Shown here: positions 1 to 64,000 of the stretch, piece by piece | How positions within the stretch are numbered: the first letter of the stretch is position 1 | Layout: every line of letters begins with the position of its first letter | DNA from: Chloroherpetonaceae bacterium | Lineage (GTDB): Bacteria; Bacteroidota; Chlorobiia; Chlorobiales; Thermochlorobacteraceae | NCBI GenBank assembly: GCA_025055975.1 | Contig: JANWWM010000075.1 | Coordinates: 1-64,000, forward strand | Direction: 5' to 3' | DNA: 64,000 bases | Made by a program: the position numbers and the translations under genes | Notes under the pieces: model-generated | The model's input: the letters and a program-made list of their open reading frames with translations, nothing else | Told to the model about the DNA's origin: nothing | Databases searched by the model: none

Positions 1-1
1 G

Positions 2-109
2 GTTGGCGCGGTGGTGATGGAGACGCTGGATTTAATCGTAGAGCCGCGCAGTTTGGGCGTGTATCCGAATCCGCGCTCGCCTGAGATGCCAATGACGGAA
101 ATCGAGTAA
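2..109 (+). CDS. C-terminal fragment of a protein, possibly retropepsin-like (clan AA) aspartic protease; 5' truncated by window edge
   Basis: Open frame from base 2 to TAA at 107-109: VGAVVMETLDLIVEPRSLGVYPNPRSPEMPMTEIE; resembles the tail of clan AA proteases (LG..vLE.LdL.vdp....l.PNP). Confidence 0.45.
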   Translation, partial: VGAVVMETLDLIVEPRSLGVYPNPRSPEMPMTEIE

Positions 110-133
110 CTTGAAACCTGTCTTCCAAAACGA

Positions 134-778
134 ATGAGAGAGAACAAACGAGCCCACCGCATCAACGAGGACATTCGCATTCCCGAAGTGCGCGTCCTTT
201 TTCCCGAAGGCGACCAGCGCGTGATGAAAACGGGCGATGCGCTCCGCGAGGCGCGCAAACTCGGCTTGGATTTGATTGAAATTCAACCCAACGCGCAGCC
301 GCCCGTTTGCCGCATCGCCGATTATGGCAAGTTTCTTTACGAGTTGGAAAAGAAGGAAAAAGAAGCCAAGAAGAAAACGAAAACATCCGCGCTCAAAGAA
401 ATTCGGTTTCACCCGAACACCGACAAGCACGACTTTGATTTCAAAGCCAATCACGCCGAAGAGTTTTTGCGCAAGGGCGACAAAGTTCGCGCTACGGTCG
501 TCTTTCTCGGTCGCTCTATCGTCTATAAAGAGAGAGGATACGAACTTTTGCAACGCCTGACGCAACGGCTTTCGAACGTTGGCAGAGAGGAAGCGCCGCC
601 AAAGTTGGAAGGCAAGAACTTGTATGTGTTCTACGTGCCCGACAAGGCGAAAATCGAAGCGCTCGAAAAGAAGGAAGCGCAAGAACGCGCCGCCGCCGAA
701 GCCGCGCTCAAAGCCGAAGCCGAAGAACGCAAGAAAAAACAACAGGAACTCAACGCGCAACGCAACGCGACCGCATAA
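134..778 (+). CDS. infC: Translation initiation factor IF-3
   Basis: 214 aa with [41 protein letters not shown]; followed by L35 and L20 genes. Confidence 0.97.
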
Positions 779-816
779 ACGATTTTTCATCAACCAAATC
801 AGAAAGGAACATCACG

Positions 817-1011
817 ATGCCCAAAATGAAGAGAATGAGCTCCGCGAAAAAGCGCTTCAAAGCAACCGCAACGGGAAAAATCAAGCGCAAGAGGAGCGGA
901 ATGCGACACAATCTTGGCAAGAAGAGCGCCAGACGCAAACGCGCCCTGCAACGCGACGCGCTCGTCGCTCCAACGCACAAGCCAACCGTCAAAGAAATGT
1001 TGCTGATTTAA
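817..1011 (+). CDS. rpmI: 50S ribosomal protein L35
   Basis: 64 aa MPKMKRMSSAKKRFKATATGKIKRKRSGMRHNLGKKS; infC-rpmI-rplT order. Confidence 0.96.
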   Translation: MPKMKRMSSAKKRFKATATGKIKRKRSGMRHNLGKKSARRKRALQRDALVAPTHKPTVKEMLLI

Positions 1012-1053
1012 TCCATCGTCGTTTTCAACGCAAAATTTTCAAGGAGACAAACC

Positions 1054-1401
1054 ATGCCACGCGCCAAAAACGCGGTCGCTTCGCGCGCGCGCCGCAAAAA
1101 AATCTTGAAACGCGCCAAAGGCTATTGGGGCGCGAGAGGAAACGTTCTGACGATAGCCAAGCATGCGGTCGACAAAGCGGCGCAATACGAGTATCGAGAC
1201 CGCCGAGTCAAAAAGCGCACGTTCCGCCAACTCTGGATCGCGCGCATCAACGCCGCCGCCCGCTTGCACGGCACGACGTATTCCAAACTCATCGCGGCGA
1301 TGAATCGCAAGAACATTGAAATCAACCGCAAATCGCTTGCGGAACTCGCCGTGAAAAATCCCGAAGCCTTCGCCGCCGTCGTCAAAGCGGCTCTCGCGTA
1401 A
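1054..1401 (+). CDS. rplT: 50S ribosomal protein L20
   Basis: 115 aa [36 protein letters not shown]; canonical L20. Confidence 0.97.
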
Positions 1402-1423
1402 TCGCGCCATTCGAAACCTAGCG

Positions 1424-1450
1424 AGCGAAGCGGCTTTCTGTCGCTTCGCT
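1424..1450 (+). other. Hairpin between rplT and pheS (possible attenuator/processing site)
   Basis: AGCGAAGCG - 9 nt loop - CGCTTCGCT perfect 9 bp stem; no strong T tract follows. Confidence 0.35.
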
Positions 1451-1471
1451 TTCGCGTCCTCTGGAACGGCT

Positions 1472-2488
1472 ATGCAAGAATCCATCGCGCAACTCAAAGC
1501 GGAAATCGAAGCCTTCGAGATTTCCAGCAAAGAATCGCTCGAAGCCTATCGCCTGAAATATCTCGTCCGCAGGGGCGTTATTGCCGAGCTTTTCGATCAA
1601 ATCAAAAGCGTCCCGAAAGACGAAAAGCCCAAAATCGGCAAACTGCTCAACGAGCTGAAACAACTCGCCGAAGCCAAGTTCGAGACCGCCAAAACGCGAT
1701 TCGAGCAAAGCGTCGAGAGCGCGCCCGAAATTGACCTCACGCTTCCGGGTCGACGATTCTTCTTGGGTTCGGAGCACCCCGTCCAAAAAGTCTTGGGCGA
1801 CATGAAGCGCATCTTCTTCGCAATGGGATTTAGCGAGGCGACAGGCCCCGAAATCGAGCTTGACGATTACAACTTCACGAAACTCAATTTTCCCGACGAC
1901 CACCCCGCGCGCGATATGCAAGACACCTTCTTCATTCGCAAAGGCGATGGCGAAGACGTCGTTCTGCGCACCCACACGTCGCCCGTTCAAATTCGCGCCA
2001 TGCTCGCCCAAAAGCCGCCGCTTCGGCTCATTATGCCCGGCAAGGTCTATCGCAACGAAGCCGTCAGCGCCAGAAGCCTGTGCGTCTTTCATCAACTCGA
2101 AGGGCTGTATGTCGACAGGGGCGTAAGTTTCGCCGACCTCAAAGCCACGCTGTATTCCTTCGCCAAGCAGATGTTCGGCGGCGACGTGCGATTGCGTTTC
2201 CGCCCAAGTTTTTTCCCCTTCACCGAACCTTCGGCGGAAGTCGATATCACGTGCTATCTCTGCGGCGGCAAAGGCTGTCGCGTTTGCAAACAATCGGGCT
2301 GGCTTGAAATTTTGGGATGCGGAATGGTTCACCCCAACGTGCTTCGCAACTGCGGCATCGATCCCGACGAATTTTCGGGCTATGCGTGGGGAATGGGGAT
2401 TGAACGCGCGACGCTTCTTCGCTACGGCATCGCCGACATTCGCTATCTTCTGGAAAACGACGTTCGAATGCTCGAACAATTTGAGTAA
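1472..2488 (+). CDS. pheS: Phenylalanine--tRNA ligase alpha subunit
   Basis: 338 aa; [57 protein letters not shown]. Confidence 0.97.
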
Positions 2489-2752
2489 ATGACGCTTCAC
2501 GACCGCATCGCCAAGTTGCTCTCGATCGTCCCCGATTTGCAGGCGTTTCAAACGCGCGATTACGACACGTTCTACGACGAAGCCGAGCGCACCTTGCACG
2601 TCGTCTTCGACAAAGAGCGCGACGCGGACGATAGTTACGACATCGAGCCGATCGATTTCATCGACGGCGACATTCTCATTCACACCGCGCAGGGCGACAT
2701 CGTTGGCTTTTCGATTTTGGAAACCGATCTCGGCAAAGATTCAAACCCCTGA
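2489..2752 (+). CDS. Small acidic hypothetical protein (possibly DUF2283-like)
   Basis: 87 aa, starts one base after the pheS stop and overlaps the next ORF start; IDFIDGDILIHTAQGDIVGFSIL. Confidence 0.7.
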   Translation: MTLHDRIAKLLSIVPDLQAFQTRDYDTFYDEAERTLHVVFDKERDADDSYDIEPIDFIDGDILIHTAQGDIVGFSILETDLGKDSNP

Positions 2753-3270
2753 TGCGCGACGTTTTCCTTGATCTTTCGCTCATCGAAAAGCAGGCGAAGG
2801 AAAAGGAATCCGAAAATCTCGCCTTCGCCAAGTTTCTCCGACGATTTCCGTCCAAAACGCTCGATGCGCTCGTCGAGCGACTGAACGCTCGCATCGAGCC
2901 GCTGATTGACTGCAAAGCGTGCGCGAATTGTTGCAAGCGTTTGCGCGCCGTCGCTTTGGAAACCGAACTGCCCGCGCTCGCCAACGCGAAAGGCGTTTCC
3001 GTCGAGGCGTTCAAGCAAACGTTCGTTCAGCCATACAAAGAAGGCTTCTATTTCAAGTCGTCGCCATGTCCGATGCTTCGCGCCGACAATCGATGCGAAA
3101 TTTACGACGCGCGTCCAGCGTGCTGCCGAACTTTTCCCAATCTGGTCGGCGAGCACTTCAAGTATCGCTTCAAAAGCGTGATGGAAAAGTATCCGATTTG
3201 TCCCATCGCGTTTCACGTGGTCGAGGCGTTGAAAACGGAACTCGATTTTCCGAAAAATTCCGACATTTGA
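2752..3270 (+). CDS. YkgJ-family cysteine cluster protein
   Basis: CKACANCCKRL ... SPCPMLRADNRCEIYDARPACCRTFPN cysteine pattern. Confidence 0.85.
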   Translation: MRDVFLDLSLIEKQAKEKESENLAFAKFLRRFPSKTLDALVERLNARIEPLIDCKACANCCKRLRAVALETELPALANAKGVSVEAFKQTFVQPYKEGFYFKSSPCPMLRADNRCEIYDARPACCRTFPNLVGEHFKYRFKSVMEKYPICPIAFHVVEALKTELDFPKNSDI

Positions 3271-3292
3271 ATCAACCTTCGCTCTCTCAACG

Positions 3293-3706
3293 ATGAAACA
3301 ACTTATTGGACTTTTGTTCGTCGTTTTCATTGGGCTGTTCGTCTATTTCGCCTTCGTCAAGAAAGACGACTTCACGACGGAGCGCGCCAAAGACGAAGCC
3401 AGCAAAGCCATCGAGAAACTCAAAGACCTCGCGTCGCGCAAAGAGGAGTTGCTCAAAGCCGCCGAAGCGGAAATCCAAAACGTCGAGCGACAACTGGGCG
3501 AGATGAAACAACGCGCTTTGGCGCAAAAAGACAAAGCCGAAGAACTCAAAGAGAAAATTGAAGAGTTGAGCGCCAAGCGAGACGAGTTGAAACGCAAGGC
3601 GGAAGAGTTCAAAAAAGCGGGCGAGGATACGTTCAATCAACTCAAAACGGAAGTTGAACAAGCCTTGAAGCGATTGCAAGAAGCGGAGCGAGAGTCAAGC
3701 AAGTGA
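3293..3706 (+). CDS. Membrane-anchored coiled-coil protein of unknown function
   Basis: N-terminal TM (LIGLLFVVFIGLFVYFAF) then long K/E/A-rich heptad region. Confidence 0.75.
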   Translation: MKQLIGLLFVVFIGLFVYFAFVKKDDFTTERAKDEASKAIEKLKDLASRKEELLKAAEAEIQNVERQLGEMKQRALAQKDKAEELKEKIEELSAKRDELKRKAEEFKKAGEDTFNQLKTEVEQALKRLQEAERESSK

Positions 3707-3724
3707 GGCGGGGGGTTTGTCTTT

Positions 3725-4573
3725 TCAGACCGTCGCGCGCGAGTTTCGCTTCTTTTCGCGTCGCTTCGCGTTTTCCCAAAGCGCGTCCAATTCTTCCATT
3801 GAAAAGTCGCTCCACGCTTTTCCGCTCTTTGCGACCTCCGACTCCACGAATTGAAATCGCCTGATGAATTTTTCCGTCGTTTTGCGAAGCGCGTCTTCGG
3901 GGTTCACGCCGAGAAAGCGGCTCAAATTCACGAGCGTAAAGAGCGCGTCGCCGAGTTCTTCTTCGCGCGCTTTTCGGGTTTTGGCGCGGCGCAATTCATT
4001 GAGTTCTTCGCTCAATTTTTCCCAAACGCCCTCGTCGGTTTTCCAATCAAACGAAACGCCCGCGGCTTTTTCTTGAACGCGGTAGGCGCGCAAGAGTTCG
4101 GGCATCGCCCGCGGAACGCCGTCCAGAGCGGATTTGCGACCTTCCTTCATTTTGAGCTTCTCCCAATTCGCCTTCACGGCGGATTCGTCTTTGGCGATTG
4201 CGTCGCCAAACACGTGCGGATGTCGGAAAACGAGTTTCGTCGCGATCGCGTCCAAAACGTCGTCGATCGTGAACGCCTTGCGCTCCGCCGCCAAAACGCT
4301 CTGAAAACAGACATGCAGCAAAATGTCGCCAAGTTCCTTTTTGAGTTCGCTTTCGTTTTTGGCATCGATGGCGTGAATCATCTCATAGACTTCTTCGAGC
4401 GTGAGATGAACGAGCGAATCGGGCGTTTGCTCTCTGTCCCAAGGGCAATCGGTTCGCAGAAGCGAAACGATTTGAAACAGGCGCTCGAATTTCTCGCCCG
4501 TTTTTTTCGGAACGCGCTTTTCCAATCGGCGTTTGAGCGCGGACTTGTTCGTTTTCTCGTTGGATTTCGTCAT
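3725..4573 (-). CDS. mazG: Nucleoside triphosphate pyrophosphohydrolase MazG
   Basis: LLRTDCPWDREQTPDSLVHLTLEEVYEMIHAI...ELKKELGDILLHVCFQ; second MazG repeat EEELGDALFTLVNLSRFL; start assigned at internal MTKSNEK (4573). Confidence 0.93.
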   Translation of the reverse strand: MTKSNEKTNKSALKRRLEKRVPKKTGEKFERLFQIVSLLRTDCPWDREQTPDSLVHLTLEEVYEMIHAIDAKNESELKKELGDILLHVCFQSVLAAERKAFTIDDVLDAIATKLVFRHPHVFGDAIAKDESAVKANWEKLKMKEGRKSALDGVPRAMPELLRAYRVQEKAAGVSFDWKTDEGVWEKLSEELNELRRAKTRKAREEELGDALFTLVNLSRFLGVNPEDALRKTTEKFIRRFQFVESEVAKSGKAWSDFSMEELDALWENAKRREKKRNSRATV

Positions 4574-5133
4574 ATCGATTGCGATTCGGGAACCTCGTCG
4601 AGAGCGAAGAAACTCACGACGGTCGAGCCGAAATTTTTTTGGAAGGCGAATCGCTCGCGTCCGTCGAACTTTTCCCTTTCGTGATGTTCCAAGATCAAGT
4701 AGCCATCCGGCAAGAGCAGATGGCGCTCGAAAATTTTTCGGAGAAACTTGTCGTAGAGCCGAAAATCGTAGGGCGGGTCGGCGAAGATGAGATGATAACG
4801 CTCGTTGGTTTCGGCGACGAAGCGCATCGCGTCCATCAGGCGCAGTTCGGCTTGGGATTCGACGTTCAAGAGTTGAATCGACTGCGCGATGTGGCGCGCC
4901 ACCTGCGGATTTTGCTCGACGAAGGTGACTTTTTGCGCGCCTCTGCTCAACGCCTCGAAGCCCAAGAGTCCGCTTCCCGCGAAACAATCGAGCGCGAGCG
5001 CGCCCTCGAAATCCATTCTCGCGCTCAACGTGTCGAAAATGGCTTGTCGCGCGCGGTCGGTTGTCGGGCGCACGAGGTTCGAGTTGATGGTTTTCAATCG
5101 ACGACCGCGAAATTTCCCCGCGATGATTCTCAT
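4570..5133 (-). CDS. rsmD: 16S rRNA (guanine(966)-N(2))-methyltransferase RsmD
   Basis: MRIIAGKFRGRRLKT...RPTTDRARQAIFDTL...LDCFAGSGLLGFEALSRGA...LIFADPPY. Confidence 0.95.
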   Translation of the reverse strand: MRIIAGKFRGRRLKTINSNLVRPTTDRARQAIFDTLSARMDFEGALALDCFAGSGLLGFEALSRGAQKVTFVEQNPQVARHIAQSIQLLNVESQAELRLMDAMRFVAETNERYHLIFADPPYDFRLYDKFLRKIFERHLLLPDGYLILEHHEREKFDGRERFAFQKNFGSTVVSFFALDEVPESQSI

Positions 5134-5837
5134 TTGCCGCGATAAAATCGTTTGAGCCAATCGGGCGAGGCGCCGAGCTTGTAAAGCCCCACGACGCTCA
5201 CGTTGACGAGCATCTGCCAAAGGTAGCCGTTTTTCTCGAATCGTCGCGCCGACGTGATCACATGGGCGCGATCGACGAGAACGGGATTGGCGTAACGCGA
5301 CGCGCGTTCAAGAAATTCGACATCCTCCAAAAAATCTTGTTCGGCGAATTTGCCGACGCGCTCGAAAAATTCGCGTCGAGCGAAAATGCCCGAATCGCCG
5401 TAATGCGCGAGCGTCGAGTTGAGCTTCGTGAACGAAGCGTAAAACTCCGCGATGGGATTTTCGGAATCGAAACGCATGGCGAAATAGCCAAATTGCGCTT
5501 GAGGATCTCGAAGCGCGTTGGCGAGTTCGAGCAAGGCGTTTTCGCCAAGGGTCGTGTCGGCGTGCAAGAATAGCAGCGCGTCGCCGCTGGCGAAATGCGC
5601 GCCGCAGTTCATCTGTTTGGCGCGACCTCTTTCGGAGAGAAACATTCGGACGGGAAGCGAGTCGTTGGTCTCGAAAAACTCAACGACCTTTTCGGGCGTG
5701 CCGTCGGTCGAGCCGCCATCGACGACGAGCAGTTCGACTTCAAGCCCGTCGGGAAGGCGTTGCGCGGCGATGGATTCGAGCGTTTGCCCGATGCGAGCCG
5801 CTTCGTTCAAGATTGGAACGATGATGGAAATTTTCAC
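5130..5837 (-). CDS. Family 2 glycosyltransferase, TIGR04283-like
   Basis: MKISIIVPILNEAARIGQTLESI...VVDGGSTDGTPE...GRAKQMNCGAHFASGDALLFLHADT; overlaps rsmD start. Confidence 0.9.
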   Translation of the reverse strand: MKISIIVPILNEAARIGQTLESIAAQRLPDGLEVELLVVDGGSTDGTPEKVVEFFETNDSLPVRMFLSERGRAKQMNCGAHFASGDALLFLHADTTLGENALLELANALRDPQAQFGYFAMRFDSENPIAEFYASFTKLNSTLAHYGDSGIFARREFFERVGKFAEQDFLEDVEFLERASRYANPVLVDRAHVITSARRFEKNGYLWQMLVNVSVVGLYKLGASPDWLKRFYRGK

Positions 5838-5840
5838 GCT

Positions 5841-7358
5841 TCAAAACGACACGTCGTTTTCAATCACGATTTGAAATTTGCCTTGCTGATTGAAGGCGAA
5901 ATCGAGCCGCGCCGTCGCTTCGTAGCCGCCGACGAACACGAGTCCGAAGCCGTAGCCGTATTTGTTCTTGCGAAAGTCGTAATGCGTTTGCCGAAGCCCG
6001 AAGACTTGCGAGCGCGGATTGTGCCACACGTTGCCCGCGTCCAAAAACGCCGTAACGAAAAGCCCATACTGAAAAATTTGAAATCGCTCGAAAGGAATGA
6101 AGTCGAGCTTCGCGGCTCGGAGCGGAATGGCGGGATAGCGCAATTCAATGGAGTTGAGTTGCAAATTGTCGCCCTCCAAAATTCTGTCCGTGTAACCGCG
6201 CAAGAGAATGTCGTATCCGAAAAAGATCCGTTGATGATTGGGCACGGGCGCGTTGAGCGCGAGAACGCTCAAATTGTAGAAGCCAAGCGAAAGGTCGCCC
6301 AAAATTTTTCGATAGACGCGAAAATCCAACTGTCCCCGCGTGATGTCGATTCGGTTCGAGCGATTGGGCAAGCCAACTTTGACGAGCCGAATCGAGAAAT
6401 AAATCCCGTCGGTCGCGCATTGATTGAAGTCCAATCGGCTGTGCGCATACGCCACCGAGAACGTTGGGAAGACATCCACGCCGTCGGGCGAGACGGTCGC
6501 GGAAGGATAGGTTTGCTTGACGTCTTGGCTCACGCGGAGCGACGTGTAGCCAACGCTTCCGCTCACGAAATCAAACGTGGAAAGGCGCTCGCTCGCGGAA
6601 ATCGACGCGCTGAACGTGCGCTGAACATACCTTGCCACTTTGCCCACGCGACCATCGAGCGCAAGGTTGTTCAAATCGCGCCAAAGGAGCGACATTCCCA
6701 AGCCGAGCCGCGTTTCGCTCCACAAATACGGCGTGAAATACGACAGGCGGAAAAATGGATCGAACCCCGCTCCGAAACTCAACGTGAGCCGATCTTTGTA
6801 GCCCGTCAAGTTCGTATGAAAGACGGCTATGCCCGCGTTCACGTTGGCTATCGTCGGTTTTTTGAACCACTGCGTTAGGCTCACGCCGCGCAGATCGAAA
6901 ATCGGTTGCGGAAAAATGAACCAACGTTCATACACCTCCACGAACACGAGCGTGTAAGGGCGACCCAGCTCGTCCGCTTTGCTTTGTCCGACTTCATAGA
7001 CCCACGTCAAAATCGTGTCGGAAGAGACGATTTTCACGGGCGAAAACGGCGCAAATCGCTTCGCCGACACGTTCACCAAATTGAACAGTTGCAAGTTGTA
7101 AGTGAGTTGTTGCGCGATGGTCAAGTTTTGAAGCGTAAGCGTGTCGCCCTCTTGAAACGGAAACTCTTGACGAATCACGAAGGGCTTGGTGTGTCCGTTG
7201 CCGACGATGAGAATCGTATCGACAATCGAGCCGCACGCTTCGAGCGTTTCCTCTTTGGCGAACATTCTGCCGATGTTGCTTTCTTTGAGTTGAGCGAAGA
7301 GCGGAAGCGGAATCGCAAGCAAAGTCAGAACCCGAATCGCCGCGCGAAGAACGAGCAT
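5841..7358 (-). CDS. BamA/TamA-like outer membrane protein (POTRA plus beta-barrel)
   Basis: 505 aa; signal peptide; POTRA-like IVDTILIVGNGHTKPFVIRQEFPFQEGD; barrel ending VIENDVSF. Confidence 0.8.
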   Translation of the reverse strand: MLVLRAAIRVLTLLAIPLPLFAQLKESNIGRMFAKEETLEACGSIVDTILIVGNGHTKPFVIRQEFPFQEGDTLTLQNLTIAQQLTYNLQLFNLVNVSAKRFAPFSPVKIVSSDTILTWVYEVGQSKADELGRPYTLVFVEVYERWFIFPQPIFDLRGVSLTQWFKKPTIANVNAGIAVFHTNLTGYKDRLTLSFGAGFDPFFRLSYFTPYLWSETRLGLGMSLLWRDLNNLALDGRVGKVARYVQRTFSASISASERLSTFDFVSGSVGYTSLRVSQDVKQTYPSATVSPDGVDVFPTFSVAYAHSRLDFNQCATDGIYFSIRLVKVGLPNRSNRIDITRGQLDFRVYRKILGDLSLGFYNLSVLALNAPVPNHQRIFFGYDILLRGYTDRILEGDNLQLNSIELRYPAIPLRAAKLDFIPFERFQIFQYGLFVTAFLDAGNVWHNPRSQVFGLRQTHYDFRKNKYGYGFGLVFVGGYEATARLDFAFNQQGKFQIVIENDVSF

Positions 7359-7373
7359 TGAGAGGGGGAAAGA

Positions 7374-7778
7374 TTACGTGAAATAGCGTTGATGCTCGAC
7401 GGCGATGCAACGATTCTGCACGACCGCCAAACCGCGTCGTCGCGCCGTTTCCATCGCCTCCTCGTTGGTGATGCCGAGCTGAAGCCAAATCGCTTTCGCG
7501 CCGATGGCGATGGCTTCATCGACGACGGGCGGCACGTCGGCAGGCTTGCGAAACACATTGACGATTTGCACTCTCGCTTTGAGCGCGTCGGGAAGGCTGA
7601 GCAAACTCGGATAACAGTCAAGCCCCAACACGCTCCGATGCGTCGGATTGATGGGAACGATCTCGTAGCCCGCTTCAAGCATATAGCGCGAAACGGCGTG
7701 GCTCGGCTTGTGGGGCTTGTCGGATATGCCCACGACGGCGATCGTCTTGAACGTCGACAGCAATTCGGGAATGGTCAT
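7374..7778 (-). CDS. CoA-binding domain protein (YccU-like)
   Basis: 134 aa; KTIAVVGISDKPHKPSHAVSRYMLEAGYEIVPINP ... AIWLQLGI. Confidence 0.93.
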   Translation of the reverse strand: MTIPELLSTFKTIAVVGISDKPHKPSHAVSRYMLEAGYEIVPINPTHRSVLGLDCYPSLLSLPDALKARVQIVNVFRKPADVPPVVDEAIAIGAKAIWLQLGITNEEAMETARRRGLAVVQNRCIAVEHQRYFT

Positions 7779-7806
7779 CTCGCCAAAACGAAGTTGAACG
7801 CGAGGG

Positions 7807-7814
7807 CAAAGATA
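7807..7814 (-). promoter_or_regulatory. Putative -7 element TATCTTTG (TAnnTTTG)
   Basis: Minus-strand TATCTTTG about 28 bp upstream of the 7778 start. Confidence 0.5.
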
Positions 7815-7854
7815 AAACTTCCGCTTTGAGCGGCGAGAGAAAAAGTTGAGGCGC

Positions 7855-8613
7855 TCATCTCGCGTCGTTCAAGCCCCAATCGTAATCGAGATATTCGATG
7901 TTGAACTCCTCGTTCAGAAGTTTCTGCTTCAGCTCTCCGTCGGCGTAGCGCGCGAGATACTTTTGCGTCGAACCTGCGGCTTTGACGAAATCGTCCTCAT
8001 ACCAATCGAAGATTTTGGAAAGGTAGAGCGTTTTGGAGGGCAGGTCGATGGCGTTGCGAAGCGTATCGTTCAAGAACGCTTTGGCTTGCTCGTCAAGTTG
8101 GGCGTTGAGTTTTTCGCCCACGTAGGCTTCGTTTCGGAGCGGCGGGCACGATATTGAAGCGCAATTCAAGGCGAAGTGCGCGCGCCATTCTCTGAACTTG
8201 CCGCGCAGAATCTCGTGCTCGATTTTGTCGAGCGACATTTTCTTTCCGCCAACGCTGAAAAATTCTCGCTTCCACGGACTATCGCCGAAGAACGCCGTCA
8301 GTTTGCCGAGCGCGCTGATGTCGGTGATGCTCTTGATGGGATAGTGGTCGGCGACGAGTTTGAGCGTAAAAGCGTTGTAGGCGTTGATCCAGAACGCGAT
8401 TTGTTCTTCGCGCGAGGCGAGTCGTTCAGGATTGGCTTCGGAGAGCGCTCGCAGATAAACGGGAAAATCCTTGTCGCGTTTGAGCGATTCGTAGTCGACG
8501 CGAAAGCCTTTGACGTGGCGTTTGAGAATCGCGTCGTAGAGGCTGTGGTCGAAAGATTGCGCGACGGCAAGTTCGGTCATTGCGAGAAGCGCGGAGACGA
8601 GCGCGAGTTTCAA
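7855..8613 (-). CDS. DUF547 domain-containing protein
   Basis: 252 aa; signal peptide; EEQIAFWINAYNAFTLKLVADHYPIKSI ... FALNCASISCPPLRNEAY. Confidence 0.9.
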   Translation of the reverse strand: MKLALVSALLAMTELAVAQSFDHSLYDAILKRHVKGFRVDYESLKRDKDFPVYLRALSEANPERLASREEQIAFWINAYNAFTLKLVADHYPIKSITDISALGKLTAFFGDSPWKREFFSVGGKKMSLDKIEHEILRGKFREWRAHFALNCASISCPPLRNEAYVGEKLNAQLDEQAKAFLNDTLRNAIDLPSKTLYLSKIFDWYEDDFVKAAGSTQKYLARYADGELKQKLLNEEFNIEYLDYDWGLNDAR

Positions 8614-8621
8614 GCGTCGGG

Positions 8622-9467
8622 TTAGTTGACGTCTTCGTTGAGTTTCAGGGCTTCGATTTTGTCGGCGGCGCGTTCCAAGTAGAGCGCCGTGTCTTTGTAG
8701 CTTCTTTCGAGCAGGCTGAAAAGCGAGTAGGCTTTCAGGTAATCCTTGCTCTCGAAGGCGCGTTTGGCGGCGGCGTAAATTTTCTCGCGTTCCGCGTCGG
8801 AGGTTGCCTCCTCCTTCTGCGTTTGCGCGGCTTTGGCGGCGAGTTTGCGTCGTTTGTCTTGCTCGGCTTTGAGCGTTTGAATTTGCGTCAGAACGCTATC
8901 AAGGTCGGGGCTGTAGGCGATAAGTCGCAGTCGTTCATAAACCTTTTGGGCTTTGACGTATTGCTTTCTTTTCAGGTAGTCTTGCCCCGTTTCTCGAATG
9001 GATTGAACTTCTTTTTCGATTTCGGCTTGATGCCGTTCGAGGAACTCCATTGCGGCGGTTTGGCTCGAGTCAAAGCGCAGGAGCAATTTGTAGTAGCCTG
9101 CCGCGTCGGCAACGCTTTTTCGAGCGAGGGCTTCTTGGGCGGCGCTTTGGTAGTAGGCGATGACATTCTGTTCGTATTGCTCGATTTCTTTGAGGCGTTG
9201 CGCGGCGAGCGTGTCTTGAAACTCTCGCGCGAGAAATTCAAAGTCTCGCTTCGCGTCTTCGAGATGCGGGCGGCTCGTCAAGCGTTTGGCGTCTTGGAAG
9301 CGTTGCGTTCCGCGTTCTCGAAGAATTTGGATTTTTTCGTCGCCCGAAAAGAGTTCCGCCCAACGCCAGTCGAGCGGTTTGGGCGCGGGCTTGACGCTCG
9401 CAACGGGCTTGGTCGATGAACATTGAGCCGCCAACGCGCACAAAAAGAGCGCGACGAGACGTTTCAT
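8622..9467 (-). CDS. Lipoprotein with TPR-like repeats, function unknown
   Basis: Lipobox LCALAAQC; helical repeats such as YYKLLLRFDSSQTAAMEFLERHQAEIEKE. Confidence 0.75.
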   Translation of the reverse strand: MKRLVALFLCALAAQCSSTKPVASVKPAPKPLDWRWAELFSGDEKIQILRERGTQRFQDAKRLTSRPHLEDAKRDFEFLAREFQDTLAAQRLKEIEQYEQNVIAYYQSAAQEALARKSVADAAGYYKLLLRFDSSQTAAMEFLERHQAEIEKEVQSIRETGQDYLKRKQYVKAQKVYERLRLIAYSPDLDSVLTQIQTLKAEQDKRRKLAAKAAQTQKEEATSDAEREKIYAAAKRAFESKDYLKAYSLFSLLERSYKDTALYLERAADKIEALKLNEDVN

Positions 9468-10897
9468 TCCGCTTTGACGGTTTCGGGTTGATAGAGGACT
9501 TTGTAGAGATTCAACGCGGTTTGCTTGCCTTTGAGCGCGAGCGAAAAGGGCGCGCTGAGGGCGAACTCTTCCTCCGCGAGCTTGGCTTTGACGTTTTCGG
9601 AGATTAGAATTTCGTTTGCGCCCGCCGCGCTACACAGACGAGCGGCGGTGTTGACCGCGTCGCCGATGGACGTGTAGTCCATTCGGTCTCGACTGCCGAT
9701 GTTGCCCGTAACGACAAGCCCTTCGTTGATGCCGATTCCGATGCGCAGATTTTCGAAAACCTTTTCTCGCTTGACGAGAGCCGTCATCGCTTGCTGAATT
9801 TCGATTGCGGCGAGAATGGCGCGTTTTTCCTTTTCTTCGCCGCGAAACGCCGCCATCACTTCGTCGCCGACGAACTTGTCAATGTCGCCTCCGCGCTTCT
9901 TGATGATTTCGACTTGCAAGTTCAACAGCGCGTTGAGGTAGCGGACGACTTCGTCGGGCGAATGTTGTTCGGAGAACGTCGTAAAGCCGCGCACGTCGGA
10001 AAAGAGAAAGCACAACTCTTCGCGCGAGCCGCCAAGTTCGAGTTCGTCAGGTCGCTTTTGTTTGATTTGCTCGATGGTCGAGCTCGACACGTAACGCGCC
10101 ATCATCAAACGCTCTTTGACGGCGATGGTCATTTCGTTGAACGACGCGGTCAGTTCCGCGACCTCGTCTCTGCCTTTGACGGGCAGTTGATCGAATTTGC
10201 CTCGCGCCACTTCCTTCGTGGCAAGGTTAAGCTTCTTGATGCGTTGAATCAAAATCGCCGTGAGCAAACTGACCCCAAAGAGCGAAATCGCAAAGCCAAT
10301 CAAGCCGATGGCGAGGGTTTGTCCTTGCTTGCGCGCGATGAGCGCGTCGATGTGGTCGAGCGAAAACGCAAGACGACTGTATCCGAGAAAAATGGTTTTG
10401 TTCGCCGTTTTGTATTCGATTTTTTCCGTGAGAAAAACTTTGCCGCCCTCGATGAAGCTGGAATCGCCAGAGGCGACGAGACTCTCCCAAAGCAAACTAT
10501 CGACAGGCTCGCCGCTCAAATCGCGTTTTTCCCTGTCGCAGTAGGCGTAGTAGCGACGTTTGGCATCGACGAACATTATGGCTTCAAGCCCCTCGATGTC
10601 GGTCTCGAAAATTTGCTTGATGGTTTCTTGGAGCGCGATTCGCCCGCTTTCGCCAACCGACATCGCTTCCTCGCCGACCGTGTTGACGACGCGAAACAGC
10701 GTCTTGAAGTTTTTGTTTGAGAGGTCAATCAAGTCTTGCTCTTCCGATTTGAAGACGTTGAGGAGCACGTAGAGCAGAATGGCGATGAAGATGATCGAGA
10801 ACGAGACGCTGTATTTCTTTTGCAGCGTCAGTCGCGTGAATTTGGCAAACGCCGATTCCGTTTGGCTTTGAGCGTCGAGCGTGGTCGGTTCAAGCAT
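9464..10897 (-). CDS. Adenylate/guanylate cyclase with TM segments and HAMP
   Basis: 477 aa; HAMP-like IKKLNLATKEVARGKFDQLPVKGRDEVAELTASFNEM; cyclase core LCFLFSDVRGFTTFSE...GDEVMAAF...DYTSIGDAVNTAARLC. Confidence 0.92.
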   Translation of the reverse strand: MLEPTTLDAQSQTESAFAKFTRLTLQKKYSVSFSIIFIAILLYVLLNVFKSEEQDLIDLSNKNFKTLFRVVNTVGEEAMSVGESGRIALQETIKQIFETDIEGLEAIMFVDAKRRYYAYCDREKRDLSGEPVDSLLWESLVASGDSSFIEGGKVFLTEKIEYKTANKTIFLGYSRLAFSLDHIDALIARKQGQTLAIGLIGFAISLFGVSLLTAILIQRIKKLNLATKEVARGKFDQLPVKGRDEVAELTASFNEMTIAVKERLMMARYVSSSTIEQIKQKRPDELELGGSREELCFLFSDVRGFTTFSEQHSPDEVVRYLNALLNLQVEIIKKRGGDIDKFVGDEVMAAFRGEEKEKRAILAAIEIQQAMTALVKREKVFENLRIGIGINEGLVVTGNIGSRDRMDYTSIGDAVNTAARLCSAAGANEILISENVKAKLAEEEFALSAPFSLALKGKQTALNLYKVLYQPETVKAE

Positions 10898-10932
10898 CGT
10901 TGGAGCGAGCGTTTGAGCGAACTTTCAAGCGG

Positions 10933-10940
10933 CAAATATA
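10933..10940 (-). promoter_or_regulatory. Putative -7 element TATATTTG
   Basis: Minus-strand TAnnTTTG about 35 bp upstream of the cyclase start. Confidence 0.5.
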
Positions 10941-11002
10941 ACGTTTCGCAAAGCGCAAAAAGCGTAAATTGCGCGTCGATTCATTCTTGCAACCACGCAT
11001 TT

Positions 11003-11764
11003 ATGCGAAAACTCCTAATCATTCCGCTTCTCGTTCATTCGCTTCCTCTTTTGGCTCAAACGGCTCTCGTCATTCAAGTCAAAGGCAAAGTGGAGCGAAC
11101 CGTTCAAAACAAGTGGGTCGAAGCCAAGCGCGCCGACACGCTTCGCGCGGGCGACAAGCTCAGAACCGCCAAGCAGGCGCAAGCCATCGCGCGTTTCGAA
11201 GACGGCTCGATTTTGCGCGTGAGCGAAGGCACGGAACTTGCGCTCGTCGCGCCGAAAGAAAAAAACGCGCGCGAAGTCAGCCTCGTCAAAGGGTTGCTCA
11301 CCTACGACGTCAAAGCCAATCCCGACGCGCCGTTCCGATTCAGGTCGCCAACGGCGGCGGCGGCAATCAAAGGCACGACAGGCTCGTTTGAAACCGACGG
11401 AAAAGCCACGAACTTCATCGTCGAGAACAGCGAAATCAAAAACGACGTCGCCGAGTTTGAAACCGAGCGCGGCGAGAAGAAAACGCTCGATGTCGGCGAA
11501 GTCGCCGTTCTCAATCGCGCAGGACGCTTGTCGATTCGGCAAATTTTCGAGGAGGAGCGTCGCGCCATTCAAAACGAGGTCAACGAGATGCGTCGCGTCG
11601 TCGAAGAAGAAATGCGCAAGATGAAAGAAGAAATGGAGCAAATGCGCCGCGACATTCAAGAGCAGATGCGAAACGAGCGCGACAGCGTCCAACAAGAAAT
11701 GGAAAGAATGAAAAAAGAAATGCGGAGGGAACGAGATGAGATTCGCAAACTCTTTGACCAATGA
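11003..11764 (+). CDS. FecR-domain protein with C-terminal coiled coil, secreted
   Basis: Signal peptide MRKLLIIPLLVHSLPLLAQ; FecR-like VKGKVERTV..DTLRAGDKLRTAKQAQAIARFEDGSILRVSEGTEL; long charged coiled coil. Confidence 0.82.
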   Translation: MRKLLIIPLLVHSLPLLAQTALVIQVKGKVERTVQNKWVEAKRADTLRAGDKLRTAKQAQAIARFEDGSILRVSEGTELALVAPKEKNAREVSLVKGLLTYDVKANPDAPFRFRSPTAAAAIKGTTGSFETDGKATNFIVENSEIKNDVAEFETERGEKKTLDVGEVAVLNRAGRLSIRQIFEEERRAIQNEVNEMRRVVEEEMRKMKEEMEQMRRDIQEQMRNERDSVQQEMERMKKEMRRERDEIRKLFDQ

Positions 11765-14285
11765 CTTCGCCAAGCTTCGCAGAGCGGCGACGACGATTCT
11801 TCTTCTTTTTCTGCTCGCGGTTTGCGCGGCGGGCGTTTCGCTCACGGCGGCGCGTTTGAATTGGGACGAAAGAACCCTTGCGAAAACGGACGCGGTCGTA
11901 TCCGTCAAGGGCGTTCCAATCAGGTCGAAGGCGCATCTTTCTTTTCTGTTGCGTCGCCTTGAACGCTCGGAGCCGCTTGACGTCGTGGTCGAACGTCCGC
12001 GCGAGCGAATCACCTATGCCGTCTCGTTCAAGGGCGACGAACAAATCGTCTCGCCCGTTGCGATTCAAGACACGGTCGTGGTTTCTCTCTTGGCGGGAGT
12101 CGAGCGATGTTTTGGCGCGTTTCGCATCGTCGGGGTTTTGGTGGCGTGTTTGATCGCGTTTGCTTGCGCCTTTTTCGCGCATCGCAAAAGCTCGGATGAC
12201 GACGCTTCGTTCAGCCTTGCCGTCGCGCTGATTGGCGTGATGATCGCTTCGGGTCAAGCGCGTTTTTCCGAGACGCCGCATTCGCTTGCGGCAGGAGTTC
12301 ATTTCGCGTTTCTTGCCGCGTTTGCGTTTTCGCCCGCGCTTTTCTTGCGTTGGAGCTTGCGTTTTCCAAAGCCCGCGTTTTCGTCGACGACGGCGACGAA
12401 TGTTTTGTTCTGGACGCTTCTCGCTCTCGGCGCGACGATGGTTTTCGTCTCGTTTCATCGGTTTCAGCAGGCGCTTGCGAAGCCGACGGGCGAAACGTTC
12501 AGAGCTTATTCCGTTTCGCTGAACGTCATTCGCGCCTTTTTCGCGCTTCTCGTTCTGACTTCGTTCTTGATTCTGGTTCGCCGATACGCGCAATCGGAAG
12601 CGGAGCACGATCGGCGTCGGTTGCGATGGGTCATCGTCGGAGCGACATTGAGCGCCCTGCCATTCATTTTCTTTTCGCTCCTTCCAAACGCGCTGATTGA
12701 CCGCGCTTTTTTGCCCGATGCGGTTGCCGTGGCGCTTGCCATTCTCGCCGCGTCAATGATGACCGTTGCCGCAACGCGCTACCGCTTGCTTGCCGTTGAG
12801 GCGCTATTCAACCGAAGTTTCGTCTTTTTTGGCGCGCTTCTTCTGCTCAGCTTGCTCTATGGCGCGACGCTGTTCTTGCTCTCGCAAATCTTCTCGTCGT
12901 CGGAGTCGTTTTCTCCATACATCGCCGCAGGGCTTGCGACGCTTATAACGCTGATTCTTTTTGAGCCGACGACAACGCTCGTCAAACGCTTCGCCGAATC
13001 TCGCGTTTTCAAAGCGGAGTTCAGCGCGCAAGAAGCCGAGCGCATTCTTTCCGCCGAAATTCAAGGAGCCAAAAGCGAGAAAGATCTTGTCACCAAAGTC
13101 GCCAAGAAACTCCGCGAGTGCTTGCCTGTCACGTCGGTTGCCGTCGCGCTGCGTTCCGACGACAAGAAGCTGAAACTTGCCGCTGGGGTCAATTTTAACG
13201 ACGGTGGTCAATCGTCGATTTCGCCCCCGCCGTTGCTCTCGGACTCGCGCCTCATTGCCCACAGCGAACAAATTGAAGACGGCGTGGAGCATCAACCGCT
13301 CGACGAAGCGGAATTTCGACCTTGGAACCCTGCGCTCGTCGTCCCTATCACGTCCGAACCGCGCGGAAAAACTTCGGTTTTGGGTTGCCTTCTTCTTGGG
13401 GAGAAAACGTCGCGGCTCGCGTTCAGCGCCGAAGAAGCGCGATGGCTTCAATCCATCGCTGGACAAACCGCGCTGATGCTGCTGCGACTGCGCGAGCAAC
13501 GCAAACTTGTACTCAAAGACGAAGAAAACAAGCGCCTGCGCGAACTCGCCGAGATTAGATTCCGTTTCGTCAACGCCGTCTCGCACGATCTTCGCACGCC
13601 GCTTGCCTCCATCAAATCTCTTGCTGATTTGCTCTCCAAAAACATTGGCGACGAGACGGCAAAACAGCATACCGAGCGCATCGCGCGCGCGAGCAATCGT
13701 CTTTCCAAAATGGTTGAAAACATCTTGAACTACGCGAAACTCGAAAAAGGAGAGATTTCATATCGCTTCGAGCCTCTGAACCTTTCCGACCTTGCGCAAG
13801 AGGTCGTCAAGTCTATGGATTGCCAACTCGAACTCGGCGGATTCGAAGTCAAACAAAGCTTTGCCGAAGAACCCTTGCCCATTCAAGCCGACAAAAATCT
13901 GCTTCCGCAAGCGATGTGGAATCTTGTTTCCAACGCGCTGAAGTATTCGGGCGAATCGAAAACGATTGAAGTTTCGACGCGCAAAGACGGCGACTGCGCG
14001 GTTTTTTCGGTCAAGGATTATGGCATCGGAATTTCGTCGGAAGACATCGATAAAATTTTCAAGCCGTTCTTTCGCTCTTCAAACGCGGAAGCCCAAGTTC
14101 CCAGCGGTTTCGGTTTGGGGCTTTGGATTGTCAAGCAAGTGGTGGAGATTCACGAAGGAGAAGTTCGCGTCAGGAGCGAGCTTGGAAAAGGAAGCGAGTT
14201 CGAGTTGCGTTTGCCATTGATGAATGGGGTTGAAAAACCCGCCTCTAACGCGCCTCGGCGGACAAAGGCAGGAAAATCCGAATGA
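11736..14285 (+). CDS. Membrane sensor histidine kinase (PDZ-like segment, multi-TM, GAF-like, HisKA, HATPase)
   Basis: 849 aa; PDZ-like AVVSVKGVPIRSKAHLSFLLRRLERSEPLDVVVER; H-box FVNAVSHDLRTPLASIKSL; N/G boxes; overlaps the FecR gene by 29 nt. Confidence 0.9.
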   Translation: MRFANSLTNDFAKLRRAATTILLLFLLAVCAAGVSLTAARLNWDERTLAKTDAVVSVKGVPIRSKAHLSFLLRRLERSEPLDVVVERPRERITYAVSFKGDEQIVSPVAIQDTVVVSLLAGVERCFGAFRIVGVLVACLIAFACAFFAHRKSSDDDASFSLAVALIGVMIASGQARFSETPHSLAAGVHFAFLAAFAFSPALFLRWSLRFPKPAFSSTTATNVLFWTLLALGATMVFVSFHRFQQALAKPTGETFRAYSVSLNVIRAFFALLVLTSFLILVRRYAQSEAEHDRRRLRWVIVGATLSALPFIFFSLLPNALIDRAFLPDAVAVALAILAASMMTVAATRYRLLAVEALFNRSFVFFGALLLLSLLYGATLFLLSQIFSSSESFSPYIAAGLATLITLILFEPTTTLVKRFAESRVFKAEFSAQEAERILSAEIQGAKSEKDLVTKVAKKLRECLPVTSVAVALRSDDKKLKLAAGVNFNDGGQSSISPPPLLSDSRLIAHSEQIEDGVEHQPLDEAEFRPWNPALVVPITSEPRGKTSVLGCLLLGEKTSRLAFSAEEARWLQSIAGQTALMLLRLREQRKLVLKDEENKRLRELAEIRFRFVNAVSHDLRTPLASIKSLADLLSKNIGDETAKQHTERIARASNRLSKMVENILNYAKLEKGEISYRFEPLNLSDLAQEVVKSMDCQLELGGFEVKQSFAEEPLPIQADKNLLPQAMWNLVSNALKYSGESKTIEVSTRKDGDCAVFSVKDYGIGISSEDIDKIFKPFFRSSNAEAQVPSGFGLGLWIVKQVVEIHEGEVRVRSELGKGSEFELRLPLMNGVEKPASNAPRRTKAGKSE

Positions 14286-14329
14286 AATGGGTCGCTTTTG
14301 GAGCGGGGCGAAGAGTCGATTCGCTATTC

Positions 14330-14358
14330 GCGGATTCCTCGCTCGCGCTTGGAACGAC
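14330..14358 (+). repeat. Dispersed repeat arm, 29 bp identical to 26707-26735
   Basis: GCGGATTCCTCGCTCGCGCTTGGAACGAC present at both sites. Confidence 0.8.
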
Positions 14359-14436
14359 GAGGCAGAATGTCGGAGCGACAAGCGGCTTGGTCGGAACGAC
14401 AAAGCGACGTTGGCGCTCTGGCTTTGGCAACGCGCC

Positions 14437-15693
14437 CTAAATCTCTTCGTTCTGAATGAGTTGCTTATAGGTTTCGCGCCTGCGAATGAGTTTCGCTTTC
14501 TTGCCGCTAACCATCACTTCGGCGGCTCGCGGTCGGGCGTTGTAGTTGCTTGCCATCGTCGCGCCGTAAGCCCCGGCGGAAAAAATCGCCAATAGTTCGC
14601 CTTCCTTGACGTCGGGCATTTCCCTATCCAACGCGAAGAAATCTCCCGATTCGCACGCGCCGCCCACGACGTCGGCGATGATAATCTCGCGCTCTTTTCG
14701 CTCGACGGGCAAAATGTCGTGATACGCTTCGTAAAGCATCGGGCGCATCAGTTCCGTCATCGCCGCATCGACGATGACGAAGTTCTTTCCGCGATGATTC
14801 TGCTTGCGATACAACGCTTCGGTGAGAATGACCGACGCATTGCCCACGATGTAGCGCCCTGGTTCGAAGACGATTTGCGCCGATTGATTTTTCAGAAGCG
14901 GAATGAATTTTTCGGCGAAAACCTCGATGTCGGGCGCAGGTTGCGTTTGACGATACGTAATCGGAAATCCGCCGCCAACATCGAGGTATTTGACATCGAA
15001 GCCCTTGGACTCGGCAAGCGCCTTGACGCTCAACAGTTTGAACAGGGCTTCGAGGTAAGCTTGCGCGTCAAAAATTTGCGAGCCGATGTGCATCGCAAGC
15101 CCGACGAGCTTGACGTGTTTGAGCGTTGCGGCGAGCGACAAGGCTTCTTCGGCGAGCGCGTCATCAATGCCGAATTTTTTTTCGTCGTTGCCCGTCGTGA
15201 TGTAGGGGTGCGTTTCCGCGACGACGTTGGGATTGACGCGAATCGCGATCGGCGCGACGGTTTTGAGCGATTTCGCCGCTTCGTCGATCGCTCGCATTTC
15301 CGAAAACGACTCGACCTTCTGAAACAAAACTTTGGAGCGCAAGGCGAACTCGATTTCGTTTCTCGTTTTCGCCACGCCCGCAAAGATGATTTTTTTCGGC
15401 TTGGCGCCCGCTTCGAGAGCGCGGAAAAGTTCGCCGCCCGAATTGACATCGAAGCCGCATCCTTCTTGCGCCAGCGCGCGCAGCACGGCTAAGCTATAAT
15501 TGGCTTTGACGGAATAACACGTGAGGCGATTGAGCGGCTTGAAGGCTTTTTCAAAGCGACGATACTGCGCGACGATGGAGCTTTTGCTGGTTACATACAG
15601 CGGCGTTCCGAATTTCTCGGCAAGGTCGGCGAGTTTGACGTCTTCGCAATAGAGGTGGTCTTTCTTGTAGTAGAAAAACTCGTCGGTTGGCAC
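14437..15693 (-). CDS. lysA: Diaminopimelate decarboxylase (GTG start)
   Basis: 418 aa; YSVKANYSLAVLRALAQEGCGFDVNSGGEL; LDVGGGFPITYR; FEPGRYIVGNA; ACESGDFFALDR. Confidence 0.95.
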   Translation of the reverse strand: MPTDEFFYYKKDHLYCEDVKLADLAEKFGTPLYVTSKSSIVAQYRRFEKAFKPLNRLTCYSVKANYSLAVLRALAQEGCGFDVNSGGELFRALEAGAKPKKIIFAGVAKTRNEIEFALRSKVLFQKVESFSEMRAIDEAAKSLKTVAPIAIRVNPNVVAETHPYITTGNDEKKFGIDDALAEEALSLAATLKHVKLVGLAMHIGSQIFDAQAYLEALFKLLSVKALAESKGFDVKYLDVGGGFPITYRQTQPAPDIEVFAEKFIPLLKNQSAQIVFEPGRYIVGNASVILTEALYRKQNHRGKNFVIVDAAMTELMRPMLYEAYHDILPVERKEREIIIADVVGGACESGDFFALDREMPDVKEGELLAIFSAGAYGATMASNYNARPRAAEVMVSGKKAKLIRRRETYKQLIQNEEI

Positions 15694-15769
15694 TTGCGAT
15701 TTTGGCTTATGGCGTTCGCCCGTTTCGTTGGCGCGAAGTTACGAAAAGCGACGCGATCGCGCGCAGGCT

Positions 15770-17017
15770 CTATTCGATTTTTCTCTTCTGAAACCACAAC
15801 TCGCCCGCGTTCAGCGCGAAACGCAAGCGAAAAACGTTTTCCCTGACGAGATTTTTCTTCTCCGAACCGCGCATCGCCCACTCCACATTGACATCGAGAC
15901 GCGACAATTCGCCCGAAATGGGAAAGCCCACGCCCGCCGTGAAACCAATTTCGTCGATTCCAACGCCCGAAACGCGAAACGGGGTTTGGTAGTAATACGC
16001 CCCCGCGCGATAGGCGAGTCGGTCGAGCAATCGCGCGCGTCGATCGCGGTCGGGCTGTTTTTCCGCGCCGATTCCGACGCGAATCGAGTTGCGCGCCAAA
16101 CCGCTTTCGCCGAAGTATTGAAAGCGCGACCAATTTTGCGCCACGACATCAATGCCAAAGAGATGCTTTTCGCCGAAATACGCAACGCCTAACGCCAGCG
16201 ACGCAGGAAGCGCGACGTTGCTTGTCGGACTTTGGAGCGTGTCCGCAACGCCGTTGCCTCTGAGAAAATCGCGTCGCTCGCCGTCCAGAGTCGCCGCCGT
16301 CGTGAAGGACGCGCCCAGCGCGAGCGCGTCGGTCTGCGAAAACACGCGCGGTTTCGAGTAGGAAACGCCAAGCGTGAAACTTCTGCCCGACGCGCGCTCT
16401 TCGACGACGTTCTCGATTTGCGGCACGTCTGCGCCGTTGAGGAATGTCTCTCGCGTCCGTTCCATCGCGCCGAACAGCAGGTTCAGCGAGACCCCGATTC
16501 GCAACGTTCCTTTGAGGCGATGATGGCGCGGCGCAAACGCAATCGCCAGCGGCACGACGCTCAACCCGCCAATGCCGCGATATCGATGCTCAAAGGTTGC
16601 CGTGTCGGTTTCGGGCAATTCCAATCGTCCCATTTGGCGTTGGTTGTAATCGAGCCGCGAATATGGATACAGCCCCGTCGCAAAAACCGCTTTCCAAATC
16701 GGCACGGCAAAGCCCGCGCCGTTGAAACTCCCAAAGGCTTGAAAGGTCGAGCCGAGATTGCCTCTCGCCGCGTAGCCAACGTAGGACAAATCGCCCGCTA
16801 TGCGCGTCGAGCTAATCGCCGAGAGCGTCGCGGGATTGACGCGGTTGATGTAAAGCGGATGCGCGATCGCAACGCCCACATAGCCCATTCCGCTCGCTTG
16901 CGAACTTGGCAAATGCGATGGCTCGCCTACGCCAAGCGCCGAATAGAGCGAACCTTGCGCCAAAAGAAACGGCGCAACCGCAAAAGCTGAAATCAACGAA
17001 AGGAAAAATTTTTTCAC
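15770..17017 (-). CDS. Outer membrane beta-barrel protein (function unknown)
   Basis: 415 aa with signal peptide MKKFFLSLISAFAVAPFLLAQGSLYSALGVGEP; alternating amphipathic strands. Confidence 0.75.
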   Translation of the reverse strand: MKKFFLSLISAFAVAPFLLAQGSLYSALGVGEPSHLPSSQASGMGYVGVAIAHPLYINRVNPATLSAISSTRIAGDLSYVGYAARGNLGSTFQAFGSFNGAGFAVPIWKAVFATGLYPYSRLDYNQRQMGRLELPETDTATFEHRYRGIGGLSVVPLAIAFAPRHHRLKGTLRIGVSLNLLFGAMERTRETFLNGADVPQIENVVEERASGRSFTLGVSYSKPRVFSQTDALALGASFTTAATLDGERRDFLRGNGVADTLQSPTSNVALPASLALGVAYFGEKHLFGIDVVAQNWSRFQYFGESGLARNSIRVGIGAEKQPDRDRRARLLDRLAYRAGAYYYQTPFRVSGVGIDEIGFTAGVGFPISGELSRLDVNVEWAMRGSEKKNLVRENVFRLRFALNAGELWFQKRKIE

Positions 17018-17097
17018 GGCAAAAGAAAAGTTTGAGCGAACCCGTCTTGTCTCCGATGCCTAACCCCACCAACGCAATCGCTTGTTGAAACGGACGG

Positions 17098-17105
17098 CAA
17101 AAATA
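17098..17105 (-). promoter_or_regulatory. Putative -7 element TATTTTTG
   Basis: Minus-strand TAnnTTTG about 80 bp upstream of the 17017 start. Confidence 0.4.
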
Positions 17106-17172
17106 GCAAACCGAGCCTAATCATCTTTCGCTACGGCGTCTGTTTTAGCCGTCCAAACGGAAACGGTTTCGT

Positions 17173-17180
17173 AACTTTGT
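17173..17180 (+). promoter_or_regulatory. Putative -7 element TAACTTTG
   Basis: TAnnTTTG about 43 bp upstream of the ccmE start. Confidence 0.5.
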
Positions 17181-17223
17181 TCGGTTTGAAGAGCGAACCA
17201 AGAACCTAACATTCGTTCCGAAA

Positions 17224-17622
17224 ATGTCCGTCAAACCGAAGTTCGTCGTCGGGTTCGTCGTCATCGTCGCCGTGTTGGCTTGGCTTGGCTTCACGGCGCA
17301 AGAATGGGGCAACAGCGCGATTGGCTACGCCACCATTTCGGAAGCCGCGAAAAGCGGAAAACTGGCTTACATCAAAGGCTATTGGCTCAAAGAAGAACCC
17401 ACCGAAACCAATCGCAACGTGTTCACCTTTTACCTCAAAGACGAAGAGGGCAACGTCGCTCGCGTGATTTATCGCAACGGCAAGCCGAACAACTTCGAGC
17501 AAGCCACGAGCGTCGTCGTGCAAGGCAAATGCGAAAACGGCACGATTTACGCCAAAGACATTCTCGTCAAGTGCCCGTCGAAATACCAGTCCGAAAAGGC
17601 GGATAGCGAAAAGAAAATTTGA
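17224..17622 (+). CDS. ccmE: Cytochrome c maturation protein CcmE (heme chaperone)
   Basis: 132 aa; single TM then OB-fold-like FTFYLKDEEGNVARVIYRNGKPNNFEQATSVVVQGKCENGTIYAKDILVKCPSKY. Confidence 0.9.
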   Translation: MSVKPKFVVGFVVIVAVLAWLGFTAQEWGNSAIGYATISEAAKSGKLAYIKGYWLKEEPTETNRNVFTFYLKDEEGNVARVIYRNGKPNNFEQATSVVVQGKCENGTIYAKDILVKCPSKYQSEKADSEKKI

Positions 17623-17625
17623 ACG

Positions 17626-18001
17626 ATGGTTCTATGCCGAAACCTTTTGTTTGAAGGCGCGAAAGAGGCGCGCTCGCCCAGAACGCTCTTCGACAGCGGC
17701 GCGAGTTGCTCTTGCGTCCGCCAAGACGTCGCCGAGGCGCTGACGATTCTCATTCCGCCGAAAAATCCGCTCAAACTTTATGCGGCTTCCGAAGGACATT
17801 GCCTTGAAATTCTCTTCCGAGCGGCGCTTGATTTTTTACTACGAAGACGTCCGATTGAGCGACGAGTTTCTCGTCGCGCCAAGCCTTTCGGAAGAGGTCA
17901 TCATCGGCGCGTCGACGATGCAAAAGTGGCGCATCAAACTCAACTTCGAAGCCGATGCGATTGAAATTCCGCCAACCGCCAAAACCGCGATTTTGAAGTA
18001 A
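17626..18001 (+). pseudogene. Retropepsin-like aspartic protease gene split by a frameshift (pseudogene, sequence error or recoding)
   Basis: Frame 1: TLFDSGASCSCVRQDVAEAL...AALDF; frame shifted by one nt: YYEDVRLSDEFLVAPSLSEEVIIGASTMQKWRIKLNFEADAIEIPP; junction at T6 17832-17837. Confidence 0.75.
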
Positions 18002-18019
18002 CCGCAAGTCGTTCCCGAA

Positions 18020-20338
18020 ATGATGTCAACGCTGATGGAATTTTTCACGGGCAAGTTCGTAACGATCGTGGGCTTTTGCGCCGCGCTCGCCGCGACTTAC
18101 GCCTTCTTCCGCGCCGCCCAAAACGACGACGCAAAGCCCGTCTACGACGAGTGGCTCTCGCTCGCAAGAAAGAGTTTCTTCGTGATGATGATCGCCATCG
18201 TCGTCAATGGGTTTCATCTCCTCTATCTGATTCTCACGCACCAATTCCAATACAACTACGTCAAGCATTACTCCTCGACCGACCTCAACGTCTTCTACCT
18301 CATCTCCACGTTCTACGCGGGGCAGGAAGGCAGTTTTATGCTGTGGATGTTTTATGGCGGTCTCTTCGGATTGTTCTTGATGAAAACCGCGAAGGAATAC
18401 GAAGCACCCGTGATGACGGTTCTTTCGCTCTCGCAAGCGTTTTTGCTCTCAATGATTTTGGGCATCGATATGCCGTTCCTCAAAGATGGAATCGGAAGCG
18501 ACGTCTTCGCGCTCACGACGGGACCCGTTCCCGAAGAAGGCGACGGACTAAATCCGCTGTTGCAAAACCCTTGGATGGTGATTCACCCGCCGACGCTGTT
18601 CGTGGGCTTCGCTTCGCTCATCATTCCATACAGTTACGCCATTGCGGCGATGTGGAAAAACAAATACGACGATTGGATTCGCCCCGCGACGCCGTGGGTC
18701 TTGTTCAGCGCGGCGACGCTCGGCATTGGGATTATGATGGGCGGCTACTGGGCGTATAAAGTGCTCGGTTGGGGCGGCTATTGGGGCTGGGATCCCGTTG
18801 AAAATTCGTCGCTCGTGCCGTGGCTTTTGGTCGTGGCGCTCATTCATACGCTCATCGTGCAAAAGAAGAACGGCGCGCTCAAAAAAACGAATTTGCTTTT
18901 GGCGACGCTCGCGTTTAGCGCGGTGCTGTATAGTTCCTTCCTCACGCGCAGCGGCGTTTTGGCGGATACGTCGGTGCACTCCTTTACCGACTTGGGTTTA
19001 TACAATCAACTCTTGGCTTTCGTTTTGGTCTTCTTGGGGCTTGGAGTTGGTTTGCTCGTGATTCGTTTCAAGTCCATCAAAGTCGTCTCGCGCGACGAAT
19101 CGATTTACTCGCGGGAATTTTTCTTGCTTTGCGGGGCGGTCGTTTTGACGCTCATCGCGGGCGTGGTGGTTGCGGGCATTTCCACGCCCATCGTGGATTC
19201 GCTCCTAAATCGCCCCATCACGAAACTCGAACCCGATTTCTACAATGAAGTAACGCTTCCGCTCGCGGTTCTCATCGGGTTTCTGTCGGCGATTGGGCAA
19301 TCGATTTGGTGGACGAAAATCGATCGCGACAATCTCTTCAAAGCCTTGTGGCTTCCGTTTGCGCTCGCCCTCGTTTTCACGAGCGTTTTGATGCTTGCGG
19401 GAATGAAAGACGTCTCGATGATTTTGCTCGCGCTCGCCGCGTCGTTCTCGCTTTTCGCCAATGGGCAAGTTCTGCTCAAAGTCCTGAAAGGCAATCCGAA
19501 ATACGCGGGCGGCAGTCTGACCCACGTCGGCTTGGGCTTGATGTTGCTTGGCATCATCGGTTCGGCGAAATACGACCAAACGCAACATCTCGAATTGCCA
19601 AAAGGCAAAACCGTTCAAGCCTTCGGCAAAGAGATGACCTACGCGGGAATGCAAGACGTTGGCGGCGGCAAGAGCGGGTTCAAAATCGAGGTGCGCGACG
19701 GAAACAAGTCTTATGTCGCAATGCCGATAATGTATGAAACCAAGCGAATGACGGTGCAAAACCCCGACGTCGCGCATTATCTCACGAAGGATTTTTACAT
19801 CGCGCCCGTCAATGTGATGATTAAAGACAATCCGAATCAACTCATCTTGAAAAAGGGCGAATCGCAAACGCTTGAAGGCTACGTGGTGAAGTTCGTCAAC
19901 TTCAACATGGAAAAAAGCGTTCTGGGCGGCGGCGTTGACGGCAAAATCAAAGTCGTGGCGATTTTGGAGGTTTCGAAAGACGGCAAGACCGAAACCATCG
20001 AGCCTGTCTATCTCATTCAAGCGGGAAGCGCGCCCATAATCGAATACGCTTCGCTTCCAAGCGCGCCAAACGTGTCGTTTGCCATCACGCGCATCGATGC
20101 CACGAGCGGCAAAGTGATGGTCGAAGCCAAAGGACTCGGAACGAACTTCGAGCCGCAAGAAACGCTCATCGTCGAAGCGAGCGTTAAGCCTTTCATCAAC
20201 GTGCTTTGGCTCGGAACTTACGTGGTGGCGATTGGCTTCGTCGTCTCGATCTATCGTCGTTGGCAAGAACGCAAGTTAAAGGCGCGAAGCGCGCTCGTCG
20301 CCGAACCCATCGCCGATAAAAATCCCGTTGCGCTATGA
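18020..20338 (+). CDS. ccmF: Cytochrome c biogenesis protein CcmF/CcsA family
   Basis: 772 aa; WGGYWGWDPVENSSLVPWLLVVALIHT, GQEGSFMLWM, FLTRSGVLADTSVHSF. Confidence 0.92.
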   Translation: MMSTLMEFFTGKFVTIVGFCAALAATYAFFRAAQNDDAKPVYDEWLSLARKSFFVMMIAIVVNGFHLLYLILTHQFQYNYVKHYSSTDLNVFYLISTFYAGQEGSFMLWMFYGGLFGLFLMKTAKEYEAPVMTVLSLSQAFLLSMILGIDMPFLKDGIGSDVFALTTGPVPEEGDGLNPLLQNPWMVIHPPTLFVGFASLIIPYSYAIAAMWKNKYDDWIRPATPWVLFSAATLGIGIMMGGYWAYKVLGWGGYWGWDPVENSSLVPWLLVVALIHTLIVQKKNGALKKTNLLLATLAFSAVLYSSFLTRSGVLADTSVHSFTDLGLYNQLLAFVLVFLGLGVGLLVIRFKSIKVVSRDESIYSREFFLLCGAVVLTLIAGVVVAGISTPIVDSLLNRPITKLEPDFYNEVTLPLAVLIGFLSAIGQSIWWTKIDRDNLFKALWLPFALALVFTSVLMLAGMKDVSMILLALAASFSLFANGQVLLKVLKGNPKYAGGSLTHVGLGLMLLGIIGSAKYDQTQHLELPKGKTVQAFGKEMTYAGMQDVGGGKSGFKIEVRDGNKSYVAMPIMYETKRMTVQNPDVAHYLTKDFYIAPVNVMIKDNPNQLILKKGESQTLEGYVVKFVNFNMEKSVLGGGVDGKIKVVAILEVSKDGKTETIEPVYLIQAGSAPIIEYASLPSAPNVSFAITRIDATSGKVMVEAKGLGTNFEPQETLIVEASVKPFINVLWLGTYVVAIGFVVSIYRRWQERKLKARSALVAEPIADKNPVAL

Positions 20339-20823
20339 ACCCAAACGAAATCGACGTGTCCAAAATCAATTTGGACAAGATGAAAGAAAAAACGGCGGAA
20401 ACGCCCGGGCTTTTGCCTTACGCGCAGTCGGCGGGGAGCGCGGTCATCAAGCCCGAAGACGTCGGGAAAATCAAGGGTCGAGCGATGGCGGCGATGCGCG
20501 AGCAAACCGAGATGCAGATGTCGCAACTCTACGAGCAAATGCGCCTGCTCGCCGAACAAGCGCAAAAAATTCAACGGCGCGTCGAAATCTCGGAGCGCAT
20601 TTACGCCGTCAAAATGGGCTTCGAACCCATCATCGGAAAAACTTACTACCTCTATCGGCGCGAAAACGGCGAAGACTTCCTCTCGCTCATCGCGCCCGAC
20701 GAATGGGGCAACGGCAGAAAACTCGAGCACGTCGCCACCGTGAAACTGCTCGCCGACCACACTTGGGAAGTGCTCGACGAGCGATCGCTAAATGACGAAC
20801 CTCCTCAATCTCCTCGCAGATGA
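20335..20823 (+). CDS. DUF2452-like hypothetical protein
   Basis: 162 aa; TPGLLPYAQSAGSAVIKPEDVGKIKGRAM ... GFEPIIGKTYYLYRRENGEDFLSLIAPDEW; overlaps the ccmF stop. Confidence 0.8.
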   Translation: MNPNEIDVSKINLDKMKEKTAETPGLLPYAQSAGSAVIKPEDVGKIKGRAMAAMREQTEMQMSQLYEQMRLLAEQAQKIQRRVEISERIYAVKMGFEPIIGKTYYLYRRENGEDFLSLIAPDEWGNGRKLEHVATVKLLADHTWEVLDERSLNDEPPQSPRR

Positions 20824-20909
20824 TCGCTTGAAGCAAAAAGGCGAAACGCAAACGGAGTTTCGCTTCGCCCGGAATGGCGATGAGACGCTTGGCGCGAACA
20901 AGCGTCCAG

Positions 20910-20935
20910 GTCATTCTGAACGAAGCGAAGGATCC
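20910..20935 (+). repeat. Dispersed ~26 bp repeat
   Basis: GTCATTCTGAACGAAGCGAAGGATCC. Confidence 0.75.
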
Positions 20936-20998
20936 GCTGCGCGCAAGCAAGAGCGTTCAATTCGCTCGATAATCTCAATCCGCGATTCGCGGCGCAAC

Positions 20999-21973
<975 letters not shown>

Positions 21974-22004
21974 TTACGAACTGCGTTAAATGGCGAAACT
22001 TTTT

Positions 22005-22898
22005 TCAAACCGCCAAGCGATTCGTCCAGAGACGCGAAGCGTCTGGCGCAACGTCAATCTGCCCCGTCCGATGAAGCCACTCGTTGAGCGCGTCCCAATG
22101 CTCCTTGGCAAGAGCGAAGTCGTAGGTGAAGCATGCGGTCGTCGCGTCGTAAATGGCGTTGAGCGTCGCGTCGTCGCTGGCGACGTTGGCGCGCTTGTCG
22201 TAGATGCGTTTTGATTCTTCGGGAAATTGCCGAATGAAATCGATGCTGCGCCGCAAAATTTTGAGCGTTTGTTTCAAGTCCGTCTCGCGCTGTTCCAAAA
22301 TCTTCGGCGACGTCACGAGAATCAGTTGGCAAAAGTCGGGAATGCCCCAATCTTTGAGCGCGAAAAACTCCGCCTCCAAACCTCGATGGCGCGCTTCGAT
22401 GATTTCAAAGTTGTAAAAAATCAGCGTCGCCATGTCGGCTTTGTCTTCGGCGAGCGCGTTGGTATGATAAAACCCGTTGTTGACGGGCGTGAGCGGGGCG
22501 TTTTTTTCTCCGCCGTCGGCTTCAATCATGGAGCGCGCGATGGCTAACCCGCCAAGACCTGGCGCGCCCGGATACTGCAAACGTTTGCCCGCCATGTCGC
22601 GCGGTCTTGAAATGCCTTTGTTTTTGAGATACATCACGCCGCCATTCGTGTGCAAAAATCGCGCAAACCCGACGATTGATTTTCCTTTCGCCGCGTCAAG
22701 CGATAGATGGATGGGTTCGGTGATGGCTATGTCCATCTTGCCGCTCTCGATCGCGTCCATCGCGTCAAGATGCTCTTTTGGCTCGATGAGTTCGAGCGCC
22801 AGCCCAGCGTCTTTGAACCAACCTTTTTCTTCGGCGATGAGAAACGGCGCGTGGTCTGGGTTTAAGAACCACTCGAGTCCGATTCGGAGAGCGTTCAT
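22005..22898 (-). CDS. NMT1/THI5-like protein, no signal peptide
   Basis: MNALRIGLEWFLNPDHAPFLIAEEKGWFKDAGLALELIEPKEHLDAMDAIESGKMDIAITEPIHL; start taken at 22898. Confidence 0.8.
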   Translation of the reverse strand: MNALRIGLEWFLNPDHAPFLIAEEKGWFKDAGLALELIEPKEHLDAMDAIESGKMDIAITEPIHLSLDAAKGKSIVGFARFLHTNGGVMYLKNKGISRPRDMAGKRLQYPGAPGLGGLAIARSMIEADGGEKNAPLTPVNNGFYHTNALAEDKADMATLIFYNFEIIEARHRGLEAEFFALKDWGIPDFCQLILVTSPKILEQRETDLKQTLKILRRSIDFIRQFPEESKRIYDKRANVASDDATLNAIYDATTACFTYDFALAKEHWDALNEWLHRTGQIDVAPDASRLWTNRLAV

Positions 22899-23124
22899 TT
22901 TTGCGAGCTTGCAGAATTCGTCGCAAGATAGCAAAAGGCGCGCGAGCGTTCAATGCGCGTAGCGGCGCTATCTTCAAGCCAAATCTTTCGTCGCGGGCAA
23001 CCGCGCTGGTCGCGTCGTGAGCGCAGAGACGGTTTGTCGCTTTTCGGGCGTTTCATTCCGAGCGTTTGCGTCATCATTCCGAGCGTAGCGTTTTTCGTCG
23101 TTGCGAGCGTTTTTCATTTTTCTC

Positions 23125-23150
23125 GTCATTCCGAGCGAAGCGAGGAATCC
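23125..23150 (+). repeat. Dispersed ~26 bp repeat
   Basis: GTCATTCCGAGCGAAGCGAGGAATCC. Confidence 0.8.
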
Positions 23151-23253
23151 ATTGAATTGCGAATTTCGCGTCGCCAGTGGCGATGGAACGCTCTGGCTTC
23201 GCTGAACCGCGTTATGTCGTAATTTGCCAACGCAACCCAATTCATCGTTGCGA

Positions 23254-24348
23254 ATGAAAACCAAGAAACGCTACGAACAAGACTTTTTGGAAAACATCGC
23301 TCCCGCCACGCGCCAAATGTCGCCTTACATGGTCGAGGGCGGACAGGAAGCGGAGGTCAAACTCAATCAAAACGAAAATCCCTACGACCTTCCCGACGCG
23401 CTCAAACGCGACATTCTCGAAGAGTTCCGCAAAGAATGTTGGAATCGCTATCCCGACGTGTTCCCAAACCAAGCGATTGAACGCTACGCCCGCTTTCTCG
23501 GCGTGCCCAAAGAATGCGTGATAATGGGCAACGGCTCCAACGAACTGATTTACGCCATCGGGCTTGCCACGCTGCGCCGAAACGCATCGATGCTCATTCC
23601 CTCGCCGTCGTTCTCGCTGTACGAAAAAGTCGCCACGCTGCTTGAAGCCGACGTGATAAAGGTCGCCATGACCGACGCGCTTGAATTTCAGGTTGATGAA
23701 ATTCTCGAAGAAGCCGAGCGGTCTCGACCCAATCTCATCGCGCTTTGCGCGCCGAACAATCCGACCTCGAAATCTCTCGCTCTCGAGGACATTGAAGACA
23801 TCGTCGCTCATTCTCGCGCCATCGTGCTGGTCGATGAAGCCTACATTGAGTTTTCCAAACGGCGTTCCGCTCTGGAATTGCTCGATCGATACTCGAACCT
23901 CGTCGTCTTGCGCACGTTCTCGAAAGCCTTTGGGCTTGCGGGTTTGCGGATTGGGTTTGCCATCGCCAACCCCGCGCTCGCGGCGGAACTCTTGAAGCCG
24001 AAAATTCCCTTCGCCAGCAATCGCCTCGCGGAGATCGCCTTGATAAAACTTCTCGACAATTACCACGTCGTTCAAAACGCCGTCGCGTCCATTCTGCGCG
24101 AGCGAGAGCGGCTCTACGACGAATTGAGGAAAATCGACGCGATAAAAACTCACGAGAGCGACGCGAACTTTCTCATCATCGAGCTTGAAAATCCGACGCG
24201 AGTCTTCAAAGCGTTGAAAGCCAGAGGCGTTTTGGTTCGAAACGTGTCGAGCTATCCGCTGATGGAAAAATGCTTGCGGGTCAATGTGGGAACGCGAGAA
24301 GAAAACGATCGCTTTTTAGCCGCGCTGAAAGAGACCCTCGCGGGTTAA
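23254..24348 (+). CDS. hisC: Histidinol-phosphate aminotransferase
   Basis: KLNQNENPYDLPDALKRDI; VIMGNGSNELIYAI; LVDEAYIEFS; LRTFSKAFGLAGLRIGFAIA. Confidence 0.93.
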   Translation: MKTKKRYEQDFLENIAPATRQMSPYMVEGGQEAEVKLNQNENPYDLPDALKRDILEEFRKECWNRYPDVFPNQAIERYARFLGVPKECVIMGNGSNELIYAIGLATLRRNASMLIPSPSFSLYEKVATLLEADVIKVAMTDALEFQVDEILEEAERSRPNLIALCAPNNPTSKSLALEDIEDIVAHSRAIVLVDEAYIEFSKRRSALELLDRYSNLVVLRTFSKAFGLAGLRIGFAIANPALAAELLKPKIPFASNRLAEIALIKLLDNYHVVQNAVASILRERERLYDELRKIDAIKTHESDANFLIIELENPTRVFKALKARGVLVRNVSSYPLMEKCLRVNVGTREENDRFLAALKETLAG

Positions 24349-25334
24349 GGCGACTCCAACGCGAGCGCGGCAATCGGAACGGCGACGAGTTTCTTTTCCG
24401 CAAGCAGATACAGTTCGCTTGCCGTAACGCCAACGTCGACAAGCCGTCCCGCGCCATCGCCGACGAGCGCGGAAACGCTTTCCGCCGAGAGTTTCCCGAC
24501 GAGACGAAAGCCGCTTTGTTGCGTCGCGTCGAACACGAACACTTCTCCGCCATCGACGGCAAGAAGCCACTCGCTCAGTCTCTTTTCGCCGTTTGGCAAC
24601 GATCGAGCCACTTCTCCCGACGCGAGCGCCGACGGCGTTTTGAGCAAGCCCTTGCCGACCTGCGCGACGAAGTTTCCAAACAGGTCATAAACGAACAAGC
24701 ATTTCGCGCCTTCGTCGGAGACGAACACTTTGCCCGATTTCGTGGCTTGCAGTCGATTCGGTTCGATCAAGCGACCCGCGCCGCTGTTGAACCCGCCGAA
24801 GATGAACTGAATCGGATTTTGTCGTTGCTGCTGTTGCGAGGCGAAGGCGAAGGGATTGATGCGCAGAGCTTGCTGTTGCGCTTCATCGAGCAAAAACAAG
24901 TCGCCTTGCGGAGAAACGGAAACGCTGATGGGTCGCCACACTTGCGAAGAGAGAGAGCCGGAAACTTCCGTCGCCACTTGCGCCGATGCGTCGGGACGAT
25001 ACTGCAACAGCGCGACGAAATTCAAGTAGCGGTCGAAATGCGAAATGCGTTGATTGCCGCGATCGGCGACATAGACGTTCACGCCGTCGGTCGCAAGGTC
25101 TTTCGGCGCATCGAAGCCTTCGCGCTGAACGCCGAACCCGCCAATGTTGGCGAGGATTTTGCCTTTTGAGTCGAGACGCAAAATTTTGTTCGTCGCGCCT
25201 TCAATCACGTAACACTCGTTGAGCGATGGATTCACGGCGAGCGCGATTGCCTTTTGAAACGAGGCGACCAAGCGCGTCTCTTGCGCGAACGAAAGCGCGG
25301 GAAAAAGAAGCAAAGCGAAAACGACGCGCCTCAT
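24345..25334 (-). CDS. NHL/beta-propeller repeat exported protein
   Basis: 329 aa from MRRVVFALLLFPALSFAQ; FDAPKDLATDGVNVYVADRGNQRISHFDRYLNF. Confidence 0.8.
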   Translation of the reverse strand: MRRVVFALLLFPALSFAQETRLVASFQKAIALAVNPSLNECYVIEGATNKILRLDSKGKILANIGGFGVQREGFDAPKDLATDGVNVYVADRGNQRISHFDRYLNFVALLQYRPDASAQVATEVSGSLSSQVWRPISVSVSPQGDLFLLDEAQQQALRINPFAFASQQQQRQNPIQFIFGGFNSGAGRLIEPNRLQATKSGKVFVSDEGAKCLFVYDLFGNFVAQVGKGLLKTPSALASGEVARSLPNGEKRLSEWLLAVDGGEVFVFDATQQSGFRLVGKLSAESVSALVGDGAGRLVDVGVTASELYLLAEKKLVAVPIAALALESP

Positions 25335-26338
25335 TTTTCGACCAAGCCGCTTGTCGTGTCGGGAGTTGAAAAGGCGATATACTCCGAAGTCGGAATCGAG
25401 CCGCCGTTTTTCGGAAGCAGAATTTTGAATCCCCTCGCGGGCGGTTGCGGCAAAGAGCGACCGCGAATCCAAGGATTCAGATACTTCACGGCTTTGAAGC
25501 TCGCGCCTTGCTCGATTGCCCACTGCGCCAAGTCGGGAATGGGTTTTTCGACGATGACGGTTCTCGTCTCGATGGGGCGATACGGCGCGACGGCTTCGTA
25601 ACCATACTTCGCGGGATTTTGCATGCACTCCTTGATGGCGGCGATGCGAAACACATAGCGCGACGTTTCGCGGTTGAGCCAAAGGTCGTAATAGTTTTTC
25701 GTTTGTTGGAAGTTCATCTCTCCCGAAACGCCACCCATTCCCATGTTGTAGCTTGCCGCCACGACCGCCCAATTTCCGAATCGCTTGTAGGCTTGGGTCA
25801 GATACTTGATGGCGACGTCGGTCGCCAGCTCGAAGTTGTAGCGCTCATCGACCTCGTCGTTCACGATGAGACCGTATTCGCGTCCCGTAACGGGCATGAT
25901 TTGCCAAATGCCCGCCGCGCCCGCGGGCGAGCGCAAATCCATCAATTTGCTTTCGGCGACGGCGAGATACTTGATGTCGTCGGGCAAGCCCGCCTCGGCA
26001 AGTTTCTTTTCGATGTGGGGAAAAAAACGACCTGCGCGTTTGAGATACATTATCATTTGGGCGCGGTCGTTGACGTTGATGAGAAATTCTCGCTCGAAGC
26101 GTTCAAAGACTTCCGCGTCTTCAAGCGGGACGCGCTCGCCGAAAAGATAGACCGAATCGCTCGGATTGAAGTTATAGTAAAATTCTGGCGGTCGAGGAGG
26201 CGCGAAATGTCGCGTCGTGTCGCGCTCAATGGCGGGCAAAGCCTCGCCGCTACGGTAATTGAACAACCCAACGAGCGCCGTGACAATCGCGGAAGCGAAA
26301 GCGACGGAGAGCAGAAACTTCAAGCGAGACCTTTCCAT
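25331..26338 (-). CDS. Membrane-bound lytic murein transglycosylase (SLT domain, MltD-like)
   Basis: LAVAESKLMDLRSPAGAAGIWQIMPVTGREYGL...VVAASYNMGMGGV. Confidence 0.92.
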   Translation of the reverse strand: MERSRLKFLLSVAFASAIVTALVGLFNYRSGEALPAIERDTTRHFAPPRPPEFYYNFNPSDSVYLFGERVPLEDAEVFERFEREFLINVNDRAQMIMYLKRAGRFFPHIEKKLAEAGLPDDIKYLAVAESKLMDLRSPAGAAGIWQIMPVTGREYGLIVNDEVDERYNFELATDVAIKYLTQAYKRFGNWAVVAASYNMGMGGVSGEMNFQQTKNYYDLWLNRETSRYVFRIAAIKECMQNPAKYGYEAVAPYRPIETRTVIVEKPIPDLAQWAIEQGASFKAVKYLNPWIRGRSLPQPPARGFKILLPKNGGSIPTSEYIAFSTPDTTSGLVEK

Positions 26339-26397
26339 TCAAAATTGCGTTTTCGTTAACTCATAACTCCGCTCAAAGAGATGACGGGCGAAAATCT

Positions 26398-26405
26398 TAT
26401 ATTTG
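26398..26405 (+). promoter_or_regulatory. Putative -7 element TATATTTG
   Basis: TAnnTTTG 48 bp upstream of the small ORF at 26454. Confidence 0.5.
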
Positions 26406-26453
26406 CGTCCCGCAAATTTGGTTCTTTTTCATTAAAACTAACGTCTCAGGAGT

Positions 26454-26567
26454 ATGAACAGAACGCGACATGCGCGGAAATCTGCTGCCATCGTATCCAA
26501 AAAAGACTTTTTTGAAATCATCGTTCTTGCTATCGTGGTTTTTATATGGGCGTTCATCGGGTTCTGA
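26454..26567 (+). CDS. Candidate unannotated small single-TM protein (37 aa)
   Basis: MNRTRHARKSAAIVSKKDFFEIIVLAIVVFIWAFIGF; basic N-term, hydrophobic C-term; AGGAG just upstream (short spacing); promoter-like TATATTTG. Confidence 0.5.
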   Translation: MNRTRHARKSAAIVSKKDFFEIIVLAIVVFIWAFIGF

Positions 26568-26666
26568 ACCCTGCGACATTCGCCCCCTTTTTCTCTTGCG
26601 TTGCTGCCAAAAATCGCGCTCGATGCGCCTGAAATCGCTTGACGCGGACGCGCGAACCTGCAGCGC

Positions 26667-26735
26667 GTCGTTCTGAACGGAGCGAGGAAGCCATCTGCGC
26701 GCCCTTGCGGATTCCTCGCTCGCGCTTGGAACGAC
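26667..26735. repeat. Inverted-repeat element (REP/MITE-like)
   Basis: GTCGTTCTGAACGGAGCGAGGAAGCC ... GGATTCCTCGCTCGCGCTTGGAACGAC, imperfect inverted arms. Confidence 0.8.
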
Positions 26736-26767
26736 AAAGAAAAACGCTCGGCGCGACAAAGCCCCCA

Positions 26768-26793
26768 GTCATTCTGAGCGGAGCGAAGAATCC
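26768..26793 (+). repeat. Dispersed ~26 bp repeat
   Basis: GTCATTCTGAGCGGAGCGAAGAATCC. Confidence 0.8.
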
Positions 26794-26991
26794 ATTTTCG
26801 CGCGAGCAAGAATGTTCAATTCGCAATTCACAGCCTCAAATTCTACGGTTCGCAGATTCCTCGCTCAAGCATAGAGCGTTAGCCATAAAACTTTTCTTGA
26901 CGAAAACTTAACGATAGTTTAACCGACCGCCAATCAAGGCGTGGTTAACTTTGCGTTGCCAAAGCAAACTACCTGCGGAGGAAGACGAACA

Positions 26992-27126
26992 ATGTGGTCG
27001 AAAATGCGCGTGAAAGCCTCGCGTTTCGTGGCGGAAAAGCGGCTGAGCCGCGAAGACATGATTGAAGCCTTGATGCTTTTTGCCGCCGTTCTGATGTTCG
27101 TGACGGCGAACAGTTGCCAATTCTGA
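26992..27126 (+). CDS. Candidate unannotated small single-TM protein (44 aa)
   Basis: MWSKMRVKASRFVAEKRLSREDMIEALMLFAAVLMFVTANSCQF; GGAGGA about 10 nt upstream of ATG. Confidence 0.55.
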   Translation: MWSKMRVKASRFVAEKRLSREDMIEALMLFAAVLMFVTANSCQF

Positions 27127-27132
27127 CGCGAG

Positions 27133-28158
27133 TCATCGCTTCGTTTTTACCAAGACGTTTTTGTATTTCTCCAAGTTCTCCAAAATTTTGCCCGTGCCGC
27201 GCACGACGGCGGTTAGCGGGTCTTCGGCAACATAGACGGGCAACTTGGTTTCCTCGCTGATGCGCTTGTCAAGCCCTTTGATGAGCGCGCCTCCGCCCGT
27301 GAGCATAATGCCCCTGTCCAAAATGTCGGCGGAAAGTTCGGGCGGCGTCGCCTCCAAGCAGCGACGCACGGCGTTGACGATTTGGCTAATTGGTTCGGCG
27401 ATGGCTTCGCGGATTTCGGGCGAACTTACGTCGCGTTGTTCGGGCAAACTGGTTACCAAGTTCCTGCCTTTGACGGTGGCGATGAGTTCTTCTTCGAGTT
27501 CGTAGGCGGAGCCGATTTTGATTTTGATTTCTTCCGCCGTGCGCTCGCCGATGGCAAGGTTGTAGGTTTTGCGGAAGTGTTGCAAAATGGCGTTGGTGAT
27601 TTCATTGCCCGCGACCCTGATGGATTCGCCCGCCGCAATGCCTGAAAGCGAAATGACGGCGATGTCGGTCGTGCCGCCGCCAATGTCGACGACCATATTG
27701 CCGAAGGGCGCATCGACATCGAGTCCCATTCCAACCGCCGCCGCCATCGGTTCGGCGACGAGATAGACTTCCTTCGCGCCCGCATGTTCGGCGCTGTCGC
27801 GCACGGCGCGTTTCTCGACCTCCGTGATGCCCGACGGAATGCCAATCACCATTCGGCGAATTGACGACGAAAAATCTTTGAGCACCTTTCGGATAAGCCC
27901 TTTGATGAGTTCTTCGGCGGCTTCATAGTCGGCGATGACGCCGTCGGCAAGCGGCTTGATGGTGATGATGTCGCGGTGCGTTTTCTCATGCATTTGTCGC
28001 GCTTCGTTGCCGAGCGCGACCACTTTGCGCGTCGAGCGATCCAGCGCGACGATGGACGGCTCGTTCAGCACGATGCCCTTCCCTCTCACGAACACGAGCG
28101 TGTTCGCCGTTCCCAAATCGATCGCAATGTCTTTGGACAAAAAGTCGAAGAACGCCAT
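27133..28158 (-). CDS. mreB: Rod shape-determining protein MreB
   Basis: MAFFDFLSKDIAIDLGTANTLVFVRGKGIVLNEPSIVAL...VDIGGGTTDIAVISLSGI. Confidence 0.97.
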   Translation of the reverse strand: MAFFDFLSKDIAIDLGTANTLVFVRGKGIVLNEPSIVALDRSTRKVVALGNEARQMHEKTHRDIITIKPLADGVIADYEAAEELIKGLIRKVLKDFSSSIRRMVIGIPSGITEVEKRAVRDSAEHAGAKEVYLVAEPMAAAVGMGLDVDAPFGNMVVDIGGGTTDIAVISLSGIAAGESIRVAGNEITNAILQHFRKTYNLAIGERTAEEIKIKIGSAYELEEELIATVKGRNLVTSLPEQRDVSSPEIREAIAEPISQIVNAVRRCLEATPPELSADILDRGIMLTGGGALIKGLDKRISEETKLPVYVAEDPLTAVVRGTGKILENLEKYKNVLVKTKR

Positions 28159-28232
28159 TGAAGAGAAAGAGTTGAAAATTTGAGACGCGAACTTGAAGAC
28201 GAGCGCGGCGGAGCGCGCCAATTTTGGCGGCG

Positions 28233-28240
28233 CAAAGATA
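28233..28240 (-). promoter_or_regulatory. Putative -7 element TATCTTTG
   Basis: Minus-strand TAnnTTTG about 74 bp upstream of mreB. Confidence 0.45.
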
Positions 28241-28325
28241 TGAAAATCCAACGTGAAAACGGACTTTCGAGGGCGATTTTGCGTATATTCGGCGGCTTTT
28301 TCCGACGCTTTCAAACTCGCCGCGA

Positions 28326-29642
28326 ATGAACGTGCTCGTCATCGGAAGCGGCGCGAGAGAACACGCGATCGCTTGGTCGATTCTGAAAGATCCTCGCGTT
28401 CAAAAACTGTACCTTGCGCCTGGAAACGGCGGCGCGCGCGAACTTGGCGCGATCGCCGAGCGCGCTCCCATCAAAGCGACCGACATCGACGCGCTTCTTG
28501 CCTTCGCCAAAACCAAACGCATCGACCTGACCGTCGTCGGTCCTGAACAGCCGCTCGAACTTGGCGTCGTCAATCGCTTCCAAGCCGAAGGGCTGAACAT
28601 CATCGGTCCGACCAAAGAAGCGGCGCGGCTCGAAACGAGCAAAGCCTTCGCCAAAGCGTTTATGCGGCGACATCGGATTCCGACGGCGGCGTTTGAGACG
28701 TTTGCGAATCATGACGAAGCAAAAGCCTTCGTCGAGCGGCAAACCAAATTCCCAATCGTCGTCAAAGCGAGCGGACTTGCGGCGGGCAAAGGCGTCGTGA
28801 TTGCGACGAGCAAAAGCGACGCGCTCGAAGCGCTGCGCGCGATGTTCGAACAGCGCCTGTTCGGCGACGCGGGAAGCGAAGTCGTCATCGAGGAATTTCT
28901 GCAAGGCGAAGAAGCCAGCGTCTTCGTCATAACCGACGGGGAGCATTACAAGCTCTTGCCAACGGCGCAAGACCACAAACGCATCGGCGAGGGCGACACG
29001 GGCAAGAACACGGGCGGAATGGGCGCGTATTCGCCCGCGCCCATCGTTACGCCCGACGTGATGCGCAACATTGAGCGCCATATCATTCAACCCACGCTGC
29101 GCGCGATGCGCGAGGAAGGAACGCCTTACCGCGGCTTTCTCTACGTCGGCTTGATGATTTGCGAGGGCGAGCCAAAAGTCGTCGAGTTCAACGCTCGGCT
29201 TGGCGACCCCGAAGCGCAGGTCGTTTTGCCGCTTCTTGAAACCAGCCTGCTCGAAATCCTCCTCGCCACGCTCGACGGTCGATTGCGAGAGCTCGAGGTG
29301 AAAATCGCCGACAAATGCGCCGCAACGGTCGTGATGGCTTCAAAGGGCTATCCCGACCAATGCGAAACGGGAAAACTCATCACGGGGCAATGCCACTTCG
29401 AACTGGCGTGCTACGCTGGCGCAAGAGACGACGTGATGATTTTTCACGCGGGCACGACGTTCGAAAATGGCAAACTCTACTCGAATGGCGGGCGCGTGTT
29501 GTCCGTTACCGCCGTCGCTTCTTCGCTTGAAGAATGCTTGGCGCGATGCTACGACGCCATCTCGCAAATTCATTTCGAAGGCGCCTATTACAGGCGCGAC
29601 ATTGGTTGGCGAGCGTTGCGAAATCTTCAAACCCAACGATGA
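28326..29642 (+). CDS. purD: Phosphoribosylamine--glycine ligase
   Basis: MNVLVIGSGAREHAIAWSI; LAPGNGGARELG; GGMGAYSPAPIVTP; GFLYVGLMICEGEPKVVEFNARLGDPE. Confidence 0.97.
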   Translation: MNVLVIGSGAREHAIAWSILKDPRVQKLYLAPGNGGARELGAIAERAPIKATDIDALLAFAKTKRIDLTVVGPEQPLELGVVNRFQAEGLNIIGPTKEAARLETSKAFAKAFMRRHRIPTAAFETFANHDEAKAFVERQTKFPIVVKASGLAAGKGVVIATSKSDALEALRAMFEQRLFGDAGSEVVIEEFLQGEEASVFVITDGEHYKLLPTAQDHKRIGEGDTGKNTGGMGAYSPAPIVTPDVMRNIERHIIQPTLRAMREEGTPYRGFLYVGLMICEGEPKVVEFNARLGDPEAQVVLPLLETSLLEILLATLDGRLRELEVKIADKCAATVVMASKGYPDQCETGKLITGQCHFELACYAGARDDVMIFHAGTTFENGKLYSNGGRVLSVTAVASSLEECLARCYDAISQIHFEGAYYRRDIGWRALRNLQTQR

Positions 29643-30367
29643 AAAAACGCATCGTCGTCTTCAGCGGCGCGGGACTTTCCGCCGAGAGCGGCATCCCGAC
29701 GTTCAGAGCCAGCGATGGCTTGTGGGAAAACCATCGCGTCGAAGACGTTGCTTCGCCTGAGGGTTGGGCGCGCAATCCGAAACTCGTCTTGGAATTTTAC
29801 GCCATGCGCTTCGAGAAAATCCGCGAAGTCGAGCCGAACCCCGCGCATTACGCCATCGCATCGCTTCAAGAGGGCTTCGAGGTCATCAACATCACGCAGA
29901 ACATCGACAACCTTTTGGAGCGAGCGGGGTGCGACAACGTTTGGCACTTGCACGGACGCATCGATCGGCAAAAGTGCGAGCGGCATTACGACATTTTTGG
30001 TTTCCGAGACGGCTACTTCAACTGCGATTTCAAGTCCGAGATCTCGATGCCCGTGCGTTGGGGCGACAAGTGTCCGAAGTGCGGCGCGCAGTTGCGCCCC
30101 GACGTCGTTTGGTTCGGCGAAAGCGTCGATATGCGGCGCGAATACTTGGAAGAACTCATCGATACGGCGAGCGTTTTCATTGGCGTGGGCACGTCGGCGC
30201 AAGTTTATCCCGCCGCAGGATTGCTCTCCTTGTTTGCGGAAACCGAGCGCAAATTTTTCATTGATCCTCGCCCCGCCTACGAAGCCTTGCGCGGCTTTGA
30301 AGTGATTGAAGCGACGGCGGCGACCGCGCTGCCGAAACTCGCGCAAGAATTGAGGCACCTGGCGTAG
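29639..30367 (+). CDS. cobB: NAD-dependent protein deacylase (sirtuin, CobB-like)
   Basis: VVFSGAGLSAESGIPTFRASDGLWENH; TQNIDNLLERAG; HLHGRI; GVGTSAQVYPAAGL; ATGA overlap with the purD stop. Confidence 0.93.
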   Translation: MKKRIVVFSGAGLSAESGIPTFRASDGLWENHRVEDVASPEGWARNPKLVLEFYAMRFEKIREVEPNPAHYAIASLQEGFEVINITQNIDNLLERAGCDNVWHLHGRIDRQKCERHYDIFGFRDGYFNCDFKSEISMPVRWGDKCPKCGAQLRPDVVWFGESVDMRREYLEELIDTASVFIGVGTSAQVYPAAGLLSLFAETERKFFIDPRPAYEALRGFEVIEATAATALPKLAQELRHLA

Positions 30368-30436
30368 CGCGTTCTCGTTGCGAGAAAAAAACGCGAAAAC
30401 GTAAATTCGCTCTACCTCGTCGTCTGCTGCCACCCA

Positions 30437-31852
30437 TTGCAAAACACGCATCAACAAAATAACGTCGTTGATATGCGTCGCACGGAATACGCCGTTCTTA
30501 TCGTCGATGACAACGACGAGGATGTTGCCCTATTGCAACGTTTTCTCTCGCGCAGCCCGATTCCGATTCGCTCCGTTTCGCTGGCGCAAACGGGAAACGA
30601 GGCGTTGGACAAGATCCGCTCGGAACGACCTGACTTTCTAATCGTCGGAGAGACGTTTGTTGATATGAGCGGCGACGAATTTCTCCGACATCTGTCGCAA
30701 ACGACGCCGCTCGATGCGATGCCCGTCTTGTGCCTTGTGAGCAACGATGCGTCAATCGCGGCGCAGGTCTCTCGCGCGCATCGGTTCGAGGTCGTCAAAA
30801 AAACGATGCTCACGCCCGAAAAACTGCGCGACGCGATGGCGGAAAGCATTGAGCGCGTCGAACTGCGCCAAGCCCGAAACCGCGCCGAAACGCTCTTCGC
30901 GCTTCTTTCGGAAAACATCTCTCACCCAATCGCTCTCACCGACGCGGAAGGCGTTTTGATAGCCGCGAACAAATCTTACCTCTCGCTGTTTCGTCTCGAT
31001 GAATCGAGCGTCGGTCAAAAACTCGGCGCGCCAAACTACGACGAGATTTTTCGCTCGTCCGAACATCAAGCCGAAGCGCGCGAAATCTTGCGCGACGGCG
31101 CGGGGAACGAGATTCGCGCGAAAGTCAAGCGGCTTTTCGTCGAGGAAGGGGGCAAGCGCGTCTTGATGCTCACGATTCTCGAAACCGCGCTCGACGACGA
31201 GCCAGACGCTTCAGACGCGCCAACGAGCGAACCCGCGGAGCGCGAGACGAACGTGCTCCGCAAATTTGAGCGCGACATTAAGGACGCGATTCAAACCGCT
31301 TCCATCATTTTGCGCGCCAAAACCAAGCGTCCCGACAAGAAAAATTTGGACGAGCTGCTCCAAGAGCATCGTCAATATCTGCGTTTCGTCGCTCTCGCCG
31401 CCGAATGCGCCACGCCATCGGATTCGAGTTCGACCATCAACCTCGGACGCTACGCCCAAGAAATTGTCAAGTGGTTCGAGAAGTCGCCCCTGATGCGCGA
31501 AGGGATTTCGTTCAGATGCGAATGCGACGAGGTTTGGGTCGAGCTTGGCGAAAGCGCGCTCGTCGGTTTCATTTTGAGCGAACTGATTTCAAACGCGCTT
31601 CAGCACGCTTTCAAAGGTCGTGGCGGCGTGGTTACGGTCGCAGTCGCCAAAGAAAAAGATCAAGCCGTCAGCGTCGTCGTGAGCGACAACGGCGTGGGCT
31701 TGCCCGCAAAGGTCGATAAGCCTTTTCGGACCGTCGGCTTGTTGGTCGTGAGCAGTCTCGTCAAAAGATTGGAAGGCAAGCTGGAAATCAAACGTCACTT
31801 GGGCACGAGCATTCGCGTCGTTTTTCCGCAGAAAAATCCGCGCGGCGCCTAA
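30437..31852 (+). CDS. Degenerate two-component-type protein: REC - PAS - HisKA_2-like - HATPase_c
   Basis: REC VLIVDDNDED...VKKTM; PAS-like ISHPIALTDAEGVLIAANKSYLSLF; HATPase ELISNALQHAF, VSDNGVGLPAK, GLLVVSSLV; canonical phosphoacceptors apparently missing. Confidence 0.85.
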   Translation: MQNTHQQNNVVDMRRTEYAVLIVDDNDEDVALLQRFLSRSPIPIRSVSLAQTGNEALDKIRSERPDFLIVGETFVDMSGDEFLRHLSQTTPLDAMPVLCLVSNDASIAAQVSRAHRFEVVKKTMLTPEKLRDAMAESIERVELRQARNRAETLFALLSENISHPIALTDAEGVLIAANKSYLSLFRLDESSVGQKLGAPNYDEIFRSSEHQAEAREILRDGAGNEIRAKVKRLFVEEGGKRVLMLTILETALDDEPDASDAPTSEPAERETNVLRKFERDIKDAIQTASIILRAKTKRPDKKNLDELLQEHRQYLRFVALAAECATPSDSSSTINLGRYAQEIVKWFEKSPLMREGISFRCECDEVWVELGESALVGFILSELISNALQHAFKGRGGVVTVAVAKEKDQAVSVVVSDNGVGLPAKVDKPFRTVGLLVVSSLVKRLEGKLEIKRHLGTSIRVVFPQKNPRGA

Positions 31853-31855
31853 ACG

Positions 31856-31884
31856 AAAAAGTCGCCCGCGAGGGCGACTTTTTT
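31856..31884 (+). terminator. Rho-independent terminator (likely bidirectional)
   Basis: AAAAA-GTCGCCC-GCGA-GGGCGAC-TTTTTT between convergent genes. Confidence 0.92.
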
Positions 31885-31901
31885 CATGGTTGGGCAAATT
31901 T

Positions 31902-32732
31902 TCACGCTTGCGTTTGCGCGCTTTTTTTGAACGGGCGAAACGCCGCAGCGTGTTGAAGCGCGTAGATTTTCGTCTCGTTCCACAAGCGTTGCCAGAGCGG
32001 CAAATCGGGCGCGCTAAGCGGATACGCATTGTCGGTTAGACCGTAGGCTTTTGGCTTTTCGCCTTTCGGCAAATACGCCGTGCCGAACATCCAATCCCAA
32101 AACGCCAACTTCGTCGCAAAGTTGATGCTATTCCCCTTCGCTTTGGAGTGATGCCAACGATGCATTTCGGGTCCGTTGATCACGTATTGAAGCCAACCCG
32201 ATTTGACATCGATGTTGGAGTGAATGTACATTCCCCAAACCGCGTCAATCATTCCCTTGATGACGACGACTTCGGGCGCGGCGCCAAGCAGAATGATCGG
32301 CGCGAACTCAATGGTTTGATTGATGAGAATTTCAAGCGCGTGCGAGCGCGAGCCTGAAATCCAATCCACTTCTCGCGGCGAGTGGTGCGCTTCGTGCAAA
32401 CGATACAGCCACTTGTTGCGGTGCATCCAGCGATGAAACAGGTAAATGTAGAGGTCGTGCGTAACGAGAAAGAAAACGACTTGCGCCCAGATGGGCCAAG
32501 CCGAAACGATCTGCAAACGCGAGAGCCCCGAACGCTCGTCGATCCAATGAATGAAGCCGAAAATCACCCACGCCAAAACATAACTTTGCAAAAAGGTGTA
32601 GAGAAACAAATCGCTGAAAAATCCCTCGTGAAACAAGCGTTGACCCTTCGTGTATGGAAACAGTCGTTCCAACGCGATGAACAGCAACGCCGATCCAACG
32701 ATGACGACGGGCGAGAGAATTTCCAATGGCAT
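31902..32732 (-). CDS. Sterol desaturase / fatty acid hydroxylase family membrane protein
   Basis: His-box motifs HRWMHRNKWLYRLHEAHHSPREVDW and MHRWHHSKAK. Confidence 0.92.
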   Translation of the reverse strand: MPLEILSPVVIVGSALLFIALERLFPYTKGQRLFHEGFFSDLFLYTFLQSYVLAWVIFGFIHWIDERSGLSRLQIVSAWPIWAQVVFFLVTHDLYIYLFHRWMHRNKWLYRLHEAHHSPREVDWISGSRSHALEILINQTIEFAPIILLGAAPEVVVIKGMIDAVWGMYIHSNIDVKSGWLQYVINGPEMHRWHHSKAKGNSINFATKLAFWDWMFGTAYLPKGEKPKAYGLTDNAYPLSAPDLPLWQRLWNETKIYALQHAAAFRPFKKSAQTQA

Positions 32733-32852
32733 AGCGAAACGCTTGGATTGGTTTTAGGTGATTTAAGGTTGAACGGTTGAACAAATTTTGAAAAATCGTC
32801 CGCGAACTTCGGATTGTCAACTGCGAATCGAACGCTCTCGCTTCTCCGAACT

Positions 32853-32939
32853 GGATTCTTCGCTCCGTTCAGAATGACAATTTCGCTTCGTTCAAGAATG
32901 ACAAGGCTTTGCCGTCATTCCGAGCGTGGCGAGGAATCC
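32853..32939. repeat. Inverted-repeat element
   Basis: GGATTCTTCGCTCCGTTCAGAATGAC (32853-32878) and GTCATTCCGAGCGTGGCGAGGAATCC (32914-32939). Confidence 0.8.
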
Positions 32940-32990
32940 ACGAATTGCGAACTGTCAATTGCGAATTGACCGCGCTCGTCTCTCCGAACT

Positions 32991-33016
32991 GGATTCTTCG
33001 CTCCGTTCAGACTCAC
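32991..33016 (-). repeat. Partial copy of dispersed repeat
   Basis: GGATTCTTCGCTCCGTTCAGA followed by divergent sequence. Confidence 0.65.
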
Positions 33017-33045
33017 ATAGAGGCTCAACGACTTGACATCGTTCT

Positions 33046-33942
33046 TCAAGTTGCGGAGACCGTCGATTGAACGCGACGAAGTTTTTTGCGCGGACCGAGT
33101 TCGGATTCATAGACGCGCTTGACCCCGTCGCCCAACGCTTTTTCGATGTCTCGAATGTTTCGGACGAGACGTTCCATGCCGCCGATTTCGACCGAGGCGG
33201 CTTGGTCGGTGCCCCACATCGCGCGGTCGAGCGTGATGTGTCGCTCGACAAACGTCGCGCCCAACGCCACCGCCGCCCATGTCGTCGCCAAGCCCGTTTC
33301 GTGCCCCGAATAGCCAATCGGACACATCGGATATTTCGCTTTGAGCGTTTGAATCATTCGCAAGTTCAGTTCTTCGGGAGGGCAGGGGTAGGTTGAGGTC
33401 GCATGCGCAATCAAGAGGTTATCCGTTCCGACGGCTTCGACGGCGGCTTCGATTTCTTCCATCGTCGACATTCCCGTCGAGATGATGAGCGGGCGACCCG
33501 TCGCTTTTTTCTTTTTCAAAAGGTCGATGTCCGTCAGCGACGCGGAAGCGGCTTTGTAGCACGGCGGATTGAATTGCTCCATAAAATCGACCGATGGCTC
33601 GTCCCAACACGACGCGAACCACAGGATTCCTTTTTCCTTGCAGTAGCGATCGATTTCGGCGTATTCGTCTTTGCCAAACTCGACCTTGTGGCGATACTCG
33701 ATGTAGGTCATTCGTCCCCACGGCGTTTCGCGCTCGATGTGCCATTGGTCTTTGGGGACGCAGATTTCGGGCGTGCGTTTTTGGAACTTGACCGCGTCGC
33801 AACCCGCGTGGACGGCACCGTCGATCATCTTCTTGGCGATTTCAAGCGAGCCGTTGTGATTGATGCCGATTTCGGCGATGATGAAAACGGGCTGACCGTC
33901 GCCAACGAGTTTGTGTCCGATTTTAACGTGAGCCATTGTCAA
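33046..33942 (-). CDS. N-acetylneuraminate synthase (NeuB) family protein, short form
   Basis: FIIAEIGINHNGSLEIAKKMIDGAVHAGCDAVKFQKRTPE; IISTGMSTMEEIEAAV; CPIGYSGHETGLATTWAAVALGATFVERHITLD; no C-terminal SAF domain. Confidence 0.9.
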   Translation of the reverse strand: MTMAHVKIGHKLVGDGQPVFIIAEIGINHNGSLEIAKKMIDGAVHAGCDAVKFQKRTPEICVPKDQWHIERETPWGRMTYIEYRHKVEFGKDEYAEIDRYCKEKGILWFASCWDEPSVDFMEQFNPPCYKAASASLTDIDLLKKKKATGRPLIISTGMSTMEEIEAAVEAVGTDNLLIAHATSTYPCPPEELNLRMIQTLKAKYPMCPIGYSGHETGLATTWAAVALGATFVERHITLDRAMWGTDQAASVEIGGMERLVRNIRDIEKALGDGVKRVYESELGPRKKLRRVQSTVSAT

Positions 33943-33972
33943 AGGTTTTCGTTTGCGAAAAAATCCGATGGT

Positions 33973-34518
33973 TTAACGAGACGAGCGCGGCGAAAGTTTT
34001 GCGTCGCGGTGCGCCAAAATCCATTCGGCGAAGTCGCGGAAGGCGCCGTATCCGCCGTTGGCTTTGGCTTTGTAATGCACGGCTTTTTGCACGAGCGGCA
34101 TGGCGTCGTTTGGACATGCGGTCAAGCCCGCCTTTTTGATTTCGGCGATGATGTCGAGGTCGTTGTAATCGTCGCCGATGTAGGCTAGTTGCGCCGTCGT
34201 TAGTCCCGTTTCGCGCAGAATGTCGTCCAACTTGGCGCGTTTGTCTTTCACGCCAAGGTAAAGATACGGCATTTTGAGCTTTTCCGCTCGTTTCTGAACG
34301 CTTCCCGAAAGTTCACCCGTGATGATGGCGGTTTCGATGCCCGCGTTGCGCAAGCGTTCCACGCCCATTCCGTCGCGGATTGAGAATCGTTTGAGTTCTT
34401 CGCCTCGGTCGGAGTAATAAACGCCCGTGTCGGTCAGCACGCCGTCGTTGTCGGCGAGCACGAGTTTGAGGGCGTTGGCGCGTTTTCGAAGTTCCTTCTT
34501 TGAGAGCGATTTCGGCAA
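33973..34518 (-). CDS. KdsC-like HAD phosphatase
   Basis: LKLVLADNDGVLTDTGVYYSDRGEELKRFSIRDGMGVERLRNAGIETAIITGE; YIGDDYNDLDII. Confidence 0.88.
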   Translation of the reverse strand: MPKSLSKKELRKRANALKLVLADNDGVLTDTGVYYSDRGEELKRFSIRDGMGVERLRNAGIETAIITGELSGSVQKRAEKLKMPYLYLGVKDKRAKLDDILRETGLTTAQLAYIGDDYNDLDIIAEIKKAGLTACPNDAMPLVQKAVHYKAKANGGYGAFRDFAEWILAHRDAKLSPRSSR

Positions 34519-34519
34519 G

Positions 34520-34972
34520 TTACTTGATGAAATTTTGGAGTTCTCGTTTGCGCTGGTCGGGCGAAAAGTTTTGCGGATAGAGCGTCTCTTCGTCCAGCAT
34601 CGCCCACAGCGATTTGCCCGCCAAAAAGCCGAGCGCGCCGCCCGCGATGGAAGGAATCAAAACATAAGGTTCGGGCGAACTTGCCAAATTAACCAATGCC
34701 CAAATCGCGCCGAAAACCGCGCCGACGAAGAAGCCCGCCGTCGCGCCCAATCCGCCCACGACGAGCGTTCCCGCAAGGCGCGGCTTGCGCTCGATGCGAC
34801 GAATGGAATCGAACCCAAACGCTGCGACGCTCCCCGACGAACGGCAGAGAAGCGAATCGCCTGAAAGCGAGAGCGCTTCGCAGTCGCGCTCGCTCTGGTT
34901 GGCGAGAGAAATTACGTAGCGATGAGCGCACGCCATTTCAAAAAAGCAGAGCAACAAAATCGCTCGTCTCAT
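34520..34972 (-). CDS. Putative lipoprotein with glycine-rich hydrophobic segment
   Basis: 150 aa; N-terminal MRRAILLLCFFEMACAH (lipobox-like); GGLGATAGFFVGAVFGAIWALV. Confidence 0.65.
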   Translation of the reverse strand: MRRAILLLCFFEMACAHRYVISLANQSERDCEALSLSGDSLLCRSSGSVAAFGFDSIRRIERKPRLAGTLVVGGLGATAGFFVGAVFGAIWALVNLASSPEPYVLIPSIAGGALGFLAGKSLWAMLDEETLYPQNFSPDQRKRELQNFIK

Positions 34973-35005
34973 AGCGGCTGAAGTTGGGCGCGAAGTTACG
35001 CAATT

Positions 35006-36337
35006 TCATTGCGCGAGCAAGCCGCGCTCGTCGACTTTGAGCAAAAGCGGCTTGTCGTTGCTGGTTCCCGTGACAATAAAGCCGCCATCGATGGTTTCCT
35101 GAATCGTCAGTCCGATGTCGTCGAAGGTCGTGCCGTGAGTGATTTCCCAAATCAAGTTTCCCTGCGGCGTCATTTTGGCGATGTAGACGTCTCTGCCGCC
35201 GGGCGCGGGGGAGCGAATGCCGTTCTGAGCGATTTTTTCCGTGCTCGCGCCCACGAAGACGAAGTTGCCGTCCCGCGCCAACGCGAACTGCGAAAAGAAA
35301 CGCGAGGGCACGTTGGGAATCACGACGCGGCGCAAAACGCCGTTTAGCGAGGCATTGACGAAGAGCAAGTAGAGCGAGGCGTTGCTTCGACCAAAAACGG
35401 CGAATGTGCCGTCGGACATTGGCAAAATCGATAGCGCTTCGTCCGCCGTGTTGAGTTTGCCTTGATAGGAGACGGATTGGTCGAGCACGTCGCCTGCGGG
35501 GTAAAGCGCGTCGTAGAGGAAACTTGCGGTCGAGTCGCCCGTCGCGTTCAGGCGCAGAAGGTAGAGGTCGGGCGCGACGAGGCGACGAACGCCCGCCTTG
35601 ACGAAGTCGTAAATCGGCGTGTAAAAGCCTGCCAAGATCGCGTCCGCGCCGACGCTCGCGCCGCCGTTGAAGCCAATGTCCGCGCTCGGCGTGTTCGAAA
35701 GCGAGCCTAACGAGCGAATGCGACGCGCAAAAATCGCGTTGCCGTTTGCGTCGATGGCGGCGACATAGCCATCGTTGATGAAAAGCGACGATTGCGCCGA
35801 GACGACGCGCCGCGTTTGCCCATAAAGAAGCGCGTTCCCGTTCGCTTGGCGAATCGCTCCCGCGAAGCGCAAACTGCGCGGCGCGTCGCTGAACGAGCGC
35901 GCCCAGAGCGTTCCGCCCAGCGAATCGATTTTAATCGCGTAGCCGCTCGTTTGATTCGGTCCCGAAAAGACCGAGCCAACGGCGATGAAATCGCGCTCGC
36001 CCGACGGCACGATGGCGGCGAACGTTTCGATCGAATCGGCGTAGAGCCTTGCCCAACGAGTTCCGCCCACCGCGTTGGTTCGTATCGCAAACGCGGTTCG
36101 CGGCGCGCCCGGTCGTTCCAATTCGCCGACGAACAGCAGATCGCCGCTCGGCAACGAGAGGGCGTTGCGCATCGCGCCGCTCGACAGCAGAATCGTGGCG
36201 TTCCCGACGCGAATCGAGTCCAAGCGTCGAATGAACGTGGCTTGCGAAGCGAATTTGTTTGGCTCGCGCGGAGCGGCGGGATTCTTGCAACTGGCGACGA
36301 CGGTTGCGCAAAGCGTCGCCAAAAGAAACCATCGCAT
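35006..36337 (-). CDS. Secreted lipoprotein with beta-propeller-like repeats
   Basis: Start MRWFLLATLCATVVASCKNP (lipobox); repeats such as GGTRWARLYADSIETFAAIVPSGERDFIAVGSV. Confidence 0.75.
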   Translation of the reverse strand: MRWFLLATLCATVVASCKNPAAPREPNKFASQATFIRRLDSIRVGNATILLSSGAMRNALSLPSGDLLFVGELERPGAPRTAFAIRTNAVGGTRWARLYADSIETFAAIVPSGERDFIAVGSVFSGPNQTSGYAIKIDSLGGTLWARSFSDAPRSLRFAGAIRQANGNALLYGQTRRVVSAQSSLFINDGYVAAIDANGNAIFARRIRSLGSLSNTPSADIGFNGGASVGADAILAGFYTPIYDFVKAGVRRLVAPDLYLLRLNATGDSTASFLYDALYPAGDVLDQSVSYQGKLNTADEALSILPMSDGTFAVFGRSNASLYLLFVNASLNGVLRRVVIPNVPSRFFSQFALARDGNFVFVGASTEKIAQNGIRSPAPGGRDVYIAKMTPQGNLIWEITHGTTFDDIGLTIQETIDGGFIVTGTSNDKPLLLKVDERGLLAQ

Positions 36338-36594
36338 CGTTGAGAGGTGACGTTTGAAGTTTCGGATTTCGTCGCGTTTCCGCCCTCGCTCTGCGGTTAC
36401 GCTTCGTTTTTTGGCTTTGGCGAAGTTAGGTCGCGTTGGCAAACTCGTCAAATCTCGCCCGCGCGGAAGTCGTCTTGTCGCGCCGAGCGCCAGCGCGGGC
36501 TTTTTCTTGCGCCTTGCCGACGCTCGCCGTAACTTCGATTCGCTCGTTTTCGCGGCGCGAATCCGACGCAGAACGCAATGGAGAATCGCTCTCA

Positions 36595-38535
36595 ATGACG
36601 CTCTCGGTCGTCATCGTCAGTTACAACGTCAAAGACTTTTTGGAACAATGTCTCTGCTCCGTCCAAAAAGCGATGCGCAACATTGACGGCGAAATTTTCG
36701 TGGTCGACAACGCCTCCGTCGATGGCACGCAATCGATGCTCAAAGCCAAGTTCAGCCTTCCGAACGTTCATCTCATCTTCAACGAAAAAAATCTCGGTTT
36801 TGCGAAAGCCAACAATCAAGCCTTGCGCTTGTGCAACGGCAGGTTCGTGCTCGTCTTGAATCCCGACACGCTCTTGCAAGAAGACACGCTCGAAAAGATG
36901 ATTGCGTTTATGGAGACGGATTCCAGCATCGGCGCGGCGGGGTGCAAGGTGCTCAACGCCGATGGGTCGTTTCAACTCTCGTGTCGGCGCAGTTTCCCAA
37001 GTCCCGAAGTGTCCTTCTACAAAATCGTCGGGCTTTCGGCGCTCTTTCCGAAGAGCCGTCGCTTCGCGCGATACAATCTCACCTACCTTTCGACCGAAGA
37101 AACCTACGAAGTCGATGCGCTGATGGGCGCGTTTATGTTTTTGCGGCGCGAAGTGTTGGAGACGGTCGGGCTGTTCGACGAGGCGTTTTTTATGTATGGC
37201 GAGGATTTGGATTGGTGCTATCGCATCAAGCGAGCGGGTTGGAAAATCTATTACTACCCTGGCACGCAAATCATTCACTACAAGGGCGAGAGCGCGAAGA
37301 AAATGAGCTTCAACTACGTGATTCAGTTCTACGAGGCGATGCTGATTTTCGCGCGCAAATACTACTCCTCGTCGAAGTGGTTCGAGGCGATTTTGATCGT
37401 TGGGATTTGCGCCAGAGCCTCGTTGGCGTTTTTGCGTCGGGCGTTGGTTCGTCTGCACGCGCCGCTTCTCGACGCGCTGTGCGTGGCGGTCGCTTGTTTG
37501 ATTGGCTTCAAGTGGAAGTTCAAGGAGTATCCCGAAGCCTTTTTGGAGATTGCGTTGCCCGTTTATGTGGCGGTTCAGACGGCGGCGTTTGCGTCGTTTG
37601 GGCAGTATCGGGAGGGGTATCGTTATTCGCTGAAAAAACTTTTTCCCGCGTTGCTCGTTGGGTTCGCGCTCTCTTCGACGTTCAACTTTTTTTTCAAGGC
37701 GGTGGCGTTTTCGCGGGCGGGGCTTGGATTTTCGTATCTGACGCTTTTCGGCTTGGCGTTTGGGTGGCGCATCGTGGCGCGGCTCATCGTTCAGCGCAGT
37801 TTCAGCGGCGCGTTTGAGCCGCGCAAGCGCGTGGCGATCGTGGGCGCGGACGAGTTCTCGCAAAGCGTCGCCGAAAAACTTGCGCGCGAGGTCGGCAAAA
37901 ACTACGACATCGTCGGCTTCATCGAGACGCGAGAATCCGAAGCGTCTCGTTTGCCTGCGGGCAGCGTTTTGGGAAAAATGGAGAACATCGGCGAAATCGC
38001 GCGCGTCAATCGCCTCGATGAACTCGTCTTCGTTTCGCCTTCGCTCACCAACGCCGACGTGTTGAGCGCCATAACGCGATGCGACGGCAGAGCGATGGAC
38101 TTCAAAATCGTGCCGCAAGGAATGGACGTGATGATTGGCAAAGGCGCCATCGACGAGCTGGCTTCAAGCGTGCCGCTCGCCGACGTGGAGTTCAATCTCT
38201 CGCGCAAATCGCGCCAACTCGGCAAGCGCCTTTTCGACCTTGCGATTCTGCCGCTGATGGCGGCGCTTTCGCCCGCGATGCATCTTGCGGGACGAAAGGA
38301 AATTTTCCGCTCGCTCTGGGACGTTCTCAAAGGCGAAAAAACTTGGATTGGCGCGGCGGAATCCATCGACGGCTATTCCAAGAGCGGCGTGTTCGTCGGC
38401 AAAGCGGGCGTGTGGAGCCTGTGGTCGATTCAGAAAAATCGGAGCGTCGACAAAGAAACGCTCGACATCTTCTACGCCAAAAATTCCTCGCTCGGCTTGG
38501 ACATCGAGCTGCTCGCCAAAGCCTTGTTTCGTTGA
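36595..38535 (+). CDS. GT2 glycosyltransferase fused to a WbaP/EpsE-like Rossmann domain and truncated polyprenyl-P sugar transferase tail
   Basis: MTLSVVIVSYNVKDFLEQCL..VVDNASVDGT..LVLNPDT; TM region; RKRVAIVGADEFSQSVAEKL; RLFDLAILPLMAALSP, VLKGEKTWIGA, YAKNSSLGLDIELLAKAL. Confidence 0.85.
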   Translation: MTLSVVIVSYNVKDFLEQCLCSVQKAMRNIDGEIFVVDNASVDGTQSMLKAKFSLPNVHLIFNEKNLGFAKANNQALRLCNGRFVLVLNPDTLLQEDTLEKMIAFMETDSSIGAAGCKVLNADGSFQLSCRRSFPSPEVSFYKIVGLSALFPKSRRFARYNLTYLSTEETYEVDALMGAFMFLRREVLETVGLFDEAFFMYGEDLDWCYRIKRAGWKIYYYPGTQIIHYKGESAKKMSFNYVIQFYEAMLIFARKYYSSSKWFEAILIVGICARASLAFLRRALVRLHAPLLDALCVAVACLIGFKWKFKEYPEAFLEIALPVYVAVQTAAFASFGQYREGYRYSLKKLFPALLVGFALSSTFNFFFKAVAFSRAGLGFSYLTLFGLAFGWRIVARLIVQRSFSGAFEPRKRVAIVGADEFSQSVAEKLAREVGKNYDIVGFIETRESEASRLPAGSVLGKMENIGEIARVNRLDELVFVSPSLTNADVLSAITRCDGRAMDFKIVPQGMDVMIGKGAIDELASSVPLADVEFNLSRKSRQLGKRLFDLAILPLMAALSPAMHLAGRKEIFRSLWDVLKGEKTWIGAAESIDGYSKSGVFVGKAGVWSLWSIQKNRSVDKETLDIFYAKNSSLGLDIELLAKALFR

Positions 38536-38570
38536 ATTCGTCGTATCTTGTCAAGGAAAACGAACGATTG

Positions 38571-40373
38571 ATGCCACGATACGCGCGCGCTTCACGAGAG
38601 GATTTGCCGTCGCCGAAACTCTCCATAGAATCCCTGCGCCATGCGGCGGAGCTTTTGCGCTACGTGTCGCCCTACAAAACGAAGTTCGCTTTCGCTCTTT
38701 TGGCGCTGCTCTGTTCGAGCCTTCTCGGACTGATTTTTCCCTACATCACGGGCAAATTGGTCGACGGCGCGATCGCGGGAAGAGGCGAAGGCGTTTTCGG
38801 CGACATTGACTCCATCGCGCTCGTCTTGGTTTTGTCGCTGGCGCTGCAAGCCTTGCTGTCGTTTTTGCAATCGGTTTGGTTCGCGGAAGTGGGCGAAAAG
38901 AGCCTTGCGGACTTGCGCAAAGACGCCTATCGCGTCATCATCGCGCTCCCGATGTCGTTTTTTGCGAGTCGGCGCGTCGGAGAACTCACCAGTCGCATCG
39001 CGTCCGATTTGGGTCAAATTCAAGACGTGCTCACGACGACGCTCGCGCAACTGTTGCGCCAAACGGCGATTCTCGTCGGCGGCGTGGTCTTGATTTTTTT
39101 CACCTCGCCGCAACTTTCCGTCGTGATGCTCGCCTCGTTCCCGATTCTCATCGTCGTGGCGGTTCTCTTCGGCAGAAAAATCCGCAAGTTCTCGCGCGAG
39201 GCGCAAGACAAACTCGCCGACGCGAACACCATCGTCGAAGAAACCTTGCAAGGCATCGCCAACGTGAAAGCCTTTGCCAACGAGGGCTTCGAGATTCGTC
39301 GCTATCGGCAGAGCATCGACCTTTTTTTGAGAACCGTTTTGAGAGGCGCGGCGTATCGCGGGGCGTTCCTTTCGTTCATCATTTTTGGCTTGTTCGGCGC
39401 GATTGTGTTGGTGCTGTGGGTCGGGGCGAAAATCGTGCAGGCGGGCGGCTTGACGATTGGCGAACTGACGTCGTTCATTCTCTACGCGACCTTCGTGGGC
39501 GCGGCGATGGGCGGTTTCGCCGAACTGTATAGCCAAGTTCAAAAGGCGTTGGGCGCGACGGAGCGCGTCAGAGAAATTTTGCGCGAAACGCCCGAACCGA
39601 TTGAGCTAAACCCCAAACCCACGTCGCGGATTCGCGGCGACGTGAAGTTTGAAAACGTCGTGTTTAGTTACCCATCGCGCAAAGAAATCAAGGCGCTCAA
39701 AGGCGTATCCTTCGAAGCCAAAGCGGGCGAGCGCGTCGCCTTCGTCGGCAAAAGCGGCGCGGGCAAATCCACCATCGTTTCGCTCTTGCTCCAATTCTAC
39801 AAGCCCGACGCGGGGCGCATCTTGATCGACGGCAAAGACGCAAACGAGTATCCCCTCTCCGAACTGCGAAGTCAGATGGCGCTCGTGCCGCAAGACGTGA
39901 CGCTCTTCGGCGGCACGATTTACGACAACATCGCCTACGGCAACCCCAACGCCACCGAAGCCGAAGTCATCGAAGCCGCTAAGAAAGCCCACGCGCAAGA
40001 GTTCATCGAGAGTTTTCCCGACGGTTATCAAACCATCGTCGGCGAGCGCGGCGTGAAACTGTCGGGCGGGCAGCGTCAGCGCGTCGCCATTGCGCGAGCC
40101 ATTCTCAAAAATCCCGCCATTCTGATTTTGGACGAAGCCACCAGCTCGCTCGATTCCGAATCCGAAAAGCTCGTTCAAGAAGCGCTCGAAACCTTGATGC
40201 GCGGACGCACGTCGTTCATCATCGCGCATCGGCTCTCGACGGTGCGGACGGCGGACAAAATCATCGTCGTGCAAAGCGGAGAGGTCGTCGAAACGGGCAC
40301 GCACGAGGAACTCATCGAGCGCGAAAACGGCGTGTATCGAATGCTCTCGGAGTTGCAGTTCGATTTGAGTTAG
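38571..40373 (+). CDS. ABC transporter, fused permease/ATPase (MsbA-like exporter)
   Basis: Walker A GKSGAGKST; LSGGQRQRVAIARAIL; ILDEATSSLDSES; N-terminal TM domain. Confidence 0.95.
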   Translation: MPRYARASREDLPSPKLSIESLRHAAELLRYVSPYKTKFAFALLALLCSSLLGLIFPYITGKLVDGAIAGRGEGVFGDIDSIALVLVLSLALQALLSFLQSVWFAEVGEKSLADLRKDAYRVIIALPMSFFASRRVGELTSRIASDLGQIQDVLTTTLAQLLRQTAILVGGVVLIFFTSPQLSVVMLASFPILIVVAVLFGRKIRKFSREAQDKLADANTIVEETLQGIANVKAFANEGFEIRRYRQSIDLFLRTVLRGAAYRGAFLSFIIFGLFGAIVLVLWVGAKIVQAGGLTIGELTSFILYATFVGAAMGGFAELYSQVQKALGATERVREILRETPEPIELNPKPTSRIRGDVKFENVVFSYPSRKEIKALKGVSFEAKAGERVAFVGKSGAGKSTIVSLLLQFYKPDAGRILIDGKDANEYPLSELRSQMALVPQDVTLFGGTIYDNIAYGNPNATEAEVIEAAKKAHAQEFIESFPDGYQTIVGERGVKLSGGQRQRVAIARAILKNPAILILDEATSSLDSESEKLVQEALETLMRGRTSFIIAHRLSTVRTADKIIVVQSGEVVETGTHEELIERENGVYRMLSELQFDLS

Positions 40374-40383
40374 ATGAAGCCGA

Positions 40384-40503
40384 CGCTTCGTTCAGAATGA
40401 CGTCAGCGCGCCGTTTTCGTTCAGAATGACGGCGTCAAGCGTTTGCGTTTGTCGTTCCGAGCGTTTTTCCCCGTTTGTCATTCCGAGCGCAAGCGAGGAA
40501 TCC
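40384..40503. repeat. Cluster of dispersed repeat copies
   Basis: CGTTCAGAATGAC twice, then GTCGTTCCGAGCG and GTCATTCCGAGCGCAAGCGAGGAATCC (40477-40503). Confidence 0.75.
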
Positions 40504-40581
40504 ATAAACGACTGCGGAATCTTCGCTCCGTTAGATGACCTTTTGCAACGGGCGAGCGTTCATTCCACGCGCGTCGTCGCG

Positions 40582-41610
40582 CTACGACAGCGCATCGAAC
40601 AAGCTTTCCGAACTTTTGGGCTTTTGGAGGTTGAAACGCTTGTAGGCAAGGTCGGTCGCCAAGCGTCCGCGCGGGGTGCGCATCAAGTAGCCTTCTTGAA
40701 TCAGATACGGCTCGTAGACTTCCTCGATGGTGTCGGGTTCTTCGCCGACGGCGACGGCGAGCGAAGACAGTCCGACAGGCGCGCCGCCGAATTTTTCCAT
40801 CAGCGCCAGCAAGATGCGCTTGTCCATTTCGTCCAAGCCGTATTCGTCGATTTCGAGGGCGGCGAGCGCGGTGCGAGCGACTTCGAGCGTGATGACGTTT
40901 GAACCTCCTACCTGCGCGAAATCGCGGGCGCGTCGGAGCAAGCGATTGGCGATGCGCGGCGTGCCGCGAGAGCGACGAGCGATTTCAAACGCGCCGTCTT
41001 TTTCGATCTCAACGCCCAAAATGCGCGCCGAGCGGAGAATGATGCGCTCGAGCAAATCCGCCGCGTAGTAATCGAGCCTCGACGAAATGCCGAAACGCGC
41101 GCGCAACGGCGCCGTGAGCAAACCCGCTCGCGTCGTCGCTCCAACCAACGTGAATTGCGGAATCGCAATTTGCACGCTGCGCGCCGACGGACCCGAATCA
41201 ATCATAATGTCAATCTTGAAATCCTCCATCGCGGAGTAGAGATACTCTTCCACGACGGGATTGAGGCGATGAATTTCATCGATGAACAGCACGTCGCCTT
41301 TTTCCAGATTGGTGAGCAAGCCCGCAAGGTCGCCCGGCTTGTCCAACACGGGACCCGACGTGGCTTTGATGTTCGCGCCCATTTCGTTGGCGATGATGTA
41401 GGCGAGCGTCGTTTTGCCAAGACCCGGCGGACCCGAAAGGAGCACGTGGTCGAGCGCCTCGCCGCGTCCTTTCGCCGCCTGAATGAAGACGCGCAAATTG
41501 TCGACGATTTTTTGCTGACCCGTGAAATCCTCGAAGCGAACGGGGCGAAGTTTTTCCTCGAACTGCGCTTCGGCGTTGTTTTTCGTCTTGGCTAAACTTT
41601 CGTTTCTCAC
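40582..41610 (-). CDS. ruvB: Holliday junction branch migration DNA helicase RuvB
   Basis: [77 protein letters not shown]; start codon uncertain (GTG at 41610). Confidence 0.96.
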
Positions 41611-41659
41611 GAGCGTTTCGGATATTTTTTCAATTTACTCCAATTCATCGAGAGCGGCA

Positions 41660-42670
41660 ATGAAACGCGCCTTTTGGTTGATGGCGATCGCGCTTTTCGC
41701 GCCCGTTCTTCGCGGGCAACTTTTTCCCGCCAAGCAAGGCGGCAAGTGGGGCTACATTGATAGGAACGGCGCGCTCGTCATTGCGCCGAAGTTCGATGAC
41801 GCGCGAGGCTTTTCGGAGGGACGCGCCGCCGTCAAAATCGGCGACAAGTGGGGCTACATCGACGAGTCGGGCAACCTCGTCATTCAAGCGCGCTTTTCCA
41901 ACGCCGAACCCTTTTCGCAAGGCTTTGCCGCCGTTCAGACCAAAGATTTCATCGCGGGAACGTCCGCCTCGTTCATTCGCCCCAACGGCGAGGCGCTCAC
42001 GAGCGAAACCTTCACGGAAACAGGCTCTTTCTCCGAGGGCGTGGCGTGGTTCAAAATCGCCGACCGCAGCAAAGTCATCTTGCGCCAACGCTACGGCTTC
42101 ATTGATGCGACGGGCAAGGTCGTCGTTCAGCCCGTTTTGGAACGCGCCTTCAACTTCTCGCAAGGACTCGCCGCCGTTCAGTTCGACGACAAGTTTGGCT
42201 TCATTCGCCTCTCGAACGTCATCAACGATTCGGTTCAAACGTTCGCCATCGCGCCGAAGTATCGCTTCGCAGGCTCGTTCTCGGACGGTTTGGCTCGCGT
42301 GAGAACGAAAGACAAATGGGGCTACATCGATTCGAGCGGCGCGCTCGTCATCGCCGAGCGATTCGACGCGGCGAGCGATTTTAGCGAAGGCTTGGCGAAA
42401 GTTCGCGTCGGCGAAAAATTCGGCTTCATTGATCGACGTGGCGAGGTCGTCATCGCGTTGGAATTTGAATCGGCGGGCGATTTCAGCGAAGGCTTGGCGT
42501 GGGTTTGCAAGAACGGAAAGTTTTTCTACATCGATCGCGAGGGCAAACCCGTCATTGACATCGGGCTGACGGGCGCGAGCAGTTTCAAGAACGGACTGGC
42601 GCTCGTGAGCGCGGGCTCCAAGCAAGGCTACATCAACAAAGAAGGCAAATTCGTCTTTGAATTCAAGTGA
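41660..42670 (+). CDS. WG repeat-containing protein
   Basis: Repeats GGKWGYIDRNGALVIAPKFDDA, GDKWGYIDESGNLVIQARF, KDKWGYIDSSGALVIAERFDAA. Confidence 0.9.
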   Translation: MKRAFWLMAIALFAPVLRGQLFPAKQGGKWGYIDRNGALVIAPKFDDARGFSEGRAAVKIGDKWGYIDESGNLVIQARFSNAEPFSQGFAAVQTKDFIAGTSASFIRPNGEALTSETFTETGSFSEGVAWFKIADRSKVILRQRYGFIDATGKVVVQPVLERAFNFSQGLAAVQFDDKFGFIRLSNVINDSVQTFAIAPKYRFAGSFSDGLARVRTKDKWGYIDSSGALVIAERFDAASDFSEGLAKVRVGEKFGFIDRRGEVVIALEFESAGDFSEGLAWVCKNGKFFYIDREGKPVIDIGLTGASSFKNGLALVSAGSKQGYINKEGKFVFEFK

Positions 42671-43218
42671 TGGAGATTCTCGTCAAGCAAGGCGACATCA
42701 CCGAAGAGCGCGTCGATGCCATCGTCAACGCGGCGAATTCGTCGCTGATGGGCGGCGGCGGCGTTGATGGCGCGATTCATCGCAAGGGCGGACCGAAAAT
42801 TCTCGAGGAGTGCCGAAAAATCCGCGAGCGAGAGCCATACAAAAACGGACTGCCAACGGGCGAAGCCGTCCACACGAGCGGCGGCAACTTGCCGTGTCGA
42901 TACGTGATTCACGCGGTCGGACCCGTTTGGCAGGGCGGGTCGGCGGGCGAAGCCCAATCGCTTCGAAACGCTTATCTCAACTCGCTCAAACTTGCCGAAT
43001 CGCTCGGCGCGAAAAGCGTCGCGTTTCCGAACATCAGCACGGGCGCTTTCGGCTATCCGAAAGACGAAGCGGCGAAGATCGCCATTCAAGCCGCAAGGGA
43101 TTACGCGCATTCGCCCACGCGCATCGAACGCGTCGTTTTCGTGTGCTTCGATGAGGAAAATCTGCGGCTCTATCGCCAACTGCTTTCGGCTTCGTCGCCA
43201 AAAGACGACGCGCGTTGA
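42670..43218 (+). CDS. Macro domain protein (ADP-ribose / O-acetyl-ADP-ribose hydrolase-like)
   Basis: MEILVKQGDITEERVDAIVNAANSSLMGGGGVDGAIHRKGG ... FPNISTGAFGYPKDEAA; start overlaps the WG gene stop (TGATG). Confidence 0.94.
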   Translation: MEILVKQGDITEERVDAIVNAANSSLMGGGGVDGAIHRKGGPKILEECRKIREREPYKNGLPTGEAVHTSGGNLPCRYVIHAVGPVWQGGSAGEAQSLRNAYLNSLKLAESLGAKSVAFPNISTGAFGYPKDEAAKIAIQAARDYAHSPTRIERVVFVCFDEENLRLYRQLLSASSPKDDAR

Positions 43219-44457
43219 TTAGCGTCCCAACAAGAGTTTGACGTAGAACGACGGCTTGCTCAATTCCCTGCGGAGTTCCAAGTCGTCGAACATGCAGGAA
43301 ATCGTCTCGGAAAGCGTTGGACTGTTCCGCGCTCGATTGACGACGAAGTTGAACAGGGCGGGAAAGTTCGCCAAGCGTTGCAACGTGTGGCTGAGCCACA
43401 GTTCGCTTCCCAATTTTTGATAGACGCGCTCGTCGTATCGCTTCAAGAACTCGCGCGAAAACTCTCGTTGGGCGAGGCTTTCGGCGGCGACTTCGGCGGC
43501 GAGTTTGCCCGACTTCATCGCGTTGCCGATGCCCTCGCCCGAAAAGGGGTCGATAAGCGATGCCGCGTCGCCCGCGAGCATAAAGCGCTCGCCTGAAAGG
43601 GCGCGTCGCTTCGAGCCGAGCGGCAAGCCGTAACCTTTGACGCCATTGACCATCGTGGCGCGTTTGAAGCGCGGCGCGATGTCGGGGTGGGTTTCGATGA
43701 TTCGGGCGAGCAATTTTTTCAAGTCCAATCGCTTTTTCTTGACGACGCGCGACAGCACGCCCAAGCCCACGTTGGCGTAGCCGTTGGGCAGAGGAAAAAT
43801 CCAGAAGTAGCCGGGCAAAAGTTCGCGCAAGAAGTGCAGTTCGATGAAGTTTTGCTCGCGCATTCCCGAAACGCCTTTGTAGTAGGCGCGAAGTCCCGCG
43901 CAGAAGTGCGCGTCTTCGGGTTTGAACGTGGCGAGCGTTCGAGTCGTAACGCCGTTTGCGCCGTCGGCGCCGATGAGCAACGCGGCGGTCAGCGTTCCGC
44001 GATTCGTTTTGACCGCTACGCTCTCCTGCCCGATTTGAACCGACTCGGCGAGGGTTTCTTCCAAGAGCGACACGTTTGGGAGCGACTTGACTTCCGACGC
44101 GAGAAAGTTGTCGAAGTCCATTCGCCTTGAAATGAAGCCCGGCGGTTCGGCAACGGTTGCGCGCGGGGATTTGAAGGGCACGTCCAGATGCTTGCCGTTT
44201 GGCGCGACGAAGCGAATGCCATAGGAGCCGAGTTTTTCGGGAAAGGCTTGAAAGCGCTCGTAGAGCGCGGGCGACAGCGCTTTGAGCGTCGAGACGACGT
44301 TGCCGCTCAAAGCGTCGCCGCAGATTTTGTCGCGCGGAAACTTGGCTTTGTCGAGAACGCCGATTCGGAACGCGCCTTTTTGGGCGAGAGCGATCGCCGC
44401 GCTCGCGCCCGCTGGTCCGCACCCCACGATGAGCGCGTCAAAATTCAGTTCAGGCAT
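43219..44457 (-). CDS. FAD-dependent oxidoreductase, geranylgeranyl reductase family
   Basis: DALIVGCGPAGASAAIALAQKG; KICGDALSG; LAGDAASLIDPFSGEGIGNAMKSGK. Confidence 0.88.
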   Translation of the reverse strand: MPELNFDALIVGCGPAGASAAIALAQKGAFRIGVLDKAKFPRDKICGDALSGNVVSTLKALSPALYERFQAFPEKLGSYGIRFVAPNGKHLDVPFKSPRATVAEPPGFISRRMDFDNFLASEVKSLPNVSLLEETLAESVQIGQESVAVKTNRGTLTAALLIGADGANGVTTRTLATFKPEDAHFCAGLRAYYKGVSGMREQNFIELHFLRELLPGYFWIFPLPNGYANVGLGVLSRVVKKKRLDLKKLLARIIETHPDIAPRFKRATMVNGVKGYGLPLGSKRRALSGERFMLAGDAASLIDPFSGEGIGNAMKSGKLAAEVAAESLAQREFSREFLKRYDERVYQKLGSELWLSHTLQRLANFPALFNFVVNRARNSPTLSETISCMFDDLELRRELSKPSFYVKLLLGR

Positions 44458-44499
44458 GCCATTCAAGCGGATGAACGTTGCGCGAAAACGCGATGGAAA

Positions 44500-46980
44500 T
44501 CAAAACGGCGCGTCGTCGCCAACGGAACTTTCAACGCCGACGGGCGCGCCCGATTCGTTTTGAAGCGCGACCAAATCATCAAGCTTCGCGTTCAAATCCA
44601 ACGGCGAGCCATCGAGCAGTTTGAGTTCGACGGGCGGATGCCGTTTCGAGTGTTCTTGATGCATCGCCTCGAATTTTCGCTGCGCGTCTTCGCCCATCTC
44701 TTCGCCGATTTGCTTCCACGAGCGCGCGCCGCGACATTTCGGAAAGCGCGTGCAACTGAGCCACAAGCCGCGTTTGCCGTCGCGCAAATACATTGGCGCG
44801 TCGCATTTCGGACATCGCGCGTCGGTTTCGAGCGGCGGCGTTTTCGGCGGCGCGACGCGACCGTTTTTGTCGAGGTTCAAAATCGCGTCGCAATCGGGGT
44901 AGTTCGAGCACGCCAAAAACCTGCCAAATTTGCCGTTGCGGACGAGCATTCGCCCCGTCTCGCATTTGTAACATCGAATTCCCGTCTCTTGCGGCGCGGC
45001 TTTTTTGAGCGAGAGCGATTTGGCGTTGTCGCACTTCGGATAGCGCGAGCACGAAAGAAATTTGCCCGACTTCGTCCACTTGACGAGCATTCTGCCCTTG
45101 CCGCACTTGTCGCAGACGTCGCCGCCCTCTTTGAACGGCAGAATTGGGTCTTTGGAGCGCGCTTGCAGCGCCGCTTCAAACGGCAGATAAAAATCGTTTA
45201 AGAGTTTTTCGTAGTCGGTTTCGCCCGACGCGACCTTGTCCAAATCGGCTTCCATTTTCGCCGTGAAATCCGTGTTGAACAGTTCGGCGAAATTGGCGAC
45301 GAGAATTTTGCACACGTCTCTGCCGAGTTCCGTCGGGAACAAGCGACGATTGCGATTCTCGACATAGCCGCGCTCGACGAGCGTCGAGAGAATCGTGGCG
45401 TAGGTGGACGGGCGACCGATGCCGTAGTTGTCGAGTTCTTTGACGAGGCTGGCTTCGGTGTAACGAGCGGGCGGCTTGGTGAAATGTTGATTCGGCTTGA
45501 CGTCGGCAAGTTTCATCGGGTCGTTTTCGGCGAGGCTTTTTGGCAGAATCGCGCCGCGTTCTTCTTCGCCGTCGTCTTCTTTGGTGGATTTGCGTTCTTC
45601 GTAATCCAACTCGCGCGCGTCGCCATAAACTTTGAGGAAGCCTTCGAACAGAACGACGCTCCCCGTGGCGCGAAAGAGAAATTCGCCATTGTCGTCGCCG
45701 ATGTCGACGCTGGTTTGTTCGAACTCCGCCGCCGCCATCTGCGAGGCAAGAAAGCGCTTCCAAACGAGTTCGTAAAGTTTGAACTGATCTTTGGCGAGGA
45801 ATTTTTCGATGGCTTTCGGCAGGCGGTCGACGCTCGTGGGTCTGATGGCTTCGTGCGCGTCTTGCGCCGTTTCGGCGGTTTTGAACTGCGTCGCCGTTTC
45901 GGGAACGAACTCTTTGCCGAAGTGGCGGCTGATGAAGTCTCGCGCTTCGGCTTGGGCTTCTTTGCTGACGCGCTTCGAGTCGGTTCGCATATAGGTAATC
46001 AAGCCGACCGCGCCTTCGCCGCCAAGCTCGATGCCTTCGTAGAGTTGTTGCGCCAGACGCATCGTTTGCTTGGAGCCGAAGCCGAGTTGATTCGAGGCGG
46101 CTTGTTGCAGAAGCGACGTCGTAAACGGCGGAGGCGGATTGCGTCGAACCTTGCGCTTTTTGATTTCAAGAATCGAGTAGAGCCGCGCCTTGATTTTTTC
46201 CGCGACGGCTTTCGCGTCGGCTTCGTTGGAAAGCTCAAAATCCTTGCCGTTGATTTTGACCAACTTGGCGGTTACGACGTCGCCGCTTTTGGCGACGAAA
46301 TCGGCGTAAATCGACCAATACTCTTTGGGCTTGAAGGCTTCGATTTCGTCTTCGCGCTCGCAGACGAGGCGCAGGGCGACCGACTGCACGCGCCCCGCCG
46401 ATAGCCCGTGCAAGACCGTGTCCCAAAGGAACGGGCTAACCTTGTAGCCGACGATTTTGTCCAACGCCTGTCGCGCTTGTTGGGAACGAACAAGCTTGTA
46501 ATCGATGTCGCGCGGATGTTGAATCGCCTCGCGCACGGCTTTTTCGGTGATTTCGTTGAAGACGGCGCGGCGAATGGGCTTGCGCGCCTCTTGCACCTCG
46601 TTGGCGATGTGCCAAGCGATCGCTTCGCCCTCGCGGTCAGGGTCGGTCGCCAGAAAAATCTCGCTCGATTCTTTGGCGAGCTTTTTCATTTCGCGCACGA
46701 CTTTCTCTTTGCCCTCGATGATTTCGTAATGCGGCTCGTAATGACGCTCGAAATCAAGCCCGATTTCTTTTCTCGGCAAATCTTTGATGTGCCCCATTGA
46801 TGCGAAAACGGCGTAATCCTTGCCGAGATATTTGTTGATGGTTTTCGCCTTCGCGGGCGATTCGACAATCACCAACCGCTTGCCTTTTGCCGAAGCGGTC
46901 GCCGTCTCCGCGCCTTTCGAGGCGGAGCCGCCCTCGCGTTTTGGTTCAGCAGGTTTGGAGGAACTCTTTTTCGTTGCCAT
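44500..46980 (-). CDS. topA: DNA topoisomerase I
   Basis: KRLVIVESPAKAKTINKYLGKDYAVFASMGHIKDLP; LGFGSKQTMRLAQQLYEG; LITYMRTDS; three C-terminal C4 zinc fingers. Confidence 0.97.
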   Translation of the reverse strand: MATKKSSSKPAEPKREGGSASKGAETATASAKGKRLVIVESPAKAKTINKYLGKDYAVFASMGHIKDLPRKEIGLDFERHYEPHYEIIEGKEKVVREMKKLAKESSEIFLATDPDREGEAIAWHIANEVQEARKPIRRAVFNEITEKAVREAIQHPRDIDYKLVRSQQARQALDKIVGYKVSPFLWDTVLHGLSAGRVQSVALRLVCEREDEIEAFKPKEYWSIYADFVAKSGDVVTAKLVKINGKDFELSNEADAKAVAEKIKARLYSILEIKKRKVRRNPPPPFTTSLLQQAASNQLGFGSKQTMRLAQQLYEGIELGGEGAVGLITYMRTDSKRVSKEAQAEARDFISRHFGKEFVPETATQFKTAETAQDAHEAIRPTSVDRLPKAIEKFLAKDQFKLYELVWKRFLASQMAAAEFEQTSVDIGDDNGEFLFRATGSVVLFEGFLKVYGDARELDYEERKSTKEDDGEEERGAILPKSLAENDPMKLADVKPNQHFTKPPARYTEASLVKELDNYGIGRPSTYATILSTLVERGYVENRNRRLFPTELGRDVCKILVANFAELFNTDFTAKMEADLDKVASGETDYEKLLNDFYLPFEAALQARSKDPILPFKEGGDVCDKCGKGRMLVKWTKSGKFLSCSRYPKCDNAKSLSLKKAAPQETGIRCYKCETGRMLVRNGKFGRFLACSNYPDCDAILNLDKNGRVAPPKTPPLETDARCPKCDAPMYLRDGKRGLWLSCTRFPKCRGARSWKQIGEEMGEDAQRKFEAMHQEHSKRHPPVELKLLDGSPLDLNAKLDDLVALQNESGAPVGVESSVGDDAPF

Positions 46981-47131
46981 ATCGCGCAAATGTTCGTTTT
47001 GAATTCAGCGTCGTCGTTGGCGATGAAACGTCGTTTTGCGGACTTTTGGTCATCGTTTCGTTTTTGAGGGTTGCAAAAAAAGCGAAGCGAAGGGAAAAAA
47101 CAAATTCGCCATCGCAGACCTTGCCCCTGAC

Positions 47132-47157
47132 CCTTCTCCTTTGCGAAGGAGAGAAGA
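47132..47157. repeat. Palindromic CTTCTCCTT/AAGGAGAGAAG element
   Basis: CTTCTCCTTTGCGAAGGAGAGAAG plus flanks; related inverted copy near 56240. Confidence 0.6.
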
Positions 47158-47371
47158 ACGATTCTGACGCGATCGGAATCGGGGCGAGGCGGATTCTCGC
47201 TTCGTCGGAATGACGAGCGATTCAACTTGGGCAAGAACGCTCAAAATCACGAACAACGTTTGCCTCACGACGCGGGTTGCTCCAACGCAGCCCGAAGAGC
47301 ATAGAGCGGAAGTGCGGGAATTTTGCTATACTTTCGCTCGTCTTTTTCGGCAATCATTCTCGCAAAAACCA

Positions 47372-48550
47372 ATGAACATCCACGAGCATCAAGGCAAAGA
47401 GATACTCAAAAAATTCAACGTCGCCGTGCCGAAAGGCGTCGTTTGTTTTTCGGCGGAGGAAGCCAAAACGGCGGCGGAAACGATGCTTTCCGAGCAGGGC
47501 GGCGGCGTGGTCGTCGTCAAGGCGCAAATTCACGCGGGCGGCAGAGGCAAAGCGGGCGGCGTGAAGGTCGTTAGAACCGCCGACGAAGCCTTCGCCTACG
47601 CGCAAAAAATGCTTGGCTCGACGCTCGTTACGCACCAAACGGGACCCGAAGGCAGAATCGTGCGCCGACTGCTCGTCGAGGAAGGAATGAACATCGAGCG
47701 CGAACTTTATCTCGGCGTCACGCTCGACCGAGCCGTCTCCAAAAACGTGCTCATGGTCTCCACCGAAGGCGGAATGGACATTGAAGCCGTCGCCGAACAT
47801 TCGCCCGAAAAAATCTTGAAGATTCACATCGACCCGTTGCTTGGTCTTCAGCCTTATCAAGCCCGTCAAGCCGCGTTTTTCCTGCAACTTTCGGGCGAGC
47901 AGTTCAAAAACGGCGTTCAGTTCATTATGGCGCTCTACGAGGCATATGTCAAGTCGGATTGCTCGCTTGCGGAAATCAATCCGCTCGTGGTAACGAAGGA
48001 AGGCAAAGTCGTCGCGCTCGATGCGAAAATCAATTTCGACGACAACGCGCTCTTCCGCCACCCCGAATACGCCGAACTGCGCGACATCACCGAAGAAGAT
48101 CCGCTCGAAGTCGAAGCCTCGAAATCAAACTTGAACTACGTGCGTTTGGACGGCAACGTGGGGTGCATGGTCAATGGCGCGGGGCTTGCGATGGCGACGA
48201 TGGACATCATTCAACTTGCGGGCGGCAAACCCGCCAACTTCCTCGATGTCGGCGGCGGCGCGAGCGCCAAAACCGTCGAGGCGGGCTTTCGAATCATCTT
48301 GGCGGACAAGAACGTCAAGGCGATTTTGATCAACATCTTCGGCGGCATCGTGCGGTGCGATCGCGTCGCGTCGGGCGTGATTGAGGCGGCGAAGAACGTT
48401 GGTTTGCCCGTGCCCGTCATCGTGCGCCTTGAAGGCACCAACGCCGACCTTGCGCAAAAAATGCTCGACGAATCGGGGTTGAACCTCATCTCCGCGCAAG
48501 GCTTCAAGGACGCGGCGGAAAAGGTTACCAAAGCCCTCGCCACGCGATAG
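47372..48550 (+). CDS. sucC: Succinate--CoA ligase [ADP-forming] subunit beta
   Basis: [71 protein letters not shown]. Confidence 0.96.
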
Positions 48551-48646
48551 TTTCCGAGCGGCTGGCTTCGAGGGGGCGGAGCGGGCGGTTTGAATTTTGA
48601 ACGACGAAACGGTAAATTCCGCGACTTTTCGCTCAAACGCAAAAGA

Positions 48647-49513
48647 ATGGAGACGCTGACGAAACCGACCGTGATTCGCGCAAAAAACGCGCTTGCCGCA
48701 AAGACGCAGGAAACGGAGCAAGCCGACGACGCTCAAATCCAAGCCGCGCTCAAAGCCAGCGGCGCGATTCCCGAACACATCGCCATCATTATGGACGGCA
48801 ACGGACGCTGGGCGGCGCGACGCGGCGAAATGCGCGTCTCGGGGCACAACGCGGGCGTGCAATCCGTGCGCGACACCGTCGAAGCCTGCGCTCAACTCGG
48901 CGTGAAATACCTCACCCTGTATGCCTTCTCCACCGAAAACTGGAAACGCCCGAAAAGCGAAGTCTCCGCCTTGATGCAATTGCTCATTCAAGCCTTGCGC
49001 AAGGAGACCAAAACGCTGCACGAGAACGACATCAAGCTCAACGCCATCGGCAACATCTTCGCGCTGCCGCCCAACGTGCGCAAGGAACTGCAAGAAGCGA
49101 TGGAACTGACGCGCCACAACGCGCGAATGACGCTCTCGCTCGCGCTCTCATACAGCGGTCGATGGGAAATCATGCAAGCCACCAAACGCATCGCCGAAGA
49201 AGTCAAGGCGGGACGCTTGAACCCCGACGACATCACCGACGAAGTCTTCGAGCGTCATCTTGCCACTTACGGCATGCCGCACCCCGACTTGCTCATTCGC
49301 ACGAGCGGCGAATTTCGCATCAGCAATTTCCTCTTGTGGCAACTGGCTTACACCGAGATTCACATCACCGATTGCTACTGGCCCGACTTTCGGCGCGACA
49401 AACTCTACGAAGCCATCCGCGACTTCCAACGCCGAGAGCGTCGCTTCGGAATGACGAGCGAACAACTTGCCGCCCTGACCAATCCGCTGCATCAAGCGAA
49501 CCCGCAATGCTGA
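48647..49513 (+). CDS. uppS: Isoprenyl transferase (polyprenyl diphosphate synthase)
   Basis: HIAIIMDGNGRWAARRGEMRVSGHNAGVQSVRDTV; LYAFSTENWKRPKSEV; DLLIRTSGEFRISNFLLWQLAYTEIHIT. Confidence 0.96.
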   Translation: METLTKPTVIRAKNALAAKTQETEQADDAQIQAALKASGAIPEHIAIIMDGNGRWAARRGEMRVSGHNAGVQSVRDTVEACAQLGVKYLTLYAFSTENWKRPKSEVSALMQLLIQALRKETKTLHENDIKLNAIGNIFALPPNVRKELQEAMELTRHNARMTLSLALSYSGRWEIMQATKRIAEEVKAGRLNPDDITDEVFERHLATYGMPHPDLLIRTSGEFRISNFLLWQLAYTEIHITDCYWPDFRRDKLYEAIRDFQRRERRFGMTSEQLAALTNPLHQANPQC

Positions 49514-52002
49514 ACGCCTCTTTCGTCAGCCAAGTTGCGCGCGTCGCGTTCATAGAAACGCCGCGCCGTTTGGCGCTCGGAACGTTGCTTGCGTTTCTGT
49601 TCGCCCATGCCGCGCCAACGCTCCTTGCGCAAGACGAACCCGACGACGAAAAAACCAAAATCCAACTCGATTTCTCCGAACCCGCCAAATACAAGGTGCT
49701 TGGCATTTCCGTCGTCGGAAATTCCTCAATCTCCGAAAAAGACATTCTCGCCCGTTTCCCGATTCAAGTCGGGCAAGACGTCACGATCCCCGGCAACGAA
49801 CTCGCCGACGCCATCAAACGCCTGTGGAAACAAAAGCTGTTCAGCGACATTCGCGTCGAGATTGACCGCAAAACCTTCGATGGCGTGTTCCTTTCCATCA
49901 AGGTCAAAGAGTATCCCGTGCTCTCTCAAATCGTCTTCGAAGGCAACGCCGAATTCGACGAGGAAGAACTCTTGAAAAAAGCGGAACTGACGCGCGGCGC
50001 GACCATCACCGACCAAATGATTTACCTCGCCCGACAGCGCTTGCTCAAATTCTACGAGGAAGAAGGCTACCTGCTTTGCGACATCGATTACGAACTGCGC
50101 GAAACCAAGAAAGGACGCGCCACGCTCTTTTTCCGAATCAAAGAAAACGACCGCGTCATCATCGAGCGCATCAACTTTGTCGGCAACAAAGCCTTCGAAA
50201 AAGGCGAACTTCTGGGCGAACTCGAAGACACCAAACAACTCAACTTCTGGCGACGCATTTTTTCAAAGCCCATTTTAGACCGCAAGAAATACGAAAACGA
50301 CAAGGAAAAACTCATCGCCTTCTACCGCGAAAACGGTTACCGTGACGCTTATTTCGTCCGCGATTCCATCTACTACTCGCCCGACAAGCGTCGTTTGCAT
50401 CTGACGATTTTCCTCCACGAAGGTCCGAAATATGTCCTGCGCAACGTTCAGTGGGAAGGCAATTCGCTTTATAGCGACGCGGAACTGTCGGCGGTCTTCG
50501 GATTCAAGAAGGGCGATGTCTACAACGAGAAAAAAATCATGGAACGCCTCACCTACTCGCCCGAAGGCGGCGACATTGGCTCGCTCTACCAAGACCGCGG
50601 CTACCTCACGTTTCGCGCCGACAAAGAAGAAATCGTCGTCGAAGGCGATTCGATCGACCTCAAAATTTTCATCGCCGAGGGCAAGCAGTTTCGCATTCGC
50701 AACGTCAACATCGCGGGCAACACGAAAACCAAAGACCGCGTCATTCGGCGCGAACTTTACACCGTGCCCGGCGACCTATATAGCCGCGACAACATCATTC
50801 GCTCCATTCGCCAAATCGCGCAACTCAACTACTTCGACCAAGAAAAAATCACGCCCGACATTCAGCCCAAAAGCGACGACGAAGTCGACATCACTTACAA
50901 CGTGATTGAAAAATCCACCGACACGTTCAACGCCTCCGCGGGCTACAGCGGCGCGATTGGCTTTACGGGCGCGCTGGGGCTGACGTTCAACAACTTCTCG
51001 ATTCAAGACGTCACGAAGCGCGAAGCCTACGCGCCCCTGCCGCACGGCGACGGACAACGGCTCGATTTTCAGTGGCAATTTGGTCGATTCAACTTTCAAA
51101 CCCTCTCGCTTTCCTTTACGGAGCCTTGGGCGTTTGGCACGCCGACGTCGCTCGGATTCAGCGTTTTCGACACGCGCCAAAACTTTGGGCAAGAGCTGCG
51201 CCAAACGGGCATTTCGCTTTCCGTCGGTCGCCGCCTCACGTTCCCCGATGACTACTTTCGCATCGATTACACCTTCCGATTTCAACGCAACCGCGTCGGC
51301 GCGTCGGAGGGGCTGTTCCGACAGAGCCTCTTCTTCGTAACCGCCGACGAATACAGCGTCATTCAGGTCATTTCGCGCAACAGCACCGACAATCCGATTT
51401 ATCCGCGTCGCGGAAGCGATTTTTCGTTCTCGACGCAACTGTCGGGCGGACCGCTTCCGGGCAACGTGGATTTTCTCAAACTCAACTTGCGCGCGAGTTG
51501 GTTCTCGCAACTGGCGGGCGACTTGACGCTAATGACGAGCGCGGACTTTGGCGCGCTCGATGCCATCGGCGACCGACGAAGCAACATTCCCGCCATCAAC
51601 TTCTTCTATATGGGCGGAAGCGGCATCTCGTTCTTGCCTACGATTCCGCTGCGCGGCTATCCCGACCAAGGCGTAGGCGTGTTCGATCCGAGTCTGCGCA
51701 TCTACACGGGCAATTTCTACGCGAAGTTCCAAACCGAACTGCGTTATCCGATTAGCCTCAATCCGCAAGCGACCGTCTACGCGCTCGCGTTTGCCGAAGC
51801 GGGCAACATTTATCAAAACGCCGCTCGCGCCAACTTCGCCGACCTCAAACGCGCCGTTGGGTTTGGCGTGCGCGTTTTCCTGCCCATCGTCGGTTTGATT
51901 GGGCTTGACTACGGCTTCGGACTCGACCCCGTGCCCTCCGTGCCCGGTCGTCCGAATCAAGGCTGGAACTTCATCTTCACCTTTGGGCAATTTGCGCGAT
52001 AG
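49507..52002 (+). CDS. bamA: Outer membrane protein assembly factor BamA
   Basis: 832 aa; multiple POTRA repeats (VFEGNAEFDEEELLKKAEL, INFVGNKAFEKGELLGEL) and barrel ending GWNFIFTFGQFAR; overlaps the uppS stop. Confidence 0.94.
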   Translation: MLNASFVSQVARVAFIETPRRLALGTLLAFLFAHAAPTLLAQDEPDDEKTKIQLDFSEPAKYKVLGISVVGNSSISEKDILARFPIQVGQDVTIPGNELADAIKRLWKQKLFSDIRVEIDRKTFDGVFLSIKVKEYPVLSQIVFEGNAEFDEEELLKKAELTRGATITDQMIYLARQRLLKFYEEEGYLLCDIDYELRETKKGRATLFFRIKENDRVIIERINFVGNKAFEKGELLGELEDTKQLNFWRRIFSKPILDRKKYENDKEKLIAFYRENGYRDAYFVRDSIYYSPDKRRLHLTIFLHEGPKYVLRNVQWEGNSLYSDAELSAVFGFKKGDVYNEKKIMERLTYSPEGGDIGSLYQDRGYLTFRADKEEIVVEGDSIDLKIFIAEGKQFRIRNVNIAGNTKTKDRVIRRELYTVPGDLYSRDNIIRSIRQIAQLNYFDQEKITPDIQPKSDDEVDITYNVIEKSTDTFNASAGYSGAIGFTGALGLTFNNFSIQDVTKREAYAPLPHGDGQRLDFQWQFGRFNFQTLSLSFTEPWAFGTPTSLGFSVFDTRQNFGQELRQTGISLSVGRRLTFPDDYFRIDYTFRFQRNRVGASEGLFRQSLFFVTADEYSVIQVISRNSTDNPIYPRRGSDFSFSTQLSGGPLPGNVDFLKLNLRASWFSQLAGDLTLMTSADFGALDAIGDRRSNIPAINFFYMGGSGISFLPTIPLRGYPDQGVGVFDPSLRIYTGNFYAKFQTELRYPISLNPQATVYALAFAEAGNIYQNAARANFADLKRAVGFGVRVFLPIVGLIGLDYGFGLDPVPSVPGRPNQGWNFIFTFGQFAR

Positions 52003-52145
52003 CGATTTATCCCCCTCGCCAAGCAAAGAACCGACAAGCCTACGCAGACTCGCTTGAACTTGACCAATTCAGGCGAGTATATTCATCGCTCAAACGTTTC
52101 AAAGCGATTTTGCCTTTGAAACTCACAATCCAACGACGTTGAACG

Positions 52146-53939
52146 TTGTCAAGCCTGACGCAACAAGCCGCCGCGCCGACGCGCTCTGCCGAAGACGACG
52201 CCTTGATAGCGAAAGCGCGACGCTTGCTCCAATACCTGTTCGGCTACGAATCGTTCCGAGGCGAGCAAGAGCGCGTGATTCTGTCGTTGCTCAAAGGCAA
52301 CGACACGCTGGCGATTATGCCGACGGGACAAGGCAAATCGCTCTGCTACCAAATCCCCGCGCAGATGTTTTCGGGACTGACGCTCGTCGTTTCGCCGCTC
52401 ATCGCGTTGATGAAAGACCAAGTCGACTCGCTCAAAGCCATCGGGTATCCCGCCGCCGCCATCAACAGCCAAACGAGTTTGGGCGCGGTTCAACGCGCGA
52501 TGCTTGAAATTTATCAAGGCAAGTTGAAGCTCCTGTTCGTCGCCCCTGAACGCTTGGAGACGCGCAGTTTCGTTTCGGCGATGCAAGGCGTGGAGATTTC
52601 GCTCGTCGCCGTCGATGAAGCGCATTGCATTTCCGAATGGGGCTACGACTTTCGCCCAAGTTATCAGCGCATCGCCGAAGGCATCGAAGCCATCTCGCCC
52701 CAAAAACGCCCGATTATGCTCGCGCTCACGGCGACGGCGACGGAAGAAGTCATCGAGGACATTCAAACCTTTCTAAAACTTCAATCGCCCAACGTCATCG
52801 TTGGCGGTTTCGAGCGCCCGAATCTTTCGCTGTCGGTTTTCGCGTTGGAAAACAAGCGACAGAAACTTTTGCAGATTTTGAACGCCGTCAAAGGTTCGGC
52901 GATGGTCTATGCGATGAGCCGAAAACTCGCCGAAGAAACGGCGCGATTTCTTCAACAACATCGCATACAAGCCATTCACTACCACGCGGGACTTCCCGAC
53001 GAAGAGCGATCGCGAATTCAGGAGGCGTTTTTTCGAAACGAGTATCGCGTCGTGTGCGCCACGAATGCGTTTGGAATGGGCGTGAACAAACCCGACGTGC
53101 GCGTCGTGGTTCATCTCGAATTGCCCGAAACGCTCGAAGCCTACTATCAAGAAGCGGGCAGAGCGGGACGCGACGGCAAGAAAAGTTACGCCGTCTTGCT
53201 TTATTCGCCGCGCGACCTTGAAAAAGGCGATTACCTGCTTTCGCAATCCTACCCGAGCAAGGAAGAGATCGAAGCCGCTTACGACGAACTCCGCAAACGC
53301 TTGGGCAGAAGCGAGACGGGCGCGCTCACGTTGGAGCGACAAGACGCGCTCGACGCTCTGCAAGCCCGATTCGGCAAAGCCTTCGGGAGCGTCAAGTTGG
53401 ATGCCGCGCTGGACATTCTCGCAAACGCGAACATCATCGAACATCTGCGAAACGACGGCGAGACGGAGACGCTGAAAATTCTCGTCCACCGAGACGCCAT
53501 CGAGGAGTGGATTCGCGGCAGTCGAAGCGAAACGCAACGCAAGGTTTTCGAGCAAGTCTTGCGCTCGTTTGGAGGCGAGTGCTTTTCGAGCGAGGTTCAA
53601 TTCTCGCTGTCGCAATTCGCTTTCAAGGCGGGCGTAGACGCGAAAGCCGCGCTGAACGTCTTTCGGGAATGGAATCAGTCGGGCTTGGCGGAGTTTCGGT
53701 CGGGCGAACTCGTTTCGGTCGTCGTGCTCGCGCCGAATCTCAACCCGAAGAAGTTGCCCATCGACTGGGCGCGACTTGAAAAACGCCGAAAGGTCGCCGA
53801 GAAAAAGTTTCGAAGCGTCAAGAACTACGTGCGCTACGCGAGGTGTCGGCGCAATTACATCTTGGATTACTTTGGGGAAACGCGATACTCGGAAAAATGC
53901 GGCATTTGCGACAACTGCTTGGGGCGACACGAAAAATGA
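52146..53939 (+). CDS. recQ: RecQ-family ATP-dependent DNA helicase (short form, TTG start)
   Basis: FRGEQERVILSLLKGNDTLAIMPTGQGKSLCYQIPA; DEAHCISEWGYDFRPSY; GRAGRDGK; Cys cluster CRRNYILDYFGETRYSEKCGICDNCL at the C-terminus. Confidence 0.95.
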   Translation: MSSLTQQAAAPTRSAEDDALIAKARRLLQYLFGYESFRGEQERVILSLLKGNDTLAIMPTGQGKSLCYQIPAQMFSGLTLVVSPLIALMKDQVDSLKAIGYPAAAINSQTSLGAVQRAMLEIYQGKLKLLFVAPERLETRSFVSAMQGVEISLVAVDEAHCISEWGYDFRPSYQRIAEGIEAISPQKRPIMLALTATATEEVIEDIQTFLKLQSPNVIVGGFERPNLSLSVFALENKRQKLLQILNAVKGSAMVYAMSRKLAEETARFLQQHRIQAIHYHAGLPDEERSRIQEAFFRNEYRVVCATNAFGMGVNKPDVRVVVHLELPETLEAYYQEAGRAGRDGKKSYAVLLYSPRDLEKGDYLLSQSYPSKEEIEAAYDELRKRLGRSETGALTLERQDALDALQARFGKAFGSVKLDAALDILANANIIEHLRNDGETETLKILVHRDAIEEWIRGSRSETQRKVFEQVLRSFGGECFSSEVQFSLSQFAFKAGVDAKAALNVFREWNQSGLAEFRSGELVSVVVLAPNLNPKKLPIDWARLEKRRKVAEKKFRSVKNYVRYARCRRNYILDYFGETRYSEKCGICDNCLGRHEK

Positions 53940-53940
53940 A

Positions 53941-53963
53941 AGGGCGGACTATGCGTCCGCCCT
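53941..53963. terminator. Hairpin between convergent recQ and acs (likely bidirectional terminator)
   Basis: AGGGCGGAC-TATGC-GTCCGCCCT perfect 9 bp stem; weak T tract. Confidence 0.65.
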
Positions 53964-53979
53964 CCTCGCTCTCGATGGG

Positions 53980-56022
53980 CTACTCTTCCTCTTCTTGCTG
54001 ACGGAGTTTTTCGAGCGCGCCAAAATCTTCGAGCGTCGTGGTGTCGCCCTTGATGTCGCCGCCCGCGGCAAGTTCGCGCAGAAGTCGGCGCATGATTTTG
54101 CCGCTGCGAGTTTTCGGCAGAGCCGCCGCGAAGCGTATTTCGTCGGGCTTGGCGATGGAGCCAATCTCTTTGGCGACGTGTTCGCGCAGGCTTTCCTTCA
54201 ACGCTTGATTGCCTTCGAAGCCGTCTTTGAGCGTAACGAACGCGACGAGCGCGTTGCCTTTGAGTTCGTCGGGACGCGAGACGACGGCGGCTTCGGCGAC
54301 CGCGCTGTGCGCCACGAGCGCCGATTCGACTTCCGCCGTGCCCAAGCGATGCCCTGAAACATTGACGACGTCATCGACGCGACCCATCACCCAGATGTAA
54401 CCGTCCTTGTCGCGTCGCGCGCCATCGCCCGTGAAATACATTCCCGGAATTTCCGACCAATACGTTTTCTCGTAGCGCGCGTTGTCGCCATAAATCGTGC
54501 GAAGCATCGAGGGCCACGGACGCTTGATGACGAGAAAGCCGCCTTCGTCGGCTTTGCAAGGCGTGCCGTCTTTATGCACCACATCGACAACGATGCCAGG
54601 AAGCGGGCGCGTCGCCGTGCCCGGCTTCAAGGGCGTTGCGCCTGGAAGCGGCGAAATCATAATGCCGCCCGTTTCGGTTTGCCACCACGTATCGACGATG
54701 GGACACTTTTTTCTGCCCACCACGTTGTAATACCACATCCACGCTTCGGGGTTGATGGGTTCGCCAACCGAGCCAAGCAAGCGAAGCGTCGAGAGATTGT
54801 GCTTCGTTACCCACTCGTCGCCTGCGCGAATGAACGAGCGAATCGCCGTCGGCGCGGTGTAGAGAATCGTTACGCGGTGGCGTTCAATCATATCCCACAA
54901 GCGTCCCCAGTTCGGGTAATTGACCGCGCCTTCATACATCAAGACCGTCGCGCCGTTGATGAGCGGACCATAGACGAGATACGAGTGCCCCGTGATCCAG
55001 CCCACGTCGGCGGTGCAGAAATAGACGTCGTCGTCTTTGATATCGAAGACGAGCTTGTGCGAATTGGCGGCATGAACCATATAGCCGCCCGTCGTATGCA
55101 GAATGCCTTTGGGTTTGCCCGTCGAGCCTGACGTGTAGAGAATGAAGAGCGGACTTTCGGAATCCATTTTTTCGGCGGGGCAATTGTCGGAAGCCAAGTC
55201 CATCAACTCGTGCCACCAATGGTCGCGCCCTTCAACCATGTGAATTTGCGCTTTGGTGCGTTGATAGACGATGACGTTTTCGACCGATGGCGCGTTGACG
55301 AGGGCTTCATCGACGACGGCTTTCAGATTGAGCGCGTTGCCGCGTCGGAACACGCCGTCGGCGGTGATGACGAGCTTGGCGTGCGCGTCGTTGATGCGAT
55401 CGGCGACGGCTTGCGCCGAGAACCCGCCAAAGATGACGCTATGCACCGCGCCAATGCGCGCGCAGGCAAGAACGGCGATGACGAGTTCGGGCGTCATTCC
55501 CATGTAAATCGCCACGCGGTCGCCTTTTTGCACGCCGCGTTTTTTGAGCGCGTTGCCGAGTTTGCAAACCTCGCGGTGCAATTGTTGATAGGTCAGAACG
55601 CGCTGATCGCCCGGCTCGCCCTCCCAGATGATGGCGGCTTTGTTCTTGCGCCAAGTCGTCAGGTGCCTATCGAGCGCGTTGTAGCAGATGTTCGTTTGTC
55701 CGCCCACGAACCACTTGGCGTAGGGCAATTTCCACTCCAAGACTTTTTTCCACTTCTTGAACCAATGGAAATTTTCAGCGACGCTCGCCCAATACTTTTC
55801 GGGATTTTTTTCGGCGAAGGCGTAGAGTTTTTCATACTCCGCCATCGATTTGACGTGCGCGTTTTTGGAAAACTGCGCGCTGGGTTTGAAGACTCGCTTT
55901 TCTTTCAGCACGGAACGAATCGCGCCATCGGATTGCGGCGCTTGTCCATTCGCGCTGGCTTTCGCCGATGATTTCGCCGTCGAGCTCGTCTTTGCGGGTT
56001 TCTTCTTTGCTGCGGTTGCCAT
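53980..56022 (-). CDS. acs: Acetate--CoA ligase (acetyl-CoA synthetase)
   Basis: [68 protein letters not shown]. Confidence 0.97.
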
Positions 56023-56239
56023 AGCGTTGGAAGTTTAGTTGATGGATGCTGCGGCGCGTAGGTCTTTGGAAACGCCAAGCCTCCAAGACGAGAGCGATTT
56101 TAAGCGTTCAGGCTTGAATTTCAAACGGGCGGCGTTGCGAAATTGGCGCGGTAGCGTCGCCGATTGCGGTCATTTTGGACGATTGAAAGCGCAGGGGGAA
56201 ACCGAGACCTTGCCACGTTCTCGTCGCGTCGGAATCGTT

Positions 56240-56267
56240 CCTCTTTCCTTCTGCGGAAGGAGAGGGG
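56240..56267. repeat. Palindromic CCTCTTTCC/GGAAGGAGAGG element
   Basis: CCTCTTTCCTTCTGCGGAAGGAGAGGGG; related to 47132-47157. Confidence 0.55.
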
Positions 56268-56306
56268 GCTGGGAAAAAGCGATGGCTTTCGGAATGAACG
56301 ACTCGC

Positions 56307-59222
56307 TCAATTGGCGGTCTTTTGTTCCTCGCCAAAAAGTTCGGAGAGCGTCAGTTTTTTCAACTTGCCCAGTTTTTCCAACGTCTTCATATCGAGCGCG
56401 GATTCGTCGCCGATGACGAGGAAAGCGTATTTGCGATTCTGAAAATGTTTGGCGTGAAAGGCTTTGAGATCGGAGAGCGCGATGGTTTTGGATTTTTCGT
56501 AAACGTCTCTTCGCAGGTCGTAATCCAATCCCAACTTCTTCGCTTCCTCGAATTCATACAACACGTCGGCTTTCACGATGCGCTCGGTCTGAAGTTGCGA
56601 AACGACGGCGGCGCGCGCCGAATTGAACAGCGGTTCGGCTTCGGGCATTTTGGCGTTGAGTTCCATCATTCCCTCGATGGCTTCTTTGAGCTTGTCGGCT
56701 TGCGCGCCGATGTAGCAGACGACGTAGTGCGAGCGATCTTTGCGCAAGGGCGATTGAAAAAACGCAAAGGTCGAATACGCGAGCGCGCGCGATTCGCGCA
56801 GTTCTTGAAAGACCACGCTCGACATTCCCGACCCGTAATACTCGTTGAAAAAGCGCGCCATCACGGCAAGTTCGGGATTGTATTTCTCGTCTTTCGCCAA
56901 AAACAAAATTTCCGCCTGCTTCATATCGTAGTTGACGAAATAGACCTGATTTTCATCAATGGGCAATTCGGGAAATTCGCGGTTCGGCAAAACGGGTCGT
57001 CGCGCGTCGGGCGCGCGATGCAATCGACTCAAAGTCTCGACGAGTTTTTCTTTCGTCATCGGACCGTAGAAGAGAACGCGGTGTTCGTAGCTCGGAAGCG
57101 AGCGAAGGAGCGCGACCATCTCATCGGGCGACAGCGCTCTCAACTCCGACTCGGAGAGAACATACGTAAAGGGCGACGTCTTGCCGTATTTGGCGTAACT
57201 TGCCATCGCGCGATTGAGAATGACGTTTTTGTTGAGTTTTTGATTCGCGCGCGATTTCAAAACGTCCTCCACGAGATTCGCAAGCGCGGTCGGGTTGGGT
57301 TGCGCGTCGGCAAGGAGCGACTCGAGGAGTTCGAGCGCTTTGGCGAAATTTTCTTGCAAGCCCGACAAGCGCACGTAGATTTCGTCTTCCGAAGCGGAAA
57401 CGCTGAACGAACAGCCGAGCTTGTAGAACTCCTCCTTGATTTGATTGGGCGAGAACTGGCTCGTGCCAAGATATTCCAAGTAGGGAAGCGCGACGGCGAG
57501 TTTGCGCTCCGCCGCCGTTCCCATGTCCCAAACGAAACTCATCTCGAAAAGCTCGTTTTCCTCGTTCCGCTTGAAGAAGATCGGCACGCCGTTGCGCGTC
57601 GAGAGTTCCGCGATGTCGCGCTTGAAATCCACGAAAACAGGCTCAATGGGCGGCGCGGGTTTTTCCAAAATCGCCTTCACGAAGGGCGACATCGCCTCGC
57701 GGTTGACCTGAACGGGCGTAATGGGCGGCTTGGTTACCTTTTGAACCGTCGTGTCCGTTCCGACGCGCTTGAAGATGACGACATAGTTGTTCTTGTATCG
57801 CTTCTTGGCGAAATCCATCACGTCTTTCTTCGTGATTTTCGAGAGACGATCGATTTGAGCCACGTAATCCCTCCACTCTTGAAACGACGCGAAGGCGGTT
57901 ACGAAAGCCATCGCGCGCGCGGCGTTGGATTCGTATTGCTTGGCGCGTTGGAGTTTCAAATCCGTAACCACGGCTTGCAAGAGCCAATCGGGAAAATTGC
58001 CTTGTTTGAGATTCTCGATTTCGCCAAGAATGAGGTCTCTAACTTCTTCGAGCGACTGTCCTTGGCGCGGCTGTCCGCTGAATTGATGCACGGAATAATC
58101 CGTCAAAATCATCGGACTGCTTCCCGCGTTCAAGACTTTTTGACTTTGATTCAGATTCAGGTCAATCAGTCCCGCCGTGCCGTTGGAAAGAAGCATGTCG
58201 CACATCGTCAGCATGTCCGCGTCCCTCGTTCCAACGCCGCCAAAGCGAAAGCCAATCGTTACGGATTCCGCGTCGGGTCCATGCACGTTTTTCACGATGG
58301 GGGCTTTGATGTCGTCTTCTTTTGGCGGATTGAATTTCGGAACGGGCTTGGGCTGAAAGCCGCCAAACTTCGCATCGATGAGTTTGATGGCTTCGTCGGG
58401 GTCGAAGTCGCCCGAAAGGCAAATCGCCATGTTGTTCGGCACGTAGTAGGCGTTGTAGTAATCAATCACGGCGGAGATGGAGGGATTTTTCAGGTGCTCG
58501 ATCGTGCCGATGGTGGTTTGCGTGCCGTATTGATGTTTCTTGAAAAGATTGGCGTAGAGTTCGTAGAAAACTTTGCGAGCGTCGCTATCGAGCGTGCGGT
58601 TTTTTTCTTCATAGACGACTTCCAACTCGGTGTGAAAAAGGCGCATCACGGGATTGCGAAAACGCTCGGCTTCGACTTCGAGCCACTTTTCCAATTGGTT
58701 GGAGGGAATGTCGTTGACATACACGGTTTGCTCGAAGGACGTGAAGGCGTTTGTGCCTTTCGCGCCCATTGCGGCGAGCATTTTGTCGTATTCGTTGGCG
58801 ATGGCGAATTTGGACGCGAGGAACGAAAGGCTATCGATTTGGCGATAGAGTTCGGCGCGTTTGTCGGGCTCGACGGCGCGCTTATAGACGTCGTAGAGGC
58901 GAATGACTTGGTCGAGATAGAGTTTTTCTTGCGCCGCGTCGGTCGTGCCGAATCTATCCGTGCCTTTGAAGAGCATGTGTTCGAGGTAGTGCGCCAGCCC
59001 CGTCGCGTCGGCGGGGTCGTGTTTGCTTCCCGCGCGCACCACGATGTAGGTTTGAATGCGCGGCTCGTTTTTGTAGACGGTCATATAGACCTTCAAGCCG
59101 TTTTTGAGCGTGTAGATGCGGGCTTTCAGGGGGTCGTTGGGAACGGTCTCGAACTTGTAACCATCGGCGAGCGCGCCAAACGAAACGCATAAAAAGAAAG
59201 CGAGAGAAACGATCGTTTTCAT
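56307..59222 (-). CDS. M16 family zinc metallopeptidase, two tandem M16 units
   Basis: HYLEHMLFKGT (HxxEH) in the first half; second half lacks HxxEH; signal peptide MKTIVSLAFFLCVSFGALA. Confidence 0.94.
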   Translation of the reverse strand: MKTIVSLAFFLCVSFGALADGYKFETVPNDPLKARIYTLKNGLKVYMTVYKNEPRIQTYIVVRAGSKHDPADATGLAHYLEHMLFKGTDRFGTTDAAQEKLYLDQVIRLYDVYKRAVEPDKRAELYRQIDSLSFLASKFAIANEYDKMLAAMGAKGTNAFTSFEQTVYVNDIPSNQLEKWLEVEAERFRNPVMRLFHTELEVVYEEKNRTLDSDARKVFYELYANLFKKHQYGTQTTIGTIEHLKNPSISAVIDYYNAYYVPNNMAICLSGDFDPDEAIKLIDAKFGGFQPKPVPKFNPPKEDDIKAPIVKNVHGPDAESVTIGFRFGGVGTRDADMLTMCDMLLSNGTAGLIDLNLNQSQKVLNAGSSPMILTDYSVHQFSGQPRQGQSLEEVRDLILGEIENLKQGNFPDWLLQAVVTDLKLQRAKQYESNAARAMAFVTAFASFQEWRDYVAQIDRLSKITKKDVMDFAKKRYKNNYVVIFKRVGTDTTVQKVTKPPITPVQVNREAMSPFVKAILEKPAPPIEPVFVDFKRDIAELSTRNGVPIFFKRNEENELFEMSFVWDMGTAAERKLAVALPYLEYLGTSQFSPNQIKEEFYKLGCSFSVSASEDEIYVRLSGLQENFAKALELLESLLADAQPNPTALANLVEDVLKSRANQKLNKNVILNRAMASYAKYGKTSPFTYVLSESELRALSPDEMVALLRSLPSYEHRVLFYGPMTKEKLVETLSRLHRAPDARRPVLPNREFPELPIDENQVYFVNYDMKQAEILFLAKDEKYNPELAVMARFFNEYYGSGMSSVVFQELRESRALAYSTFAFFQSPLRKDRSHYVVCYIGAQADKLKEAIEGMMELNAKMPEAEPLFNSARAAVVSQLQTERIVKADVLYEFEEAKKLGLDYDLRRDVYEKSKTIALSDLKAFHAKHFQNRKYAFLVIGDESALDMKTLEKLGKLKKLTLSELFGEEQKTAN

Positions 59223-59347
59223 CGTGGTTTGAAATCGTGATTTGGAAAGACGCAAAACTATTCAAGTTTGCTCCCAATCGCAAAAAAATCTTCTGACGAC
59301 ATGCGTTGGCGACGAGTTTGCGCGGGAGCGATGTTCGACGGAATTCG

Positions 59348-59355
59348 TATCTTTG
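59348..59355 (+). promoter_or_regulatory. Putative -7 element TATCTTTG
   Basis: TAnnTTTG about 30 bp upstream of the 59386 start. Confidence 0.5.
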
Positions 59356-59385
59356 TCGCCGTTTGATTATTCATTCATTAACGAT

Positions 59386-60330
59386 ATGCGTCATTTCCGA
59401 CCGCTGTTGCTTCTTGTCGCCTTGCCGTTCTTTTTGGGTTGCGAGTCGAAGCCGTCGCTTCCGAAAATCGGCTATGCGCAGATGTTTCTCGACCCAACGC
59501 TCGACAAAGCCAAGCAAGGCTTCTACGACGCGCTCAAAGCGGGCGGTTTCGAGAACGGCAAAAACGTGGAAATCATCGAGCGCAACGCGCAAGGCGACAA
59601 CGCGACGCTCAACCAATCCATCGAGTATTTCATCGCGCAGAAGGTCGCGCTGATTGCGACCAATCCGACGGTCGCCACGATCGCCGCCGTTCAGCGAACC
59701 AAAGACATCCCGATTTGCATGATGGTGTCGCCGCGTCCCGATTTGGCGGGCTTGACGGATTCAAACGGCAATCCGCCGCCGAATCTGTCGGGCGCGTTTG
59801 AAACGCTCGATTACATCGATGCCAGCGTCGCGCTCATCAAGCAAGCGTTCCCAAACGCCAAGCGCGTCGGCACGATTTACAACAGCAGCGAACCCAACGC
59901 CGTCAACGCGCTGGGACGCTTGCGCAAGATGTGTCAAACTTTGGGATTGGAACTCGTCGAAGCGGGCGCGGTCTCGTCCAACGAAACCCAACAAGTCGCC
60001 ATGTCGCTTCTGAGCCGCGGCATCGACGTGTTCTTCGCTCTGCCCGACAACGTGATTTTCGCCAGCTTCGAGACGATTTACCAAACCTTTATGCCCAAGA
60101 AAATCCCGATCGTTTCCAGCGAGGCGGGGTTGGTCGAGCGCGGCGCGCTGATGGCATATGGCGCGGATTTCTACGAGTGGGGCAAATTGGCGGGCGAACA
60201 AGCCGTGCGCATCTTGAAAGGCGAAAAACACGTGCCGCCCGTCGAAATCGCGGTTCGCAAGCGCGTCTATAACGAAAAAACCGCGCGCGAACTCGGCTTG
60301 TCCGTCCCAAACGCCTTTGAAAAGATTTAG
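59386..60330 (+). CDS. ABC-type substrate-binding lipoprotein (TrpX-like family)
   Basis: Lipobox LPFFLGC; IGYAQMFLDPTLDKAKQGFYDALKAGGFENGKNVEIIERNAQGD...ATNPTVATIAAVQRTKDIPI. Confidence 0.9.
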   Translation: MRHFRPLLLLVALPFFLGCESKPSLPKIGYAQMFLDPTLDKAKQGFYDALKAGGFENGKNVEIIERNAQGDNATLNQSIEYFIAQKVALIATNPTVATIAAVQRTKDIPICMMVSPRPDLAGLTDSNGNPPPNLSGAFETLDYIDASVALIKQAFPNAKRVGTIYNSSEPNAVNALGRLRKMCQTLGLELVEAGAVSSNETQQVAMSLLSRGIDVFFALPDNVIFASFETIYQTFMPKKIPIVSSEAGLVERGALMAYGADFYEWGKLAGEQAVRILKGEKHVPPVEIAVRKRVYNEKTARELGLSVPNAFEKI

Positions 60331-60414
60331 TCTTTCTGATTTCTTCGAGCAAATTTCCTTACTTTTGGGCGAGAAGAACGCTCAGCCAAGAAAACGCAGT
60401 AAGGAGTTTGCGGC

Positions 60415-61818
60415 ATGCATTTGTTCTATTTCAATCAACCGGCGATGATAGGAACCAAAAAAGTGTTCACCGAAGATACGACGGGCAATTTGCCTTCGCT
60501 GCGCTACGACGCTTACTACCATCAAATGCCCGACGGCACGGTCAAGCAAATCAATCCCTTCACGGGCACGGAGGTTTGGGCGGTGCCAGGTCGCGGCAAC
60601 AAACCCATCGACAACGACATTCCCAAAACCGCTCAACGCATTGAAACCAAAGACAAAGAAGACTACTGCTCCTTCTGCGAAACGCGCTACTTCGAAACGC
60701 CGCCCGAAAAATCTCGCGTGATTCGCAAAGACGGCGCATGGCAAGCGCTGAATTGGCTTCCCGCCTCGCAATACTTCGATTCGACCGCCGAATTTCGCCG
60801 CGTGGGCAACCTCTTTGAAATCGTCTCGCTCGATTATTGGAAGAAGAACTACAACTTCCGAATGACGAAAAAGCAACTCGAATGGAAAGAGCGATACCTC
60901 TCGGAAACCGACGGCTTGAAGCACGTCTTGAACGTCATCGACTACAAACTTTCGCGCTTGGGCAGAACCGCCGAGGAAATCAAATCGTTGAGCGTCGATG
61001 AAAAGCTCGCTATGGCGGACGCTTTCTTTGGCGGAAGTCACGAGCTTATCATCGCCAGCCGACACTACAAGCGCGGCGCGCAATACGATTGCGAACTGTT
61101 TAGTTCGGGCGAGATGACCCCCGAAGAACATTTCCAATACTACCTCGCCACGATCGATGCCCTCAAAGACATTTACGCCAACAATCGCTACGTGCGCTAC
61201 GTGAGCGTGTTTCAAAATTGGCTCAAGCCCGCGGGCGCGTCGTTTGACCACATTCACAAGCAGCTCGTCGGGCTTGATTCGTGGTCGATTTCCATTGAGT
61301 CTCAAATTCAAATGGTGCGCCGAAGCCCCAACATTTTCAACGAATACGGTCCGAACATGGCGGCGCACTACAATCTCGTCTTCGCCGAAAACGATTATGC
61401 CATCGCCTATGCCTCGATTGGTCAGCGCTATCCGACGCTGGCGATTTACTCCAAATCCATTCACTCGCGTCCGCAAGAGCATGCGCTCGAAGAGGTCAAA
61501 GGCTTGAGCGATTTGGTGCATGCGTGCCATGTGGCGATGGGCAGTCAAATTTCCTGCAACGAGGAGTGGTATTACACGCCAATCGATTCGGTCTACAATA
61601 TGCCGTGGAAGGTGCTCATCAAGTGGCGCATCAACACGCCCGCGGGGTTCGAGGGAAACACGAACATCTACATCAATCCCGTTAGCCCGGTTGAACTGCG
61701 CGACAAGATGGTGCCTCGCCTTTACGAAGTTCGCAATCAAGGTTTGATTGCGTCTGGGATTTCCATCGCGGAAGAGTGTCCGTGCAAGCCCAATTCGTTG
61801 AAGTATTACCTGCGCTGA
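60415..61818 (+). CDS. GalT-like HIT-superfamily protein (DUF4921-like)
   Basis: 467 aa; YCSFCETRYFETPPEKSRVI; FDHIHKQLVGLDSW HIT-like motif; SD TAAGGAG upstream. Confidence 0.85.
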   Translation: MHLFYFNQPAMIGTKKVFTEDTTGNLPSLRYDAYYHQMPDGTVKQINPFTGTEVWAVPGRGNKPIDNDIPKTAQRIETKDKEDYCSFCETRYFETPPEKSRVIRKDGAWQALNWLPASQYFDSTAEFRRVGNLFEIVSLDYWKKNYNFRMTKKQLEWKERYLSETDGLKHVLNVIDYKLSRLGRTAEEIKSLSVDEKLAMADAFFGGSHELIIASRHYKRGAQYDCELFSSGEMTPEEHFQYYLATIDALKDIYANNRYVRYVSVFQNWLKPAGASFDHIHKQLVGLDSWSISIESQIQMVRRSPNIFNEYGPNMAAHYNLVFAENDYAIAYASIGQRYPTLAIYSKSIHSRPQEHALEEVKGLSDLVHACHVAMGSQISCNEEWYYTPIDSVYNMPWKVLIKWRINTPAGFEGNTNIYINPVSPVELRDKMVPRLYEVRNQGLIASGISIAEECPCKPNSLKYYLR

Positions 61819-61821
61819 GTC

Positions 61822-62532
61822 GTGAATCCCGTCGTTCTGCTTGCGGGCGTTGGGCTTTGGAGCGCGCTCTACGAGGAAATGAAGCGCAACCTCGCGTCTG
61901 ACGGGCGATTCTCCGAAAAAATTTTCATCGTTCCGCTCACGCCGCTCGATTGGGTCGGGTTTCCGCCCTCGCCAGAACGCTCGACGAACCGCGTGATGCG
62001 TCGCCTCCACGAAACCATAGCGCGCGTCGAGACGCTCTTTCCAAACGAGCCGATTACGCTCGTCGCGCATAGCGGCGGCGGCACGGTCGCGCTCATCTAT
62101 CTTTTGGGCGAGAATTTTCAAGGCGATGCGTATTCCAACGCGAGCGTGCAGCGGCTCGTCGCGCTGGGCACGCCGTTTCGGAGCGTCGAGAAGTTCGCCA
62201 AAATCAAGACCGATTTCATCGCCGAGCGTTTGACGCCGAGATTTTTCGACAAGGTCGAGGTGATTTCGGTCGCTAGTTCGTTTCGCAAGGGCGACCCAAA
62301 CGGCGACTTGCGAGAGCGATTGGCGTTTGAGCTTTACCGCAACACGTTTGGCGACGGCAAGTCCGATGGCGATGGCGTCGTGCCCATTGAAGCGTGCCAT
62401 CTGGACGGGGCGACGAACGTCGTTATCAAGGGCGCGGAACATTTGCCCGCGCCATTTGCGAATTGGTATGGGGCGACGCGAGCCGTCGCGCAGTGGAAAG
62501 CCTATCTGTTGCAAACCGAACCTCGCGCTTGA
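61822..62532 (+). CDS. Alpha/beta hydrolase (lipase-like), GTG start
   Basis: ITLVAHSGGGTVALIYLLGE nucleophile elbow; RLVALGTPF; DGDGVVPIEACHLDGATNVVI. Confidence 0.82.
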   Translation: MNPVVLLAGVGLWSALYEEMKRNLASDGRFSEKIFIVPLTPLDWVGFPPSPERSTNRVMRRLHETIARVETLFPNEPITLVAHSGGGTVALIYLLGENFQGDAYSNASVQRLVALGTPFRSVEKFAKIKTDFIAERLTPRFFDKVEVISVASSFRKGDPNGDLRERLAFELYRNTFGDGKSDGDGVVPIEACHLDGATNVVIKGAEHLPAPFANWYGATRAVAQWKAYLLQTEPRA

Positions 62533-63878
62533 ACAACCTGCGTCTTCGCTATCTTTCGTCGGTTCTTTCTCGCTTCGGCGATTTGAAAAACGTCTTGACG
62601 CTCATCGTTCCGAAAGCCTTTGGCTTGGCGGCGAACATAGCGAGCACGATTTTGATCGTGCGCGGCTTGAGCGTGGAAGACGTGGGCGCCTACACGCTCA
62701 TCGCGGGGTATTATCTGTCCATCTTGTTTCTATCGGATCTGGGCGTCAACCTGACGATTTTGCGTTATGCGTCAAAAGCCGCGAGCGTCGACGAGAGCCT
62801 GTTGCGCCTTGTGATGAGATGGGGCTGTCGGCTAAAATTGACGGCAACGACGCTGACAACGGCGTTTTTTCTGCTGTTGTCGCCCATTGTCGCCGAGTCT
62901 TGGGGAATCGTTCAGCATCTTTCTCTTTTGCAAGTCGGATTGCTGATTGGCTTTTTGAGCAACTTCCCCGCGATTCCCATCATCTACTTTCAAGCAAAGC
63001 AAGCGTTCAAAACCGTCGGCTACTTGCAATTTCTCCAATCGTTCTTCGCGCTTCTCCCGATAGCGTGTTTGTCTTTGATCTCGATGTGGACGTTGCATTC
63101 GGTAATCGTGGCGACGCTCGCGGGTTTTTTGATGACGGTCATCGTCGCGTTTGCCAAACTTCCGCTGTCGGCATGGTGGAGCAAAGAAGAGTTCTCGTTG
63201 GCGCTGCGCCATCCTCGAACGATTTGGCAACCTTCTTCCGAACTGAACGTTTTGAAAACGAAGACGGATACGCTCTCGCCAACGCAGTATCTTTTGTTTG
63301 TCGCGCCTTCGGCTTTGTTTTACTCTATGCTTGCCCGCGTCGACATTTGGACGATGGGTCTGTTCCTTTCGCGGTCGGAGATTGCGCTCTATGGGGTGGC
63401 GCAGCGCGTCGCCTCGCCTTTGGTAGCCTTGACGGAAGCGGTCGATAACTCAATTTCTCCCGTCGCCTCCGCCACTGTCGGCAAGGAAAAAACCAAGCGA
63501 TTTCTCTTCTCCTCTTTGAAAACGACGGGGATTTTTTCCGTTTTGGCAGCCGCTTACGCCCTCGTAGCTCCGCGATTTCTGCCGTTTCTTTTCGGACAGG
63601 CATATAGCGAGGCGGCGTTGCCAACGAGTTTGCTTTGCATGCGCTTCGTTTTCACGATCGCTTGCGCGCCGTTCATTTGGCTGTCCTACAATTTCGACTT
63701 CGCCAAAGTTCAATGGGCGTTTCGCTTGTGTCAGCTCGTTCTGGTAACGGTTCTCAACCTCGCTCTGCTTTCGTTGATTCGCGTCTATGCGCCCGTATTG
63801 GCTTGGAACGCATCGGAAATGTTTTGGCTCGCAAGCGTCGCCGCCTTTTTGCTCCTTCGGCTGCGCAAAGACGATTAA
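62529..63878 (+). CDS. Polysaccharide flippase / MATE-like membrane protein (TTG start)
   Basis: Multi-TM; ANIASTILIVRGLSVEDVGAYTLIAGYYLSILFLSDLGVNLTILRYAS; overlaps the hydrolase stop. Confidence 0.85.
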   Translation: MNNLRLRYLSSVLSRFGDLKNVLTLIVPKAFGLAANIASTILIVRGLSVEDVGAYTLIAGYYLSILFLSDLGVNLTILRYASKAASVDESLLRLVMRWGCRLKLTATTLTTAFFLLLSPIVAESWGIVQHLSLLQVGLLIGFLSNFPAIPIIYFQAKQAFKTVGYLQFLQSFFALLPIACLSLISMWTLHSVIVATLAGFLMTVIVAFAKLPLSAWWSKEEFSLALRHPRTIWQPSSELNVLKTKTDTLSPTQYLLFVAPSALFYSMLARVDIWTMGLFLSRSEIALYGVAQRVASPLVALTEAVDNSISPVASATVGKEKTKRFLFSSLKTTGIFSVLAAAYALVAPRFLPFLFGQAYSEAALPTSLLCMRFVFTIACAPFIWLSYNFDFAKVQWAFRLCQLVLVTVLNLALLSLIRVYAPVLAWNASEMFWLASVAAFLLLRLRKDD

Positions 63879-64000
63879 CGAAGAGTCGCGCTTTTTCGAT
63901 TGACGCTCTCGTATAGGCTTAGCGCGGCTTTCAACAAACGACCTTTGACTTTTGAATACATCGGCATTTTCCTGACGAATGACTTTACGGGGTTTTCGTT
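63875..64000 (-). CDS. C-terminal fragment of an unidentified protein (continues beyond window)
   Basis: Minus-strand open frame NENPVKSFVRKMPMYSKVKGRLLKAALSLYESVNRKSATLR*; convergent with the flippase. Confidence 0.45.
   Translation of the reverse strand, partial: NENPVKSFVRKMPMYSKVKGRLLKAALSLYESVNRKSATLR

Follow-up and report, generated by a model that had tools for sequence, protein, structure and literature searches.

A clan AA retropepsin-like gene between ccmE and ccmF of a Chloroherpetonaceae bacterium, its reading frame broken at a T6 run, very probably by a non-programmed one-base insertion

Retropepsin-like proteins of clan AA are covered by several Pfam domains (PF13650 Asp_protease_2, PF13975 gag-asp_proteas, PF00077/PF08284 RVP), with which the gene reported here shares the D-S-G-A catalytic motif, the hydrophobic-hydrophobic-Gly motif (as IIGA) and the length of one domain, but from which it differs in being frame-broken, with halves that fall below the Pfam cut-offs. 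The closest solved structures are the retroviral-like protease domains of Ddi1 and ASPRV1 (4rgh, 7d66, 27jk; TM about 0.7), and ASPRV1 is the closest by profile (E 1.6e-11). These domains are, however, eukaryotic and parts of larger proteins, with about 12-16% identity over the fold match, and the likeness implies neither a ccm role nor a bacterial one. The periplasmic RloA retropepsins of Pseudomonas (9g58; PMC12239564) are likewise bacterial and retropepsin-like but match poorly in structure (TM 0.46), and they carry a signal peptide (PMC12239564), whereas none is evident by eye in the present gene. In a literature search on clan AA retropepsin-like enzymes in bacteria, only this RloA work looked relevant (PMC12239564), and no study was found on the function of small stand-alone retropepsin-like proteins. 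TIGR03698 clan_AA_DTGF belongs to the same broad clan and matched 5 of 14 relatives at E <= 0.01; the first, intact relative stayed well under its cut-off (24.9 against 57.35 bits) and is thus not a member by that test.

Here, we describe a stretch of 64,000 nucleotides (the window) in which positions 17626-18001 are one clan AA gene, whose reading lies in frame 1 before a T6 run and in the +1 frame beyond it (Table 1). Its ATG at 17626 lies three bases past the ccmE stop. Frame 1 reads TLFDSGASCSC...AALDF, with the DSG motif among the native residues, and its out-of-frame tail has Arg or Lys at 14 of 42 residues. The +1 frame reads YYEDVRLSDEFLVAPSLSEEVIIGASTMQKWRIKLNFE, encodes the IIGASTMQKW half and ends with the TAA at 17999-18001. 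A preliminary description made from the letters of the sequence had placed a retropepsin-like protease gene between ccmE and ccmF, which the present analysis bears out. It had also put a one-base frame break at the T6 run, and relatives do match the two halves at consecutive residues; the intact clan AA homologues that it had advised looking for exist, in a single frame and collinear with both halves.

Table 1. Features at the ccmE-ccmF locus, in window positions
Feature	Coordinates	Strand	Remarks
ccmE, upstream neighbour	17224..17622	+	Intact; matches ccmE of three congeners in a single HSP (131 aa, 88% identity)
Frame-1 ORF, retropepsin-like gene	17626..17964	+	112 aa: residues 1-70 native, then 42 out-of-frame
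T6 run, site of frame break	17832..17837	+	Codons ...GAT TTT TTA...; relatives GAY TTY TAY in frame
+1-frame continuation	17837..18001	+	54 native C-terminal residues, motifs SDEF and IIGASTMQKW, stop TAA
Hairpin 3' of T6	17858..17876	+	8 bp, GCGACGAG-TTT-CTCGTCGC
ccmF, downstream neighbour	18020..20338	+	Intact; matches three congeners over 755 aa at 87-88% identity

With the C-terminal piece as query, 84,980 species genomes yielded 35 loci. Most belong to Bacteroidota, both MAGs and isolates (among them Chitinophagaceae); others come from Ammonifex, Peptococcaceae, Latescibacterota, Thermoplasmata and Methanophagales. Where the sequence is long enough, the relative is almost always a single-frame protein of about 125 aa; three loci depart from this: L055 is cut off at a contig end, L050 includes masked sequence, and in L057 the frame itself diverges well past the site matching the T6 break. 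The intact relatives, from Bacteroidota, Firmicutes, Latescibacterota and archaea, run collinear across the break. Compared with the window by tblastn, relatives' proteins give two HSPs that abut at T6, frame 1 covering residues 1-70 and the +1 frame about 68-123, and identity to the Bacteroidota relatives is 33-45% before the run and 66-73% after it. A +1 shift at T6 restores exactly the reading of the family, ALDF-YYEDV. Profile search of the source genome found both halves as adjacent hits and no second good copy, the gene being single-copy there. This clan AA family occurs four times in one MAG, CSMAG_1063, with the copies on different contigs (L052-L055).

The D-[ST]-G motif of the family is present in frame 1 as FDSGA, and F22, D23 and G25 are invariant in an alignment of 23 rows (A3) that includes the window read-through. 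The hydrophobic-hydrophobic-Gly motif is missing from that chain, IIGA being encoded only in the +1 frame, and the two are found in one protein only if the frame break is unreal or bypassed. Only the read-through protein is predicted to form the one-domain beta fold of about 100-125 aa, its model having a retropepsin fold (pLDDT 90.5, pTM 0.84); its best PDB folds are Ddi1 protease domains, and retroviral proteases are found too. For PF13650, PF08284 and PF00077 an intact relative scores above the curated threshold. Intact members are most simply read as predicted homodimeric aspartic proteases, and they are probably cytosolic. Apart from the place of its gene in the operon, nothing seen here ties the retropepsin-like protein to cytochrome c maturation.

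In three congeners, about 70-90 bases separate ccmE from its neighbour ccmF, and that interval holds no trace of the retropepsin-like gene. The gene was found in none of the 8 other genomes of the family, in none of 97 other genomes searched in the order, and in 2 of 394 other sampled genomes of the phylum, of which one matches only distantly. Of the other five family members, G001 carries an unrelated ORF in the gap from ccmE to ccmF, so that this spot seems to accept insertions; for G002 the stretch taken held no ccmE hit. The ORF layout around the relatives differs from locus to locus. This absence in the lineage and the variable layout argue for the acquisition of a single gene, and the gene is most likely an accessory one that this species acquired between ccmE and ccmF, presumably by transfer; its codon use is already host-like. 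The pattern within the family points to the Chlorobiales as host order, probably near Thermochlorobacter or a similar genus. Small stand-alone retropepsin-like proteins turn up sporadically across bacterial phyla and archaea, next to varying neighbours; this suggests that they spread by transfer of the gene alone. A conserved operon partner hinting at function was rejected on the variable layout around the relatives, judged by ORF layout rather than neighbour family. A phage or plasmid origin was likewise rejected, as the C-terminal ORF had no tblastn match in phages or plasmids and viral contigs held no confirmed relative. As for the ccm loci of the family at large, the ORF between ccmE and ccmF in G001, another genus, has an apparent signal peptide (L062, G001:C9:78000-86000). 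In a further member (L066, G007:C2:61000-69000) ccmF lies in four pieces in different frames and ccmE gives two overlapping hits, which suggests an error-prone assembly or decay there.

The frame break in the window is very probably an unprogrammed insertion of one base, due to a recent mutation that made a pseudogene or to an assembly or sequencing error; these two, with recoding, are the rivals that the preliminary description had correctly listed. An extra T in a former T5 run would turn GAT TTT TAC into GAT TTT TTA, and no programmed event would correct the frame. The additional base would have come from recent replication slippage in a dispensable gene or from a consensus error in the assembly, with roughly equal chances. 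Translation as written would give residues 1-70 followed by 42 wrong ones, a product without the second half of the fold and its conserved IIGA motif, which should be inactive. The downstream half is undamaged: all 16 conserved columns are kept and its 54 codons run without a stop; this argues that the insertion is recent or not real, and we infer a recent origin for it. The authors of GeneTack regard frameshifted singletons with intact homologues as sequencing errors or recent indels, and they hold that most singletons validated by BLAST will be errors (PMC3711429). GeneTack would class the window gene as a singleton with validated homologues, hence as an error or a recent indel.

That the gene is a true recent pseudogene, acquired, dispensable and lengthened by one T through replication slippage, has very nearly an even chance. 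It accords with the absence of the gene from all relatives searched in the order and with changes in 4 of 14 conserved columns of the N-terminal half, among them position 14, a Gly invariant in alignment A2 that is now Glu while DSG is kept; the asymmetry to the C-terminal half is small. It also accords with an assembly that is sound elsewhere in the window, where 15.6 kb of orthologous coding sequence compared with a congener show no frame break despite 13 A/T runs of 6 or 7, so that the assembly is not generally homopolymer-prone. On the other hand there is no second lesion, and the C-terminal half is conserved as well as in intact relatives. The same 15.6 kb count against an assembly or sequencing error, in which case the organism would carry T5 and an intact, working gene. 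We put this somewhat short of an even chance, given a source assembly in 92 contigs that is 85% complete, the lack of any lost conserved column downstream of the run, and what the GeneTack authors expect of validated singletons (PMC3711429).

Recoding had been raised as a third option, and we consider it very unlikely that the full-length protease is made by programmed +1 frameshifting at UUU-UUA, where the rare Leu codon would be hungry, or by slippage of transcription on T6. The shift does give the exact family reading, the A-site TTA is as rare as had been supposed (15 of about 1,700 Leu codons, 0.9%, in 36 long ORFs), and there is a hairpin downstream (z = -2.15). By the refuting condition set in the preliminary description the option fails, however, since the relatives are intact and single-frame and do not conserve T6. 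The conserved residues at the site are L-D-F-Y, encoded GAY TTY TAY, and the longest T run in 33 relatives is 5 in 15 of them and 2-4, being shorter or broken up, in 17; the one with 6, a Peptococcaceae locus (L047), holds the run in frame (CTT CTT TTT TAT). None of the 33 has a frame break at the site, and neither a slippery motif nor a shift site is conserved among them. The rare TTA gives recoding no independent support, because one T put into TTT TAC gives TTT TTA: a rare codon beside a homopolymer mimics a recoding site, and caution is due where a one-base insertion before TAC makes such a codon automatically. The hairpin, about 20 nt 3' of the run, is a by-product of the codons GAC GAG TTT CTC GTC, within those for SDEFLVA; folding is weak in the relatives, which form no hairpin of similar strength, and it was rejected as a frameshift stimulator for this lack of conservation. 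T6 is also shorter than the A/T runs of about 7-9 or more on which slippage depends by thresholds measured in other bacteria: with E. coli RNA polymerase slippage is undetectable on fewer than seven Ts (PMC6260861), and in bacterial genes selection against A/T runs typically appears at nine (PMC1088944). The U-UUU-UUA heptamer had rightly been called a -1 site, the wrong direction for the downstream frame. Less likely still is a +1 frameshift at UUU-UUA confined to this species and driven by the rare Leu codon, which would tune the output of the acquired retropepsin from the cytochrome c maturation operon. Least likely of all are two translationally coupled genes, for a 112-aa protein and for a 73-aa protein whose frame ATG 17780 would open, as the pieces are consecutive parts of one fold that match one relative end to end, with no recognisable ribosome-binding site at that ATG and first residues unlike the family.

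A possible second one-T shift had also been proposed near 17650. Relatives begin MIIRLPLRFEGSKGE... or MSVIKLPLLFAGSKGE..., and frame 1 of the window, which from ATG 17626 begins MVLCRNLLFEGAKEA, aligns gap-free with relatives, for instance MIIRLPLRFEGSKGE, from their first residue. By codon log-odds trained on 36 window ORFs, frame 1 scores highest at 17631-17675 (7.5 to 11.9 bits per 15 codons), and the MPKPFV frame near 17650 reaches only 0.2 and -3.4. Alignment and codon score together make a second frameshift superfluous, and it was ruled out.

Two kinds of repeat are found elsewhere in the window. A REP-like dispersed repeat around GTCATTCCGAGCGAAGCGAGGAATCCA occurs at 20904-20936, 23119-23151, 26661-26693, 26762-26794 and 32908-32940, and also inverted near 32849-33016. 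At 41743-42484 a 70-nt unit is present in four copies, in the gene of a KWGYID-type, WG-repeat-like protein.
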